A model generated the notes under the pieces. The model had not been told where the DNA came from. It ran no database searches and worked only from the letters and a program-made list of their open reading frames with translations. Positions 1 to 64,000 of a stretch of DNA of 64,000 bases are shown one piece after another. The translations under genes and the position numbers were made by a program. Source of the DNA: Rosa chinensis (taxonomy: Eukaryota; Streptophyta; Magnoliopsida; Rosales; Rosaceae); contig NC_037094.1 of NCBI RefSeq assembly GCF_002994745.2, positions 43,041,139-43,105,138 on the forward strand, written 5' to 3'. Numbering within the stretch: the first letter of the stretch is position 1; every line of letters begins with the position of its first letter.

Positions 1-161
1 TGCAATTTGTAGACAAGTCAAATGGTTGCATAAATTTACATGTGTAAGTTTCCTTAGTTTAATTGCATTGTTGTGACTCTGTAAGGCAGCAAATTACATA
101 ATAGTCAAGTCATGGGGCAGCATATATATTCCTCTTCTTCTGGGGGCAAAACCGATGAACA

Positions 162-163
<2 letters not shown>

Positions 164-228
<65 letters not shown>
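164..228. repeat. (GT)n-(TA)n microsatellite
   Basis: A run of GT repeats passes directly into TA repeats. It forms the left flank of the inverted-repeat element that follows. The short peptides predicted across it are simple-repeat translations and not genes. Confidence 0.95.
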
Positions 229-624
229 CAGATCCTATCCAGAGCGAGGCATCGCTTTGAAATTTCAGAGCGAGGTTAGGGTTTAGGGTCACTTTTCGGT
301 CTCATATCCACATCTCAACCGTTCAGTTTTTAGGTACTAATGTATAGATCATCTCTGCAAAATTTCAACGAAATTGATGGTCTTTAAGGTATCTAACTCG
401 CTTAAACCAATGGACGAACTGAATCTGTCCAACCTGAACCGTACTAGCTTTAAGGCAGTTATCAATGCCTTAACGACCATCAATTTGGCTGAAATTTTGT
501 AGACATGATCTATGCACTAGTACCTAGAAACTGAACGGTTGAGATGTGGATATGCGACCGAAAAGTGACCCTAAACCCTAACCTCGCTCTAAAATTTCAA
601 AGCGATGCCTCGCTCTGGATAGGA

Positions 625-630
<6 letters not shown>
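227..630. mobile_element. MITE with ~165-bp inverted repeats inside a TA microsatellite
   Basis: The left arm (227-390) and right arm (about 466-630) are near-perfect reverse complements, both starting TACAGATCCTATCCAGAGCG. The centre is only about 75 bases and non-coding. The element is embedded in a TA microsatellite: TA repeats flank both ends (to 228 and from 629). This is the insertion style of Micron-type MITEs. The TA context hides any target-site duplication, so the superfamily cannot be assigned. Confidence 0.85.

Positions 631-675
<45 letters not shown>
629..675. repeat. (TA)n microsatellite
   Basis: About 23 TA units form the right flank of the MITE. Presumably this is the other half of the microsatellite into which it inserted. 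Confidence 0.95.
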
Positions 676-678
<3 letters not shown>

Positions 679-1063
679 GCTGTTGAGCAAATGAAAAAAA
701 TTCACTAGGGGCAGCAGCCCCCACTCGTCCCAACGTGCGTCCGCCAGTGCTTGCCGGTAGTTTAGAACTCATCAATCACTAGTTCAAAATTATAACTTCA
801 AGCAGTAAAGTCATGAAGAGGTTTAGAATTCACAAGTTCACAGCTAGGTACGAAAATAAATGGCAAAGAGATCTAACTATTGGAAAACCAGGGTTTACTT
901 ACCTCGACTGTTCAAATTGCACAATAAAAAACTAAGGGAAAAGTACAAAAAAAAATATCCGACCTTTGAAGGTCATTTCAAATAAATACCTCATCTATAA
1001 AATCTTTCAAATAAATACCTAAGCTATTCTTAAACCTACAGAATCTCAAGGAAAAGACTTTAG

Positions 1064-1254
1064 TACATTAATGTACCGATACATCAAGTAAACTAGTTCA
1101 ATACAGAGGTAGACTAGCTTGGTACAAAGGTAGACTAACTCGGTACAAAAGTAGACTAACTCCATGCAGAAGTAGACTAGTCTACCCATGTACTGAGTTA
1201 GTCTACCTCTGTATTGAGTTAGTCTACTTGATGTATAGGTACATTAATGTACCG
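1064..1254. repeat. Palindromic element with internal ~21-bp repeats
   Basis: The ends TACATTAATGTACCGATACA and its imperfect reverse complement (ending at 1254) enclose repeated units containing GTAGACTAACTC plus a spacer. Units on the left arm read in one direction and those on the right arm in the other. The whole segment could fold into one long hairpin. It has no coding capacity. It resembles a foldback/MITE-type element, but I see no target-site duplication. Confidence 0.75.
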
Positions 1255-1860
1255 TAACGATCCAGATTTGAGATATTTGAAATTTGAAACTTGGGTTTAC
1301 AATTTCTGTTTCTTATATGGGTTTTAGAAGTTTAATCCCGACATGCTTTATTGATATGGGAAAAAAGGGTTTGTGGTTAGGGTTTCAATCTGATATGGGT
1401 TTTAGAAGTTTTGAAATCTTCTACGTTATAGGTTGCAGAAACATGCTTTAATCCCAACACAACAAAGTACAATATAAAACAATGTTGTTACCCTTTCCAG
1501 AAACATGTCTTTTCTATTCTGACTCCTGTTTTTGTCGCATATGATAGATTTAGCTTCTACTTTTTGTGTCATACTTATCGAATCACAAGAATTGTGAACA
1601 ATAGCCTGCAACTGTATACCACTAATACTTTTTAAAGTACAAATTGTTGTCTGTTTGTGAAGGATTGACCCTTAAAGTAGGAGATTAAAGTAAGGTGGTG
1701 CATGTGAAAGTTGTTGGGGATAATGAATGAGGGTTTTAATATTGTTGTAGTTATGGTTTTGATATAGTTGTTGTTGGATGTGGTCCTTGTTTGTCTTGTT
1801 TGCCCACTTAGCAGTGTTTTTATAAGTGTCCTATTGTTGGGTAATAACTGACAGGCTATT
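1255..1860. other. Intergenic stretch, no gene seen
   Basis: A+T-rich sequence with a short direct duplication (the phrase TATGGGTTTTAGAAGTTT near 1315 and again near 1394). It probably includes the 5' part of the MULE that follows. I found no left terminal inverted repeat for that element. Confidence 0.5.
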
Positions 1861-1918
1861 GTGTTGTTGTTGTTGTTTTTTTTTTTTTCCCATGTAGATG
1901 GCCCTGATTACTTCACAA

Positions 1919-4900
1919 TGAAGATATATCATGGGGGTAACATACTTGGAAACAAGTACATTGGTGGGAAGATATCCTTCTATGATTATGTAGACAATGA
2001 TAGGATGTCGTTGACCGATCTAGATAACATGGTCCAAGGGTTGAACCCAGATTATGCAGGTACTAGGATTGATTATTGGTGGAGTATAGGAACAAAAGAT
2101 GATGCTTTCACAAAAATAGATTCGGATGCGGATGTGTGCACTATGCTATGTTGTGTACCCGAAGTGAGATTGGTTGTTGTGTACTTAGATCATATTCATG
2201 AAGGTGATGAGAGCTTGGGTGAAGATGAAATCTATATATATCCAGCTGGTTTTGATATGTTCAGTCAGTCCGGATCTACTGGAGTTGTGATTGAAGAGCT
2301 CCCTGATGAGCCGAGAAAGAAGGCTACATGTGTGATTGAGGAACCAAAGCTGGCTATTTGTGAGACAACAAAACCAAGGTAGCAAGGTATAGTCATCAAA
2401 GAACCTAAAGTCTCCATCCCAACTCAAGGCAGCAAAGTGGCTGAAACAGATCCAAAAGATAAGGGTAAAGGAAAGATGTACCCCGAGTCCGGTCTTGTAG
2501 CAAAGAGTGTTGATGGTGTAAGTCGTCTAGATGAAGAGATGCTTCAAGATATAGATATTCTAGATTATATGCAATCATTTGGGTTCCACCCTGAACAAGA
2601 AGATGAAGTGGATAACAATGAGAGTGATGAGGATGATGAATACATACCCGCTACTGAAGATGATGAATATGATCAGTATGGTGTTGATGACGACGATTGG
2701 TTGGAGGAAGCTGATATAGGGTTTGAGGTTAATGACAATGGTGAATGGGTTGGACCAAGTAAAGAAGTTGTTAAGAATGTGGAGATGGAAAGTGGAAAAG
2801 AGTTTGAAGATCATACAGATATGTTTGGATCAGCCGAGTCCGATGAAGAGAGATTGTGGCCTGCTTTGAATTCTGATGGTGAAGAGGAAGTACCATTCCC
2901 TGAGTTTAATCCAGAAACAGATATGAAGGACCCGGTCTTCAAGAAAGGGATGATATTTGGTAGCACTGCCATTTTGAGAGAGGCTATAAGGGAGAGAGCT
3001 ATTAGAGATGGTTGGGAGATATATTTTATCAAAAATGACTGGAAAAGGGTGAGGGCTATATGCAAGTCCCAAGACTGTCAATTCGAGCTCTATTCATCTA
3101 GGATGCAACATGAGGAATCACTTATGATCAAGACTTATGAGCCACAACACAAGTGCACGAGAGTCTTTGATAACAGCATGCTCAGTGCTAAGTATTGAAC
3201 TAAGTGTCTCATGGAAAGGATCAAGCTGAATAGTGGCTGGAAGATAGGTATCCATTCTAATCTCTTCATGTTTTTGTTTGGTTACCGTTTGTTGTGTAGT
3301 TTTCAAATTTTTTTGACAAGTTTGGCTGCTTCAAGTTGGAAATTATAGTGCCTCCCAATTCCTAATTTTTTGTCTTGTTTCCTTTTTTTTTTTGGTTTTT
3401 GCAAATTTTGGTTGGTTGCAGCAAGTTGCAGGTGTTATATGATTTTGCACATTCCTAGGTTCTTATGTGAAAAGCTTGTTTCAATTGTATAATTTTAGAG
3501 TGATTAAAACATTCATGTTTGTATTTTTGCTTGTTTTAGAGTAATTAACCAGCTAATGCTTCAGTTTTGGAGTGATTAAGCATTCATGTTTGTATTTTTG
3601 CTTGTTTTAGAGTAATTAACCAGCTACTACTTCAGTTTTGGAGTACAGTTTTTTTTGTACTGTTTAAACAAAAATACTTTTTTTGCTTGTTTTGCTTGCT
3701 TCAATGGTTGTTGATCCTTGGTTTGGTTTTTTTTTTTTTTTTTTTTTTTTTTCGGTTACAGAATCCTTGGCTCAAACTATGTCTTCAGAAGTTAGAGTAA
3801 GGGTCTCCAAGCAGATGGCTTATCTAGTAAAGAAAGCAGTCCTTTTGGTGTTGGAGGGAACCATCATGGAGCAGTATGCCAGACTTCGAAATTATGCGAA
3901 TAAGCTTAAAAGGGTGGACCCTTCTACAACCGTTGACATAAAATGTGATTTCAGCAAGGGAGATAGCCTTCCAATCTTCAAGAGGATGTATATCTGTCTT
4001 GGAGCTCTAAAAAAATGGATTTAAAACTGGATATAGGTCTCTGATTGGGCTAGACGGTTGCCATTTGAGGTCTGCATATGGGGGTCAGCTCTTGACAACT
4101 GTTGGCATTGATGCCAACAACACTTCATGGGTGATTGCCTACGCAATGGTAGAGATGGAAAGCAAAGACTCGTGGATTTGGTTCCTAGAGCTTCTGTGCA
4201 AAGACCTGAGTATACTTGAGGATGGAGTAAGTTGGACTTTCATCAGTGATAAGCAAAAGGGTTTAATCCCTGCCTTTGAAGAAGTGGTTCCATTGGCCAA
4301 GATTAGATTTTGTGTGTGCCATATGTGGACAAATTTTACGAAGCTGTTTCCGAGAAAGGTACTAAAGGATCAAATGTGGAGATGTGCAAAGTCAACTACA
4401 CTTCCTTACTTTGTAAAGGAAATGGAGGAGATGAAGGCTTTGGATAATGAAGCGTACAAGTGGATGACACGTAAGTTTTCGAGTTTACAAAGTTGCTGAT
4501 TTTTTTGTTTTTGTTTTTTTTTTTTGCTAAGTTGACCCATATCAAGACTAATGGCTGCTGCTGCTTGTTTTGTAGATAAGGATAGGCCTCCACAGCATTG
4601 GTGTAGAGCACACTTCGACACTTGGTCGAACTGTGACATTATGATCAACAACTTATGTGAAAGCTTCAACTCGTTCATTTTTTATGGTAGAGCAAAACCA
4701 CCAGTGAGTATGTTCGAGGAAATGAGAGTGAAGCTAATGAAGATAAACCTAATAAGAAAGGATAAGATGCAAGCAATGGTGGGAAATCTGTGCCCCAAGC
4801 CTAGACAAGTACTAGAAAAGAACAAAATGAAGGCTACTTCATATTGCATTTCTACCGGGAATGGTGGTGACCAAGTGGAGGTGGAGACTTTTGAAGGAAC

Positions 4901-5946
4901 AAAGAGTGTGGTCAACCTTACTGCAAGGACCTGCACATGCCGAATGTGGGACTTAAGTGGTGTTCTATGCAAGCACGTTGTCTCAGCAATATACAACAAC
5001 AGGGCAGATCCGGAAGACTTTGTTGCAGATTGCTACTTAAAAAAGACGTACCTTAACTTTTACAGCAATTTGATCAAGCCGGTTAACGGAATGGAGATGT
5101 GGACTAGGAGTGAAGAACCACCAATTCTGCCTCCACAGTATTTTAGACAGCCTGGACGGCCACGAACAAAGAGGATTAGAGATTTATCGGAGAAGTTGGC
5201 TGCACAGGGAACAAAGCTTGGAAGAGTTCAGCGGTCGTTGAAGTGTAGCAATTGTCAAAGAGTTGGCCACAACGTGAAGACATGTCACTGACATCTTCCA
5301 CCAAAAGATAAGTAAGCTGCAAATGTGAACAAGAAAAGGAAGCTCAACAATGGAGAAGGAAGTTCATCTAAAAAAGCCCAGGTAATTCTTTTTTTTCTGC
5401 ATATGTTTAGTGTACTTTTTCAAATTATTTTGTTTATGGGGCAGCTTGTTTATGTTTCTGTTTTAAGGTTGATCCCATAATTTTTTTGCAGCCTAAACCT
5501 GGAAGAAAGCCACCATTGAGTAAGAATGACTTGAGGAAAAACCATCTAAAAGTGGTAGAATATCAAAGGGTATGAAACATGGATTTTAGCTTGTAAACTT
5601 TTTATGTATTTGTTGATGAATAGGTCTGTGATTGGGCTAGTGATGCTTTGCTTTTGATATGAATGTGTTGACAATTATATTCTTGTTTCTGATTTTTTTG
5701 TGAGTGTAGAAGAAGATGGCTGCATTGAAGGCATCTAGAAAAGCTACTGCTGCCACCCTTGCTAACTCTACCAAAGATGCTGCTGCCACCACAAAATCTA
5801 AGTCCACTAAAGCTGCTGCTGCTACCACATCTACCTCAGCAACCACGAGGCCTTCGACATCAAGTAAAGCATCAAAACGCCAAACTCCAACACCTTCCAG
5901 ATCATCTCAAAGGATTAGGCAGAATTCCAAGCAAGGGGGAAAGTAG
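1919..5946 (+). pseudogene. MuDR-like (MULE) transposase, degenerate
   Basis: A multi-exon Mutator-like transposase relic. From the N-terminus: a PB1-like domain (from ATG 1919, starting MKIYHGG), a long acidic linker rich in D/E, the MuDR DNA-binding domain (about 2930-3198), the MULE DDE-type core (3760-4470 and 4578 on, with GLDGCHLR, the ISDKQKG aspartate, an FCVCHMW C..H motif and NNLCESFN), a SWIM zinc finger (CTCRMW...CKH, about 4925-4980), a CCHC knuckle (CSNCQRVGHNVKTC) and a basic Ala/Thr/Ser-rich tail (5716-5946). Likely introns are 3247-3759, about 4472-4577, 5382-5491 and about 5572-5709. Lesions: TAG at 2380-2382 with the frame open on both sides, TGA at 3196-3198, a one-base frameshift near 4010-4016, and TGA at 5289-5291. 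The element cannot encode an active transposase. Confidence 0.9.
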
Positions 5947-6359
5947 GAGGAAGTTTGGGAAATGATAAGCAAGCCCTAACATTTTTTGTGCAACCTTGGT
6001 GTATGCTACCTAGGTTGCTAGCTCTAATTTTTTAGGAGGATGATTACAGCTATTTGAAATGCAAACATTTGAGATGTTTTAAACATTTGGGCTGCTTATT
6101 TTGTTGGATTTTAAGAAAGTTTGATGTTGTTATAAGATCAAATGTAGAATTGGTGCTTCAAGTCAATAGCATGTTGTTAAAAATGTAGATTGGTTCATTT
6201 GAAGTATATGTTGTTACTTTGATCATTTACAGGTCAAATGTTATTACTTTGATAAGCCATTCTGCAAATACATTATTTTGGGCGGGAGGATACAAGTTTA
6301 CAAGTATTTAGGTCTTCTTTGGCCGGAAAATGGGGTGCTTAATAGAACTTGGAGCTGTG

Positions 6360-6582
6360 ATAGAGCCAGGGTCAGTTTGGAAAATTCGCCTCCATGTGGG
6401 CCCCACCTGTGCTGAGTTGGATCGCCACGTCAGTAGCTAAACAGCTGAAATTAACGGAATCATAACGGATGGACCTTTTGGATGAGAAATGATAGTGTGG
6501 GGGTGTTTTTGACGAAATTGAAAGTCAGGGGACTGAATTGATGTTGGTCCCATACCACAGGGTACTAAACAGTATTTAGCCC
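6360..6582. mobile_element. MULE-type terminal region (right TIR candidate)
   Basis: Read on the minus strand from 6582, the end is GGGCTAAATACTGTTTAGTA. This closely resembles the terminus of the MULE-type MITE at 59981, and it also carries a similar CCACGTCAG phrase. It is a plausible right end for the MULE upstream. A matching left terminus is absent or lies outside the window, so the pairing is inferred. Confidence 0.5.
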
Positions 6583-6665
6583 TTATTTTTTATTAAAACT
6601 TTGGTATATACTTTGAGTTCTAATATATATATATATATATTTTAGGCCCCAGCAAGGAACAAGTT

Positions 6666-7046
6666 TTGGCTCCACTGCTTAGATCCATAATTACGCATGT
6701 TCGAAGAAATTGCGGTTTGAAGTCTACCACAGATGAGCCTACAAGCATTTCTCAGGATAATGCTACTTGCATTGAACAAATGAAGCAAGGCTGCATCAAA
6801 GGCAACAACACTAAGCATATATTGCTCAAATTCTTTGATAATCAGCAACAACAGACTCTCCTCAAGATCAAAGTGAACCAGGTTCGATATGAGGACAACG
6901 TGGCAGGCTTGTTCACTAAGTCATTACCTAAATCCACTTTCGAGAAACATGTTACTAGCATTGGTTTGCGGAAGTTATCCGAACTCTCAGGATCATACTC
7001 ATCAGGGGGATATGCAGACATTAGGGGGAGATGTCTACATATATAG
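6666..7046 (+). pseudogene. Ty1/copia RNase H C-terminal fragment
   Basis: The translation has the copia RNase H signature: QDNATCIEQMKQGC, then KGNNTKHI, then EDNVAGLFTKSLPKSTFEKH and IGLRKL. Only the last part of the polyprotein remains; gag, integrase and most of reverse transcriptase are missing upstream. The frame ends at 7044-7046, inside the start of the adjoining LTR, as usual for copia elements. A purine tract (AGGGGGAGA) precedes the LTR as its polypurine tract. Confidence 0.85.
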
Positions 7047-7382
7047 TCTCGAAATGTGAACGGTGTGATGTACTCTTTTTCTCCTTTGACTGAGGTTATT
7101 TTTGTCCCACTGGGTTTTTGTTACTCAGCAAGGTTTTTGATGAGACAACGAGAAGGGCACCGACATTTGGGCGACACAAGGGAGAGTATTTAAGGACACC
7201 TAGATTATGTGTCTGGCTCAAACTCTAGTAACTTGTTTAAGTTGTAATAGGGTTGATTCTATTAGATATCTACAAGATGTTTCATTCAATATAAGATTAC
7301 TTGTAATCCTCTATATAAAGAGCCTCTATTATCAATGGAATACATAATTCATTCTCCCAAATTCTCTTTGTTGTTCCCTACA
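7032..7382 (+). mobile_element. Ty1/copia 3' LTR
   Basis: This 351-bp LTR begins TGTCTACATATATAG directly after the polypurine tract and ends CCCTACA, giving TG...CA termini with short inverted TGT/ACA ends. It carries a TATA box (CTATATAAAG, 7311-7320). The 5' LTR and most of the internal region are absent, so the element is a 5'-truncated remnant. Confidence 0.8.
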
Positions 7383-7795
7383 TCTCTTTTCCTAAAACAA
7401 GTAGCCAAAATGACTTTTTAGCTACTGTGGCTAAAAAGATGCTCTTACACTACTTGAAGAATAACTAGACTTAAGCTACAATGAAAAGGTAATTAAAAGT
7501 AAATCTCAAAGTAAATGTAAAAATATATATATCCTTAAAATATCTTAAATAATGAATTATCAAAGATTATGAATCTATATTAAATGACATGATAATGCAT
7601 TTGATGTTATCCCATATGCTCCAGCATCAAGCTCCCTGGTTGGAAAGAATTTGCCTGAGCCATTGTTGATTAAAGCAAATCCTGACAAAGTTATGAATTA
7701 CTTCAGATATTTTCTTGAGCCTCTAACTTGCAGTTGAATTCTTTCTTTCCAAATAAATAGATATTTAGAATTTTGTTTAATCTTGCCTCCAAAAA
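7383..7795. other. Intergenic stretch between copia and gypsy remnants
   Basis: A+T-rich, with no reading frame or repeat structure I can assign. The gypsy 5' LTR starts abruptly near 7800 without its first ~300 bases, so an old deletion junction lies here. Confidence 0.5.
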
Positions 7796-8887
7796 TTTTC
7801 TTGAGCTTGAGTTTCCATTTTGGGAAATATTTTCTCTCTCTTCGGTCTCAAGCTTGGTTTCGCCTCTCCACTTCGCCGACGTCGTTCTCCCTCATTCGGC
7901 CGCCTCTAGACGCGATTCAAAGTGGTTTCTCTTCACCTCATCCTCCTCTACACATCTGTGGAAGCCATAGAGCGTGGTCGAGCTGTAGTGGGCACTGCAA
8001 GGCCGAGAAGAAGCTGCGGTGGAGCTGAAATTGCTTTGATCGGAGTCGGCGATTCTGGCCACCTTTGCAAGTGATTCTTGGGGGCTTTTGTAGCCCAGAG
8101 GACGTAGAAGCTTTCTCCTAGGGTGGCTTGCTTCGATTCAACTTGTGGAGATCGAATTTTGGAGTTTGGGATTATAGGGTTCATCGGAATTCAAAGCTTT
8201 CGAGGTAAATTCGGGCCAAATGGCTTTGATACAGACTTTGTGCCAGTTATGAATGTTGTAATTGGAGTTGAGATGAAGAACTTTTGTGTTGGGAGTTTTG
8301 CCAAATTCTGACTTTGGGCCAGCGCCGGCGCCGCCACCGTGGCGGTGTTTTCCGGCAGGTTCCGGCCACCACTGGGGTAGTTTCTGCTCCTCATTATGAT
8401 CTACTCATCGATATAAGCGTTTCGATATGTAGATTGTAATTTTTGGAGATTCTATGAGCATGTTAGGGGCTTTACAGTTTCGGACTGTTCGATTATTCGA
8501 TCCTTGAGGATTCGAGTGTTCGATCGACTTGTGGATTTGACATATCGATCGTAGAAGTATTCCGGAGACTGTGGGTAGTCTAAGTTGTGGTTTTGCCTCG
8601 ATTGGCGTCACTTTAGGGATTTTAGTTCAAAACGGGGGTTTCAAACTTTAATCACTTTGTGATTCGTGCACTGAATCAAGACCCTATGTGTTCAGGTGCT
8701 TGTTGACTTGTTGATCGGATTGCGGTGATTGTGCTTGTTTTGGTTAGCATGTGAAGACGCAGCGGGAATTTCGAGGTGATTAAATCTCACGATATTCGTT
8801 ATGAGCATAATTACCATATGGTCTTGGAGTTATTAGGTTAACTATGACTATAGTTGGTATTAGTGACATTCCTGAGTGGATGACTAC

Positions 8888-8922
<35 letters not shown>

Positions 8923-9097
8923 AATATATGTGAAATATATATTGGTGGTTTCGTTGTGATGTGAGCAATATTTGAAATGAGTTCATTATTGCTTGAGAAT
9001 GGTGAAATTGTGTATTGAGCTGTGATTGTGTTGAGATACCATAGGTCTAATATGACCGTCTTAATTGAGATTTAAGATATGGTAAAACTTGTGTAGG

Positions 9098-9500
9098 AAT
9101 ATCTGTGTGATGAATCGATGACATTAGTGTGATGAATCCTTGTGTGATGACCGGTGAAATCTGTGTGATGAGTTGGAATTACTATATGTGTGATGACCGG
9201 CGAAATCTGTGTGATGATCGCTATCTGTGTGATGACCGATGAAATCTGTGTGATGATCGCTATCTGTGTGATGACTGGCGAAATCTGTGTCATGATTAGT
9301 AGAACGATGACTATCTGTGTGATGACCTGTGAAATATGTGAGATGAGTTGGAATTGTTATCTGTGTGATGATTGGCGAAATCTATGTGATGATTATTAGA
9401 ACGATGACTATCTGTGTGATGACCTGTGAAATCTGTGTGATGAGTTGGAATTGCTATCTGCATGATGACCGGTGAAATCTGTGTGATGATCAGTGTGATG
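9098..9500 (+). repeat. LTR minisatellite, ATCTGTGTGATGA units
   Basis: Degenerate tandem units built on ATCTGTGTGATGA plus CCGGCGAA or TCGCT, combining to about 39 bp. The same array recurs at 14126-14475 and 53318-53585 in the sister LTRs with different copy numbers, so it is part of the LTR family and expands and contracts. It is not a CRISPR array: units are contiguous and degenerate. Confidence 0.9.
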
Positions 9501-10126
9501 ACTGCTCGGTAGCAGAGTTGAATTGTTATTAAGTTAACAAAGATCGAGAGGACTATTGTGATGGTCGGAGCTACCTACGAATGCCAGAGTGTGGGGTTAT
9601 GATAATTGCTATGACTTAAATTGCTTGTCTTAATGTGACCTCCTGAACTAAAACTGTACGCAAGGGTTACTATGAATTGTTTTGCTTGTTTTGGAATTGT
9701 GATTGCCTTGTTTTCTTCTTGATTTCATTGATTGATCTTAAAAGCTATAGTGATGACGATTGTGCTCTGTGTGAGGATAGGAATGTGATTCGTTGTTTTC
9801 ACCTTTGATGTCATGTTGATAACAAAAGCTTCCGATAGGAAGGAAATGAGTGTGATCTTTGTGACTCGCCGTTGTGCGTCAAAGGATTTCCAAACAATAT
9901 TTGAGGAGGTTTTGTTTGACTGGAATTTGTGTAATTGAATGCTAGGTTGAGAATCTGAGCAAGTGATTTTAGTCACGAGTTTACCTACGTAAGCATGAGA
10001 TAGAAGATTATGAAACAGATGGTTGTAGTTGTGAGTTATGTGCTTATCGTGGTTAGGTTAAGGTGACTTAAGAATGTGTTTCTGTTTTGTGGTTTTGAGT
10101 TTACTCATACGCGCTTGCAAAAGCTT

Positions 10127-10153
10127 ACCGGGTTTGTTGTGTGGCAACCCGGT
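10127..10153 (+). promoter_or_regulatory. Conserved LTR hairpin
   Basis: ACCGGGTT and AACCCGGT pair around an 11-base loop. The same stem is kept at 16904-16930 and 54219-54245 in the other two LTRs, although neighbouring bases have changed. Conservation of both arms suggests an RNA or DNA structure with a role in the element, for example 3'-end formation or packaging. The function is inferred only. Confidence 0.6.
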
Positions 10154-10530
10154 GCACCATTCAAACGGTGTAGGGGTTAATCCTGCAGGTAAGGGTAATC
10201 GTGGCTGAACCTGAGTTGGCGTGCTGGCAGCATTACGGTAGGAATCCAATTTTATGACTTTACCGTTATAAAGACTTCCGCTTGTAGTGAGCTCTGAGGA
10301 GCATTTATGTTTTATTTTGTTGTTGAAAATTTAATTTGTAAGCTTGTGTAATATATAACTCTGTGGAGTGAGTGCATTTTAACTTTGAGGTTTCAGGGCA
10401 TTAATATGTGCTTGGTTTAAAGGGAAAAAATTTACAGGTATTTTGTATTGATGACTGAACGATCACTCATATATAATTATGGGAGTGTATATCGATTTTT
10501 ATTTGTGTTAAAAATTAGGGGGTGTGATAG

Positions 10531-10545
10531 TTTGGTATCAGAGCG
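10531..10545 (+). other. Primer-binding site, tRNA-iMet type
   Basis: TTTGGTATCAGAGC follows the LTR end directly. TGGTATCAGAGC is the standard plant LTR-retrotransposon primer site complementary to the 3' end of initiator tRNA-Met. It fixes the element as plus-oriented and 10529 as the LTR boundary. Confidence 0.9.
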
Positions 10546-10879
10546 TAAGGTACATATTTGGTGATAATTAGTACTACTCGAGTGATGGCCCGTCTGCAGC
10601 GGATCCCTATCATATAGTCATTGGGTATGTAGTGAGCGTTAGGATGTGAGTCGTCAGGGTAGTGTCGGCTCAGGGGATGAAGTGTAGGAGCTAGATGTAG
10701 CTTCTTTGAGTTAAAGACTTTTGAGGAATGATTACCTTTAGATTTAACTCTGGTTGACGTAGGGGATGGAATTGTATCCTCTGACGTAGGGTTGTGGTTG
10801 ATTGAGTCATAGCGTTGACTTCTACTTGTCTTTGAGAGTTATACAGGTATTAACCACATGTTGCTATGCTTGTTAGGTG

Positions 10880-11943
10880 ATGGATTCACAAGGAGGCAGA
10901 GCTAGGGATCGAGGTAGACCCAGAGGCAGGGGTAAAGCTCGAGGTAGGGGCAGGATTCCTCCTCATGTTGAGGAGTTGTTTGAGAATGATGTCGAGGCAT
11001 CGAATGTTGAGCTGCCTGTTCCACCTGTTGTTGGTGTTATGGATCCCATTCGTTTGTCGAAGTTGGCAAAGGAGATTTCGAGGCTGGGAGGAGTCTCATT
11101 CTAGGGAGGTACGGATCACATGTTGGCAGATCAATAGATCGAGAACATGAAGACCTACTTCTAGATGGTCGTCTGCGACGACATTGAGAAGAGAAGATTG
11201 CAGCGTTTATGCTCCAAGGCGATGTACGGGTATGGTGGAGCGGCGCGCAGAGAGTTATGGATGTGTCCACTATGACCTGGGATGGTTTTGTGAAACTGTT
11301 CAGGAAGAAGTACTTTCCGCCTTCAGTGAGGGAGCATTTGGAAATGGAATTCATCTCGTTAGTCCAATGGACTAAGAGTGTGAGGGAGTATGAGGCTGAG
11401 TTCTCAAGGTTGTATCAGTTTGTCAGACAAATGGATGCTGAGAGTCTGGCTATGAAGTTTCAGTAGCTATTGAACGCTTCGATCCTGCGCAATGTCGCTG
11501 TTCTGGAACTAAAGACGGTGGAGCTCATTTTCGCTAAGGCTATGGCCATTGAGCAAGAGAACCTGACTTTCCAGGAATAAGAATCGGCTGAGAGGGACTC
11601 CCAAAGGAAGGGAAAGGCAACTGCTGAGAGCAGTGAGGGAAATGACAATCAGGGTGGGTCTTGGAAGAGGTAGAGGACTCATCAGCAGGAGCCAGGTAGA
11701 GTGGTAGTTGCACCTTCTGGGGTTGCACCTGTCGAGCAGGTGGCACCCTTAACATGTTATAACTGCAAGGAAGTGGGCCATATGGCAAGTCAGTGTTTGA
11801 AGCCGAGACCTAGGACATGTTATAATTGCGGGCAGGTAGGGCATGTGGCCAATGAGTGTACCCGGCCTCAGGGTATGAGACAGAGGAATCAGCAGAGGCA
11901 ACAACCTCAGGGACATGCGAGGGTGTTCGCTGTTGGTCAGTAG
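10880..11943 (+). pseudogene. Gypsy gag polyprotein, decayed; no pol
   Basis: Begins at ATG 10880 with an Arg/Gly-rich N-terminus. The gag core starts in a second frame (11209 on): RVWWSGAQRVMD, TWDGFVKLFRKKYFP, EFISLVQWTKSVREYEAEFSRL. Two CCHC zinc knuckles follow, CYNCKEVGHMASQC and CYNCGQVGHVANEC. A frameshift lies near 11190-11205, and in-frame stops include those at 11102-11104, 11464-11466, 11578-11580 and near 11671. Several look like CAG/CAA to TAG/TAA changes, as expected from deamination of methylated C. No protease, reverse transcriptase or integrase lies between here and the 3' LTR, so the element had gag only. Confidence 0.85.
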
Positions 11944-13631
11944 AATGCAAGGGTGCAAGGTACCTTATCTGCTTGGAATTATCTTGTGTAGATGAAGTGT
12001 GATTTTAGCATGTCTTATCTCTTTGTGATTGTGTGCTGATGGGTTTTGCCTGATGTCTAAAGTTAGACCATTGTGTGTGGCGTCCTTTTGTGGAGTGATT
12101 ATTGAGCATTGTGTATTGTGTGTTGCATATTTCACTTTCGTGGTAGTTGAAATTCTTTGCAACCCTCTCTGTGTGTGCGATATCATGTGATGATTTATGT
12201 GTGTGTTATTCTGTAGTGCCCTAGAAATTCGTTATTATTTTCTGAGGATTTTCCGGAATTTAATTAATGATTATTGGACGATTTCGTGGCTCGTGGATGG
12301 AGCGGAAGCGTTTCGGACGAATTGTTATTCGAAAAGTATGGTTTTAGGGGGGGGGTGCGAAGGTTGACTTTTTATACGTTTGGATTCTCCACAAACTTCC
12401 TTCACAAAAGTCGTAGAGAGCATCGATACGAGTTCGTGGATATGCGAAACACGAAAATCGGAGTTCGTATGAAAAAGTTATGAACTTTTGAAAATTTGGA
12501 AAGTACTATATATAGGGGTTTCCGTTTTCGGAAATTTCCATTTTTATTTTTGGAAGTTTCCAAAACCGGAAAGTCAGAAATTCTCCGTTCTCTCTCCTCA
12601 CCCGCGACTGACCCGACCTGGACCGGCAATTCCGACCCTACCGGCGTTCCTTTTTCCGGCGACCTCTACTGGTGAAACCTGCACAGATATCTTTGCCTCC
12701 ACCTTGCGGTCCTCTCTACAGCGGCCTCTAGTGACGATTCTCACCCACGGCGGCGCTGCAAGGCGGTGATTTTGAGTGCAGTCAGACCCGATCAGAATTC
12801 GCAGCTCACGCGACTGCATGGCTTCAAGCTTCCTGTTTTGGGTTCGTGGGAGCTTCCTCAAGCAATCCATGGTGTTTGTTTTGATCGATTCACGTTGGAA
12901 TCGGATTAACTCAAGGTGAACCGTTCTCGGCGGCTTGTGGAGGCGATAGGCAGCGATCTAGGCCGAGTTGGCTTGAACCCCAGGTATTAAAATTGATCTA
13001 TTTGGTGTTCTTGACATTTTGGACGGTTGGATTAATCTAGTTTTGAGTTTTGGCCGATGGTGATTGTGGTGGTTGTACCACAGACTGTGGCGGCGTTCTG
13101 GCAGTCTTCCGCCATATAATGGATAGTTTCTGGTTTTATATATCATCTACTCGTCGATACAAGCGTTTCGATATATAATACGTAATTTTTGGAGATCGTA
13201 TGAATATGTTGTGATTTTTACGGTTTCGGACTGTTCGATGATTCGATCTGTGAGGATTTGAGCATCTGATCGACTTGTGATTTTGACATATCGATCGTAG
13301 AAGTATTCCAGAGACATTGGGTGGTCTTGGATGTGGTTTCGCCTCGATTGGCGTCACTTTGGGGATTTTAGTTCAAAATAGGGGTTTCGGATTTAAATCG
13401 TTTGTGAACTGTTACTAAGTTGAGACCGTATGTGATTAGGTACTTGACGAAGTATTCTTGGACAGTTATTTTGTGGTTTGGCTACTTTGTTCTATATTGA
13501 AGACGCAGCGGGAATTTCGAGGTGAGTAAATCTCACGATATTCGTTATGAGCCTAATTACCATATTGTCTTGGAGTTATGGAGTTAACTATGACTATAGT
13601 TGGTATTAATGGCATTCCTGAGTGGATGACT

Positions 13632-13633
<2 letters not shown>

Positions 13634-13728
<95 letters not shown>

Positions 13729-13865
13729 AAAAGTGAGGGGTATAATAGTCATTTTAGGACCTGTTGTGTGAGAATTATAAAGAATAAGGACTAAACTGTT
13801 TAATTTAAAAAATTTGGACTAAACTGTTTTTCATGCAAAAATATGAGGAGTAACAAGTATTTAAT

Positions 13866-13902
<37 letters not shown>

Positions 13903-13911
13903 ACAAAGCCA

Positions 13912-13957
<46 letters not shown>

Positions 13958-13972
13958 TGGCTTTGTTGTGAT
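13634..13972. repeat. Composite (TA)n-(GA)n insertion with palindrome
   Basis: A TA tract (about 13635-13674) and a GA tract (about 13680-13723) are followed by about 140 bp that includes AAGGACTAAACTGTTTAATT. Two further TA tracts then flank a 20-bp inverted copy of the LTR sequence (ACAACAAAGCCACCAATATA, inverted near 13900, direct near 13951). The sister LTR at 8890 has only a short GT/TA tract here. Confidence 0.8.
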
Positions 13973-14125
13973 GTGAACAATATTTGACATGAGTTCATTA
14001 TTGCTCGAAAATGGTGAAATTGTGTATTGAGTTGTGATTGTAGAATATCATGTGTTGAGATACCATGGGTCTAATATGACCATCTTGATTGAGATTTAAG
14101 ATATGGTAAAACTTGTGTAGGGATA

Positions 14126-14475
14126 TCTGTGTTATGAATCGATGACATCAGCGTGATGAATCTTTGTGATGATTGTCATGTAAAGATTGTGTAGGAATGT
14201 GTGGGTGATAAATCGATGCAATCTGTGTGATGATCGCTATCTATGTGATGACCGTCGAAACCTGTGTGATGTTCGCTATCTGTGTGAGGACCGGCGAATT
14301 CTGTGTGATGACTGGCGAAATCTGTGTGATAATCAGTTTGATGATCGCTATCTGTATGATGACTGGCGAAATCTGTGTGAAAATCAGTTGGATGATCGCT
14401 ATCTATGTGATGATCGGTGAATCTGTGTGATGATCAGTAGGATGATGATTATTTGTGTGATGATCAGTGTGATGA
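14126..14475 (+). repeat. LTR minisatellite, second copy
   Basis: The counterpart of 9098-9500, with the same TGTGTGATGA-based degenerate units but a different order and copy number. Confidence 0.85.
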
Positions 14476-14642
14476 CTGCTCTGTAGAGGAGTTGAATTGT
14501 TATTAATTTAACAACGATCGAGAGGACTGCAGTGATGGTCGGAGCTACCTATAGATGTCAGAGTGTGGGTTTATGATGATTTCTATGACTTGAATTGCTT
14601 GTCTTAATGTGACATCCTGAACTAAACGATACGCATGGGTTA

Positions 14643-16447
14643 TGATACGGCTAAAATAGCCTCACAATGTAACCCTGCAAAATGTAGTTGTTAGTATAGG
14701 ATAAGCAGGGATCGTTCAGTCCGGGGATTGTAGGGTACACATAAACAAAAATGTCAATTTAAATTAGTAATTAATAAAACAAGTATTAACAAGTATTTAT
14801 CTACAAATTTACACAAGAAACAACCATAAAAAGGGGGGATTCAACTTTTTGTTTCTAAGTTCCTATGAAATAAAACAAAAAGATAAATATATACATGTGA
14901 TCGACTTCTTCACACTCAAATAAGAATTTCCAAACCATATCAACATGCAATGAATGATTTCAATCTAAACAACCTAAAATCGTGCCAACACTAAATATCA
15001 GAAATGAATTCGAAGTACAAGTCTGAAGAGATCGAGTACCACTTTAATTCTTCTTTAATCTCCTAAGTTAGAAAAAGTCCATAACTTAAAATATTTCGTA
15101 TAAAACATCACGTTAATACTGAAGAGCATTCGTTAACATTAAATATGAATCAATAAGTGCAGTTAGAATTCTGAATTCAAACATGTATGCATCCATAAGA
15201 AGTTACAAACGCACAAACATGTAGCATATAATCTCGACCATTGTACATAGCCTTTACCACTTCAATTTATGTCCCAAAACAATTAGGTGAATTAGAACAC
15301 AAATTTGGCTTTATTAACCTGCAGATTAACATAGTTATTCAACCAAAATCATATGCTTAAAGATATAAAGGATGACACAAAATCAGATTGTAAAGATATC
15401 ATAAACAAATCAAGAACATAAAGAAACAAATCTGAAAATTACTAACATAAACTCATTCTTAACAAAAATCCAATTCCAATGATAAAGTTCATAAACGAAA
15501 TCTGAAATTCGATACTAAAGAGTACGAAAACAGAAATAAGGGCCATGGATTACACTTTTTGATCTTCAAGGAAGCTTGGAGAACGTCAAGAGAATACAAG
15601 GCTTGGCCTTTAAGAACACGAACAGCCTTGGAGAAGTCCTAAAGCTCTTCACGATAAGAGGCTTTTTCTGAATATTAGGAGAGGGTTTTGGAGAGAAGAG
15701 AGCTAAGCTAATGAACTGAATTTTGTATGAAGAAGTGATGATTTTGGAGTAGAGAATGACTGCTATTTATAGTGGAATTCTCATCTCTTGTGATGCAATC
15801 ATGGCCAATCATCTTGAGGTGATTTCTCCTCCAAATTTGCTTGATTTTCTCATGACAAAGTCTTGATTTTTCTGATCTCTTTTCCCCTTAATGACTCATT
15901 GTATATTCCTTGAATAGTGACCAGATACATCCCTTATTCATCTCCTTTAAATTGCACTAATATCTTCTTCTAATTGTGCACATAATGAACTCCTACAATC
16001 AAGAAAAATCAGAATTTAATTAGTGTTATAATCAATAGGAAATAAGATAATTAAGATAATTAGAATAAATATTGAATATAACACTCCATTTTATCTCCTT
16101 GAATTCTTCCTGATTTATGCAAGTTTTCTTTTCTTTTAAGTTATCCTTGATTTCATCAGTCAAGAGTTCTTAATGTGATGGACTCCTAAATTCTCTCTTT
16201 AAAACAAGAAAATCAGAAATAGGAAAGTTCAAATGAAGAAAGTTTCCCTAAAACAAAATAGGAAATATTTCCTATTATGAAAAAGGAAAGTTTCTAAAAT
16301 GACTTGTCCTTAATTTACGCTCATTTCTGCTCTTTTTCGCCTCTTTTCTCCATTTCCGACCTTGAAGTACCTAAAAACAGAAACTAAATAACTTAGCCAA
16401 ATGAGAGAAAATACATATTAAAAACGTCACACTTTGTGCTCCTATCA
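14643..16447 (-). mobile_element. Solo LTR, Athila-like family, nested in the gypsy LTR
   Basis: On the minus strand it begins TGATAGGAGCACAAAGTGTG and ends GGCCGTATCA. The Athila-like LTR at 39159 has a related start (TGATAGGAGCATTTTAATGC) and end (GCGTATCA). It is flanked by GGTTA (14638-14642) and GATTA (16448-16452), a 5-bp duplication with one change. The host LTR sequence resumes exactly where the sister LTRs continue (TTATGAACTG against CTATGAATTG). A TATA box (TATAAATA, minus, about 15763-15772) remains. No internal region is present, so this is a solo LTR left by recombination. Confidence 0.88.
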
Positions 16448-16903
16448 GATTATTATGAACTGTTTTGCCTGTTTTGAATTGTGATTGCCTTGTTTACTTC
16501 TTGATTTTATTGATTTATAGTTTGATTGATCTTGAAGGCCATAGTGGTGACGATTGTGCGCTGTGTGAGGATAGGAAGGTGATTCAATGTTTTCACCTTT
16601 GATGTCATTTTGATGACAAAGGCTTCCGGTGGGAAGGAAATGAGTGTGATCTTTGTGACTCACTGTTGTGCGTCAAAGGATTTTCAAACTTACTTGAGGA
16701 GGTTTTGTTTGACTGGAATTTGTGTAATTGGATGATAGGTTGAGAATCTGAGCATGTGGTTTTAGTCACGTGTTGACCTACGTAAGCATGTTATGGAAGA
16801 TTATGAAACAGATGGTTGTAGTTGTGAGTTATGTTTGAGGTGACTTAAGAATGTGTTTCTGCTTTGTGGTTTTGAGTTTACTCATACGGGCTTGCAAAAG
16901 CTT

Positions 16904-16930
16904 ACCGGGTTTGTTGTGTGGCAACCCGGT
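16904..16930 (+). promoter_or_regulatory. Conserved LTR hairpin, second copy
   Basis: The ACCGGGTT/AACCCGGT stem is identical to that at 10127-10153. Confidence 0.6.
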
Positions 16931-17304
16931 GCACCATTCAAACAGTGTAGGGGTTAATCCTGCAGGTCAGGATAATCGTGGCTGATGCTGAGGTAGCGCC
17001 ATTTGAGCTTTACGGTAGGAAGCCATTTTTGTAACTTTACTGTTATAAAGACTTCCGCTTGTAGTGAGCTCTGAGGAGCATTTACTTTTTATTTTGTTGT
17101 TGACAATTTAATTTGTAAGCTTGTGTAATATATAACTCTGTGGAGCGAGTGTATATTAACTTTGAGGGTTCAGGGCATCAGTATGTAATTGGTTTAAAGG
17201 GAAAAGTTTTCAGGTATTATGTATTGATGGCTGAACGATCACGCATGTATAATTATGGGATTATATATCGATTTTTATTTGTGTTAAAAATCTGGGGCGT
17301 GACA

Positions 17305-18426
17305 TGATCGATGCCAGACCTTATCTTAAATGTGTTTTGGGACAACAATACATCATGGAATGTGATGCATACTTCTTTTCTATTGTGGTAGAAATTGCTG
17401 TGAGGTTGGCCTATGGAAAAACTTTGTGTTGTTTTTGTGAAAGGTTGACTGTGAAGGAACTATGTGTTGATGTTTGCTGTGTTGATGTTTGAATTGAAGT
17501 GATGTTGTCATTTTCAATTCTAGGAAATGTCAGTGTGGCTTTATCAATGTGTTGATGCAGATACGGTTTGAGGACAGGATTCTGAATTCTTGTGTAGTCT
17601 GTGTGCAGTCCTATTGTTAGCAAAATTGTTGTGATGTTGTGTACAGAAATGAGATTTATGAAATGCTTGTTTTACCACCAAGTGGAGTGGTAGATTGTGC
17701 TAGTGTGGCGATATGGGGTATTGTACCTGTAGTTATGGTTTGATCTAGGCTTGTTTTACTTCAAGGATTTAAGACTGTTCTATAATCTACAAGGAATCAC
17801 TCAAAGTGCGAGTGCAACCGATGTTGGTGGTTGAATTTCATTCTGTATGGTTGACTAGCTCAGTGTGGTGCGTGGTAGCTAGCTATTAGGCCATTTTGAG
17901 TTTGGAAACCAATAGTCATGAAATCTAGACCGTTAGTATTAATTAAAGATTAGATCCAATGGTAATAAAGTGTGTATATGGTATAACGGTAATAAAAAAT
18001 TTCTAAAAAATTGTGAAAATTTTTCTATAAATACTTATCTTCTTTTTTACCTCTCACACCCAAAAAGTTTGCCTAACCAAAAAAAAAAAAAAAATTCTTC
18101 CGTTCCAACTCATATTCACCTAAAATGTTTGATGATTTTGTTGGTTGCATTTCCAAAATATTATCACTACTATTTATTTACAACATATATTTCTCATTTA
18201 CACTAAATAAATTAATAGAATATTTAATGAACAGTTACTGACCCAATAACCCAGACACAACATGTAGAAACAGATATCCGGTGGCAGTGAATAGTGTACT
18301 AACCTAGTGATCCTGACCTATTGACCCAACGGGTGAATTGCTCTTCTAGTCAGCCAAATGGGCAGCCGAAATACAAAGAATATTAGAAGATTTAACAAAT
18401 TAATTACTTGGATTCCCTTGTAAGAA
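17305..18426. other. Intergenic stretch, no gene seen
   Basis: Flanks the gypsy 3' LTR. The first ~200 bases weakly resemble the spacer just upstream of 12212, so they may be relics of a related element. There is an A tract at 18080-18094. The 3' end of the NLR transcript probably extends into the right part. Confidence 0.4.
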
Positions 18427-21158
18427 TTATAAATTCATATCGAAGTCGTCCAAATCCTCAATCCTTGCTGCATCCGACTCCATTAGCCGTTTCAGCTGTG
18501 ATGCACAAATCAAATAGATGGACTAATTAATTACAGAGAGAAATACTTTCAGACCAAAAATAAATAAATAAATAATAGCAGGCAATGCATGTCTCAAGGA
18601 ACATCTAAATGCAATGAGGCCTCATGAGAACAAATCTTACAAGACTCTAAATTCAACAAAAATTGGAACACAAATAAACAATTGTTCCAAGCTTCCAGCA
18701 GCCAAGTCCAAAATAGTCATAACACAACACAAGATAAACTTCTGAAGAAAGAAACATCGCAGAGAAGAATAACGTAGAGTAAAAGTAAAATACGATTCAA
18801 TGATTGAAGTGCAAGCAAGCTTGGTCCAGGAAGAAGGAAACAAAATTCACACGCAGAATAAAATCAACCTCTTGAGGAATTTCCTGCGTATCATCCGGCT
18901 TCGACTGCATCTCCAAAACGGTCCCCAAAACTGTAAGAGTTGCAAAAACTCTTCTCGTCCGTGCTATTATCTGGGACCTGGTTTTAAAACAAATCAATCA
19001 AACATCTACACAGAGACATTGTTCTGTCTTTACCGGATTGAGTTTAAACTTTAAAGCCCTCAGTAAATGGACGTTGGAGGTAATGATTAAACAGTACGGA
19101 AAAATTAATGTTTATGACCATTAATAGTCCAAAATCCTAGCAGAAGAAAATAGGTCACAAGAGTAATATAGGGAAAGACAAGGAAACAAAATCCACACCT
19201 AATTTGGTTCATAGCAGAACTGGATTAACTTACTCTCTAAGGTTATCACTGGAAGAAGTACTACACTCCCTCATCTTCATTTTTTCCTGCAGCAGCTTTT
19301 CGACATTGTTCTTCTCCCTATAAAGTTTATAGAACTGTTGTAATAGAACAAAGTCTTCACTTCTATCTATGGTTGCGTTTGCACTTCTCCTCTGTGATAG
19401 CGCTTGCTGAAAATTTTGTTCAAAGGAACCAAATAGTACAAGTTATATCCAAACTGAATTACAGAAATCCAACAATAATTGAATTACAAACATAATGGTC
19501 AAATTGTCAAAAGCAGCTGTAGTTTTTCTAAAGATACTTCTACCTAAGTAAACACCAACATCTTTTTAGAAGAAAGAAGCCTTTCTATTAATAAAACAAG
19601 CAGTACGTCAATATGAACAATACATCAACAACAGTCGCAATACAGTCAAACTAACTAACAAGTGTCTTCCTGCTGCCTAATAATGTAGCAGTAAAAGAAA
19701 TAGCCTGAACTCAGATGACGCCCAAATTCAAAATATATTTATAAACAAAATGAAGATGAATCAGTATGAATCATCAAAATCATGAATTCTGACTCATAAT
19801 TATTTCATTTATAATGGATTATGTACCCAAACACATGTGCTTCCACATATATTGTCAGAAAGAAAACAATTCAAGATTTCGTTCAAACGCTGGTCAACAT
19901 GTTTACACATGGCTGCATAAAAGATGTCCCACATATTGATCCATTATGAGTGGAATTACATAACAGATCCAAATGATAATACCTGCAGAAGCTAAAAAAA
20001 AAAAAAAAAAAAAAAATACCTGCAGAAGCTCATATTTACATGCAAAACATGTTATTGTATGCATGCAAAACATGTCATTGTATGCAAAATGTAAGAATCC
20101 AGAGTGATTGAAGTATCTTCACCTATGAAATATGAAAGATATACCTTAATGACACAAATCAGACCAGCCTTAAACTGCAATACTCCGTTTCCTTCACTAT
20201 CACAATCCAGATCTAGAGCCAACGAATAACCCTGCTCACATACTGCAGGTGAACAGGAAAAACTCTAACTAACAAATGAGACTTACAACCAGATAAACTA
20301 TGTATTTCATAAGATTTACAAATATTTCACCAGCAACAACGGAACTTAAGTGATTCATCATGCACAATAAATTTGTTTCCCTTAAATGAACCACAAAAGC
20401 CATCTGCCAACTCTACCTATCTTTTATTTGTTCTTTCTGGAAATTCACAATCGGAAAGAAGATGAATAATAGGAATTCAAAGCATTTGCAAACATATAGA
20501 TAAGCTCTGTGACCTAGTTGTAGAAAAAGCAAGGCTTTCTTTTGGTATAAGGCCATCAGAACTAAATGAGTAACAAACTAGAACAGCAACCAAAATATAT
20601 ATATATATATATAAACATACAAAAAACTCAAAGACTGATTTATTTGAGAAACAAACAATAAACGGCCCATAAACACCACCAAAGTACTTCAGTGAAAATT
20701 AAAAAAGATTTGCATCAAAACTTTGTATGACTTGCAGAAGATATAGTACAGAAAGGTTCAAAAACTGCAATAATTAGTTACCCCCTTGTAAAGCAATTAG
20801 CTAGACAAACTCAACAAATTGAAGAAATAATATACTCAAATAATCAGAACCTCCTTCCCAAATAACCCATTCCAATGGGGAAAAAGATAAACGAGACACT
20901 GAATGACATACAAATTCTAGAGGCAATAAGATTTTCATCTTCGATTTCATCTGCAGCTTCCAAAATTTTATTTATAACCCTGCTAATTGCAAATGAAGAT
21001 CGAACTTTTCCAACAATGCCTGTACCATGCCGCCTGTATGCATCAGTTCCCAGCCTTTCCCGTTTTAGTACTGCATGGACTATACGCTCCCATCGCTCCT
21101 CAACTCGAGATGTTTTTCCAATATCGCAAGTACCACGCTCCTCAATTTGAGACGGTTT
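18427..21158 (-). repeat. Integrated callose synthase unit 2 plus terminal exon
   Basis: Exons 21158-20912, 20242-20145, 19406-19234 and 18977-18869 repeat the exon order, sizes and phases of unit 1 (residues 741-949). A last exon, 18495-18427, adds LKRLMESDAARIEDLDDF and a stop. Introns also align with those of unit 1: for example 19560-19850 and 22010-22300 share phrases and order. The two arose by segmental tandem duplication rather than by retroposition. The first exon of this unit is about 39 bases longer because its N-terminal SQIEER/SRVEER stretch is itself duplicated. Confidence 0.85.
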
Positions 21159-21408
21159 CTGGAAAACACAGTAAGGTATAGCAAATTCCAGCATTGATGT
21201 AGCATTAAAAATATTTAACAAAAATATCTAATCAACCTCTTCGGGAGTTTCCTCCAGCTGCTCCAAAACTGTCTCCAGAATTCTTAGAGTTGCAGAAACT
21301 CTTTTCCTTATACTTGTTTTTCTTTCCAACCTGATTATTGGATAAAGGTAAATAATCAATATGGAATCCAAAGAAGACGTGAAACAATTGCATTCCTTCT
21401 TGTGTCAG

Positions 21409-21472
<64 letters not shown>

Positions 21473-24400
21473 ATTAGTACAATCTGCAAGACAATTATGT
21501 GTTAAGCCTCCTAATATGGAAGGAATTAACTAAGCACTAGAGAAAAATTTATGCATCATGATCATAAAAAAATCCAGAATCCTACCGGCTACTAAAACAC
21601 GTATTTAGGGTCCTATCGTAAACTTAGAACTTACTCCCCCAGATTTGCACAGATAGATCCAGATTCCCTCAACTTCATTTCTTCCTCCCGCAGCTTTTCT
21701 ACATTATTCTTCTCTCTATAAAGTTTATAGAACTTCTGTAAGACAAGAAAATCTTGGCTTCTATCCACAGTTTCACCCCCCCTCCGTGCTTGCTTTTGCT
21801 GGAAATTTTTGTTCAAACGAACTTAATGATACAAGTTATATTTAAACAAATTTGAAACATAGAAATCAAACAATAACTGATTTACAAACATAAATTCATG
21901 CATAAGGCTTAATTGTCAATATATATATATATATATGTATAATAGTGTGTGTGTGTGTGTGTGTGTGTGTGAGCGCGCACGCTATTACAGAAGCGTTGAC
22001 ATGAAGAACATTTTTGGAAAAAAGGAACCCTTTATCAACATAATACGCAGTTGAGCAATGTTGACAAGATGTCCACCTAAATAAAACACAGAAAGTACAT
22101 CATCAAGAGTCTGAAGTATATTTAGTCAAAGTAACTAAATACTGCCTTCCCATCTAGTAAAATAAAAGATAAAGAGATAGCCCTAAAATTGGATGAGACA
22201 GATCCCCAAATTATGATATGTATTTATACAAAATAAAAAATGGATTGTGAGTGATTCTAGCTAAATCATGAACTTGGACTCAAGAGTGTATTCAATAATG
22301 CGTATCACATAACATGATCATCGTACAACATAAGAGTTATGAGAGCATTGGGTGCCACTTGTGCTTTTTATGCACAGCTGCACGAAAAGAAGTCTGATCC
22401 CACAAATTTTTACACTACAAGTGAACTTATTAAAGAGAAACAACAATACGTGCAGAAACAAATGGGTGCATGCAAAAGATTGCAGGGTATGATGCAGTAT
22501 GCAAAATGTAAGAACCAAAAGAAATTAAAAGATAGTTCACCTATCTTGTATGAAACAAATACCTTGAAGCAAGTCATCAATCCAATCTTGAGTTGTAATA
22601 CTCCCCTTTGGTCGCTATTAGAATTCAAATGTGCCAATTTATAACTGTGCTCGCATACTGCAATTGAACAGAAATTTACCATCTTCCATCTCCCACTTAA
22701 CATGCAATCTAATTAAAAGATGAGAGTTGCAACTGTATACTAAATTTATCTTACAAGATTACATATATATTTCACCAGTAACAGCTGAATTTAGATGATT
22801 CTTCAAGAAAAATAATTCTGTGAAGCTAAAAAGAACCAGAAAAGTAGTACCATCAAACAATTCTACCTATCTTCTCTTTCTAGTTTTTTGAAATCAACCT
22901 TTAGAAAGGATCTGAATGGTAGGAATTGATAGCATTTCCATATAAATAGTAACTTTCCATGAAATTCCTCTTTGCTTTATGTGTTATAAGACTCAATTGA
23001 TCCCTTTCAACCCAGATAGGTGATTTGGGAGTGTTCTGTACGTATTAAACTACTTATCGCATGGTTAGAGTTATGTTGAGATATCAATTCTTGTTATTAT
23101 GCTTTCAAAAAAGAAAACTATATTCTTTGTATTCCCCCTCATAATTTAATAACACCGATGTTGATATTGATGATTATATTCTTTTATTGCTCCTCATCAC
23201 ATATTTAAAGTAGGATGTTGTATGTATTTGTCTGTGGTTTGGGGTTGGCCAGGTTTCTCTACAGGCTTTGCCCTCACTTGTAGAAGTATAGTACTAAAAG
23301 GTTCAACTTGCAATAATTTGTTACTCTTGTAAAGAAATTATCATGGAGAGACTCAACTAATGGTGAACTAATGTACTGCAGCTATTAGCTAAGATTATAT
23401 AAATAATGGAGAGAAAGGCAAAGAAGAAGTGAACAACGATAACATACAAATTCTACTGACAATGGGATCATTATGTTGGATTTCATCAGCAACTTTCAGG
23501 ATTTCCTGAACTTCCCAATTAGCAAGCCATGGAGATTGAACGCTTGCATCAATGCCAATACCATGGCTCCCATTTTCAAAAGTTGATTCCTTTCTTTTCC
23601 AACATAATACTGCACCGACTAAACGCTCCCATCGCTCCTCAACTCGAGACCTTTTCTGGAATATAAAGACAGTTAAATACAGCAAAATAAAAGTAAATTG
23701 CTCAACTTATTAAAATCCTAAAGAAGATCTATTCTCCTTAAAGTTTCTATATGGAGATTAGTAAGGAGACTAGATCCTCCATAGTCACTTAAAAAGCTCA
23801 AAGATCTAATCTCCTCATACGAAGATATTGGATTGGTGGTTTTACTGCCTATTGAATTGAAAGGTTGCAACTATTACTCCTTCTCTAGATGTTCCATCTC
23901 TTTCTTGTGCCATAATATTCTAATTCTATTCTAGTTATTTATATCTTCTTTGGCCTTCCAATCATATCTTCTCCATTCTTCCTTTTATAGACCTATATCC
24001 CCTTCTATGAATCTCTTTCAAGTTCTAAATTCTCTCACCTAGTACTATATATTTTACTGCATTTGGATACTGCAGAAATTTAAAAAATAAAAAGAAAAAT
24101 AAAAAAACCATTTAAGTACTTTCAGGTAATAAAACCTGGAGTTTTGTACATACCAACTCTTCGGAAAGGTTGTGTAAACCAGCTTTCACCAAAAACCCAT
24201 TGTTGTTCTCGGATAATGTAGTTGATATGGCCATATCCCGAATGACATCATGCATCCTTACACATCCATCTATTTCACTGTCTAAAAGCAAGTTTGATGC
24301 TTTAAGGTACTTGACCACCGAATGGATTATGGCTCTGGCTTCATTCATGGTGTTGGAATCTCGAAATAAACCATGACTGATCCCATATTTAAGCAAGTCT

Positions 24401-25908
24401 TCAATGCGGATGTCATAGTCTTCTGGGAATAGACAGCAAAGCAAGAAGCATGACTTGGCAAGATCACTTTTCAAGTAATCATAGCTCAACTTTATACATT
24501 TGAAAACATCTCCCTCATCATCAAGGCTGACAGGTTGAGACATCCCTAGTCGTCGAGCTGCTTCTTCCCATTCATCCATGTCTTTATATTGCAGTGCCCT
24601 TGCAACTGTTATCAATGCAATTGGGAGACCAGCACATTCTCTAACTACCTTCCTCGCTATATCATAAAATCTGGTGGATTCATGAAAAGAATGTCCCACT
24701 TCCTTTACAAACAAGCTCCAAGAATCTTCTTTTGATAGGATGTTAAGAGGGATGATTGCTTGGCTCCTCATGACTTGACAAACAGATAATCTCCTTGTGG
24801 TGAGCAAGAGTTTAGAATTACACTTTCTAAGCTCATTGTAGCTGGGAATTCCTATGCTTGATAAATTTATATTCTTCCACATGTCGTCCAAGATTATAAG
24901 AATCCTATTTCCTCTCATTATTCTATCCTTCAATCTACCAGCTCTTCCAATTTCTGTCTCCTCTTTCAATTGCATTCCCAACATATCTGCTAATATGCCT
25001 TGAATTTTGATCAAGTCAGGGTTTTCAGATATACAAGCCATAATCACATGATCGAAGATCCCGTCTCTTTTGGCTTGTGAACTGACATATGTAACCATGG
25101 TTGTTTTGCCGACACCTCCCATTCCGTTGATGCCAATGACAGTGATGTTATCATCTTTAAGTGCCGACACGACCTTATCCATAGCTTGTCTGGTTGCTTC
25201 AAATGCCTCAAAATCTCCAGTATGCATTATACACTCGATTTCAATAGGTCGTGAAACTTGAAGTACTTTGCTGCACACAAATGTCACAATGCTTTTGACA
25301 AGCTCTCTTTCGGATCTACAAAAAGAGAGGAGTCAATCAATCGTAGGCAAATAATAGATCTAAAAGTACAAGTGCAAATCAATCTTGTTAGGATAGTCTC
25401 ATCATGCTTACACATAATTCTTGGCATCCCAGCCACAGAGATAGGCAACTTTATTTAAAGCATCTCTCCACTGCTTGACCTTGTCCATGTCTTGCCTAGA
25501 CTGTTGTTCATGTTTAGTGAAGGCTTCTTGAAAACTTCCCCTTTGATGGCGTACATCAGAGGGATCAACGTGATAAAAAAGAGGCAGAATTCTGTTCTTG
25601 TCTTCCATGCATTGAAAAATGTGTGTAAGTTCATCCAAACACCAAGAAGAAGAAGCATAATTTGGCGAGAGAACAATGATGGCAAACCATGATTCTTGGA
25701 TTGCCATTAGGAGACTTGGAGAAATAGCTGTCCCTATTTCAAGCTGCTGATCATCCTTGAATGTTTTAATCCCTCTCCTGTTTTGCAGCTCATCGTATAA
25801 ATGGGAAACAATGCCCTTGCGGGTGTCTTCACCCCTGAAACTTAAAAACACATCATGCTTCCACCGACGAGGAGAAGCCGGTTCAGCTGAGGCTCTAAGC
25901 AGGGCCAT
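18427..25908 (-). CDS. TIR / CNL-type NB-ARC / (callose synthase N-terminus)x2 NLR
   Basis: Predicted intracellular immune receptor. Exons on the minus strand by GT/AG sites: 25908-25412, 25315-24154, 23655-23448, 22657-22563, 21798-21635, 21330-21237, 21158-20912, 20242-20145, 19406-19234, 18977-18869, 18495-18427. They sum to 2916 nt, 971 residues plus TAA, with all phases matching and no internal stop. The ATG at 25908 is chosen because the frame upstream has no ATG. TIR: about residues 16-160 (HDVFLSFRGEDTR; conserved Glu about 93 in SSSWCLDEL, the NADase position). NB-ARC: P-loop GMGGVGKTT 230-238, kinase-2 ILIILDDMW to 312, RNBS-B LLLTTRR, GLPIAL 395-400, RNBS-D CFLLCCLFPEDYDI, MHD 520-522. 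These are non-TIR-class motifs. No LRR follows. Residues 554-740 and 741-949 are two copies of a callose-synthase N-terminal region (EERWERLV, ADEI, RILCEHSYKLA, GVLQ.K.GLM, TVDRSQDF..LQKFYKLYREKNNVEKL). The last exon (SDAA) also matches. Splicing is predicted, not observed. Confidence 0.85.
19978..20030. repeat. Poly(A) tract flanked by a 16-bp duplication
   Basis: AATACCTGCAGAAGCT occurs at 19978-19993 and again at 20015-20030, separated only by an A tract of about 23 bases. It lies within an NLR intron (between exons 20242-20145 and 19406-19234). This looks like a target-site duplication around a bare poly(A) insertion. Confidence 0.6.
21237..23655 (-). repeat. Integrated callose synthase unit 1 (four exons, with introns)
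   Basis: Exons 23655-23448, 22657-22563, 21798-21635 and 21330-21237 encode residues 554-740. They begin KRSRVEERWERLV and end EQLEETPEE. Compared with CalS9/GSL10-type callose synthases they keep the ADEIQ block, the RILCEHxYxLA block, the GVLQ block, the DRSQDF...FYKLYREKNNVEKL block and the ELERKTS.RKRV.ATL block. The glucan-synthase catalytic region and membrane spans are not present. The C-D intron holds a long GA microsatellite (about 21416-21470) and the B-C intron a GT tract (about 21944-21971). Confidence 0.85.
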
Positions 25909-28270
25909 TGGAAAATGAAAACCACCAAAACAAGGTTTCAAGAATAGGCCGGCAAGAAACTAACCACAAGAAGCAAAGCATGAGACTATAGAAACCACAC
26001 TAAAAAACCCAGAACAAGGGAGGTGGTAGCTGGGAACAGGTCACTAAAAATAAATAAAACATGACAAAAACTAAAAAAAAAACCAAGACTTCATGTTCAT
26101 TGGTGTTCATATCCACTTGCTCAGAGAATAAACTACATGGTTTATGATGATAACCACGATGCTAATTATAATAATAATCTCTATCTCGCGTGAAGGACAG
26201 TCAAAGCTTGGTGTCAAAAGTTATACTAATTTTTAAAATGCCCACAATACCTTTGGAATAAGAAAGAAAGTCATAATGAAATTATCTGGAAGGACTATTA
26301 TGGTAAAATTAAACACCAAAAAATTGAAGAAGTGAATGAATATAAAACTTCTACTTTCTCCTCCTTTCAATAATAACATGTGCATCACACAAGTATTCCA
26401 GTCGTCGAGAGTGCAGATGAACTGGTCTTGTTAAGTGTTCTGGAAATTGATTAAAAATAAATCCAACTACTGACATAGTGACATTACGCAACAAAGAACC
26501 AAAATAAAAATTTAAGCTATGACCACCGATCCACAATGATATTGATTTCCATAAACAATTTATAAATTACGTCTCTTTAGGAGCATTACTTAGATTAATT
26601 ATCCCTTGGATTCACCTTATTGGACTTTATCACTTTTGTCTAATCCCAATGAAGACTGTAATTACATGCTGTTGAAAAATGGCTGCATGCTGCCAATTAG
26701 TCTCAAAAGTTTTAACACCAAATGAAGGTCTTCATTTAACTTGTACAGCAACTAGAAGAATTACATCCCACTAAAATTAAGAGGTAGTGAAGAGATATAT
26801 GGGCTGAAATGGTCATGCTTAGAGCTGCATCACTAATTTACTAGGAGAAATTTAACAGATTTTATATGTGGAACGATTACTGTCCACCATTTCGGCAAAT
26901 TCAGCCTTATAAAGGGGCCATACCAAATATCAAGGTCATACAAGTCAAAATCTGTTAGAAACATGCAATCTTATGGATTCCTAGGTAGTAGAACACAATG
27001 AAATATCTACATATCAATGAAATATATTCGACTTAAATCCGCATAAATGCCTAGTCCAAACCCCCGCCAGTGGTAAGCTCTTCAAATCCTACTTCATTAT
27101 TTACTCTATAATGTGGACCAAACAGGGCAACATGTATTTTCTCATAACTTCATTATTCTCCATGACCAGATAAAATTGCCGATTTCAGCAGAAAAACTTA
27201 GCAGCCACACTGCCTTGTCTGGAAGAAATGCCGTCTATGTACGCTATTTGTCCAATCACCTCCTTGAACGTAACTAAACCTGAAAAACAGCTGTTTCATT
27301 GTTCCTTCAGTTAGGAAACCAGAAAATAAACATGAAGCTAAGTTCAACAATTCTTGTTAATGATGTTGCTTACCGGATGAACTAACAAACAGGCAGTAGC
27401 TTAATCTACGAATATCAGTTATGCAACTAACAATATTACTTTGACAAAATCATAGGTCCAGGGGTGCATTCACCCACTGAATCAACATGGTAAGACTCCT
27501 TGCTAGGTACAGCCAAACAATAAGATACTTCAATCCCCCCTCCCCACCAAATGAGAGTTACGGATACCGTGCAACAGAAAGAAGTAACTCTCATTTTCAG
27601 TTTATGTTATGTTCTTTTGTTCTTCTATTTTCCTCCCTCCTATTATTTTCACCATCCTAAGTTTTACAAATGCCACCTCCCAGGATAACAGACAACTTCT
27701 AAATTTAGCCATTCATCTCCCTTTACTTTTAATTTTAAGCGCAGGAAAAATTTATCAATAAAGTACATCACAATTCAAGTAACAAATAAAGAAAAAGGAT
27801 AAAATGCAATGTGAACAAGTACAGTGGAGGACAGACCCCACTCAGAGAAAGCTCCCCGACCTCAACATCTTCCCAAAATGTTACGCACCATTTCCTAACT
27901 CAGACCTGCAGTGGCTAATGAAGTCCTCATCGCGATACTAATATCCTTTCATGGACATATTATCTTGAAGCCCTTCTGATCAGCTAGTGCCACAAAGTCT
28001 CCCTTTCAGGAAACAGCCACAACCATTTCCTAAAAAGAGCTTTATCATCTTCACAAGAAGAGCTTTATTGTTTATCAGCATCTTCACAATGGCTAATCAA
28101 GTCCTCATTAACTCATACTAATGTCCTTACACAGCGATCTCACCAAGGGTTTTGCATTTCTGAGCCCCATACTTCTGGATTTCCGATCAACTAATGCAAC
28201 CAGTAACCTACCCTATTACTTCAATAGGGAATCAACCCCTCAACTACTCCTCCTACCGCCCCCCCCCCCC

Positions 28271-28307
<37 letters not shown>

Positions 28308-28815
28308 TCAATGGCCAAGAACCATCCTCACACTGCAATGGTCTTGAATTGTAATTGTCGAGTAAATTGGCATTTTCACTTTAAAGGAATCTAAAGGATG
28401 GGAAAGCTGAGGAGCTAATTAAATTGGTGCAGGCAGAGTTCAGTTCACACACTAATTAAGTACACAAGACAAGAAGATGGCTGTTGGAGAAGTCAAGAAA
28501 ATTTTCAGTCAACTCCTTTCTTAGAAACTTTTAACTTTTTCAAGATTGCAGGTATGCTAGCGTAAAATCTATGATTATGTACTTATTTTGGTATCTTGGT
28601 AATGTTTTAAGTTTGCCTCATAAAAATGCAACATAAAATTAACTACATATATAGAGCAGAAATTTGCTTGGAGACGAGCAAACAACTCTACATGCATACA
28701 CCAACAATAATGCAACTTATCACCGAGAAATAATAAAACAATTAAGGGAAATGGAGTAGAGTGCACTGCTACATACCCAGGAGATAAATTGAAGCCTCTT
28801 GCAACATACTCAGAA
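25909..28815. other. Intergenic region between NLR and PPR gene
   Basis: The right part of the NLR promoter and 5' leader must lie just above 25908. I see no further gene. A C12-A30+ homopolymer pair stands at about 28260-28306, and a weak duplication of the phrase GCTAATnAAGTCCTCAT occurs near 27915 and 28090. Reading frames here are short and composition-driven. Confidence 0.5.
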
Positions 28816-28816
28816 T

Positions 28817-29098
28817 GCAGTTCATTCTGAAAATGCACTACAGAACTATCAATCAGCCTTGTGTGTTTTGCTTTTCGTTTCTATAAGATTCGGCCATGTT
28901 TATCATGGCAGGACCTGACCTCAGTGGCAAGGCTGATACAAAGCAGCATGAACTGAAGAAGACCATATCCAGTATGCAGTTGATTCCAAAATGCATTACA
29001 CAAACTATTCATCAGTCTTGTGTATTAAGGCTGGACCTGACTTCAGGACCAATGTTGATACAAAGCAGCATGGACTCATGGGTTGACCATATCCAACA
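28817..29098. repeat. Tandem duplication downstream of the PPR gene
   Basis: 28817-28975 and 28976-29098 are diverged copies. Both start GCAGTT(C/G)ATTC, share GATACAAAGCAGCATG and end with GACCATATCCA. The second copy lacks about 35 internal bases. It probably lies in or near the PPR 3' untranslated region. Confidence 0.75.
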
Positions 29099-29108
29099 AG
29101 TTAGGAAT

Positions 29109-31175
29109 TTAGTTTTTCCTCCTGACAAAACTTTTTACTATTCTACAGGCCTCTTCAAAACGGTTATGCTGAACCAGAGAATCCAACATTACATTGCAAA
29201 TAGAAGAATCGGGTAAATAATCATATGCTTCCATAGAGAGGAATATCTCCTTTGCCACGTCAAGTCTTCCCAAGTCACACAATGCCTTGATAAAAACACT
29301 GTATGTATAATTGTCAGGATTCAAACCTGATCTCAACATAGCAAGAAAAAATTCCTCTGCTTTCTCAACCTTGTTCATCCTACAAAGACTTTGAATAAGA
29401 TAACTGAAAGAGTAAGTATCTGGTTTTATTCCATCTACCTGCATACTTTTCATTAGTCGCACTCCTCTAGCAATATCTCCGACGAAACACAAAGAGCGTA
29501 ACAATATATTGTATGTGATGACATTTGGAGTGATCCCCCACCTGACCATCTCAGCAAAACAATCGAAAGCGTCATCAATCTGGTGCACCCGACAGAGTCC
29601 GTCAATTATTGTACTAAAAGTGAATATATCTGGTTTGAAACCATGTTGTAGGAGCATTATCAACAGTTCATGTGCCTTACTTACCTCTCCAGCCTTGCAA
29701 TATCCAGTAAGAAGTGTATTGAATGTTACAAGGTTAGGAGGAATACCTTTCTGCTGCATATCTCCAAAAGCCTTTGATGCCATGTCCATAATTTGGGCTT
29801 TGCAAAAGCAATCAATTACCATGTTATATGAGAAGACACTAGATACAAGTCCATCCTTGGTCATTTGCTCAAAGATTTGATTCCCCTCATCAACGTTTCC
29901 AGACTTGTACATAGCTTCAATTAATGCAAGATAAGAACCAAATCCTGGTTTTCCACCTCGATGTATAAAACTTTCAAATATATCATGTACATCATCCCGA
30001 GGATGAGCTGATTCCTTTGTCAAACAAACCATTGCAACGTTAAATGTTGAACTGTCAGGCAAATAACCTTTCGCACCAGATTTCTTTAAAAACACAGCAA
30101 TCTCCCTTGCCATGTGGTTAATTGAAAGGCAATACAGTATGGTATCACAAGCTACCTTAAACAAGAGAGACTCCCTTTCAACAAAACTTAATAACAACTC
30201 AAAAGCCTTACTGGGGTCCATGCAACGAAACACCCCATGAACCAATGATCTGACAGTAGCTTCATTAGGAGTCACATTCTTATCCCTCATTATCTTCATA
30301 ACCCCAAAGGCCTCATCAACCCTCCTTGAATTACAAAACCCATCAACCAGAATTGTATAAGTACGAACATTAGGCAAGTATCCCAAGCCCTCCATTTGCT
30401 TGACTAAGCGGAGAGCTTCATCCACAATACCAATCTTGCAAACTCCATGAATGAGGATATTGTAAGTGAACCTATCAGGATAGCAATTATCTGCAGGCAT
30501 CTGTTGGAATTTCAAATAAGCCAAGTCAAGTGAATTGGACTTGACTAAGGCATCGATCACAGCATTGTACAACCTAGTGCTAAGACCAAGACCCAAAAAC
30601 GAAATTTGCCCAAAAACCTCAGCACAATACTTTGCCAAACCCAACCTCCCCCAACTACCAATTAATATGCAAAGCAAATCTTCAGTGACCTTCAAACCTG
30701 AGTTGTTAATATCTTTTAGCAATTCAACAGACAACACAACTGGGCCTTTCCTGAAAAGAGTGTTGGCTAAAACACTGCGAACCGATTGATTCTTTAAGAA
30801 CAAGGGATCAATATTCGAAACCCATATCGAAAACTTGAAAGGGTGCAATGGGTTTTCTTGGTTTTGCAAGACACTAGCAACGGCCTGAGGATTCAAAACG
30901 ATCCTCCTGGCATTCAACTCGTGGTCGAGTAACAAAAACCAGTCCTTGCGAGAAAGAATTCGAGCAATGTAGAGGTGGTCGATTGGTTTATTAGCAACAC
31001 GAAAATTGGTATTCTTAGCTGAAATGAGATTGTTTCGAAGCTCAAAGTAATTACCTTTGTGAGGAGCAGAAGGCAGAGGCTTGCTGGGTTTGATTTTTGA
31101 TGAAGGCGAGGGTTTGTGAGGGAGGGTTCTGAGTGCCGGTGAGACCCTAGAGGCTAAAGAAGAAAGCCATCTCAT
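29109..31175 (-). CDS. PPR40: Mitochondrial PPR protein, PPR40-like (At3g16890 type)
   Basis: Single-exon gene of 688 residues; ATG at 31175, since the frame upstream starts only with GTG. The N-terminus (MRWLSSLASRVSPALRTLP) is Ser/Arg-rich and poor in acids, as in mitochondrial presequences. A PPR40-typical block (DWFLLLDHELNARRI, VASVLQNQENPLHPFKF) precedes about a dozen P-class PPR units with the pattern YNILIHGVCK..VDEALRL and NVITYNILLRSLC. There is no E, E+ or DYW extension, so no editing deaminase is expected. Known of the family: Arabidopsis PPR40 associates with mitochondrial complex III and affects electron flow and stress response. The orthology call rests on remembered resemblance across the length. 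There are no stops or frameshifts, and the gene looks functional. Confidence 0.9.
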   Translation of the reverse strand: MRWLSSLASRVSPALRTLPHKPSPSSKIKPSKPLPSAPHKGNYFELRNNLISAKNTNFRVANKPIDHLYIARILSRKDWFLLLDHELNARRIVLNPQAVASVLQNQENPLHPFKFSIWVSNIDPLFLKNQSVRSVLANTLFRKGPVVLSVELLKDINNSGLKVTEDLLCILIGSWGRLGLAKYCAEVFGQISFLGLGLSTRLYNAVIDALVKSNSLDLAYLKFQQMPADNCYPDRFTYNILIHGVCKIGIVDEALRLVKQMEGLGYLPNVRTYTILVDGFCNSRRVDEAFGVMKIMRDKNVTPNEATVRSLVHGVFRCMDPSKAFELLLSFVERESLLFKVACDTILYCLSINHMAREIAVFLKKSGAKGYLPDSSTFNVAMVCLTKESAHPRDDVHDIFESFIHRGGKPGFGSYLALIEAMYKSGNVDEGNQIFEQMTKDGLVSSVFSYNMVIDCFCKAQIMDMASKAFGDMQQKGIPPNLVTFNTLLTGYCKAGEVSKAHELLIMLLQHGFKPDIFTFSTIIDGLCRVHQIDDAFDCFAEMVRWGITPNVITYNILLRSLCFVGDIARGVRLMKSMQVDGIKPDTYSFSYLIQSLCRMNKVEKAEEFFLAMLRSGLNPDNYTYSVFIKALCDLGRLDVAKEIFLSMEAYDYLPDSSICNVMLDSLVQHNRFEEACRIVKSFVRRKN

Positions 31176-31555
31176 TTCCCTCACCCTAGAGGCTAAAGAG
31201 TAACCAATTCAATAAACTAAGGCTGAATTAGAGTATCGCCGATTCTCCCCCAGAGCATAGCGAACAATCTCATCACATTTGGTTGGAGTCTCCATAGAAA
31301 AGGATTGACTATGAATCAAAGGAGAGCTCAAGGGTTAAGTAATTGGTAAAAAGGCTGAAAGGATTTTCCAAGGGTTTCAACTTTCAAGAGAACTCTCGAG
31401 TGTTTCATTCTCAAACTCTTGAGAGTCTCATTTCCCAGTATATACCTTTTTATATTTATTTATTTTTAAATCAAAAATACATGTGTATGTAAGGATTTGA
31501 TTACCCAAACAGCCAAACTCTGTTATTTACGTACATTTGACGTTCTAAATTGGAA
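31176..31555. other. PPR gene 5' flank
   Basis: Contains the likely promoter and leader of the minus-strand PPR gene. A short direct repeat (CCTAGAGGCTAAAGA) spans the start region at about 31146 and 31186. No other gene is seen. Confidence 0.5.
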
Positions 31556-31568
31556 AGTATTTACATTT

Positions 31569-32731
31569 TTTTTTTTTTGGAATAAAGGGCCGGTGCGGCT
31601 GCCTTCAAATCTTGATTAATGAAACTGTCGAATACAAGGAGGGGACAATGAGCCTAAACCCCTAATTACAATAAGCATCTAGAGTATTTTCTGAAATAAT
31701 ATCAGAAATCTCTATGGGAGACTTGTATTCTAACAAGCACCAACTAGTAAAGAGTGCACAAATAGTTACTTCATTTGCTTTAACATAGCAGTGACACAGC
31801 GAAAAGATAACTCGATATGTAACCCGATTACAACATAGCATAATTACCAGCTTTAGCACAGCTTTCCCGATTTCCCCCATGTTGCCGTTGGAGAACAGCT
31901 CCGTCGACACTTAGTTTCATCTTACCACTAGGAGGGTGCGACCATTTGGGAACTCGCCACCTAACTAGGGCAAACCAGGCACACAAAAGGTGCAGTCCAG
32001 GACTAAGCCCACGTCGCCCTGCCCTAAACTGATAGGGACTTATTACTGGCATATAACCACCATTACCTACTAAAGACCAACAACAATAAAACATAAAGTA
32101 AATAAAATAAAGGGAATTTGGGCCCAGAGCCCAAAACCCAATCAGCCCAACCAAAGAGGAAAACCGAGCAGCTTGCCACCATCCAGCACACCAGATCCAC
32201 GTCGTCCTACTACCGACGGGCATCCTCCCACATCGAGCGAACTCCAACAGCCCTTCTATCCTTCCATCCTCCCCAACACACCTGTAAGCATCGCCGCCAC
32301 TCCCATCTACTCCTCTGCACATGAAGGTTCCAAGCGACACAGACCAGATTGAATCCCTCCGATCCGATCTGATCCCCTTAGATCCAGCCTTCACACCTTT
32401 AGACGACCCCGCCTCTTGCTGACCGCCTTCCGGTCGTGGGAGATCGAGCCCAGCCCCACACTCAAGCCACCGAGCCCGCAAGCACCGCCACCTTGCGTTT
32501 TGGGCAGTGAGACCACCATGCAGTCTCCTCCCTGACAGGAATGATTCCGTGGACAACCACCACCGGGCACTAGGCCCCTTCCAAACCCGTCTGACGACGA
32601 CGCCGCCACGAGGGCGAGCCGCCAGAGGGTACACGCTCTCTCTGTTTTTCTTTCGCTCACGCTCTCTCTAGGAACTGCAACGATGGAGGTTTTAAGTAGG
32701 CCTGATTATTTCCCAGAAAATTGAGAAGGAT
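31569..32731 (-). mobile_element. LINE-type (non-LTR) retrotransposon copy
   Basis: Flanked by a 13-bp target-site duplication AGTATTTACATTT (31556-31568 and 32732-32744) and ending in poly(A) on the minus strand (T run at 31569). Near its 3' end it encodes a plant LINE RNase H-like start, WSHPPSGKMKLSVDGA. The 5' two thirds are G+C-rich leader-like sequence with no reverse transcriptase, so it is an internally deleted or chimeric copy. The long minus-strand open frame across it (31828-32634) is not a host gene. Confidence 0.85.
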
Positions 32732-32744
32732 AGTATTTACATTT

Positions 32745-33490
32745 AAACTGGTTTAGATTTGTTTCTTGACCGATCAGTTACTGTTCATTGAATTTTTTGT
32801 TAATTTATTTATTTTCAAATTGAAATATGTTTTATGTAAATAGATGGTAATGATAAACATTATGAATAACCTGCCAATAAAACCATTAATTATTTCAGGT
32901 GAACAAAAAAAGACATAGAATTTTTTGTTTTTTTTTGGGTGGACAAATTATGAGCCACCGAAATTTACCGACAATTTTTCTTGAAATGAGTGAAGTAACT
33001 ACCAATAATTTTTTTGAAAAGATTGAAACAACCACCGACAACTTTGAACAAACCAGATTATTTGCATATTATTCAATCTAACGGTTATTGTCAATGTAAT
33101 CTTATCTAAGCTTGTTTAATCCTATGATCAAATACTCCCAAAGTCCAAAATTTCAAAAAGAAGTACAGCATAATTGGATTATACAGGTTCACTTCGTGTT
33201 AGCGGGTTGGCCCGTGGCCAACCCATTTATTAAATGAGTCATGGCGGGTTGACCCACGGCCGACCCGCTTTTTAATTGTGCGGGTTCAACCCGCTTTATT
33301 TCGTGCGGGTTTCGAGTCGTGTTATTGGGTCGTGTCGGAATTGATAGCTCTATGTTGACATGTCCTTATCAACTGATCATGTTTGGCGTGAAAAATGTCA
33401 ATAAATAGATAAAATTTGTGCACTCCATTCGTATAGAATATGATATTAGCAAATCTTCTCCTTTTTCAAATCTCTAGAATTACATATTTT
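32745..33490. other. Intergenic stretch with CGGGTT-rich repeats
   Basis: A+T-rich, except for 33195-33340, where GCGGGTT(G/C) and its complement AACCCGC alternate around GTGGCCAACCC-type phrases. That pattern is common in the subterminal regions of plant DNA transposons. I could not define ends. Confidence 0.4.
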
Positions 33491-33499
33491 CTCTCTTTC

Positions 33500-33804
33500 C
33501 CTCATTTCAATGAAGAGGTTGTGGGCTAAGATTCGATAGTCTCAGGATGAAGATTATTAAGAGATGTGTGTAACTAATGCCATTGTGATCGCAGTAGTTG
33601 CCGAATCTACTAATCAAACTCAACAGCAGGGTTCTCTATAGGGTCGTGCACCAAACAAGGAGCCATTTAGAGAAGAAAGAGACAAACATGATGGAAGATT
33701 ACTTTGTTGAATGTCCAGTGTTCAAGGATTGGGAATTCCGAACACGCTACAGGAAGAGTCACAATGTCTTTAACCGCATCTCTGGTGACCTTTGCTGCTA
33801 TGAT
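33500..33804 (+). pseudogene. PIF/Harbinger (ALP1-like) transposase N-terminal fragment
   Basis: The translation around 33690-33804 reads MEDYFVECPVFKDWEFRTRY, then HNVFNRISGDL. This is the N-terminal helix block of plant PIF/Harbinger nucleases (ALP1-like proteins). Upstream codons continue the family in broken frames. After the LTR insertion the family continues for a few codons (DRYFVQKSNVAKKV, 35802-35850), then switches to F-box/LRR sequence. Confidence 0.65.
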
Positions 33805-35801
33805 TGATCGGACGAATATTTTATATGTTTTTAGTATCATTTTCTCTACATTTTACTTAGTTATTCTCTTAACAATATCATTTCTAACTTAGTTTTGTAT
33901 TTTTAGGTACATTTGAGCTTCAAACGCAGGAAATGAGCTAAGAAGAGCTGGAAATGATGGAAATGAAGGCAAGGAGGAAATGTGGCGCAAAAATGACAAA
34001 GAAATGGAGAAATGAAGCTTTCCTAATTCTACTAGGAGAATGAATCCTAGTTGAAGTAGGAATCCTAATGCAACTAGGAGTAAGCTCGGAAAATGTGCTT
34101 GGAAATGAAGAAATGACAGAGTCCTAGTTGGATGAGGAAACCTGATCACACTAGGATACCTGGTGGTGCTAGGAGATGCTGTGTCTTGAAAATGACTCAA
34201 GATAGTTCAAGAATGTTCTAGAATAAAGAAGGAATTTCAGCAATATGAAGATTAATTTCGAATTGGCCCATTTTGGGAGAGTTTGGCCCGAAGTTTGAAT
34301 CATGTGACTTGCACATGATGCTCTAGATCCTTCTTGAAGTTTTGGAGGAGTTATAGGCCTATTCTACATGCCTTTGCCGTGAGAATTACAAGGAATTATC
34401 AAAATATTTCGGCAATATCTTTAAGGGATTATTATTGGATTTTCTTGAGATTTTATGAGAGAAAATAAAGTAATAAGAATTGATTCATGACTCTATATAC
34501 AAGGAGGCCGAAAATAAGTCTAGATACATGGAAGATTTCTGCCAAAGAAAGGTTACTTGCTCTCTAATTCATATGTTATTTTTCTATTGGTCGAAGTGAT
34601 GTAATTTAAGAGAAATTCAAGGGAACCCTAGCCCTTGCCGTTCACTATATAAAGGGAGTTTGTGAAGACATTCAACACACCACAAAATTCAGAATCAAAT
34701 ACACAAACACTCCCATTTCTCTTCCAAGGTTTCGGCAATTTCAAGATTTCCAAAGTTCAAGGTTGTGAAGCATCTATTCATCCATTCAACCATCCTTGCC
34801 GTAGCTCTCATCCATTCCACCACCTTTTGAAGCTTCTTGCGTCCTTGAAGATCAAAAAGTGTAACCATGGAACCCTATTTTCTGTTTTCGGTTTTGAACT
34901 ATGTAAACCTCTTTCATGTTTTATATAAATTGCGTTTGGATTTCATTCTTGGTTTCTTGTTATGCGATTTCTATGGTGGATGAAAGATTGAATTTAGTTA
35001 TGTGATTTTCGAATACTATGAAGCATGTTTTAGGTTTTCAAAAAGATAAATTGCGATTTCAAAGTGTTCTTGCATGATTGTTAATTTCGAACTTCAATCC
35101 CATCTTTTATGTGTTAATTGATCTTTGGATGCATACTTAGGTTGATGAACATGTAATTGAATCCATATTAAGGTCCTAGCGTTTTAGGCTTTAATAATTT
35201 CTGTGGAAAACCTATAATTACTTAGGTAAATTAACAATGAGTCTTGCATGCTTGATTAGCGTTCTAACTTGTGTTCTTGACTTGAATTGATCAAACTTCT
35301 ATGATTCTTAATGCATTATGAGTGTTTTTGTTAGTGATTAGCTACCACTAGTGATTGCATGACTAATAGGGTTAACTATGGTGCGTTCATCTAGTTAATT
35401 TAATTAAGGAAAGTAAAAAGAATTTTGTATGCGTTCATCTTTGTTCTTGATTGATTTTATGCTTGGATATATTTTGATTCGTGATTTGATGTTTGGACCC
35501 TTGCCAACGTGTTAGTAGTAGTTAATTTCATATTATTTTCGTTCCATTCATATAAATTCTATTTGATTCTTGTTTTGATGTGTCACATGTACATAAATAC
35601 TTAGTTGTTAAATTAGAAAATAAAATCTTAAATCCCCTTCTTATTTTCGTAAATATTATGTATATATATTCTTTAATTTGTTTTACTAACGTTTTATTTT
35701 TCAGGAATTAATTAGGCCCTAATCCCCGGTTGAGAACGATCCCTACTTATTCTTACTACCTTGATAGGGTTTTAAATTGATACACTAATTTGTATACGTC
35801 A
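33805..35801 (+). mobile_element. Solo LTR, Athila-related
   Basis: Runs from TGATCGGACGAATATT to GTATACGTCA, 1997 bp, between perfect 5-bp duplications ATGAT (33800-33804 and 35802-35806). It carries a TATA box (TATATAAAG, 34646-34654) and the family's 3' phrase CCCCGGTTGAGAACGATCCC. It splits the Harbinger-like frame exactly. No internal region is present, so this is a solo LTR. Confidence 0.9.
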
Positions 35802-37470
35802 ATGATCGATACTTTGTTCAAAAATCCAATGTTGCCAAGAAAGTCAGAATACTTCCTGATATTCCAACTGGCAGATTCGGCCCCCCAAGTGCATTACCTG
35901 ATTGTCTTTTCAAGCTCAAAACACTAGCGATTTTGAAGCTGGGTAATAGTTTCGTGATCAAGATTCCTTCATTAGAATGCTTGTCAAAGCCCAAGTACCT
36001 GCATGTTACTATACAATGGGCTATGGGTCGTGATTCATACATCGATGTTTCCAACTGCCTTCTTCTGGAACATCTAACTATTGAGGGAGAACTTGAATAT
36101 CATCAATTTGCGATCTGCATCTCCCTCTCTAACCTGAAGATGTTAAGCATAGATCTAACGGCTCATTATGAGTACGAAGCCTCACAAGATTCTTATTGAA
36201 GCCCCAAAGCTTGAGGTCACTGAGTTTGTTTTGTTAGATTACGTCTTTGAGAACACAGAATCTATAGTCGAAGCCAATATTAAGGTCATTCACCATGTCA
36301 ATGAAGATGATAACTCTTTTAGCCGTATAAGCAAGTTTCTGGCAGGAATTTCTGGTGTTAAACATCTTGGTCTTTCATCTCCTTTTTCTAAGGTAAGCTT
36401 ATTACACTATTTATAACTTGTTTCTTGCATTATATATTATTATGTTTTTTGGAGAGGGTTATAGGAAAGAGAGAAAGGGTAGCATAACTTTTAAAAAGGT
36501 GATGCAAGACTTTTTCCTGTTTCAACAAGAAAAAATCGAAACTGCTTCTAAGTTTTTGAAATTGATCATGGATTCCTAAATTGCAATAAATAGAAAAAGG
36601 GAAGATAGAACAAAATACTATAGTATTAGTGCAGAACTGATGATTACCTTTAAGATTCATGTGAAGAAACGCTTCCTAAAAAGACCTGTCATTGGAAGAA
36701 CGACTGGATTAGTGCAAAACTGTACACGTACTATTCTCTCCTCTTATAATTATATACAACTCAAGAGTTTTAGTTTTAGTAGTTCACTAACAGCTGAGCT
36801 GTATTTAGTTAAAAGGATAATATCATAAAATCTTCCTTATAAAAGTGTTTAAAACTTTTATTAATCTTTCACGGCTAATGTAACAATTGCATTTTTTTAA
36901 ACCAATCGATACATTGAATTAATTAACCACGATGATTGTTTTCATTGTGTCTTAGGTGGTTCTAGTTGATACACCAGAACTTTGTGCCCAGCTGCCTTTG
37001 TTCAATGATCTAATCACTTTGGAATTTGAATCTAGCGTAAACATTAGTAGCAAACCATTCTTGTCGATGCTCCAGAACTGTCCTTGTCTTCAAACTCTGA
37101 TATTCCTTGGGGTAAGAAGCACTGCAATGTATTCTTTTGTATTTGTTCCTGTAATGTTGTTAAAATGACTCAATTGTTATGCCATAGGGGATTGCGGTGT
37201 CCTCAAATGATTCTAAAGATGAGGCTCTAGAGCCTTTGCCTCCATGCTTCTTCTCACATCTGAAAGATATTAAAGTCTATGAATTTTATGGAGACGAAGA
37301 TCACATACTAGCAATGAAAGTTTTGCTAAAGAATGCAATGGTTTTGGACCATAATTTGGGGCATAGATTTTGAAGTGGGGCTAGAGAGGAAAAGTGATGT
37401 TCACAAAGAGTTATTTGGTCTACCAAGAGTATCAGAAAGCTATGAAGTTGTTCTTGAACTTCTTGTTTGA
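35802..37470 (+). pseudogene. F-box/LRR (FBD-type) protein, 3' part, degenerate
   Basis: LRR-like F-box family blocks: ALPDCLFKLKTLAILKL, then LSKPKYLHV, CLLLEHLTIEG and LSNLKMLSIDL. A later exon (about 36957-37112) has VDTPELCAQLPLFNDLITLE and LQNCPCLQTLIF, and a last exon from 37189 has LPPCFFSHLKDIKVYEFYG and ILAMKVLLKNAMVL, typical of the C-terminal FBD region. Introns run about 36391-36955 and 37113-37188. There is a frameshift near 36165-36180 and another near 37366. The F-box itself is missing; the reading begins after the Harbinger-like junction. It ends at TGA 37468-37470, which is also the first base triplet of the next LTR. Confidence 0.75.
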
Positions 37471-39158
37471 TCAAACCAATATTTCCTATGTTTTTAGTGT
37501 CATTTCTCATACATTTTCCTTAGTTATTCCCTTAACAATGTCATTTCTAATATACTTTGTTGTACTTAGGTACAAATGAGCTTCAAACGCAGGAAATGAG
37601 CTAAGAAGAGCAAGAAATGAAAGAAATAAAGGCAAGGCAGGAAAGTGGCGCAGAAATGGGAAAGAAATAGAGAAATGAAGCTTTCCTAATCCTACCAGGA
37701 AAAGGAATCCCAGTTGAAGTAGGAATCCTAACTCAACTAAGAAAGAGCTCGGAAAAATGCTGCTCGAAAATGAAGAAATGAAAGAGTCCCGCGCCAATTG
37801 GACTAAGAAACCTGATGACACTAGGAGTCCTAGTGAGGCTAGGAGATATTGTGGCTTCAAGATGACTCAAGATTGCTCAAGGATATTCTAGAATGAACAA
37901 GAAATTTCGGCAAATGAAGGCTTTGAAATTGTCCAATTGAGAAGTTTGGCCTAAAGATTGAAGCATGTGACTTGCACATGAGTTTCTAGACCCTTCTTGA
38001 CGTCTTGGCAGAATCATAAATCAATTCTTATTGATTTGTGATGTGAAATCCATAGAAAATTCAAGAAGATTTCGGCAAGAGCAAATATGGAGAGTTTGGG
38101 AGAAAATCTACTTCGTGTGCAAGCAGGAAAAGAAAATAAAAATCATTTTAGGTTTCCTGGTTGTATTCTGCATGCATGGAGGTCAAATTAAGGCTAGGTT
38201 CACCAAGGAATTTTGGCAAAGAAAAAGATTATTTGTTCTCCAATTCTCATGGAATTTTCTCATTGGTCAAATGATGTAATCAAGAGGAGAAAACTTAGGA
38301 AACTCTATCTATTCCGTGCACTATATAAAGGAGGGATGCATTGCCGTGCAAATAATGAAGAAACCCTGAATCAAAATCGCGAATTCCTCCTTTTATTCTC
38401 TCAAAGTTTCGGCCTCTCCAATTATTCAAGACTTTGAAGCTGTGAAGCAAGTCCATCCATCATCCTTGTCGTGACTATCCTTGGCGTCCACCACCTTTGA
38501 AGACCTTCTTGTGTTCTTGAAGCTTATTTAAAAGTGTAACCATGAACCCTAACTTATTGTTTTCAGTTTCTTTATCTTGTAACTTAAAAATCAAATTCTA
38601 TAGCGTTCTATGTTTTTGGTTTATTGGATGATGCGATTTCTTGTGAGAATAAAGTGTTTGTATTGATGTTTAGTTTTCGAATTCCTTGAAGTATGAATTC
38701 GTTTTAGGATTTTTCAGATTTGTAGTTTGCGATTTCTTGATATGTTCTTGAATGTTTGTTGGTTTTGTTCTTCAATCCCATCTTTCAAGTTTTTGATTTC
38801 TTTGATGGTCAACTTAGGTTTTGAATTGCATGGTTGAATGCAAAATAATATGCTAGCATTCTAGGTCTTGTTAATTAAAGTGGAAAACCTATAATTACTT
38901 AAGTAAATCAACAAAGAGAATTGCATGCTTGATTAGCGTTCTAACTTGTATGTTTTTCTTAAATCAATCAAACTTTCAAAGCACTTCTTGCATTGAACAT
39001 GTTTATTAATTAATTGATCACTCACTAGCATTGCATGTTTAATAGGGTTAACTATGGTGCGTTCATCTAGTTGATTTAACTAAGGAAAGTAAAAAGAACT
39101 TATGCATGCGTTCATGGTTTGTTCTTGATTGATTTCTTTCAAGTATGTGTTTTGATTT
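37468..39158 (+). mobile_element. Second Athila-related LTR, 3'-truncated by nested insertion
   Basis: Starts TGATCAAACCAATATTTCC and aligns with the solo LTR at 33805 along its length, including TATA (CTATATAAAG, 38321-38330). It stops at 39158, where another LTR begins. The matching 3' end is not found later in the window, so either the rest was lost or it lies beyond the right part of the nested element. Confidence 0.8.
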
Positions 39159-41502
39159 TGATAGGAGCATTTTAATGCGACGTTTTAACTGCTATTTCCC
39201 TACATTTCTTGCGTTATTTCCTTAAAGAATCCCTGTTTAGGAAAGTTTCCATTCTTTGATTGGGAAAGTTCCTTATTGTAGAAAGTTTCGGTTTTGTAGT
39301 TTCTATTTCTCATTTTTAGCAAGTTTCCATTTTAGTTTAGGAAAGTTTCTAGTTTTCATTTTTTTAGTAAGTTTCTATTTTTCATTTTTGGAAAGTTTCT
39401 ATTTTTCGTTTCAGGAAAGTTTCTATTTTTAGTAATAGTTTCTATTTCCAGATCCTCGAAGCTCAAAAGTGGAAATGAACTCACGAAAGGAAAGAGGAGC
39501 TTGTGAACGTTAAGGGGAGCAAAATGAGACACAAAGGGCCACACAATTGAGCAGAAATGAAGAAATAAGCTTTCCTGTTCCAACCAGGAAACCTTGCGCA
39601 AAGGAGGAAAGCATACCAAGCAAGTTTCCAACGCAACCATGAAAAGAAAATGGAAAAATGAAGTGTCATGACGTTAGAGGATGAAAAGGTTTGAAGTTGA
39701 CGCAACAAGGCCCAAGAACTCTATGAATTGACTTGGATTTTCGGCAAAATGGATCAAGGCCCATAAAAGCCCATGGAATTAGGGTTTTGTGACGCATGGA
39801 TGTACCCTAGGGATGTTTGCCGTGAAATACCTAGGGGAAGAGAAAAAGTTGGCGTGAAAATCAAAGGGAGAATAAAAGATTACGCCAAGAGATTTTCTAG
39901 GGTGGAGTTTAAGGAAAGAAGAAGTGTGGACATCAAGAAACGGCTCAAAAGGCATCTAGATTCATTCCTATATTCCCTAAAGGTATTTTGGCCGAAATAA
40001 AAGAGAAAAATCAGAATATATTCATGCAATTTCGGCAACAATATATTAGGGAATCATCTTGGGGTTTTGTGATTGGATGGATGACACACTAGGGCTTACT
40101 TGGCAAATTATTATTGGTGGAAGCTATGTGGAATTATTAAATTAATTCCATAGAAAATAAAAGGAATATCACGGCTTGGAGACCAAGTCTGGCCGTTCCC
40201 TATATATACTCTTCATCCTAGACGTCTCACACATCCTACAATTTAGAAATTTACTCTCTTCATAACGTGAAAGTTCTCTCCATTCTCTAGTTCATCTTCT
40301 GCGATTTCAAGCAAGGGAGGAAGAAGTAAGAAGAAATCGTGAGCACCTCCCCTAATCCACCTTGAAGCCGTGAAGTTTTGAAGCTTGCTTTCGAGATTCA
40401 TTAGTTCATCATTCGAGTTCTTCATCACCATCTCCATTCACGGTGTAATTCAACTTTCTTTCTTGTAATCACTTTTGATTTCTCTTGTTTGATTTGTATG
40501 AAGTTGTTCTAGTGAACATTGATGTTTGAACAAAGTTTAAATCTGAAATTTTATGATTGAATGAAGATTTTGATGCTTATGTTGTGATTCCAACGTTGCT
40601 TTTGTGTGATTGTTGATTGAATTTGCTTAATTGATATCTCTTATATGTTGATTCTAATTGGTTCGAAACTTTTAGGGTTTATATATGAGTGGTGCTAGAT
40701 TTAAGAACATGATTCAACTTATTGTTTTGTGAACTTGAATCAAAAGTAGTAAAGGTTTTAGACAGAAATCAAATTCAATTGAAAAGGATTGCAATTATGT
40801 GGACTTTTTCATACTAAGTTGCACACTTGAGTTGATAGCCTTTCTATGTGTTTCATGCGTTAAACATGTTATGATTGTCTAGCTTTCTAGAGCTTGAATG
40901 CATGTTTGATAGGATTAGTCTTTGTGCTTTCACTTAGGTTAATTAGCATTGAAAAGTAAAATATGGGAAATCGTTTGCTTCAAATGTTTCACATGATCAA
41001 CTCCTTTCTCATGACTTGGAAGAACAATTGTAGGGTAGAATCAAATTCAATTATGAACTTGGTATTGATCTTTGCTTCTTATGTCTCGTTCTTGTATTTG
41101 TGTTTTTATTTATACTTAGTTTTATTTCTTTATTTTAAATTTCGAAAACCAAAAACCTAAAATCTAGGGCTGGGACTTAGAACCGTAGAACCGGGAAAAC
41201 CGCACCGACCCGCACCGAAAAATCCGGTTCGGTTCGGTTCTTTAAAATGTTAACTTACATTTGTTACGGTTCGGTTCTTGAAGTTGCGTTTACGGTTCGG
41301 TTTCGGTGTGAGCCTTTTTAAACTTGGAAGAACCGAAGTACATGTGTCATTATATAATTGGTTGTTTTTCCAAGCTTATATGGCTAAAATAAACTAGTCC
41401 GCATGAGATTATGGACGTTTATAGCCAAAACGTGAAACATAAATTTTCTTATTTCCATTTCCCTTCGATCAAACCCGGAAAAATTGGAACTCATCTCTCA
41501 AA

Positions 41503-41799
41503 TTGAAAAATTGGGGATCACATCTCGAAGAGGGAATTCTTTTGAAACCATTGAAGAAGAAGAAGAGGGATTTGTACCAGTCTGAGCACCCAAAGATCCA
41601 ATACGAGAAGAAGCTCTGGAGGCTAAACCTGCCTAAATCAGATCCTGCTCTGCTTCCTCGCACTGCCACCGCCATTGGAGGAGAACGACGATGTCTTCTG
41701 AGCTTGGGTCAGATCAAAAAGGCTTGCGCACCAGAGAAGGAGAGGAAATTGCACAAGTCTGAGCACTTCGTGAGTTCGAGTGGAACCCAGAAATGGTAA
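41503..41799 (+). other. Unassigned 98-codon frame inside the hAT element
   Basis: An open frame rich in Lys, Arg and Leu (starts MKNWGSHLEEGILL) that ends in a splice-donor-like TGGTAAGAAAC. I recognise no domain. It could be a captured host-gene exon, as hAT elements sometimes carry, or chance. No function is claimed. Confidence 0.3.
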
Positions 41800-42004
41800 G
41801 AAACCATTCTTTTAAAAATACCCATAATTGAGAATTGTATCCTCAGTGGGATTTTTGAAAGATTTTTGCTTTGAATTTGTCAGTTTGTGGTCAGTGGTCA
41901 TGAATCATGATGGACTAGAACACACAAAGCAGTACTACAGATCATGTTTGCTTTTGACTCTTTAAGAATCATGCTTTCAATTATATTATTCTTGTCTCTG
42001 TCCT

Positions 42005-44554
42005 TGACAGGACTCACCCCGAATTCCACCCTGGAATCCGAAGTGGCCCTGCGGGACCCACCTTTAAAGGAGATTTACCAAAAATTTCGGCATAACCTCC
42101 CTTAAAAATGGTTAACCCAAAAACCTGTGGAAAAACCAAAATTCACTTCTGATCATCCAACCACGACTCCTGGAGCCACCCTGCTCCCAAATTCAAACAA
42201 TCATCCCAAAGCTAATATCATCGTACATAATCTCCAAAGGGTATAAGTTACTACAATCACCAAAGTTAGGTCATAGGCCTCAAATATAATACATATAAGT
42301 TGGGTCACATATCCCTTAGTAATCAGAGCATTCTAGGAATATAAATAGACAAGGAATACAGTAGGTTAACCAGGTAACCTACAGAAGGTGATGGCGGAAG
42401 CAGGTGCGGTCACTATGGCTCACACTCGTACACCGAGCAACAACACTGCAATCTGGGCATTTGAAACCGAAGGGCCCAGGGAAAAGTATATAAAAACGTT
42501 AGCGTGAGTGGACAAAAATAAGTAATTGAAAGAAAAAGGGTTTTATACTTTTCCACAATTATCTCAATAAAACTCCCGATGCATGCAATAAGAAAAAAAA
42601 GACCGACTAGCCCCGCTAGTCAAGAACAACAACAAAAGAACATGGGGAAAATGGGTTCACCATACGGGAATGGAGCCCCTCAGGCTCAACCTACCCTCGA
42701 CTGCCACTCACACATAGATTGTGCGAGGAGGAGAACTAATAACCTCAACTTCCATTCACACATAGATTGTGTGAGGAGGAGAATATCACCTCGACTACCA
42801 CCCACGTGAGGAGGAGAAAGCTACCTCACTGCCACTCACAAACACAAAGTAAGTGAGGAGGAGACCTATTCACATGACCCGCGTATGGTGAGGAAGGAGA
42901 TCGTCCAAAGCCAGTAAATCTGTATAATTTCCCCACTTATCTCACGAAATAAGAATCCAAGTGTATAAAGACGTGACCCCGCACGCCAAGATCATCTCAA
43001 GTTCCAATATAAGTAGGGTATAAAGAAGTATAAAGTTTTGCTTCCTCGAATTCTTATTTCGTAAATCTCTTAAAAAAGCTCCAAGAGCTGAATATAAATA
43101 TAAAATCAATAGTATAAATTTCCGAATCCGCATAAAACAAAATCCTCAAATCGAGCATAACGAATCTTAATTCAAAAGTTCAAACCAATAAAACATTCAA
43201 TAATCCAAACCAAAATAAAATGCTCGATAAATAGTTGTTAAATCAATAACTTAAAACTTGCGGAATTTAATTTGCATGCATCAATTAAAATCAAAGGTCC
43301 ACTCACAATAAGCGGTCAATCCTGACGTCGCTCGTGATTCTCCTCGTATGGAGACTCCTCTCGTCCTGTACGAATAACAATCATAAATATATATATAATC
43401 CACAGTACGGAATTTTAATTTTTTCGATACTTATAATTGGAAATTCATAACATCCCTCTTCCTAAAATCCGACTCCTCAACTCTCTACAACATCCATCCT
43501 TAATGCTCCAACAATAATCTGTCATTGATGCAGTACCTAGAGTGAATTCGAAAGGAATTCGGCGATCGAATTCGCGATAATAAATAATTAATCATTTAAA
43601 CTCAATTTGTAAATCCTCCAATTTCCACCAAACTTCATGCATTACAAACTACGATCGTTATAGAGTATAAGGGGTTAAAACGACAATTAAAACACCGCTT
43701 TACGCGCCTCCACGCGCTACCTACAGTGGCGCCCACGCGCCGGCGGCGACCTTCTCCGATGACCACCAAATTCCGGCAACAACATCATCTCAACAGACCC
43801 AAACAACTTCTCAACTACAACATTGATCAATTTTACCTCTAAGTGGCCGAATCGAGCCGGTGAAGGAAAGCCCCGAAGCTCCAAGAACCCTAGAATGGAA
43901 AATTGTCAATTCGGCTTCTACAATGCAAATTGGAACGAACCACCTTAGGGAAAATAATCACCATCAAAAACCGTACCTTCGATGGGAATATGGCGGCCGG
44001 AGGTGGCCGGAATGGCCGGAAATCGGCAAAATCCCAAAACTGCAACCGGGAAGGAATTCCTTCGATCCGAGCTTTTCCGGCCAAATCGTCCAAAGATACC
44101 TCCACAGACGTGACCGGGGGAAGAAACCGAGCTTGGGGGTGGCCGGATTACGTCCGGAGTCGGCCAGAAGAGGAAGAAATCGAAGGGGAAGAAATTCGGC
44201 CGAGAGGGGAGGAAGAGTCGGGGAGAGAGAGAGAGAGAAGGGGGGGGTGGGTTTCCGGTTTTGGAAACCTACCCTGGTAAGTTTCTATTTTTATCCAAAA
44301 ATTACCATGAACAGTAATTTTCTTAATTCACTCATAACTTTTGCATACGAACTCCGATTTTTACGTACCACATATGCACGCGCTCGGTTTAACGCCCTCT
44401 ACAACTTTCATGAAGGAAATTTTCTCAAATTATTAACTCACAAAAAGTCAATTTTTAACCACCCCCTAAACGTTAAAATTATAACCGCGAACGGTAACCA
44501 TAAGGAATTTCATGTAATTCAGTAAAAAGGATATCTCAGATATGGGGTGTAACA
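42005..44554 (-). mobile_element. Ty3/gypsy solo LTR nested in the hAT
   Basis: On the minus strand it reads from TGTTACACCCCATATCTGAG to GGGTGAGTCCTGTCA, 2550 bp. It has perfect 5-bp duplications GTCCT (42000-42004 and 44555-44559). Inside, the phrase AAAATCGGAGTTCGTATG and AAAAGTTATGA recurs from the 12212/51717 LTR family, so the two gypsy families are related. The plus-strand frames at 43860-44525 are not genes. Confidence 0.9.
42690..42905. repeat. Tandem units with GTGAGGAGGAGA
   Basis: Four to five degenerate units, each about 45 bp, alternate CCACTCACA(CA)TAGATTGTG and (GTG)AGGAGGAGA. They lie inside the gypsy solo LTR. Confidence 0.8.
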
Positions 44555-45011
44555 GTCCTTCACTCATTGGTATGGCCGACATGGATTCAAGAAAGGCTGT
44601 TGATATTTCCCTGCAAGCGGAAGTGGAAGTGAAGTATCAGGCGGGTCTCCAAAGAATGCAAAGAAACCGAAAAAAGCAAGAACCGAACCGTTTAGAGTCA
44701 GTTCGGTTCCAAAACGGTTCCAAACTTTTTGACATCATAACCGAACCGTTTATAGGAGTTAGTTTTCTATTTCGGTTTCACAGTTTTTTAACTGAAACCG
44801 ACCCGATCCCAGGCCTACTAAAATCCCTCCCTTACTTCGTAAATAATTTGTATATGTGTAAATGTTGTACTTTGTTTTTATTTTAATTGTTTAATTGTCT
44901 TACAATGACAAATGTACCCTCAATCCCCGGAATATATAGAACGATCCCTACTTGGTTATACTACTAATGATATTTATAGGGTTAAATTATATGCTTGCTT
45001 TAAGCGTATCA

Positions 45012-46335
45012 ATTTTTGGCGCCGTTGCCGGGGATTGAAAAATCACTTGTTGAAGTGTGAATAATTGTTGGATATGTCTTGTTTTCGTAAATATTATGTT
45101 TTTGTTTATATTGTGCTCGAAAATTTAGTTAATTAATTACTTAGGTTGTTATTTATATTATTGAACACGAATTTTAATTGTGAGTTGTAATTTGAGAGGA
45201 ATAGGTGAAGTCGTGTTTGTTAATATTGACCTAAACCCCTTATTGGTACCTAGTTCAGGTCCCTTAAGGTTGAGGGCGGTCTTTATTAACATTCATTGAA
45301 CTGTCTTCACACTTAGGACCTTTTTCATCTAAGTAAGTATAGCCTATGTGGGATGGTGTCTAGGAAGGGGACAACGTTCATGACAGGTTTTGGATTCAGA
45401 AGTGCTTACAAATGGGCCTAAACCACATTGTGGGAGTAGCTCATGCCAAAATGGATTCTGCCTCTTGTGTTCGCCCTCCCCTACCTGGCCATTTCAGTAA
45501 GGTTGCCCAAAGGATGTAGGAGGGACTTTGTGTCTAGACAACTATACTTGGACCTCACGTCCACTTGATTTACCACTTGGAATTTAATTTGATATCAATG
45601 ATATTTATAACAAAAGAAAATGTTGTGATACACTAAGGTATATTGGATTAAACATAGTCTTGAAAAGGGTAGCTGTTTCAGTCTCATTGCACATCGAGAC
45701 TCCCTGTTCCCGTACCTAAGTGTTGAAATAATTGTAAATAAAAGAAAAGCAAAGAAATAGTTATACATAATTTTCGTAAATACTGAAAAATAGTTTATGA
45801 GAGTGAATTTTATTATAAGTTTTTGACCATAATGGAATAAGTGAAGGACTTTGTCCTTAACATTAGTCATCTACCCTTCTCTCTCAAGTGGCGCACCTTA
45901 GTAGCATAGGGTGTCTAGGTTGATTGGATACGAGAAGTGCTAGCAAAGGGTCTCGTCCTCTGCTAAACAAGTGAGCTGAGTTCCGCCAAAATCGTTCCTT
46001 TACTACTTGGCTCTGTGTGAAAAGAGTTACCAAAAGATTGAGGAGGGTGACTAGTATTAAGGATCGAGCCCTTGGGCCGCACGTCTAAACTTTGGTTAAA
46101 GGCATATGGGATCCAAGCTTTTATTAACTATGTCACATCCTAACCAAAATTTGGACATATATGTGACATTTTCTTTTGTGGAAATCTTGTATATTTTACT
46201 TCTCTTTATACTTGTAAAAATTGTGAATAGTAAATCATGAATAGTGACGCTTTTGTATAAATCATTAATTTGTATTTACTTTACTATACAATTTACTAAC
46301 TTCTTTAATTCTTCATGTTGTTCAGGATTCCATGA
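45012..46335 (+). other. Athila-like 5' untranslated leader
   Basis: Starts with the tRNA-Asp primer site. The rest is non-coding leader before gag and holds two related phrase sets (for example the GTGTCTAGG and AGGAGGG(A/T)GAC stretches near 45360-45540 and 45910-46060), which suggests an old internal duplication. No gene is seen. Confidence 0.65.
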
Positions 46336-48978
46336 ATGACCGAGCCTTCTAAACTCCCAACTATACAAGAAATTGAAGAAAGGCTTGCTCGTTTGAAGAA
46401 TCCTCCACAACTTGAGTACAGAAGACCCTCTCCTTTACATTTAAGGAATATATATTTAACGAGCAAGGGAAGAGGTTATTTCCTTCTGAGAAGTCTGCAT
46501 CACCTACGCCAACTCCATCTCCTCCTTCACGAACTCCATCTCCTGTGGTTTCGTCTAACTCACCTTCACCTCAGACTACACCTCCTTGTTCACCATCCCC
46601 TGAAAAAGAAGAGAACGAAAAGATGGCTTCTATTAGAGAACTCTCTTCATCTGTGGTTCAAGGAGGACTTCCCACAAGTATTGTGTACCCTGCCCCTGCT
46701 GCAGGGAAGACTGCAGACTTTGAGCTGAAGAGTGGATTACTTCATAGGCTCCCTATGTTCCATGGCCTTAGTATGCAAATAAGCATATCCGAGAATTCCA
46801 GTCTGTGTGTACCACCATGCAACCACAAGGAGCGGATGAGAATATCCTTAAGATGAAGGCTTTCCCTTTTCCTTAGCTGACCGTGCCAAAGATTGGCTAT
46901 ATGAGATTCCTTCTGGGCGCATCACTTCATGGGATACTATGATGAAGGCCTTCCTAGAGAAATACTTCCCAGCTTCCAAAATCATTACGCTTAGGAAGAA
47001 GATAAATGGAATAAAACAAGCTCAAGATGAATCTTATTCTGCTTATTATGAGAGGTTTCAGTCCTTGATTGCCCAATGTCCTCAACATCAAATGAAGGAA
47101 GAAACCTTGCTTACTTGCTTCTACGAAGGTCTCCTACCTCTGGAACTTGACATGTTAGATGCTGTAGCTGGAGGAGCTTTTGTGGATAAGTCACCTGCTG
47201 AAGGGAGAGCCATGATTGAGAATCTAGCCAAGAATGCCCAACAGTATGAGGGTGTAGGTCTCACAACTCGAAGGGTGAATGAGATAGGTACTAATTCAGC
47301 CATTGAGGAAAGATTGAACAAACTCACCCTTCTCATGGACCAAGTTGTAAACGCAAAGGGACTTATGCAAGCTTGTGGGGTGTGCTCTATGCAAGGGCAT
47401 GTGACTGATCAATGTCCTCAACTGACAGATAATAGAGGATGGAAATCCCTAAACTCCATAGGAGGATACCAAGGGAACCATGGGGGTCCCCCACATCCAA
47501 GATATGATCCTTATTCGAATACCTACAACCATGGATGGAGGGACCATCCCAACTTCAAATGGACAAACAATGAGAGCACTCAGAATCCCCTTGGAGGTAA
47601 TTTTCAACGTCCTCAAGGACCACCTTTTCAAAGGCCTTATATGCAAACTCAACATGCCTCAAGGAGTTCGAATCTTAACTATGACAAGATGTTTGAATCC
47701 CTCACCAATTCGACTCAGGCCTTGGTTCAAGGACAACAGACCCATACAAAGGATATTGCAGATCTTAAAACGCAAATGGGCCAAGTTGTGGACTTCATGA
47801 GCAAGATTCATGAGACTGGGAAGCTCCCTAGTAACACCATACGAAATCCAAAGGGTAATGTGGAGAATGCATCTGTTGTGACTACTCAGAGTGGAAGAGT
47901 GTTAGTGGATCACCCTAAGAACTCCAAGGAGGCCCAAGTAGTTATTGAAGTTGAGGAAGAGCAAGAAACCACCAAGTTGAATCTTGAGAAGGACCCTGCA
48001 ACGTCCAGGGTAGAAGCTAGGACGTCCTCACCTCCAAAAGCAAATCCGAAACATAAAGGTAACAACTCTAACTTGTCAAATTCGGTTATTGCTAACCCTT
48101 CTTCTTCTTGCATGCCCTTCCCACGCAGATTTGCTAAATCTAAGAAGGATGAGAGTGACCAAGCTATCTTGGAAACTTTCAAGAAGGTGCAAGTGAACCT
48201 ACACCTCCTTGAGGCCATCAAGCAAGTGCCTAGATATGCTAAGTTTCTTAAAGAGCTTTGTACCACAAGGAGGATTAATCGTGAAAAGGAGGTGGTAAAG
48301 GTAAGTGAGAACGTATCTGCTTTAATTCAGAGGAAACTACCCCACAAATGCAAGGATCTTGGAAGTTTCACCATTCCATGCACCATTAGTAGCTCTAGAT
48401 TTAAGAATGCCATGTTAGACTTAGGAGCATCTGTGAACGTTATGCCCTATTCTGTTTATGAAACCCTAGGTCTAGATGAACTTAAATCTGATAATGTTAT
48501 CATTCAGTTAGCTGACAGGTCCAATGCATACCCTAGAGGTTTGTTGGAAGATGTTCTTATGCAGGTTAACCATCTTTTCTTCCCAGCTGACTTCTATGTG
48601 TTGGAGATGGAGGACTCTCCAGTGAGTTCAACGCCACTATTATTGGGTCGTCCTTTCTTAAGGACGGCCAGGACAAAGATTGATGTGTATGCTGGATCTC
48701 TCACCATGGAATTCGATGGTGATGTTATTGGCTTCAACATATTTGAAGCCATGAGGTATCCTCTTGATGTTCATGACTGTTTTTCTATTGATATTCTGGA
48801 TAATCTTGCGCAGACAATGTTTGATATCATGAATGAAGATACTTTAGTCACTACACTTGAGCAAGGAGTGGGCTACACCAAAGATGGCATCACAATCCAA
48901 GAGGATGTGCTCAAGGAAACTTGTGAGGACAAAATCATTGCAAATGTGTCCTTCCTTGAGGCATCACCAAAGTACTAA
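46336..48978 (+). pseudogene. Athila-like gag-protease polyprotein, frameshifted
   Basis: Begins near ATG 46336 (MTEPSKLPTIQEIEERLARL). The 5' part changes frame about 46440-46500, again near 46775, and by one base near 46870. From 46939 a 679-codon frame is clean: gag core (MMKAFLEKYFPASK, AYYERFQSLIAQCPQH), one CCHC knuckle CGVCSMQGHVTDQC, a long Gln/Asn/Pro-rich linker, then an aspartic protease with the LDLGASVNVMP active-site motif and the LLLGRPFLRTA flap-side motif. It stops at 48976-48978. No reverse transcriptase, RNase H or integrase follows, so the element is truncated after protease or was joined to the CACTA-like sequence by rearrangement. Confidence 0.88.
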
Positions 48979-49299
48979 GACATCTAGCACCAAAGTCATA
49001 GATGAGTTCCACAAAGTAACAAAAATGTACACAAACATTTGGTTAAAGTGCAGGAAGAACCCTCTAATGTTTATAGGAATGACGAATTACAACAATGATA
49101 AGCATTTTAATTATGAATAAGATGTTGGCGAGGACAATATAAACCAACCACAACTTCATAACAATGTGGCTTTTAATGATAGTGAAACACAAGATGTAGG
49201 AGGTCTTTTTGACGCCCAACATGAAGTCCATGAAGGCACAAATGTAGGAGGCAATGTAAGTGGCACAAAAAATTCCAGAAGTTCAAACATTATTTATTG

Positions 49300-50575
49300 G
49301 GGGGAAGATGAAGTCAGAGAAAGAATCAAGTAGGACAAGTTTGAGGCGCCTTTGTGGCCGAGAAAGAAGTGTGCACATTTTTCAAATTTTATTTGGTGTT
49401 TAGCTGCTGATGGTGGGTTCTACCCTATCAATGTTATCAATTGGCGTCACTTACAAAGTGACAGTCATAAAAAAGCATGGGAACGAGTGAAGGTACAGTT
49501 TTAGTGGTTTATGTTGTTTCACTTATGATTTACATGAAATGTAAATACCTCATAATCTGAAAATTTAAATTAAATATAGGGTACTATTGATCGGATTCAC
49601 ATACGGCTTCTAGAAAATCCGTGATAAAAAGTTATGTTTTTAAAAGGCTGCAAGATCGTTGGAAGCAGCATAAGCCACTATTGAAGCAAAAATATTGGGT
49701 ATCAAATCAAGGGACTCCTCGACGCTTTAATTGCAGTCATGAACTAATGGATAAAATTCAGTGGAAAGAGTTTGTTGAATATTTGGATGAGGGAAGATAC
49801 TCAGGTAATAAAAATGTTAGTCAGGTTAATTTAAACTATCAATATGTGTTTTGAACTCAAATTATAAGTAACATAATATTGTATTACATACTTGTCATTT
49901 TTGGCAGACAAAGGCTGCCATAAATGTGAGTAATCGTTCTCAAAGGACAATGCATCATAGTACAGGAACAAGGACTTTTCTAGCTATTATGTATGAATGG
50001 GTGAGTTTTGATAAAAGTAAACTTTAAAGTTTACATAGTTTGAGGCAGTCAAATCTGTTGTAATTTGATTGAATATGATTGGTTGAGTTTTTCAGTTTGG
50101 AATTCAATTTAGACCATAGCTCTTTTTCTGTTTTAAATATGTTGAATGTTGTTATTCTTTTGTTGCAACTGGACCGAATGTTGTTATTACTCCTTTTCTT
50201 TCTTTTTTTCATTTGCCCCTTTTATATTCCACTTCTTCTAATTATTAGGCCAAAGTTGCAGTAAAACTGATATATAAACAATATGGTTTAACTTGTAATT
50301 AGTAATTGCGGTCATGCATTTGCTTTTTAATCATATTTCTGAGTGTCATCACTAGAATTAGTTGTAATAAGCTAATATGAGGCAATATTTCAGTCAAAAA
50401 ATTGCATTCAAATCATAAATATAGATTGTAATTTTCTTAGTTGTGATCGATTTGGCAGCAAGTTGATAATGGAGTTGAGAAGGAACCTGATAGGTGGGAG
50501 ATATTTAAATTGACTCATATTAAGAAATGCTCTAAAGACCAGTACGTTGGTGCTGCATCTACCAAGGCAGTGGTG
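49300..50575 (+). pseudogene. CACTA (En/Spm) transposase-associated fragment, Transposase_24 type
   Basis: Scattered exon-like blocks follow the order of plant Ptta/En/Spm proteins (PF03004-like). They are GGFYPINVINWRHL near 49430, YVFKRLQDRWKQHKPLLKQK at 49626, MDKIQWKEFVEYLDEG at 49747, NVSNRSQRTMHHSTGTRTF at about 49924, and EPDRWEIFKLTHIKKCSKDQ at about 50485. Introns between blocks have plausible GT/AG ends. Stops and gaps break the upstream part. The family call rests on the block order. Confidence 0.65.
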
Positions 50576-50729
50576 AGAATTAGTTTTTTTTTTTTTTAGT
50601 TATGGCTTTCACTATGAAACACTTTTATGTATGCACACTTTTATGTGTTCTTATTGTTATGAACGATTAGATGACTAATTATGTGTTTCATTATCAGTCT
50701 CCTCCAAAATTCTATATACGCAAACTAGA

Positions 50730-50766
<37 letters not shown>

Positions 50767-51178
50767 CACTTCAGTTAAATTAGTCTAAACATGCATTCAA
50801 ATGACATCGGCTTATATATAGATGAGAAAAAGAACATCATTACAATTTCAGCGTTTGCTTGGTTTCAAATTGTGCATGTAGAGGACTAAATTAACCAATC
50901 TTGTAATTATCTGTTATGCATTCCTTACTACTGTGCCTACATTAATTCATGAGACTAAATGTTCTCATCAAAGTCAATGAAAGATAGCCTAGTGTGGTTG
51001 GCAGGCCATGAACTATGATATTTATAAATCATAAACTATATATTAGCGATTTATATGTAGTTAAGTTCTGTACAGATGGCAAATGTAAAGATGGTAAGGA
51101 GGTGTTGATCAAGGCACTAGCATAGGTAATTCCAACCTATACCATGAGACCCCTATATACTACATCAACGCAGACGCC
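50576..51178. other. Intergenic A+T-rich stretch
   Basis: Contains a TA microsatellite (about 50738-50764). No gene or element end is recognised. Confidence 0.5.
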
Positions 51179-53317
51179 GTGAGAAATCATGATATGGTTC
51201 ATAAAACTTTCGATAAGAACAAACGAAAGACGGTGGAATTCAATATGAGTGATTTCAGAAAAGATCGATGGGATGGATGGAGGCTGAGCGCCCGTAACAA
51301 ACTGCAGTCATTTTCATGGAAAGACGAGATAAAATTGTTGATAAGATCGTTTGAAAGTTTAGCAAAGAAATAAAGCATCTGAATCCATGGGAGGATCAAG
51401 GATTGGTCGTGGGTGTTAATGTATTTCTTCGGCGTGCACATTTGATGTTTTGCTGGAAAGGAGTCTTGACCAGAGAATCAAGAAAGAGAATGCTGACCAA
51501 CGTAAAGGTAGCGCTGAACAAAATGACTAAGATGGAGCAGTGTCTATAGGGGTTAGGAGAGAACAGGGTGGTTGGTGAGGATGTTCTCTGCCCTATTTGT
51601 TTGATTAAGTTTGGCGAAGAGGATAGTGATGTTGGACCCAGTGATGTTTGCAGCATGCCATGTTTATAGTGTTTCATGGTAAGAAATGTTTACAAACATG
51701 GCTACAACATGATAGTTGTAGTACCCCGGAAATTCATTATTATTTTCCGAGAATTTTCTGGAATTTAATTAGTGGTTATCGGATGGTTTCGTGGCTCGTG
51801 GATGGAGCGGAAGCGTTTCAGGCAAATAATTATTCAAGAAGCGTCATTTAGGGGGGGGGGGGGCACAAGGGTTGACTTTTCATTCGTTGGGTTTCTCTAA
51901 AAACTTACTTCACGAAAGTCGTAGAACGCGTCGATACGAGTTTATGGACATGCGGAAATCGGAGTTTGTATGAAGAAGTTATGGGCTTCGGAAAAACTTT
52001 CCATTTTTGTATAAAGGACGAATTTTTGCAAAAATTACAAAGAATGACAGACTTCCAAATCTGGAAACCGTCTCTCTTTGTCTCTCCCCAAGCCCTCATC
52101 TGCCTCTTTGCCGGCGTCGTTCTCCACCGTCTGGCCAGCATAGGACATCAAACAAAGTGGGCTTTCTTCGCCTCTATCTCCTCTACAAGTCTGTGGAAGA
52201 AATTCACCAAGATTGGAGCTGTGGAAAGAGAATCATTGACGAGAAAAGCTGTGGGGGAGCTGAAATCGTCTTGATCGGAGTCAACGATTCTGACCACCAT
52301 AGCCGGTGTTTCTTGAGCGGTTTTGTAGCCCAGAGGTTGGGGAAGGTTTCTCCCAAGGTGGGTTGCAGCGATTTCACTTGTGGAGGACGAATCGAAGCTT
52401 TGAAGATCTAGGGTTCATTCGGCTCCGATTTGTTCTAAGGTAAAATTCGATCGATTGGCTTATAATTTGACTTTGGTGCAGTTATGTAAGTTGTAATTGG
52501 AGTTGAGATGAAGAACTTTTGTGTTAGAAGTTTTGTCAAATTCCGACTTTGGGCAGGCGGCGGCGCCGCAACTGTGGTGGTGTTTTCCAGCGATTTCCAG
52601 CCACCTCATGGATAGTTTATGTTCCTAATTGTGATATACTCGTCGATACGAGCATTTCGATATGTAGATTGTAATTTTTGGAGATCGTATGAGCATGTTG
52701 GGGTTTTTACGGTTTTGAACCATTCGATTATTCGATCAGTGAGGATTCGAGTGTTCGATCGACTTGTGGTTTTGGTATATCAATCGTAGAAGTATTCTGG
52801 AGACTTTGAGTAGTCTCGGATGTGGTTTCCCCTCGATTGGCATCACTTTTGTGGTTTTAGTTCAAAATGGGGGTTCGGACTTTAATCACTTAGGGATTCG
52901 TGCATTGAATCGAGACCGTATGTGTTTAGGTACTTGACAGGCTTGTGTTGAGCAGATTACGGCGATTTGTGTTTGTCTTGGTTAGGCGTGAAGATGCAGC
53001 GGGATTCAGAGGTGAGTAAATCTCACAATATTCGTTATGAGCATAATTACCATATTGTCTTGGAGTCATTAGGTTAACTATGACTATAGTTGGTATTAGT
53101 GGCATTCCTGAGTGGATGACTACATGTGTGTGTATATATATATATATTTACGTGAAATGTGATGTGATGTGAACAATAATTGAAATGAGTTCATTATTGC
53201 TCGAGAATGGTGAAATTGTGTATTGAGTTGTGATTATAGAATTTCATGTGTTGAGATATCATGAGTCTAGTACGACCGTCTTAATTGAGATTTAAGATAT
53301 GGTAGCTTATGTAGGAA

Positions 53318-53585
53318 TATCTGTGTGATGAATCGATGACATCAGTGTGATGAATCTTTGTGATGATTGTCATGTAAAGATTGTGTAGGAATATCTGTAT
53401 AATGAATCGATGATATCTGTGTGATGATCAATTTGATGATTGCAATATGTGTGATGACCGGCAAAATCTGTATGATGATCAGTTTGACGATTGCTATCTG
53501 TGTGATGACCAGCGAAATCTGTGTGATGATCAGTAGGATGATGACTATCTGTGTGATGACCAGCGAAATCTGTGTGATGACTGCT
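53318..53585 (+). repeat. LTR minisatellite, third copy
   Basis: TGTGTGATGA-based units as in the two sister LTRs, here the shortest array. Confidence 0.85.
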
Positions 53586-54218
53586 CGGTAGCGGAGTTGC
53601 ATTGTTATTAAGTTAACAAAAATCGAGAGGACTGCTGTGATGGTCGAAGCTACCTACGGATGTCAGAGTATGGGGTTATGATGATTACTATGACTTAAAT
53701 TGCTTGTCTTAATGTGACCTCCTGAACTAAAATTGTACGCAAGGGTTACTATGAATTGTTTTGCTTGTTTTGAATTGTGATTGCATTGTTTTCTTCTTGA
53801 TTTTATTGATTAATGGTTTGATTGATCAGAAAGGCCATAGTGGTGAAGATTGTGCTCTGTGTGAGGATAGGAAGGTGATTCATTGTTTTCACCTTGATGT
53901 CATGTTGATGACAAAGGCTTCCAGTGGGAAGGAAATGAGTGTGAATTTTGTGACTCACCGTTGTGCGTCAAAGGATTTCCAAACATTACTTGAGGAGGTT
54001 TTGTTTGACTGGAATTTGTGTAATTGGATGCTAGGTTGAGAATCTGAGCATGTGGTTTTAGTCACGAGTTGACTTACGTAAGCATGTTATGGAATGTTAT
54101 GAAACAGATGGTTGTAGTTGCAAGTTATGTGCTTATTGTTGTTTAGGTTGAGGTGACTTAAGAATGTGTTTCTGCTTTGTAGTTTTGAGTTTACTCATAT
54201 ACAAGCTTTCATAAGCTT

Positions 54219-54245
54219 ACCGGGTTTTTTGTGTGGCAACCCGGT
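54219..54245 (+). promoter_or_regulatory. Conserved LTR hairpin, third copy
   Basis: The ACCGGGTT/AACCCGGT stem is kept; the loop differs by one base from the other copies. Confidence 0.6.
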
Positions 54246-54658
54246 GCACTATTTAATAGTGTAGGAGTTAATCCTGCAGGTCAGGACAATCGTAGCTGAA
54301 GCTGAGATCGCGTGCTTACAGCTATACAGTAGGAAGCCAATTTTGTGACTTTATCTTTAAAAAGACTTCCGTTGTAGTAGCTCTGAGGAGCATTTACTTA
54401 TTATTTTGTTGTGGCAATTTAATTTGTAAACTTGTGTAATAGTGGACTCTGCGGAGTGAGTTTGTATTGACATAGTGGGTTCAGGGCATCAGTTGTACTT
54501 GGTTTAAAGGGAAAAAGTTTTCTAGGTATTCTATATTGATGGCTGAACCATCTCGCATATATAATTATGGGATTATATATCGATTTTTATTTGTGTTTAA
54601 AAATCGGGGCGTGACAATGGCAGTTACGATGCATGTCGATATAAACTACCTGTTTGAT

Positions 54659-55139
54659 GAGGCTTTTCAAGTTAGCTTATTTTTCAATTTAATGTTTTAG
54701 AAAATGTAAATTATATTGTTTGTCTAATGCGACTAAAAATACATGGTTCAACTATTTAGTAGTCAGTCTACTTGTGCTGTTCTTCTACAAGCTTAAAGTA
54801 CATGTACCCTTGCCCTTCATCATATTTTTAAATTTTTATTGGCCCTTAAACTCAATATGTCTAAAGCATATGACCGTCACTACAAGAAAAAGCTTCATTC
54901 ATAGCATATAACTATAGTGTTTTGATTGGAAATGCTATCAATTGTGAATTTGTAAAATTTCTATAGTACTTAAATTTGATAAATGCTCTTAAATGAGTAT
55001 AAACGCTATTAAATAAAACTCATCTACTGAAAATGCGAGCGGGAAACAAAAACAATGCTCAGGGCTTTAATTTATGAGTTCAAAGCGTGACCCAACTTCC
55101 AATACTCCACTTTCTCAAATAAAAATAGAACTCCCAATA
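54659..55139. other. Spacer with a CACTA-type terminus
   Basis: CACTACAAGAAAAA at 54878-54891 is the classic end sequence of plant En/Spm (CACTA) elements. I find no inverted partner (TTTTTCTTGTAGTG) in the window, so it is a lone terminus or the edge of a deleted element. Otherwise A+T-rich. Confidence 0.6.
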
Positions 55140-55165
55140 CTCCACCATTTCAAAGCTTGAACAAA

Positions 55166-55167
<2 letters not shown>

Positions 55168-55252
<85 letters not shown>
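55168..55252. repeat. (CT)n microsatellite
   Basis: An uninterrupted CT tract of about 80 bases followed by CCCCCC. Pyrimidine tracts like this are common in plant 5' leaders. Confidence 0.95.
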
Positions 55253-55254
<2 letters not shown>

Positions 55255-56470
55255 CCCAAAAGATCCCAGCGACTTTCTTCTTCTCTTCCCTGGGTAAGCT
55301 ATTCCCATCCAACTAAAACCTTAGATCTGTTTCTGATTTCATCCAATACTCCACTATTTCAAAGTTTTGATCTTTTGGGCGACCCAAAATGGAATCAGAT
55401 TGATACATTCAAGTTTAGAGAGAATGCAGAGCAAGGTTTGCCAATCCCGGATTCCGACTCTGTTGGTCTCAATGTTCGACCTTTGCCTCAATCTACATCG
55501 ATCGCCAGATGATTGGTTATGTTTAGTCTCTCAATTTTTTTTTTCTTCAAATTTTGATTAACCCCCAAATAGGAAAAATTGGGTTTTGAATTTGGGGTTG
55601 GATGCAGGTTGCGGCAGGATTCGGAGAACATGGTTTATTTGATTAAAGAGCTTGATATGATTATTGGGCAGGTGGGCATTTCTCAGTTTTGTACTTGGGA
55701 TTCAATTTTTTTATTTGACACTGTTATGTGCAATGAAAAAAAATTAAAGCTTTTTTCATGTTTGGGTTGCCTGTGTAATGTAATTAGTGAGTTTAGTAGA
55801 ATTTTTAGTACATTTTGCTGCCCAGTACTTTAACATTGATGGTGGGTTTTGGATACAAGTATCATTGTTGATGTTTAAACTCTAATATATAATTGCATAG
55901 ATAAGTGAATTACCGAGGACCATTGAAGTTGAATAATGTGAATTGTTTTTTATAATTTGCTGTTTTAGGGGGGATCTGTCATATCAGTGTATGATACATT
56001 GAAAATCATAGCTTGCTAGTAAGATGATAGTCATTTGTTCTCCGGTTTAATTCAAGATTTGTTATTTGAGTTTTATGATAACATAGTTTAGGTATAAATC
56101 TATGGTTCTTATCCGGAAAGTATCTTGTTAGGGAATAACATAAAAAGTTATCAACAGTTAAGATGGATAGTCCAGGCCACTGGTGGTGATTGAAATTTTC
56201 ACAAAATTTGGTTGTAAGAACAATAAAGATGAAATATGTAAGGCGTGGAAGGAAACTGGTAATTTACTAATCTCGATTTTGTTTTGTTGTATTTTGAACT
56301 TTATGATCGACCAGGAGGCCATGATAGTCCTGACCCTTCGTTGAATGACTCTACACACCAGGGAATCCTAGAATGAGTACTGGATTATTGGCACAATTGA
56401 CACTGTAAGTTGGAATATAAGTTCTTATGATCTTCTGCTTATAACATCTTTGGTTTTGGTTCCATTTTCT
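55253..56470 (+). other. Possible remnant of an unidentified gene
   Basis: After the CT tract a donor-like CCCTGGGTAAGC (55289) is followed by short exon-like pieces: a frame with FRENAEQGLPIPDSDSVG (about 55407) and a frame with LRQDSENMVYLIKELDMIIG that ends in CAG/GTGGGC (about 55607-55672). I recognise neither. No continuous coding path was found, so this may be a decayed gene start. Confidence 0.3.
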
Positions 56471-56477
56471 TTGGTTT

Positions 56478-56800
56478 TAGCGCCCGTAATAAACTGCAGT
56501 TATACCAAATTTCAGTGGAAAGGCAAGATAAAATTATTGATAAGATCATTCAAGAGTTTAGCGAAGAAATAAAATAAAGCGTCTGAATCCAAGAGAGGAT
56601 CAAGTGTTGGTTGTGGGTGTTAATGTATTTCTGCGGCGTGCACATTTGATATTATGTTGCGAATGAGTCTTGACTAGGCAATCAAGGAAAAGAATGTTGA
56701 CCAGCATATAAGTGGTGTCGAACAAAAAGGCTAAGATGGAACAGTGTAAAGAAGGGTCAGAAGAGAGCAGGGTGGTGCTGAACAAAAGGGCTAAGATTGA
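56478..56800 (+). pseudogene. Partial duplicate of the RING-H2 gene 5' half
   Basis: Starts AGCGCCCGTAATAAACTGCA and follows 51287-51600 base for base with scattered substitutions and small gaps, up to GAGAGCAGGGTGGTG. The RING itself is not included. It is a direct duplicate 5 kb downstream of the original and is also broken by stops. Confidence 0.8.
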
Positions 56801-59585
56801 CCTCTAAACATCACAATTCGAAAACGCATTGCCATAACATAAACCCAACTCATTTTCTCTACTTACAAATGCATCATCCACATTCTCGATAACCCCTCAA
56901 AATCTATCACAAAATCCATTCAAATTTGCCAAACAATCATCACCCACTCCCATATTCAAGAATCTAGACACAAAATTCAAAAGAACCCTAAAACAACTGC
57001 GAAATACAATTGAAAACGCACTAGATTTGCTCCATCTCTTAAATACTAATGTTACAATCATAATGGTATATTACCAACATAGAAAGTAGCCAGTCTATTG
57101 CTTTGGTCTTTCTACAACATTGAATTTATCTGTCTAAAATGGACGGCCCAAATGTGATTACAAATTTTAAGGTACTGATACCTTAAGGCATGGTAGAACT
57201 TTCCCCCATGTAAACATGCAGTTTCAATCATTAGTTACATGAGACATGCCCCTAAACACTATGTGGATTATTGCTACCTAAAGAAGATCTATATGGCTAT
57301 TTATGCCAACACAAATGTCTTTTTTGATGAATAGATTGTGGGGCGTGCCAGCACACTGTCGAGAGACCAAGTGTGCGATTTAAATGTGACGTGTGTTCTT
57401 TGACTTGTTAAACAATTGCTGGCTGAGGGAGAAATGGGTTCTTGGCCAGTGATTCGCTACCTTATGATCAATGACTTGATGGCTGAAGGTCGAGTGACTC
57501 GGGTATAGTAGTGAGGGTATGAGTGAATTCAAACGGTCTGGTAACGAGGCTGTGATCAACCGGATCCAAATAAAAACATTTGACAATGAAAGTAAATTTG
57601 TAAGAGATAAAGTTTTCAAGATTAATGCCTACTATGCGATACGAACAGTAAATAACATAATAAAACAAGCAAAGCATAAAGAAATTATTAAAGAGATCAA
57701 GGACAATAATAAAGCTAGAATGTAAAATGACTAACAAGCTAATCAACAAAAGGTGAAAACTACAAACTATTATAAATGGGTAGCAATGAAAACAATTTAG
57801 AGATCGATACTAGGCTACAAGAGAAATAAAATGAATTAACTTGAAACTAGTAGAGTTAACAAACCAATGAATTAAAATGGCATCTACCTAAGCAAGAAAT
57901 AAAATGAGAGTAAAAAGCTTGATGGCTTGTGTTTCTGGAGTTGTGTGTGTAAAATGGCATGGCAAAGCTCCTATTTATATTGGTTGTCTTACAACTGACT
58001 TGATATCTTGATTCTTCAAAGTTGAGTAGAACTTGGCTTCCTCTTGGCTTAGTGACTCTATTTTGATAGGCTTTGATGATCATCATTAATGGATGGAATT
58101 AATCTTGAAGCTAGAGGTCTTAGATTAAGCTCTCCTTATATACTGATATGGTCTTCAAGTTGAGTAAAGCATTAACTTGATCAATTCTTATCCTTATCAC
58201 TTACTGACTTCTCCAATTATCCATTGTTTACTTTCGTAGTTGTCGAGTTAGAGTTGGAAGCTAATTTGGACAATTTGATCGACTGGCAGGTTGGTTTAGA
58301 CAAAAGACTTTCTTTTCGATTAATGATCATGGGCCGGCCGATAACCAACGACCTAAACTTTGAAACAAACCATCGTCTTGGCCCTTTGTTGGCTTACATT
58401 ATACTAAATTTATTGCCCAATTAATCTTTGGCCAACATATTTAGTCATCGGCCCTATTACTTGTTTGAGCGGCTTGTTATAATTCGAAGACATTCAATGA
58501 TGATCCACATATTAGCTATGTCTAAGCGAACATGAAAATGTGGGTACAAAAATTACCCCCAAAGTTTCTTGAGCTTTGGTGAGTGTCCTCGAGTGATTTA
58601 GGAACTTGACCTGACTTGCCTGCTTAACTGATACTTTTCACATAAAACTCACTAGGGTTCAAACGTAATCTATGATGGAGAAACTTTCGATGATTTATTT
58701 TAGCTTTGTGTGTATCTTCATGTAAAAACCAAAATGAGTAGTGATTTTATTGCTATGGAAGCTATTGCTATGAGTGTTATCTTCTTGGTAACTACTTCCA
58801 AAAGCACGGAGGATGTTGTTGATATGGAGACAAATTATTCTCACACTACTCCTATTGGCAATTCTTCTAATGATAGTGTCTTTAGCAGTGAAGAGCATGA
58901 ACCTCGGATGTTAATGTCATAGAAAAACAAGTTGTCTACATTTAAAACTCCAAATAATGAGGTTTAGACTCGAGTGATTTAAAAATTTTCTTTGCTCTAA
59001 ATTTTTACTAACAATGGTGAAGTTGCTTCAAATGAGAAGACTCCTACTAAGACTGGAAGTCTTTCTAAACAAGATACCCCTTGTGAAGCACCTATTGTTA
59101 GGCTTGGAAATATGTCTAAGGAAAAGCCAAAGATGCCTATGAATTCTAGTACTGTAAAGCCTTCTAATGCTAGTAATGTCTAAGTTTAAAAGAACTCTAA
59201 AGATAGAAGGAATATGAAAAAGAGAAGAAAATTCAAGGGCAATATGTCCAATGACGTAAAGTGGTGCCGCTAGACACAAAGCAAGGGTGAAAATGAGGCT
59301 AGAGATTTCTTCTTCTTTTCTCTGTCTCAACTACAGTTTGTTATTGTATGTATAGAAATTAGAAAACAATTACAATAATAAAAAATTTCTAATTACTCAA
59401 CTTTTAGTATATCTATATAAAAACGTGGGTTGTGGTTAAATTATCAAAAATCACCGATACACCTTTGTCAATATATCACCTAATATAAAAATTTCTTATA
59501 TCATAGGAAAAACTATAATTTTAAAAATCAAGAAAGTATCCCGCTCAGGTGGCCAATTGATATTGTGCACGTGGTTTGCTATGGT
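56801..59585. other. Gene-poor region
   Basis: A+T-rich. It contains a short palindrome (TTAAGGTACTGATACCTTAA, about 57168) and a Ser/Thr-rich, stop-interrupted frame around 58720-59330 that I do not recognise. The segment 59150-59222 (ACTGTAAAGCCTTCTAATGC onward) recurs at 62453-62525, so this frame is probably part of an unidentified repeat. Confidence 0.4.
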
Positions 59586-59677
59586 TTTTTTTTTTACTTC
59601 TATCATAAGAGGATCAAAGGATTTCACTCTTACCCCCATGGTGACTTGAACCCATGACCTCGATCTTAGGTAGTAGG
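59586..59677 (-). mobile_element. SINE-like insertion (5'-truncated)
   Basis: On the minus strand a 92-bp body carries GGGTTCAAGTC, matching a tRNA-type pol III B box, and ends in poly(A) (T run at 59586). It is flanked by 13-bp repeats GGTTTGCTATGGT and GGTTTGCTAAGGT (59573-59585 and 59678-59690) with one mismatch. The A box is absent or unrecognisable, which suggests 5' truncation. Confidence 0.6.
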
Positions 59678-59980
59678 GGTTTGCTAAGGTTCTTTTTTCT
59701 TTTTTCTTTCAAGAGAAGAATATTTTTCACTCTTTCATGGCATTGATTAATGAAATGATTATCATCAGGCTTGCTTCCAAACTTGTGTTGGTTGATTCTA
59801 CTAAGGTTCACCTAGTGATTCTCGGAAAAACATTGATTTTAGACGATGACATGTCTTCTTTTATTGATCACTCCCTCAACGACTTGTGAAGAATGCCCCT
59901 TTTAAAGGTACCATGAGGCAACTTTAGGCACTAATAATAGTGATTAAATTTATTATTTAAAAAAATAGTGTTTAAATTTA

Positions 59981-60376
59981 GGATTAAATTCTGTTTACTA
60001 CCTTGTTCTTTCAATGATTCATTAGTTCAGTCCCTGCACTTCTAATTTAATCAGAAAAGTCCTTGCACTCTTCAATTTCATCAAATCAATCCAATCCATT
60101 ACTATTCCGTCAATTTTCGCTGTTAAAATGCTGACGTGGGACCTTCTCATAGGAAAATTTTCCAAACTACCCATCGCTAGGCTGCCCGCCGACATGTTAG
60201 TGTTGTGAATGCAGATGGGTAGTTTGAAAATTTTCCTCGAAAATTGACAGAGTGGTGACGGATTGGATCAATTTGATGAAATTGTATAGTGCAAGGACTT
60301 TTCTAATTAAATTAGAAGTGCAAGAACTGAATTGATGAACCCTTAAAAGTACATGGTAGTAAGCATAATTTAGTCC
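59981..60376. mobile_element. MULE-type MITE (Mutator superfamily)
   Basis: Perfect 9-bp target-site duplications TTAAATTTA (59972-59980 and 60377-60385) flank a 396-bp element whose arms (about 140 bp each) are reverse complements, starting GGATTAAATTCTGTTTACTA and GGACTAAATTATGCTTACTA. The 9-bp duplication with long terminal inverted repeats is the Mutator signature. It has no coding capacity. Confidence 0.93.
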
Positions 60377-60517
60377 TTAAATTTATTAGGCTTCTTTAAG
60401 AAGTTTTATGGCTCGCTTGATTTGGCTACTATCTTGATGGTGTACTACAAGGTGGACCATGACATTTCGACAATTCTATGGTGGTGCCTCTCAAACGCAA
60501 CTTTGGTGGAGCTTCAT

Positions 60518-61346
60518 TTTTTTTTTTGGTCGTGAAACTGATATTCATAAAGCCAAAAGGCATATGGAGGCCCAAACAAAGCCAAGGGCAGGCAAACAAA
60601 CCCCTCAAAGTCAGAAATTCATAAGAATTAAGACATGAGTAGGATAACAACTAAAAAAACCAAATTAAAACTAAAAGCCCAAGCAGCCCAACAAAACCCA
60701 AGCCCTAATCAAAGCTTCTTCTTCCTCTCCACTTTGCAGCCGCCATAGCAGATTCGTCACCGGAGCTCCGACGGAAATCGCGAGCAAGGATTGGTAACCA
60801 AGGGTGGTCTACAGAGGTGAGGATACGGACAGAGCCGCCATACATTCTCCAGTTGACCGATTACGAAAAGATCTCGCATAAAAGGATAACAACAACCAAA
60901 CCACAATAGATCTTAGCAAAGAAAACTGAGATCTGAAGAGGTGGTTGCAGAGGTGTACGAAATCTTCCATGGCAGGACAAGGTAGACAAGAAGAAGGAGA
61001 TTTGTTCACGGTTTGGGAATCTTGAGGAGCAAAGGGAGAACAAAAACTGAGAATGACCATGAGAACAAATCTGTCCAGATCTAGATCTAAAAACAAATTT
61101 GATCTGTGAGGGCTGAAACTCAGATGCAAAGGAAGGGGAACAAACAAGGAAGTCAAGTCACCACTTGGGTGAGGAATCACCACACAGGATGAGGAGTCAC
61201 CACAGGGGATGCGGAGTCACCAGATGGGTGAGGGAATCAAAGAAGAAAGGTTTGCTGTAGAGATGAGAGAGCTTGGGTTAGAGAGAAGCAGGAGCTTCTC
61301 TCTCTACATTTTCGCTGCCCAACTTGACGACTTGATTTACCACTTG
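60518..61346 (-). mobile_element. Non-LTR retrotransposon copy, non-coding
   Basis: A 13-bp target-site duplication GGTGGAGCTTCAT (60505-60517 and 61347-61359) and a poly(A) tail on the minus strand (T run from 60518) show target-primed reverse transcription. The 829-bp body has no reverse transcriptase. Near its 5' end (61155-61235) three to four units of about 20 bp based on GAGTCACCAC repeat. It could be a 5' leader-only LINE copy or a long SINE-like element. Confidence 0.85.
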
Positions 61347-61359
61347 GGTGGAGCTTCAT

Positions 61360-62950
61360 ATTAGGTTCCAATACAAATTTATTTCATAAGGTAATTATGA
61401 GCGAATGCAGGTGTTGCCATTTGAACTCATCAAATATCATAGTGTACCCCACATCTAATATTTGTCATTAATTTTTCCAACTTTACCCCTTATTCGAATA
61501 CATTCAACAAAGAAAAACCTATCGATGACACGAACCAAGCACATAGTTTCCATCTTCAAAGTTGAGACTATGCAGAAAGAGGACTAATGATTTTATTTTT
61601 CCAAGCAGTGGCAAAGTCAAAAAAATCATTTCTAGGTAGGACAAAATTAATAAATGTCATTATTTATAGAAGACAGTGTAGCCTCTTTAAAATTTTCATA
61701 ATATCTCTTCACGAACATGAAGGATGTGGTAAATGAAAGAATAATATATTTAAATTAAATAAAATACATACGCTATTTCTTCTTCCTTGTCCTTCATACT
61801 TTATCACCTTAAAAAAAAAAATGAGTTTGAGCAATTGCCCAGATTTGCAACCCCTTAAATCTGCCCCTATTTCCAAGGATCTTTTATTATAGTTCTTTTG
61901 TCAATGATCATTTTTTCTTGTTCATGTCCCTTTTCTTCCATCGTTTTATTTATGTGAGTTGTTTCTTGTGATACAATCCCTTAATCTTAAGCATGATTGA
62001 TGGCTGTTATTGATCTATATAACATATGTATGGAGAGCTCAACGCTTCTTTTTGAATAAATAATCTCATAGATTTTCATTGATAAAAGATAAGGCTAGAA
62101 TGATCATTACATATTCTTCCGCTACTATCTACAGATAGACAAAAATTGCGGTGATACCGCAATGATACATATGATAGGTCTATTCATTAGAACTATCATG
62201 CTCACTTAATAAAAACAAGCCTATAGACTATGTTTACAGTGACATAGTTAATAGGCGAAGTAACAAAGACTCACTGACGCTTACTAAAATTAACAAGCAT
62301 AGCTTCCTAAAAACAGTTAGGAATTATTAGAAAATCAAAAACTAACTAAATAAAGCCCAAGAGAGCTGCCCAAAGGAAAGTCACAACTCAAGCTCAGCAA
62401 GCTTGGTCAGAACCAAACACAATCCCAATCTTCTCCATGAAAAAGAATTTAATACTGTAAAGCCTTCTAATGCTAGTAATGTCTAAGTTTTAAGAAACTT
62501 CTAAAGATAGAAGGAATATAAAAAGACAGTCTCATTCTCCTCCATGAAAAGACTTTTCTTTTTTCATGTTTGGACGTACACATTTTTTTTTGAAATAAAA
62601 ATAGGTAAAGCGTATTATCACTCTGAGCCGGAGGTTGATTTGGATAAAGCTCTTTCTAGAAGTGTTTTTGCTCACCTTCGCTAGAGGGTTTTTTTTTTTT
62701 TTTTTTACCTTATGTTCGAATGTTAGACTTCTTTGAATATCCGACTCACATTTGCTCAACTTGTATGTCTAATCAGGTTTCCACTATATCAAATTTCTTG
62801 AGTATTTTTTTTTGACCTTATTGGTCCAAAATTATAAAAGATAAAAAAGTATTTTTATCGAATTTCTCAAAAAAATTAGTCTTCAATATTTTTATTGAAG
62901 AAAGTTAAATTAGAAATAATATTTTTATTTTCTCAACAAAAACAAAAAAC
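61360..62950. other. Gene-poor region upstream of the ceramidase gene
   Basis: A+T-rich. It includes the second copy of the dispersed repeat (62453-62525) and several T and A runs. No gene is seen. The right end presumably holds the promoter of the following gene. Confidence 0.5.
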
Positions 62951-63286
62951 AAAAAAAAGAATTTGTTGTTTTGGTGTTGGCGGAATTTCCTTTCAATTGC
63001 TTCTCAGTTTGGTTTTCGTAAAGTCTTAAGAATCGTGTGACCTCAAACTCAAACTCAAGAGTTGTGTGAAGTCGGAAAGCTCAATCATCTGAACCACCGC
63101 CGTCTTCGGAAGCTCTATCTCTCAACTCCAGGTAATTACATGCTGCTTCAGATTCTAGGTTTTACTTGCTGTAATCAAATTCATGATTCGATTCATTCCC
63201 AATTGGAAATTGGTAACCTAATCGTTCAATATTGGTTAAATTATCCTCTATCTCAGGGGTAATTGGAGAATCAGACAAGGAAGAAC

Positions 63287-64000
63287 ATGAAGAAGAGAAC
63301 CATGTACGCCTGGGGACTGGCCCTCCTCTGCTTTGTCGTGCTCATGATCGTCACTCCCGCCATCCCTCAGTCTCAAGCTTACCATGATTTCGCTGATAAG
63401 CGCGAGTTTTTCGGTTCGAATCTCTCTCTCTCTCTCTCTCTTGAAGAATTCCTGTATTTCTGTTCTTTTTATCTTGATCACTACCAGATGCATTCCACTC
63501 TTTTTTTTGTTTGCTCTGAATAATTGAAATTGACGGGCTCAGTTTTAATCTCAGGTATTCCCAATACCCTTAATGTGATTTCAAATTTCCCTTTCCTGGT
63601 CGTTGGTATCATTGGTCTCGTCCTTTGCTATTATGGGAACTATATGAAGCTCAGGTACTGTAATCCTGTACTTTTGAAAATTTTCAATGCATAAACAACA
63701 TTCTGAAATAAATTAATGCATTCTTCTTCAATTTTTTAATAATAGCTTGCAAGGCGAGCTTTGGGGTTGGACATGTTTCTACCTTGGTGTGGCTGCTGTT
63801 GGGATTGGATCCTCATATTATCATCTTAACCCAAACGACGCTACTCTAGTGTGGGATCGCTTGCCTGTGAGTTTGATTAGCTGTTAAAATGATTTTTGTT
63901 TTATAGAATATCGGCGACTATCAAGATATCATATATTCCATTAACTGACTTTTTTTTTTCTTCATGTTCTCATGACAATTGTAGATGACAATTGCATTCA
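63287..64000 (+). CDS. Alkaline ceramidase family protein (aPHC type), 5' part
   Basis: The N-terminal part of a multi-pass membrane amidohydrolase of the alkaline ceramidase family, which cleaves (phyto)ceramide to a sphingoid base and fatty acid, usually in ER or Golgi membranes. Exons: 63287-63413, 63555-63654, 63746-63866 and 63985 to the edge, all in phase. A 5'-leader intron lies at 63132-63256. The ATG at 63287 gives MKKRTMYAWGLALL. Hydrophobic spans are at about residues 6-26, 50-68 and 84-98. The GSSYYH...WDRLPM motif places Ser98, His102 and Asp113 at the same spacing as the Ser, zinc-binding His and Asp of ACER3-type enzymes. It resembles Arabidopsis At5g11870 from memory. The later histidines lie outside the window. 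There are no defects. Confidence 0.9.

Follow-up and report, generated by a model that had tools for sequence, protein, structure and literature searches.

The NLR receptors RRS1-R and Pik-1 keep their LRRs. RGA5 keeps them as well according to the main text of a paper on NLRs with integrated domains (NLR-IDs), where RRS1-R, Pik-1, RGA5 and other NLR-IDs join an NB-ARC receptor to a copied host-protein domain (PMC9528084). The Rosa chinensis locus described here is predicted to have the same combination, but differs from these three in that two copies occupy what was likely the place of the LRRs. RLM3 of Arabidopsis, like the predicted rose protein, has a TIR domain and a tail built of repeats; it is not known to have an LRR or an intact CNL-type NB-ARC. 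It is listed in the same main text as a TNL with three BRX domains (PMC9528084), whereas the tail of the rose protein comes from callose synthase 9 (CalS9, GSL10). TN2 and TN10 are likewise TIR-NBS proteins, truncated and without an LRR. TN2 is reported to interact with EXO70B1, a subunit of the exocyst, and TN10 to associate with TNLs; they contact a guarded protein or partner, whereas the rose locus has the host-protein part built in.

The TIR + G10-like NLRs P0120, P0122, P0088 and P0195 of Rosoideae have the same TIR and NB-ARC family as the locus, but keep LRR_RPS2 repeats, and the integrated domain of these sister receptors is a different one (NAP, MYC-N, WRKY or PTEN-C2). WRKY, NAP, Pkinase, Rx_N and zf-RVT are given for RcTNLs in the main text of a 2023 rose paper (PMC10045381), in which "callose" does not occur; the main text of PMC9528084 contains neither "callose" nor "glucan synthase". 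Among the listed records and open passages of the literature searched, none describes a fusion of an NLR with a callose synthase. The predicted fusion would belong among the NLRs with integrated domains, and CalS9 as the integrated domain appears to be new.

Gene model and domain organization

The locus is on the minus strand (25908-18427) of a 64-kb window, which is the whole stretch of DNA analysed. Splicing of the model confirmed the eleven phase-matched exons proposed in the initial annotation: they give one frame of 971 residues and a stop, and all ten introns are GT-AG with matching phases. The features are as follows.

25412..25908, minus strand: exon 1, TIR domain, residues 1-166 (exon model; PF01582 at 17-184)
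24154..25315, minus strand: exon 2, NB-ARC and winged helix, residues 166-553 (exon model, Pfam, structure match)
24112..24153, minus strand: start of intron 2, likely former first-LRR codons VCTKLQVLLPEST, then a stop (relatives' reading, ORF)
23448..23655, minus strand: exon 3, unit 1, CalS9 exon 1 (exon model)
22563..22657, minus strand: exon 4, unit 1, CalS9 exon 2, fast-changing between R. chinensis and R. rugosa
21635..21798, minus strand: exon 5, unit 1, CalS9 exon 3 (exon model)
21237..21330, minus strand: exon 6, unit 1, CalS9 exon 4, GTTGAT donor (exon model)
20912..21158, minus strand: exon 7, unit 2, CalS9 exon 1, duplicated 14-residue lead (exon model)
20145..20242, minus strand: exon 8, unit 2, CalS9 exon 2, fast-changing between R. 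chinensis and R. rugosa
19234..19406, minus strand: exon 9, unit 2, CalS9 exon 3 (exon model)
18869..18977, minus strand: exon 10, unit 2, CalS9 exon 4 (exon model)
18427..18495, minus strand: exon 11, beginning of CalS9 exon 5, then the stop that ends the protein

Pfam places the TIR domain at residues 17-184 (PF01582, 1.1e-52) and the NB-ARC at residues 209-445 (2.7e-42), in the order first noted, and WH_DRP was seen below its own cut-off. Both the TIR domain and the NB-ARC are intact. The kinase-2 motif LIILDDMW and an MHD motif can be read in exon 2. An LRR had been reported as not encoded, and Pfam lists no LRR family in the protein at E up to 1; FKS1 domain 1 and the glucan synthase domain are also absent. 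This means that the protein has the TIR domain of a TNL but not its C-terminal LRRs, of which 13 putative remnant codons lie in intron 2. The N-terminus is a TIR domain and not the coiled coil of a G10-type CNL. At the level of the gene model, an intact NB-ARC thus shares one frame with a domain from another host gene. The fusion junction is phase 0 on both sides, and no stop or frameshift is found over 418 codons. When the GTTGAT donor of exon 6 is left unspliced, a stop follows two codons on. An Rfam scan of the window gave no match, and a plasmid search, also without a match, was uninformative.

Origin of the two units

Residues 556-740 and 757-966 matched a profile built from ten CalS9/10 N-termini with i-E values of 6.2e-66 and 2.9e-70, respectively. 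In a tree, the units grouped with the CalS9s and away from the two CalS10s included (support 100/100), so that CalS10 was rejected as the parent; the clade of the units itself had 91/83, under the star threshold of the tool, with unit 1 of Argentina and unit 2 of R. sericea left out as partial. The two CalS9/GSL10-like copies of the initial annotation are thereby narrowed to CalS9: by profile and tree, the predicted units are a CalS9-lineage N-terminal region. They share with CalS9 the N-terminal region of about 190 residues and the exon phases, but lack the FKS1 and glucan synthase domains and a start codon of their own. Retroposition of a CalS9 piece was rejected because the intron positions of CalS9 survive in the units. 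A partial CalS9 copy (L029), 79-90% identical to CalS9, was not supported as the parent; only its exons 1-2 were found. The true CalS9 gene of R. chinensis (L030) is spliced in the same way, with an odd GTTG donor following the -PEE codons; therefore, the GTTGAT donor that occurs twice in the units was likely inherited from CalS9.

The start codon of CalS9 is gone in both units. Exon 3 begins with AAA-AGG where CalS9 reads AAA-ATG, and exon 7 has CCG and ACA at the places of the start codon; Met is absent from this position in all 8 units of four species. CalS9 itself has a matching acceptor immediately upstream of the ATG. On the other side of the junction, intron 2 opens with LRR-like codons, within which its GTATGT donor falls, and relatives read in frame LPEELVC(P/S)KLQVLLLQS there. 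The start of the fusion intron thus likely represents the former first-LRR codons.

In introns 1 and 2, the similarity between the two units exceeds their similarity to CalS9, which suggests that tandem duplication followed the capture; intron 3 gave no sign of this. It should be mentioned that unit 2 opens with a 14-residue mini-repeat, overlooked previously. The genome gave 22 CalS matches (34 candidates, all scored). They fall in the window, in the C5 CalS9 region, at C7:10.18-10.34 Mb, and in a long single frame on each of C2 and C5. No second NLR-CalS locus was recognised among these matches, of which the C2 and C5 frames were read within their own ends.

Related genes and database models

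The annotated R. rugosa protein has the same domain order and 968 residues, with a tail 91% identical; 913 of 967 aligned residues are identical, and the TIR and NB-ARC exons are 96-97% identical. The fusion is therefore not a chance product of one gene model. Gene models of R. sericea and Argentina anserina have the same order but are less complete, that of Argentina being without most of unit 1 and nearly matching at the C-terminus. The proposed comparison with related genomes thus bore out the domain order. NB-ARC is joined to CalS9 in 3 among the 82 matches listed, and the CalS9-profile matches having an NB-ARC are the same three relatives and the window protein.

The database models of the species disagree: the fusion is joined in R. 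rugosa and split into two partial models in R. chinensis. P0226 (444 residues, 427 matching in one exact run) spans the NB-ARC/CalS9 junction. P0200 (305 residues, 277 matching in exact runs) begins in the middle of unit 1 and has an entry of its own, annotated as a putative 1,3-beta-glucan synthase.

A TIR domain on a CNL-type NB-ARC

The isolated NB-ARC scored 124 bits against 9h2l, a chain with the title of a G10 resistosome, and 89 bits against NRC1; Roq1 and RPP1 gave 52 and 50 bits. Overall, CNL chains scored 124 to 68 bits and TNL chains 52 to 39. By these scores against solved chains, the domain is nearest to G10/RPS2-like receptors, and LRR_RPS2 is present in all 7 relatives scanned. 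The kinase-2 motif of TNLs ends in D. A table gives it so in its TNL row (PMC4169499), whereas the locus has LDDMW. Of the 120 listed of 1270 family members, 113 have W as the last residue of a kinase-2-like pattern and none has D there, the other 7 being unmatched or different. Because its NB-ARC is CNL "G10"-like, the predicted receptor is a TIR/CNL chimera, a point absent from the initial annotation. At least 9 of the 120 listed members carry other integrated domains, and the five of these nine that were scanned were all above the cut-off. The apple "TCNL" genes were rejected as the same class, their kinase-2 being TNL-type, LVIVDNVD (PMC4169499).

Fold of the CalS9 N-terminus

A predicted structure of a CalS9 N-terminus shows some resemblance to the tandem MIT domains of LIP5/Vta1. 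MIT domains bind ESCRT-III tails, and the titles of 4txq, 4txr and 4u7e, which match this model, accord with such binding. The units and the CalS9 N-terminus reach no Pfam family cut-off, and Vta1 was not found in them as a Pfam domain. The earlier suggestion of a Vta1-like domain thus gains some support from the putative fold but none from Pfam. The best 50 structure matches of the whole protein are filled with NB-ARC-like chains and contain no LIP5/Vta1, and no solved chain matched unit 2 by sequence. Since the mean pLDDT of the whole-protein model (P0001) is 58, no domain placement is claimed.

Selection on the units

The dN/dS of the units was 0.66 (likelihood ratio test against 1, p=0.056; p=0.16 and 0.27 for each unit alone), compared with 0.16 for CalS9 (p=0.003). 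It is not clearly below 1 and, alone, leaves neutrality possible. A neutral simulation expects 5.5 and 4.2 stops in the units, and none was observed (P 0.003 and 0.013). The open frame is the stronger sign of constraint; purifying selection as initially claimed is thus backed by the lack of stops but weaker in dN/dS. Between units 1 and 2, dN/dS by exon was 0.95, 0.35, 0.45 and 0.97; a Fisher test on the two units gave p=0.03.

R. chinensis and R. rugosa differ at 17 of the 63 residues that exons 4 and 8 encode and at 18 of the 351 in the remaining unit exons (p=9e-7). The same exon has the highest conservation of the four in 19 CalS9-like proteins (0.97 vs 0.81-0.86). In other words, the exon most conserved in CalS9 is, in each of the units, the one that changes fastest when R. 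chinensis is compared with R. rugosa. Selection may not be the cause of this speed, which could reflect relaxed constraint or a recent mutation effect of local extent, because in the deep comparison of the two units the exon has the dN/dS of 0.35 with a high dS, and because exon 8 is not faster towards Argentina (23/32 identical, against 29/54 in exon 9).

Proposed mechanism and alternatives

We infer, with about even confidence, a TIR-NB-ARC receptor whose LRRs were likely replaced by two tandem CalS9 N-termini serving as integrated bait for effectors. A 5' segment of CalS9, introns included, would have inserted into a TIR/G10-type NLR immediately after its initial LRR codons, and the acceptor preceding the CalS9 ATG would have been spliced to a GT within the old LRR codons; the captured piece would then have been duplicated in tandem. 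The units might also be hit by an effector whose target is the Vta1/LIP5-like helices of CalS9, or those of LIP5, a related ESCRT adaptor, whether it binds or modifies them. This would release the NB-ARC switch and allow the TIR domain to signal, probably together with a partner receptor that has LRRs. A narrow literature search for an effector interacting with a callose synthase found no paper.

If most transcripts ended early, the CalS9 exons would be mere passengers of a plain TIR-NBS protein. In-frame stops would give 566 residues when intron 2 is read or 742 when intron 6 is read, and the split database models and the dN/dS fit such a protein; yet the 418 codons stay open, P0226 uses the junction, R. 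rugosa has the same 11-exon protein and the C-terminus of Argentina is nearly the same, which makes this reading unlikely, though worth weighing. It is rather unlikely that the units serve as a tether, placing the receptor at plasmodesmata, at sites of ESCRT-III or in complexes with CalS9 while sensing occurs elsewhere. The putative MIT-like fold would suit this role, but the conserved exon would then be expected to be kept, and it is the one that changes fastest between R. chinensis and R. rugosa.

A truncated NLR and a separate short CalS9-like gene, merged by gene prediction, would explain why P0200 is annotated alone. This is very improbable since, in four species, neither unit has the CalS9 start codon, and since P0200 begins midway through a unit; the junction, phase 0 at each side, also speaks against it. 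A decaying pseudogene, open by chance, would agree with the dN/dS of 0.66 and with the unit-1 exons missing from the Argentina model, but hardly with the 96-97% identity of the TIR and NB-ARC exons to those of R. rugosa or with the absence of the 4-5 stops per unit that the simulation predicts; it has the least to recommend it.

Implications

If the units are bait, they would name the pathogen target: the callose synthase N-terminus or the similar ESCRT adaptor LIP5. Such a class of bait would be missed by surveys based on Pfam, as a large published integrated-domain survey is (PMC4759884), because neither the units nor the CalS9 N-terminus reach a Pfam cut-off. By their structure titles, solved TIR resistosomes are tetramers and the G10 resistosome is octameric, so that a TIR domain on a G10-like switch raises a testable question, tetramer or octamer. 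A receptor whose sensor has two diverged copies and no LRR would be well suited to asking whether recognition needs anything beyond integrated domains. Tentatively, and with somewhat less than even confidence, the duplicated callose-synthase domains may have replaced the LRRs entirely as the sensor, with a TIR-on-G10 receptor as their chassis, and the rose family may possess a modular platform for swapping baits, one of which is invisible to Pfam surveys.

Overall architecture

The receptor was confirmed to be a single fused frame of 971 residues, as the initial annotation had claimed: eleven exons with matching phases are joined through 10 GT-AG introns on the minus strand (25908-18427). Pfam found the TIR (exon 1) and the NB-ARC (exon 2) in the predicted protein, with a winged helix under its cut-off, and gave no LRR in the 971 residues, also as claimed. 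The tail from residue 554 is indeed composed of two callose synthase 9 (CalS9) N-terminal units, unit 1 from exons 3-6 and unit 2 from exons 7-11, each with an i-E below 1e-65 against a profile built from ten CalS9/10 N-termini. A 14-residue mini-repeat of the KTSRVEERGTCDIG type stands at the beginning of unit 2 (window 21158-21117); R. sericea has two extra copies of it, and R. chinensis, R. rugosa and Argentina have one each. The window also contains:

2383-5291, plus strand: Mutator-like (MULE) transposase pieces with a SWIM zinc finger
29109-31208, minus strand: long open pentatricopeptide-repeat frame, close to the receptor
46852-48978, plus strand: Ty3-like retrotransposon gag/protease open frame

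One gene or several

The same domain order was found in R. rugosa and, partially, in models of R. sericea and Argentina anserina; all gene models compared, in R. chinensis and relatives, are predictions. The R. rugosa protein (968 residues) has the same exons and is identical at 913 of 967 aligned residues. The R. sericea model covers unit 1 plus the opening exon of unit 2; that of Argentina anserina includes the beginning of unit 1 and the larger part of unit 2, with the shared C-terminal end -ESDAARIEDLDD. Counting R. chinensis, none of the eight units in the four species has the start methionine of CalS9. This loss and the relatives' fusion models count for one gene, whereas the split database models of R. 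chinensis count against it. One of these, P0226 (444 aa, 427 in exact runs of the receptor protein), contains the NB-ARC and exon 3 before entering intron 3, and therefore uses the fusion junction. The other, P0200 (305 aa, 277 in exact runs), named putative 1,3-beta-glucan synthase, begins in mid-unit 1 and reaches the receptor's stop.

Switch type and classification

The isolated NB-ARC matched best to the structure 9h2l (124 bits; title, wheat G10 resistosome), followed by NRC1 (89 bits); TNL chains gave at most 52. Among the 120 family members listed of 1270, the last residue of the kinase-2-like pattern is W in 113 and D in none; the remaining 7 are unmatched or fall outside both classes. 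Judged from these residues and scores, the combination of a TIR with a CNL-type switch runs through these 120 members. Nine of them bear non-NLR Pfam domains (NAP 4, MYC-N 3, WRKY 1, PTEN-C2 1; five of the nine were scanned, all five above cut-off), and three carry CalS9 units. Several tandem TIR domains precede the NB-ARC in the family members P0083, P0084 and P0085.

The receptor is not a TNL, since its NB-ARC type differs and the LRR is missing, nor a CNL, having no coiled coil. It is classed as an NLR with an integrated domain, in a form not found described before: no NLR bearing a callose synthase part came up among the papers listed in the literature searches or in their accessible passages. 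In the database protein P0230 (Artemisia annua, 633 aa), a protein kinase domain follows an N-terminus resembling that of CalS10, which may be a further capture of this CalS region. P0201 (Vicia faba, 503 aa), with two near-identical tandem CalS9 N-termini and no NB-ARC, may be an annotation product.

Probable capture and duplication of the CalS9 region

The true CalS9 gene of R. chinensis sits on C5, and the window on contig C7. Up to its start codon the CalS9 gene reads TTTTTTGCAG-AAA-ATG; the counterparts are TATATTCCAG-AAA-AGG in unit 1 and TTTTCCAG-AAA-CCG in unit 2. Because these sequences correspond, the fusion acceptor is likely CalS9's own 5' UTR acceptor, a putative site found in no annotation among the records examined. 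AAA-ATG yields phase 0, which fits the NB-ARC exon, as this also ends in phase 0. Beyond the NB-ARC donor, read-through gives VCTKLQVLLPEST and then a stop. Relatives read LVC(P/S)KLQVLLLQS in frame there, into the first LRR (best E 7e-5), which likely places the donor within former LRR codons.

The introns suggest the order of events. Unit-to-unit similarity scores were 132 for intron 1 and 91 for intron 2, against 33, and 41 and 49, for units versus CalS9; intron 3 showed no difference (35 versus 37 and 40). Over roughly the last 90 bases of intron 2, the units share 84% with each other and 75-77% with CalS9. The likeness in introns 1 and 2 makes it most likely that tandem duplication came after capture. 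In the tree, the units form one group (support 91/83, not starred) on long branches. In line with the earlier description (CalS9/GSL10-like), they were placed with CalS9s, and two CalS10s stood apart (100/100). Upstream of CalS9 itself, at a distance of ~10 kb, lies a partial copy of the gene (4331-5821 of G000:C5:86649000-86658500); its exons 1-2 are still open, and its pieces are 79-90% similar.

Evolution of the units

In a three-taxon codon model (184 codons), dN/dS was 0.66 for the units and 0.16 for the CalS9 branch (p=0.003). The case for the purifying selection proposed initially came out weaker than claimed: dN/dS of the units is not clearly below 1 (p=0.056; single units, p=0.16 and 0.27), and the stronger sign is that both units are free of stops. 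Neutral simulation, with substitutions from present-day CalS9 and branch dS of 0.36 and 0.23 hand-split from pairwise values, predicts 5.5 and 4.2 stops (P 0.003 and 0.013 for none). Pairwise NG86 dN/dS was 0.35 (unit 1-CalS9), 0.48 (unit 2-CalS9) and 0.65 (unit 1-unit 2; by exon 0.95, 0.35, 0.45 and 0.97).

When R. chinensis is compared with R. rugosa, 8 of 31 residues are changed in exon 4 and 5 of 152 in the rest of unit 1 (exons 3, 5 and 6; p=2e-4). Exon 8 has 9 of 32 changed, and the other exons of unit 2 (7 and 9-11) have 13 of 199 (p=9e-4). For R. sericea, where unit 1 alone is comparable, exon 4 has 7 of 31 residues changed relative to R. chinensis, and exons 3, 5 and 6 together have 9 of 156. 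Faster change of exon 8 was not seen towards Argentina (9 of 32, versus 25 of 54 in exon 9). The counterpart of exons 4/8 is the most conserved exon in 19 CalS9-like rows of the CalS9-type alignment (0.97 versus 0.81-0.86, P0200 and P0223 left out); P0223 deviates in exactly this exon. A bait caught up in an arms race would produce such a reversal between the two roses. In the older comparison between units, however, the fast exon has a dN/dS of 0.35 with high dS, so that local mutation or plain relaxation may also account for its change; these results make a bait role slightly less likely.

Possible action

The units might merely localise the receptor, with sensing elsewhere, which seems rather unlikely; that the CalS9 exons are carried along by a plain TIR-NBS protein, most transcripts ending early, is improbable to a similar degree. 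That the units serve as effector bait is about an even call. For such a bait, analogy with TN10 and RRS1/RPS4 suggests that an LRR-bearing partner would be needed, and that an effector touching the CalS9-derived units would release the NB-ARC switch and lead to TIR signalling.
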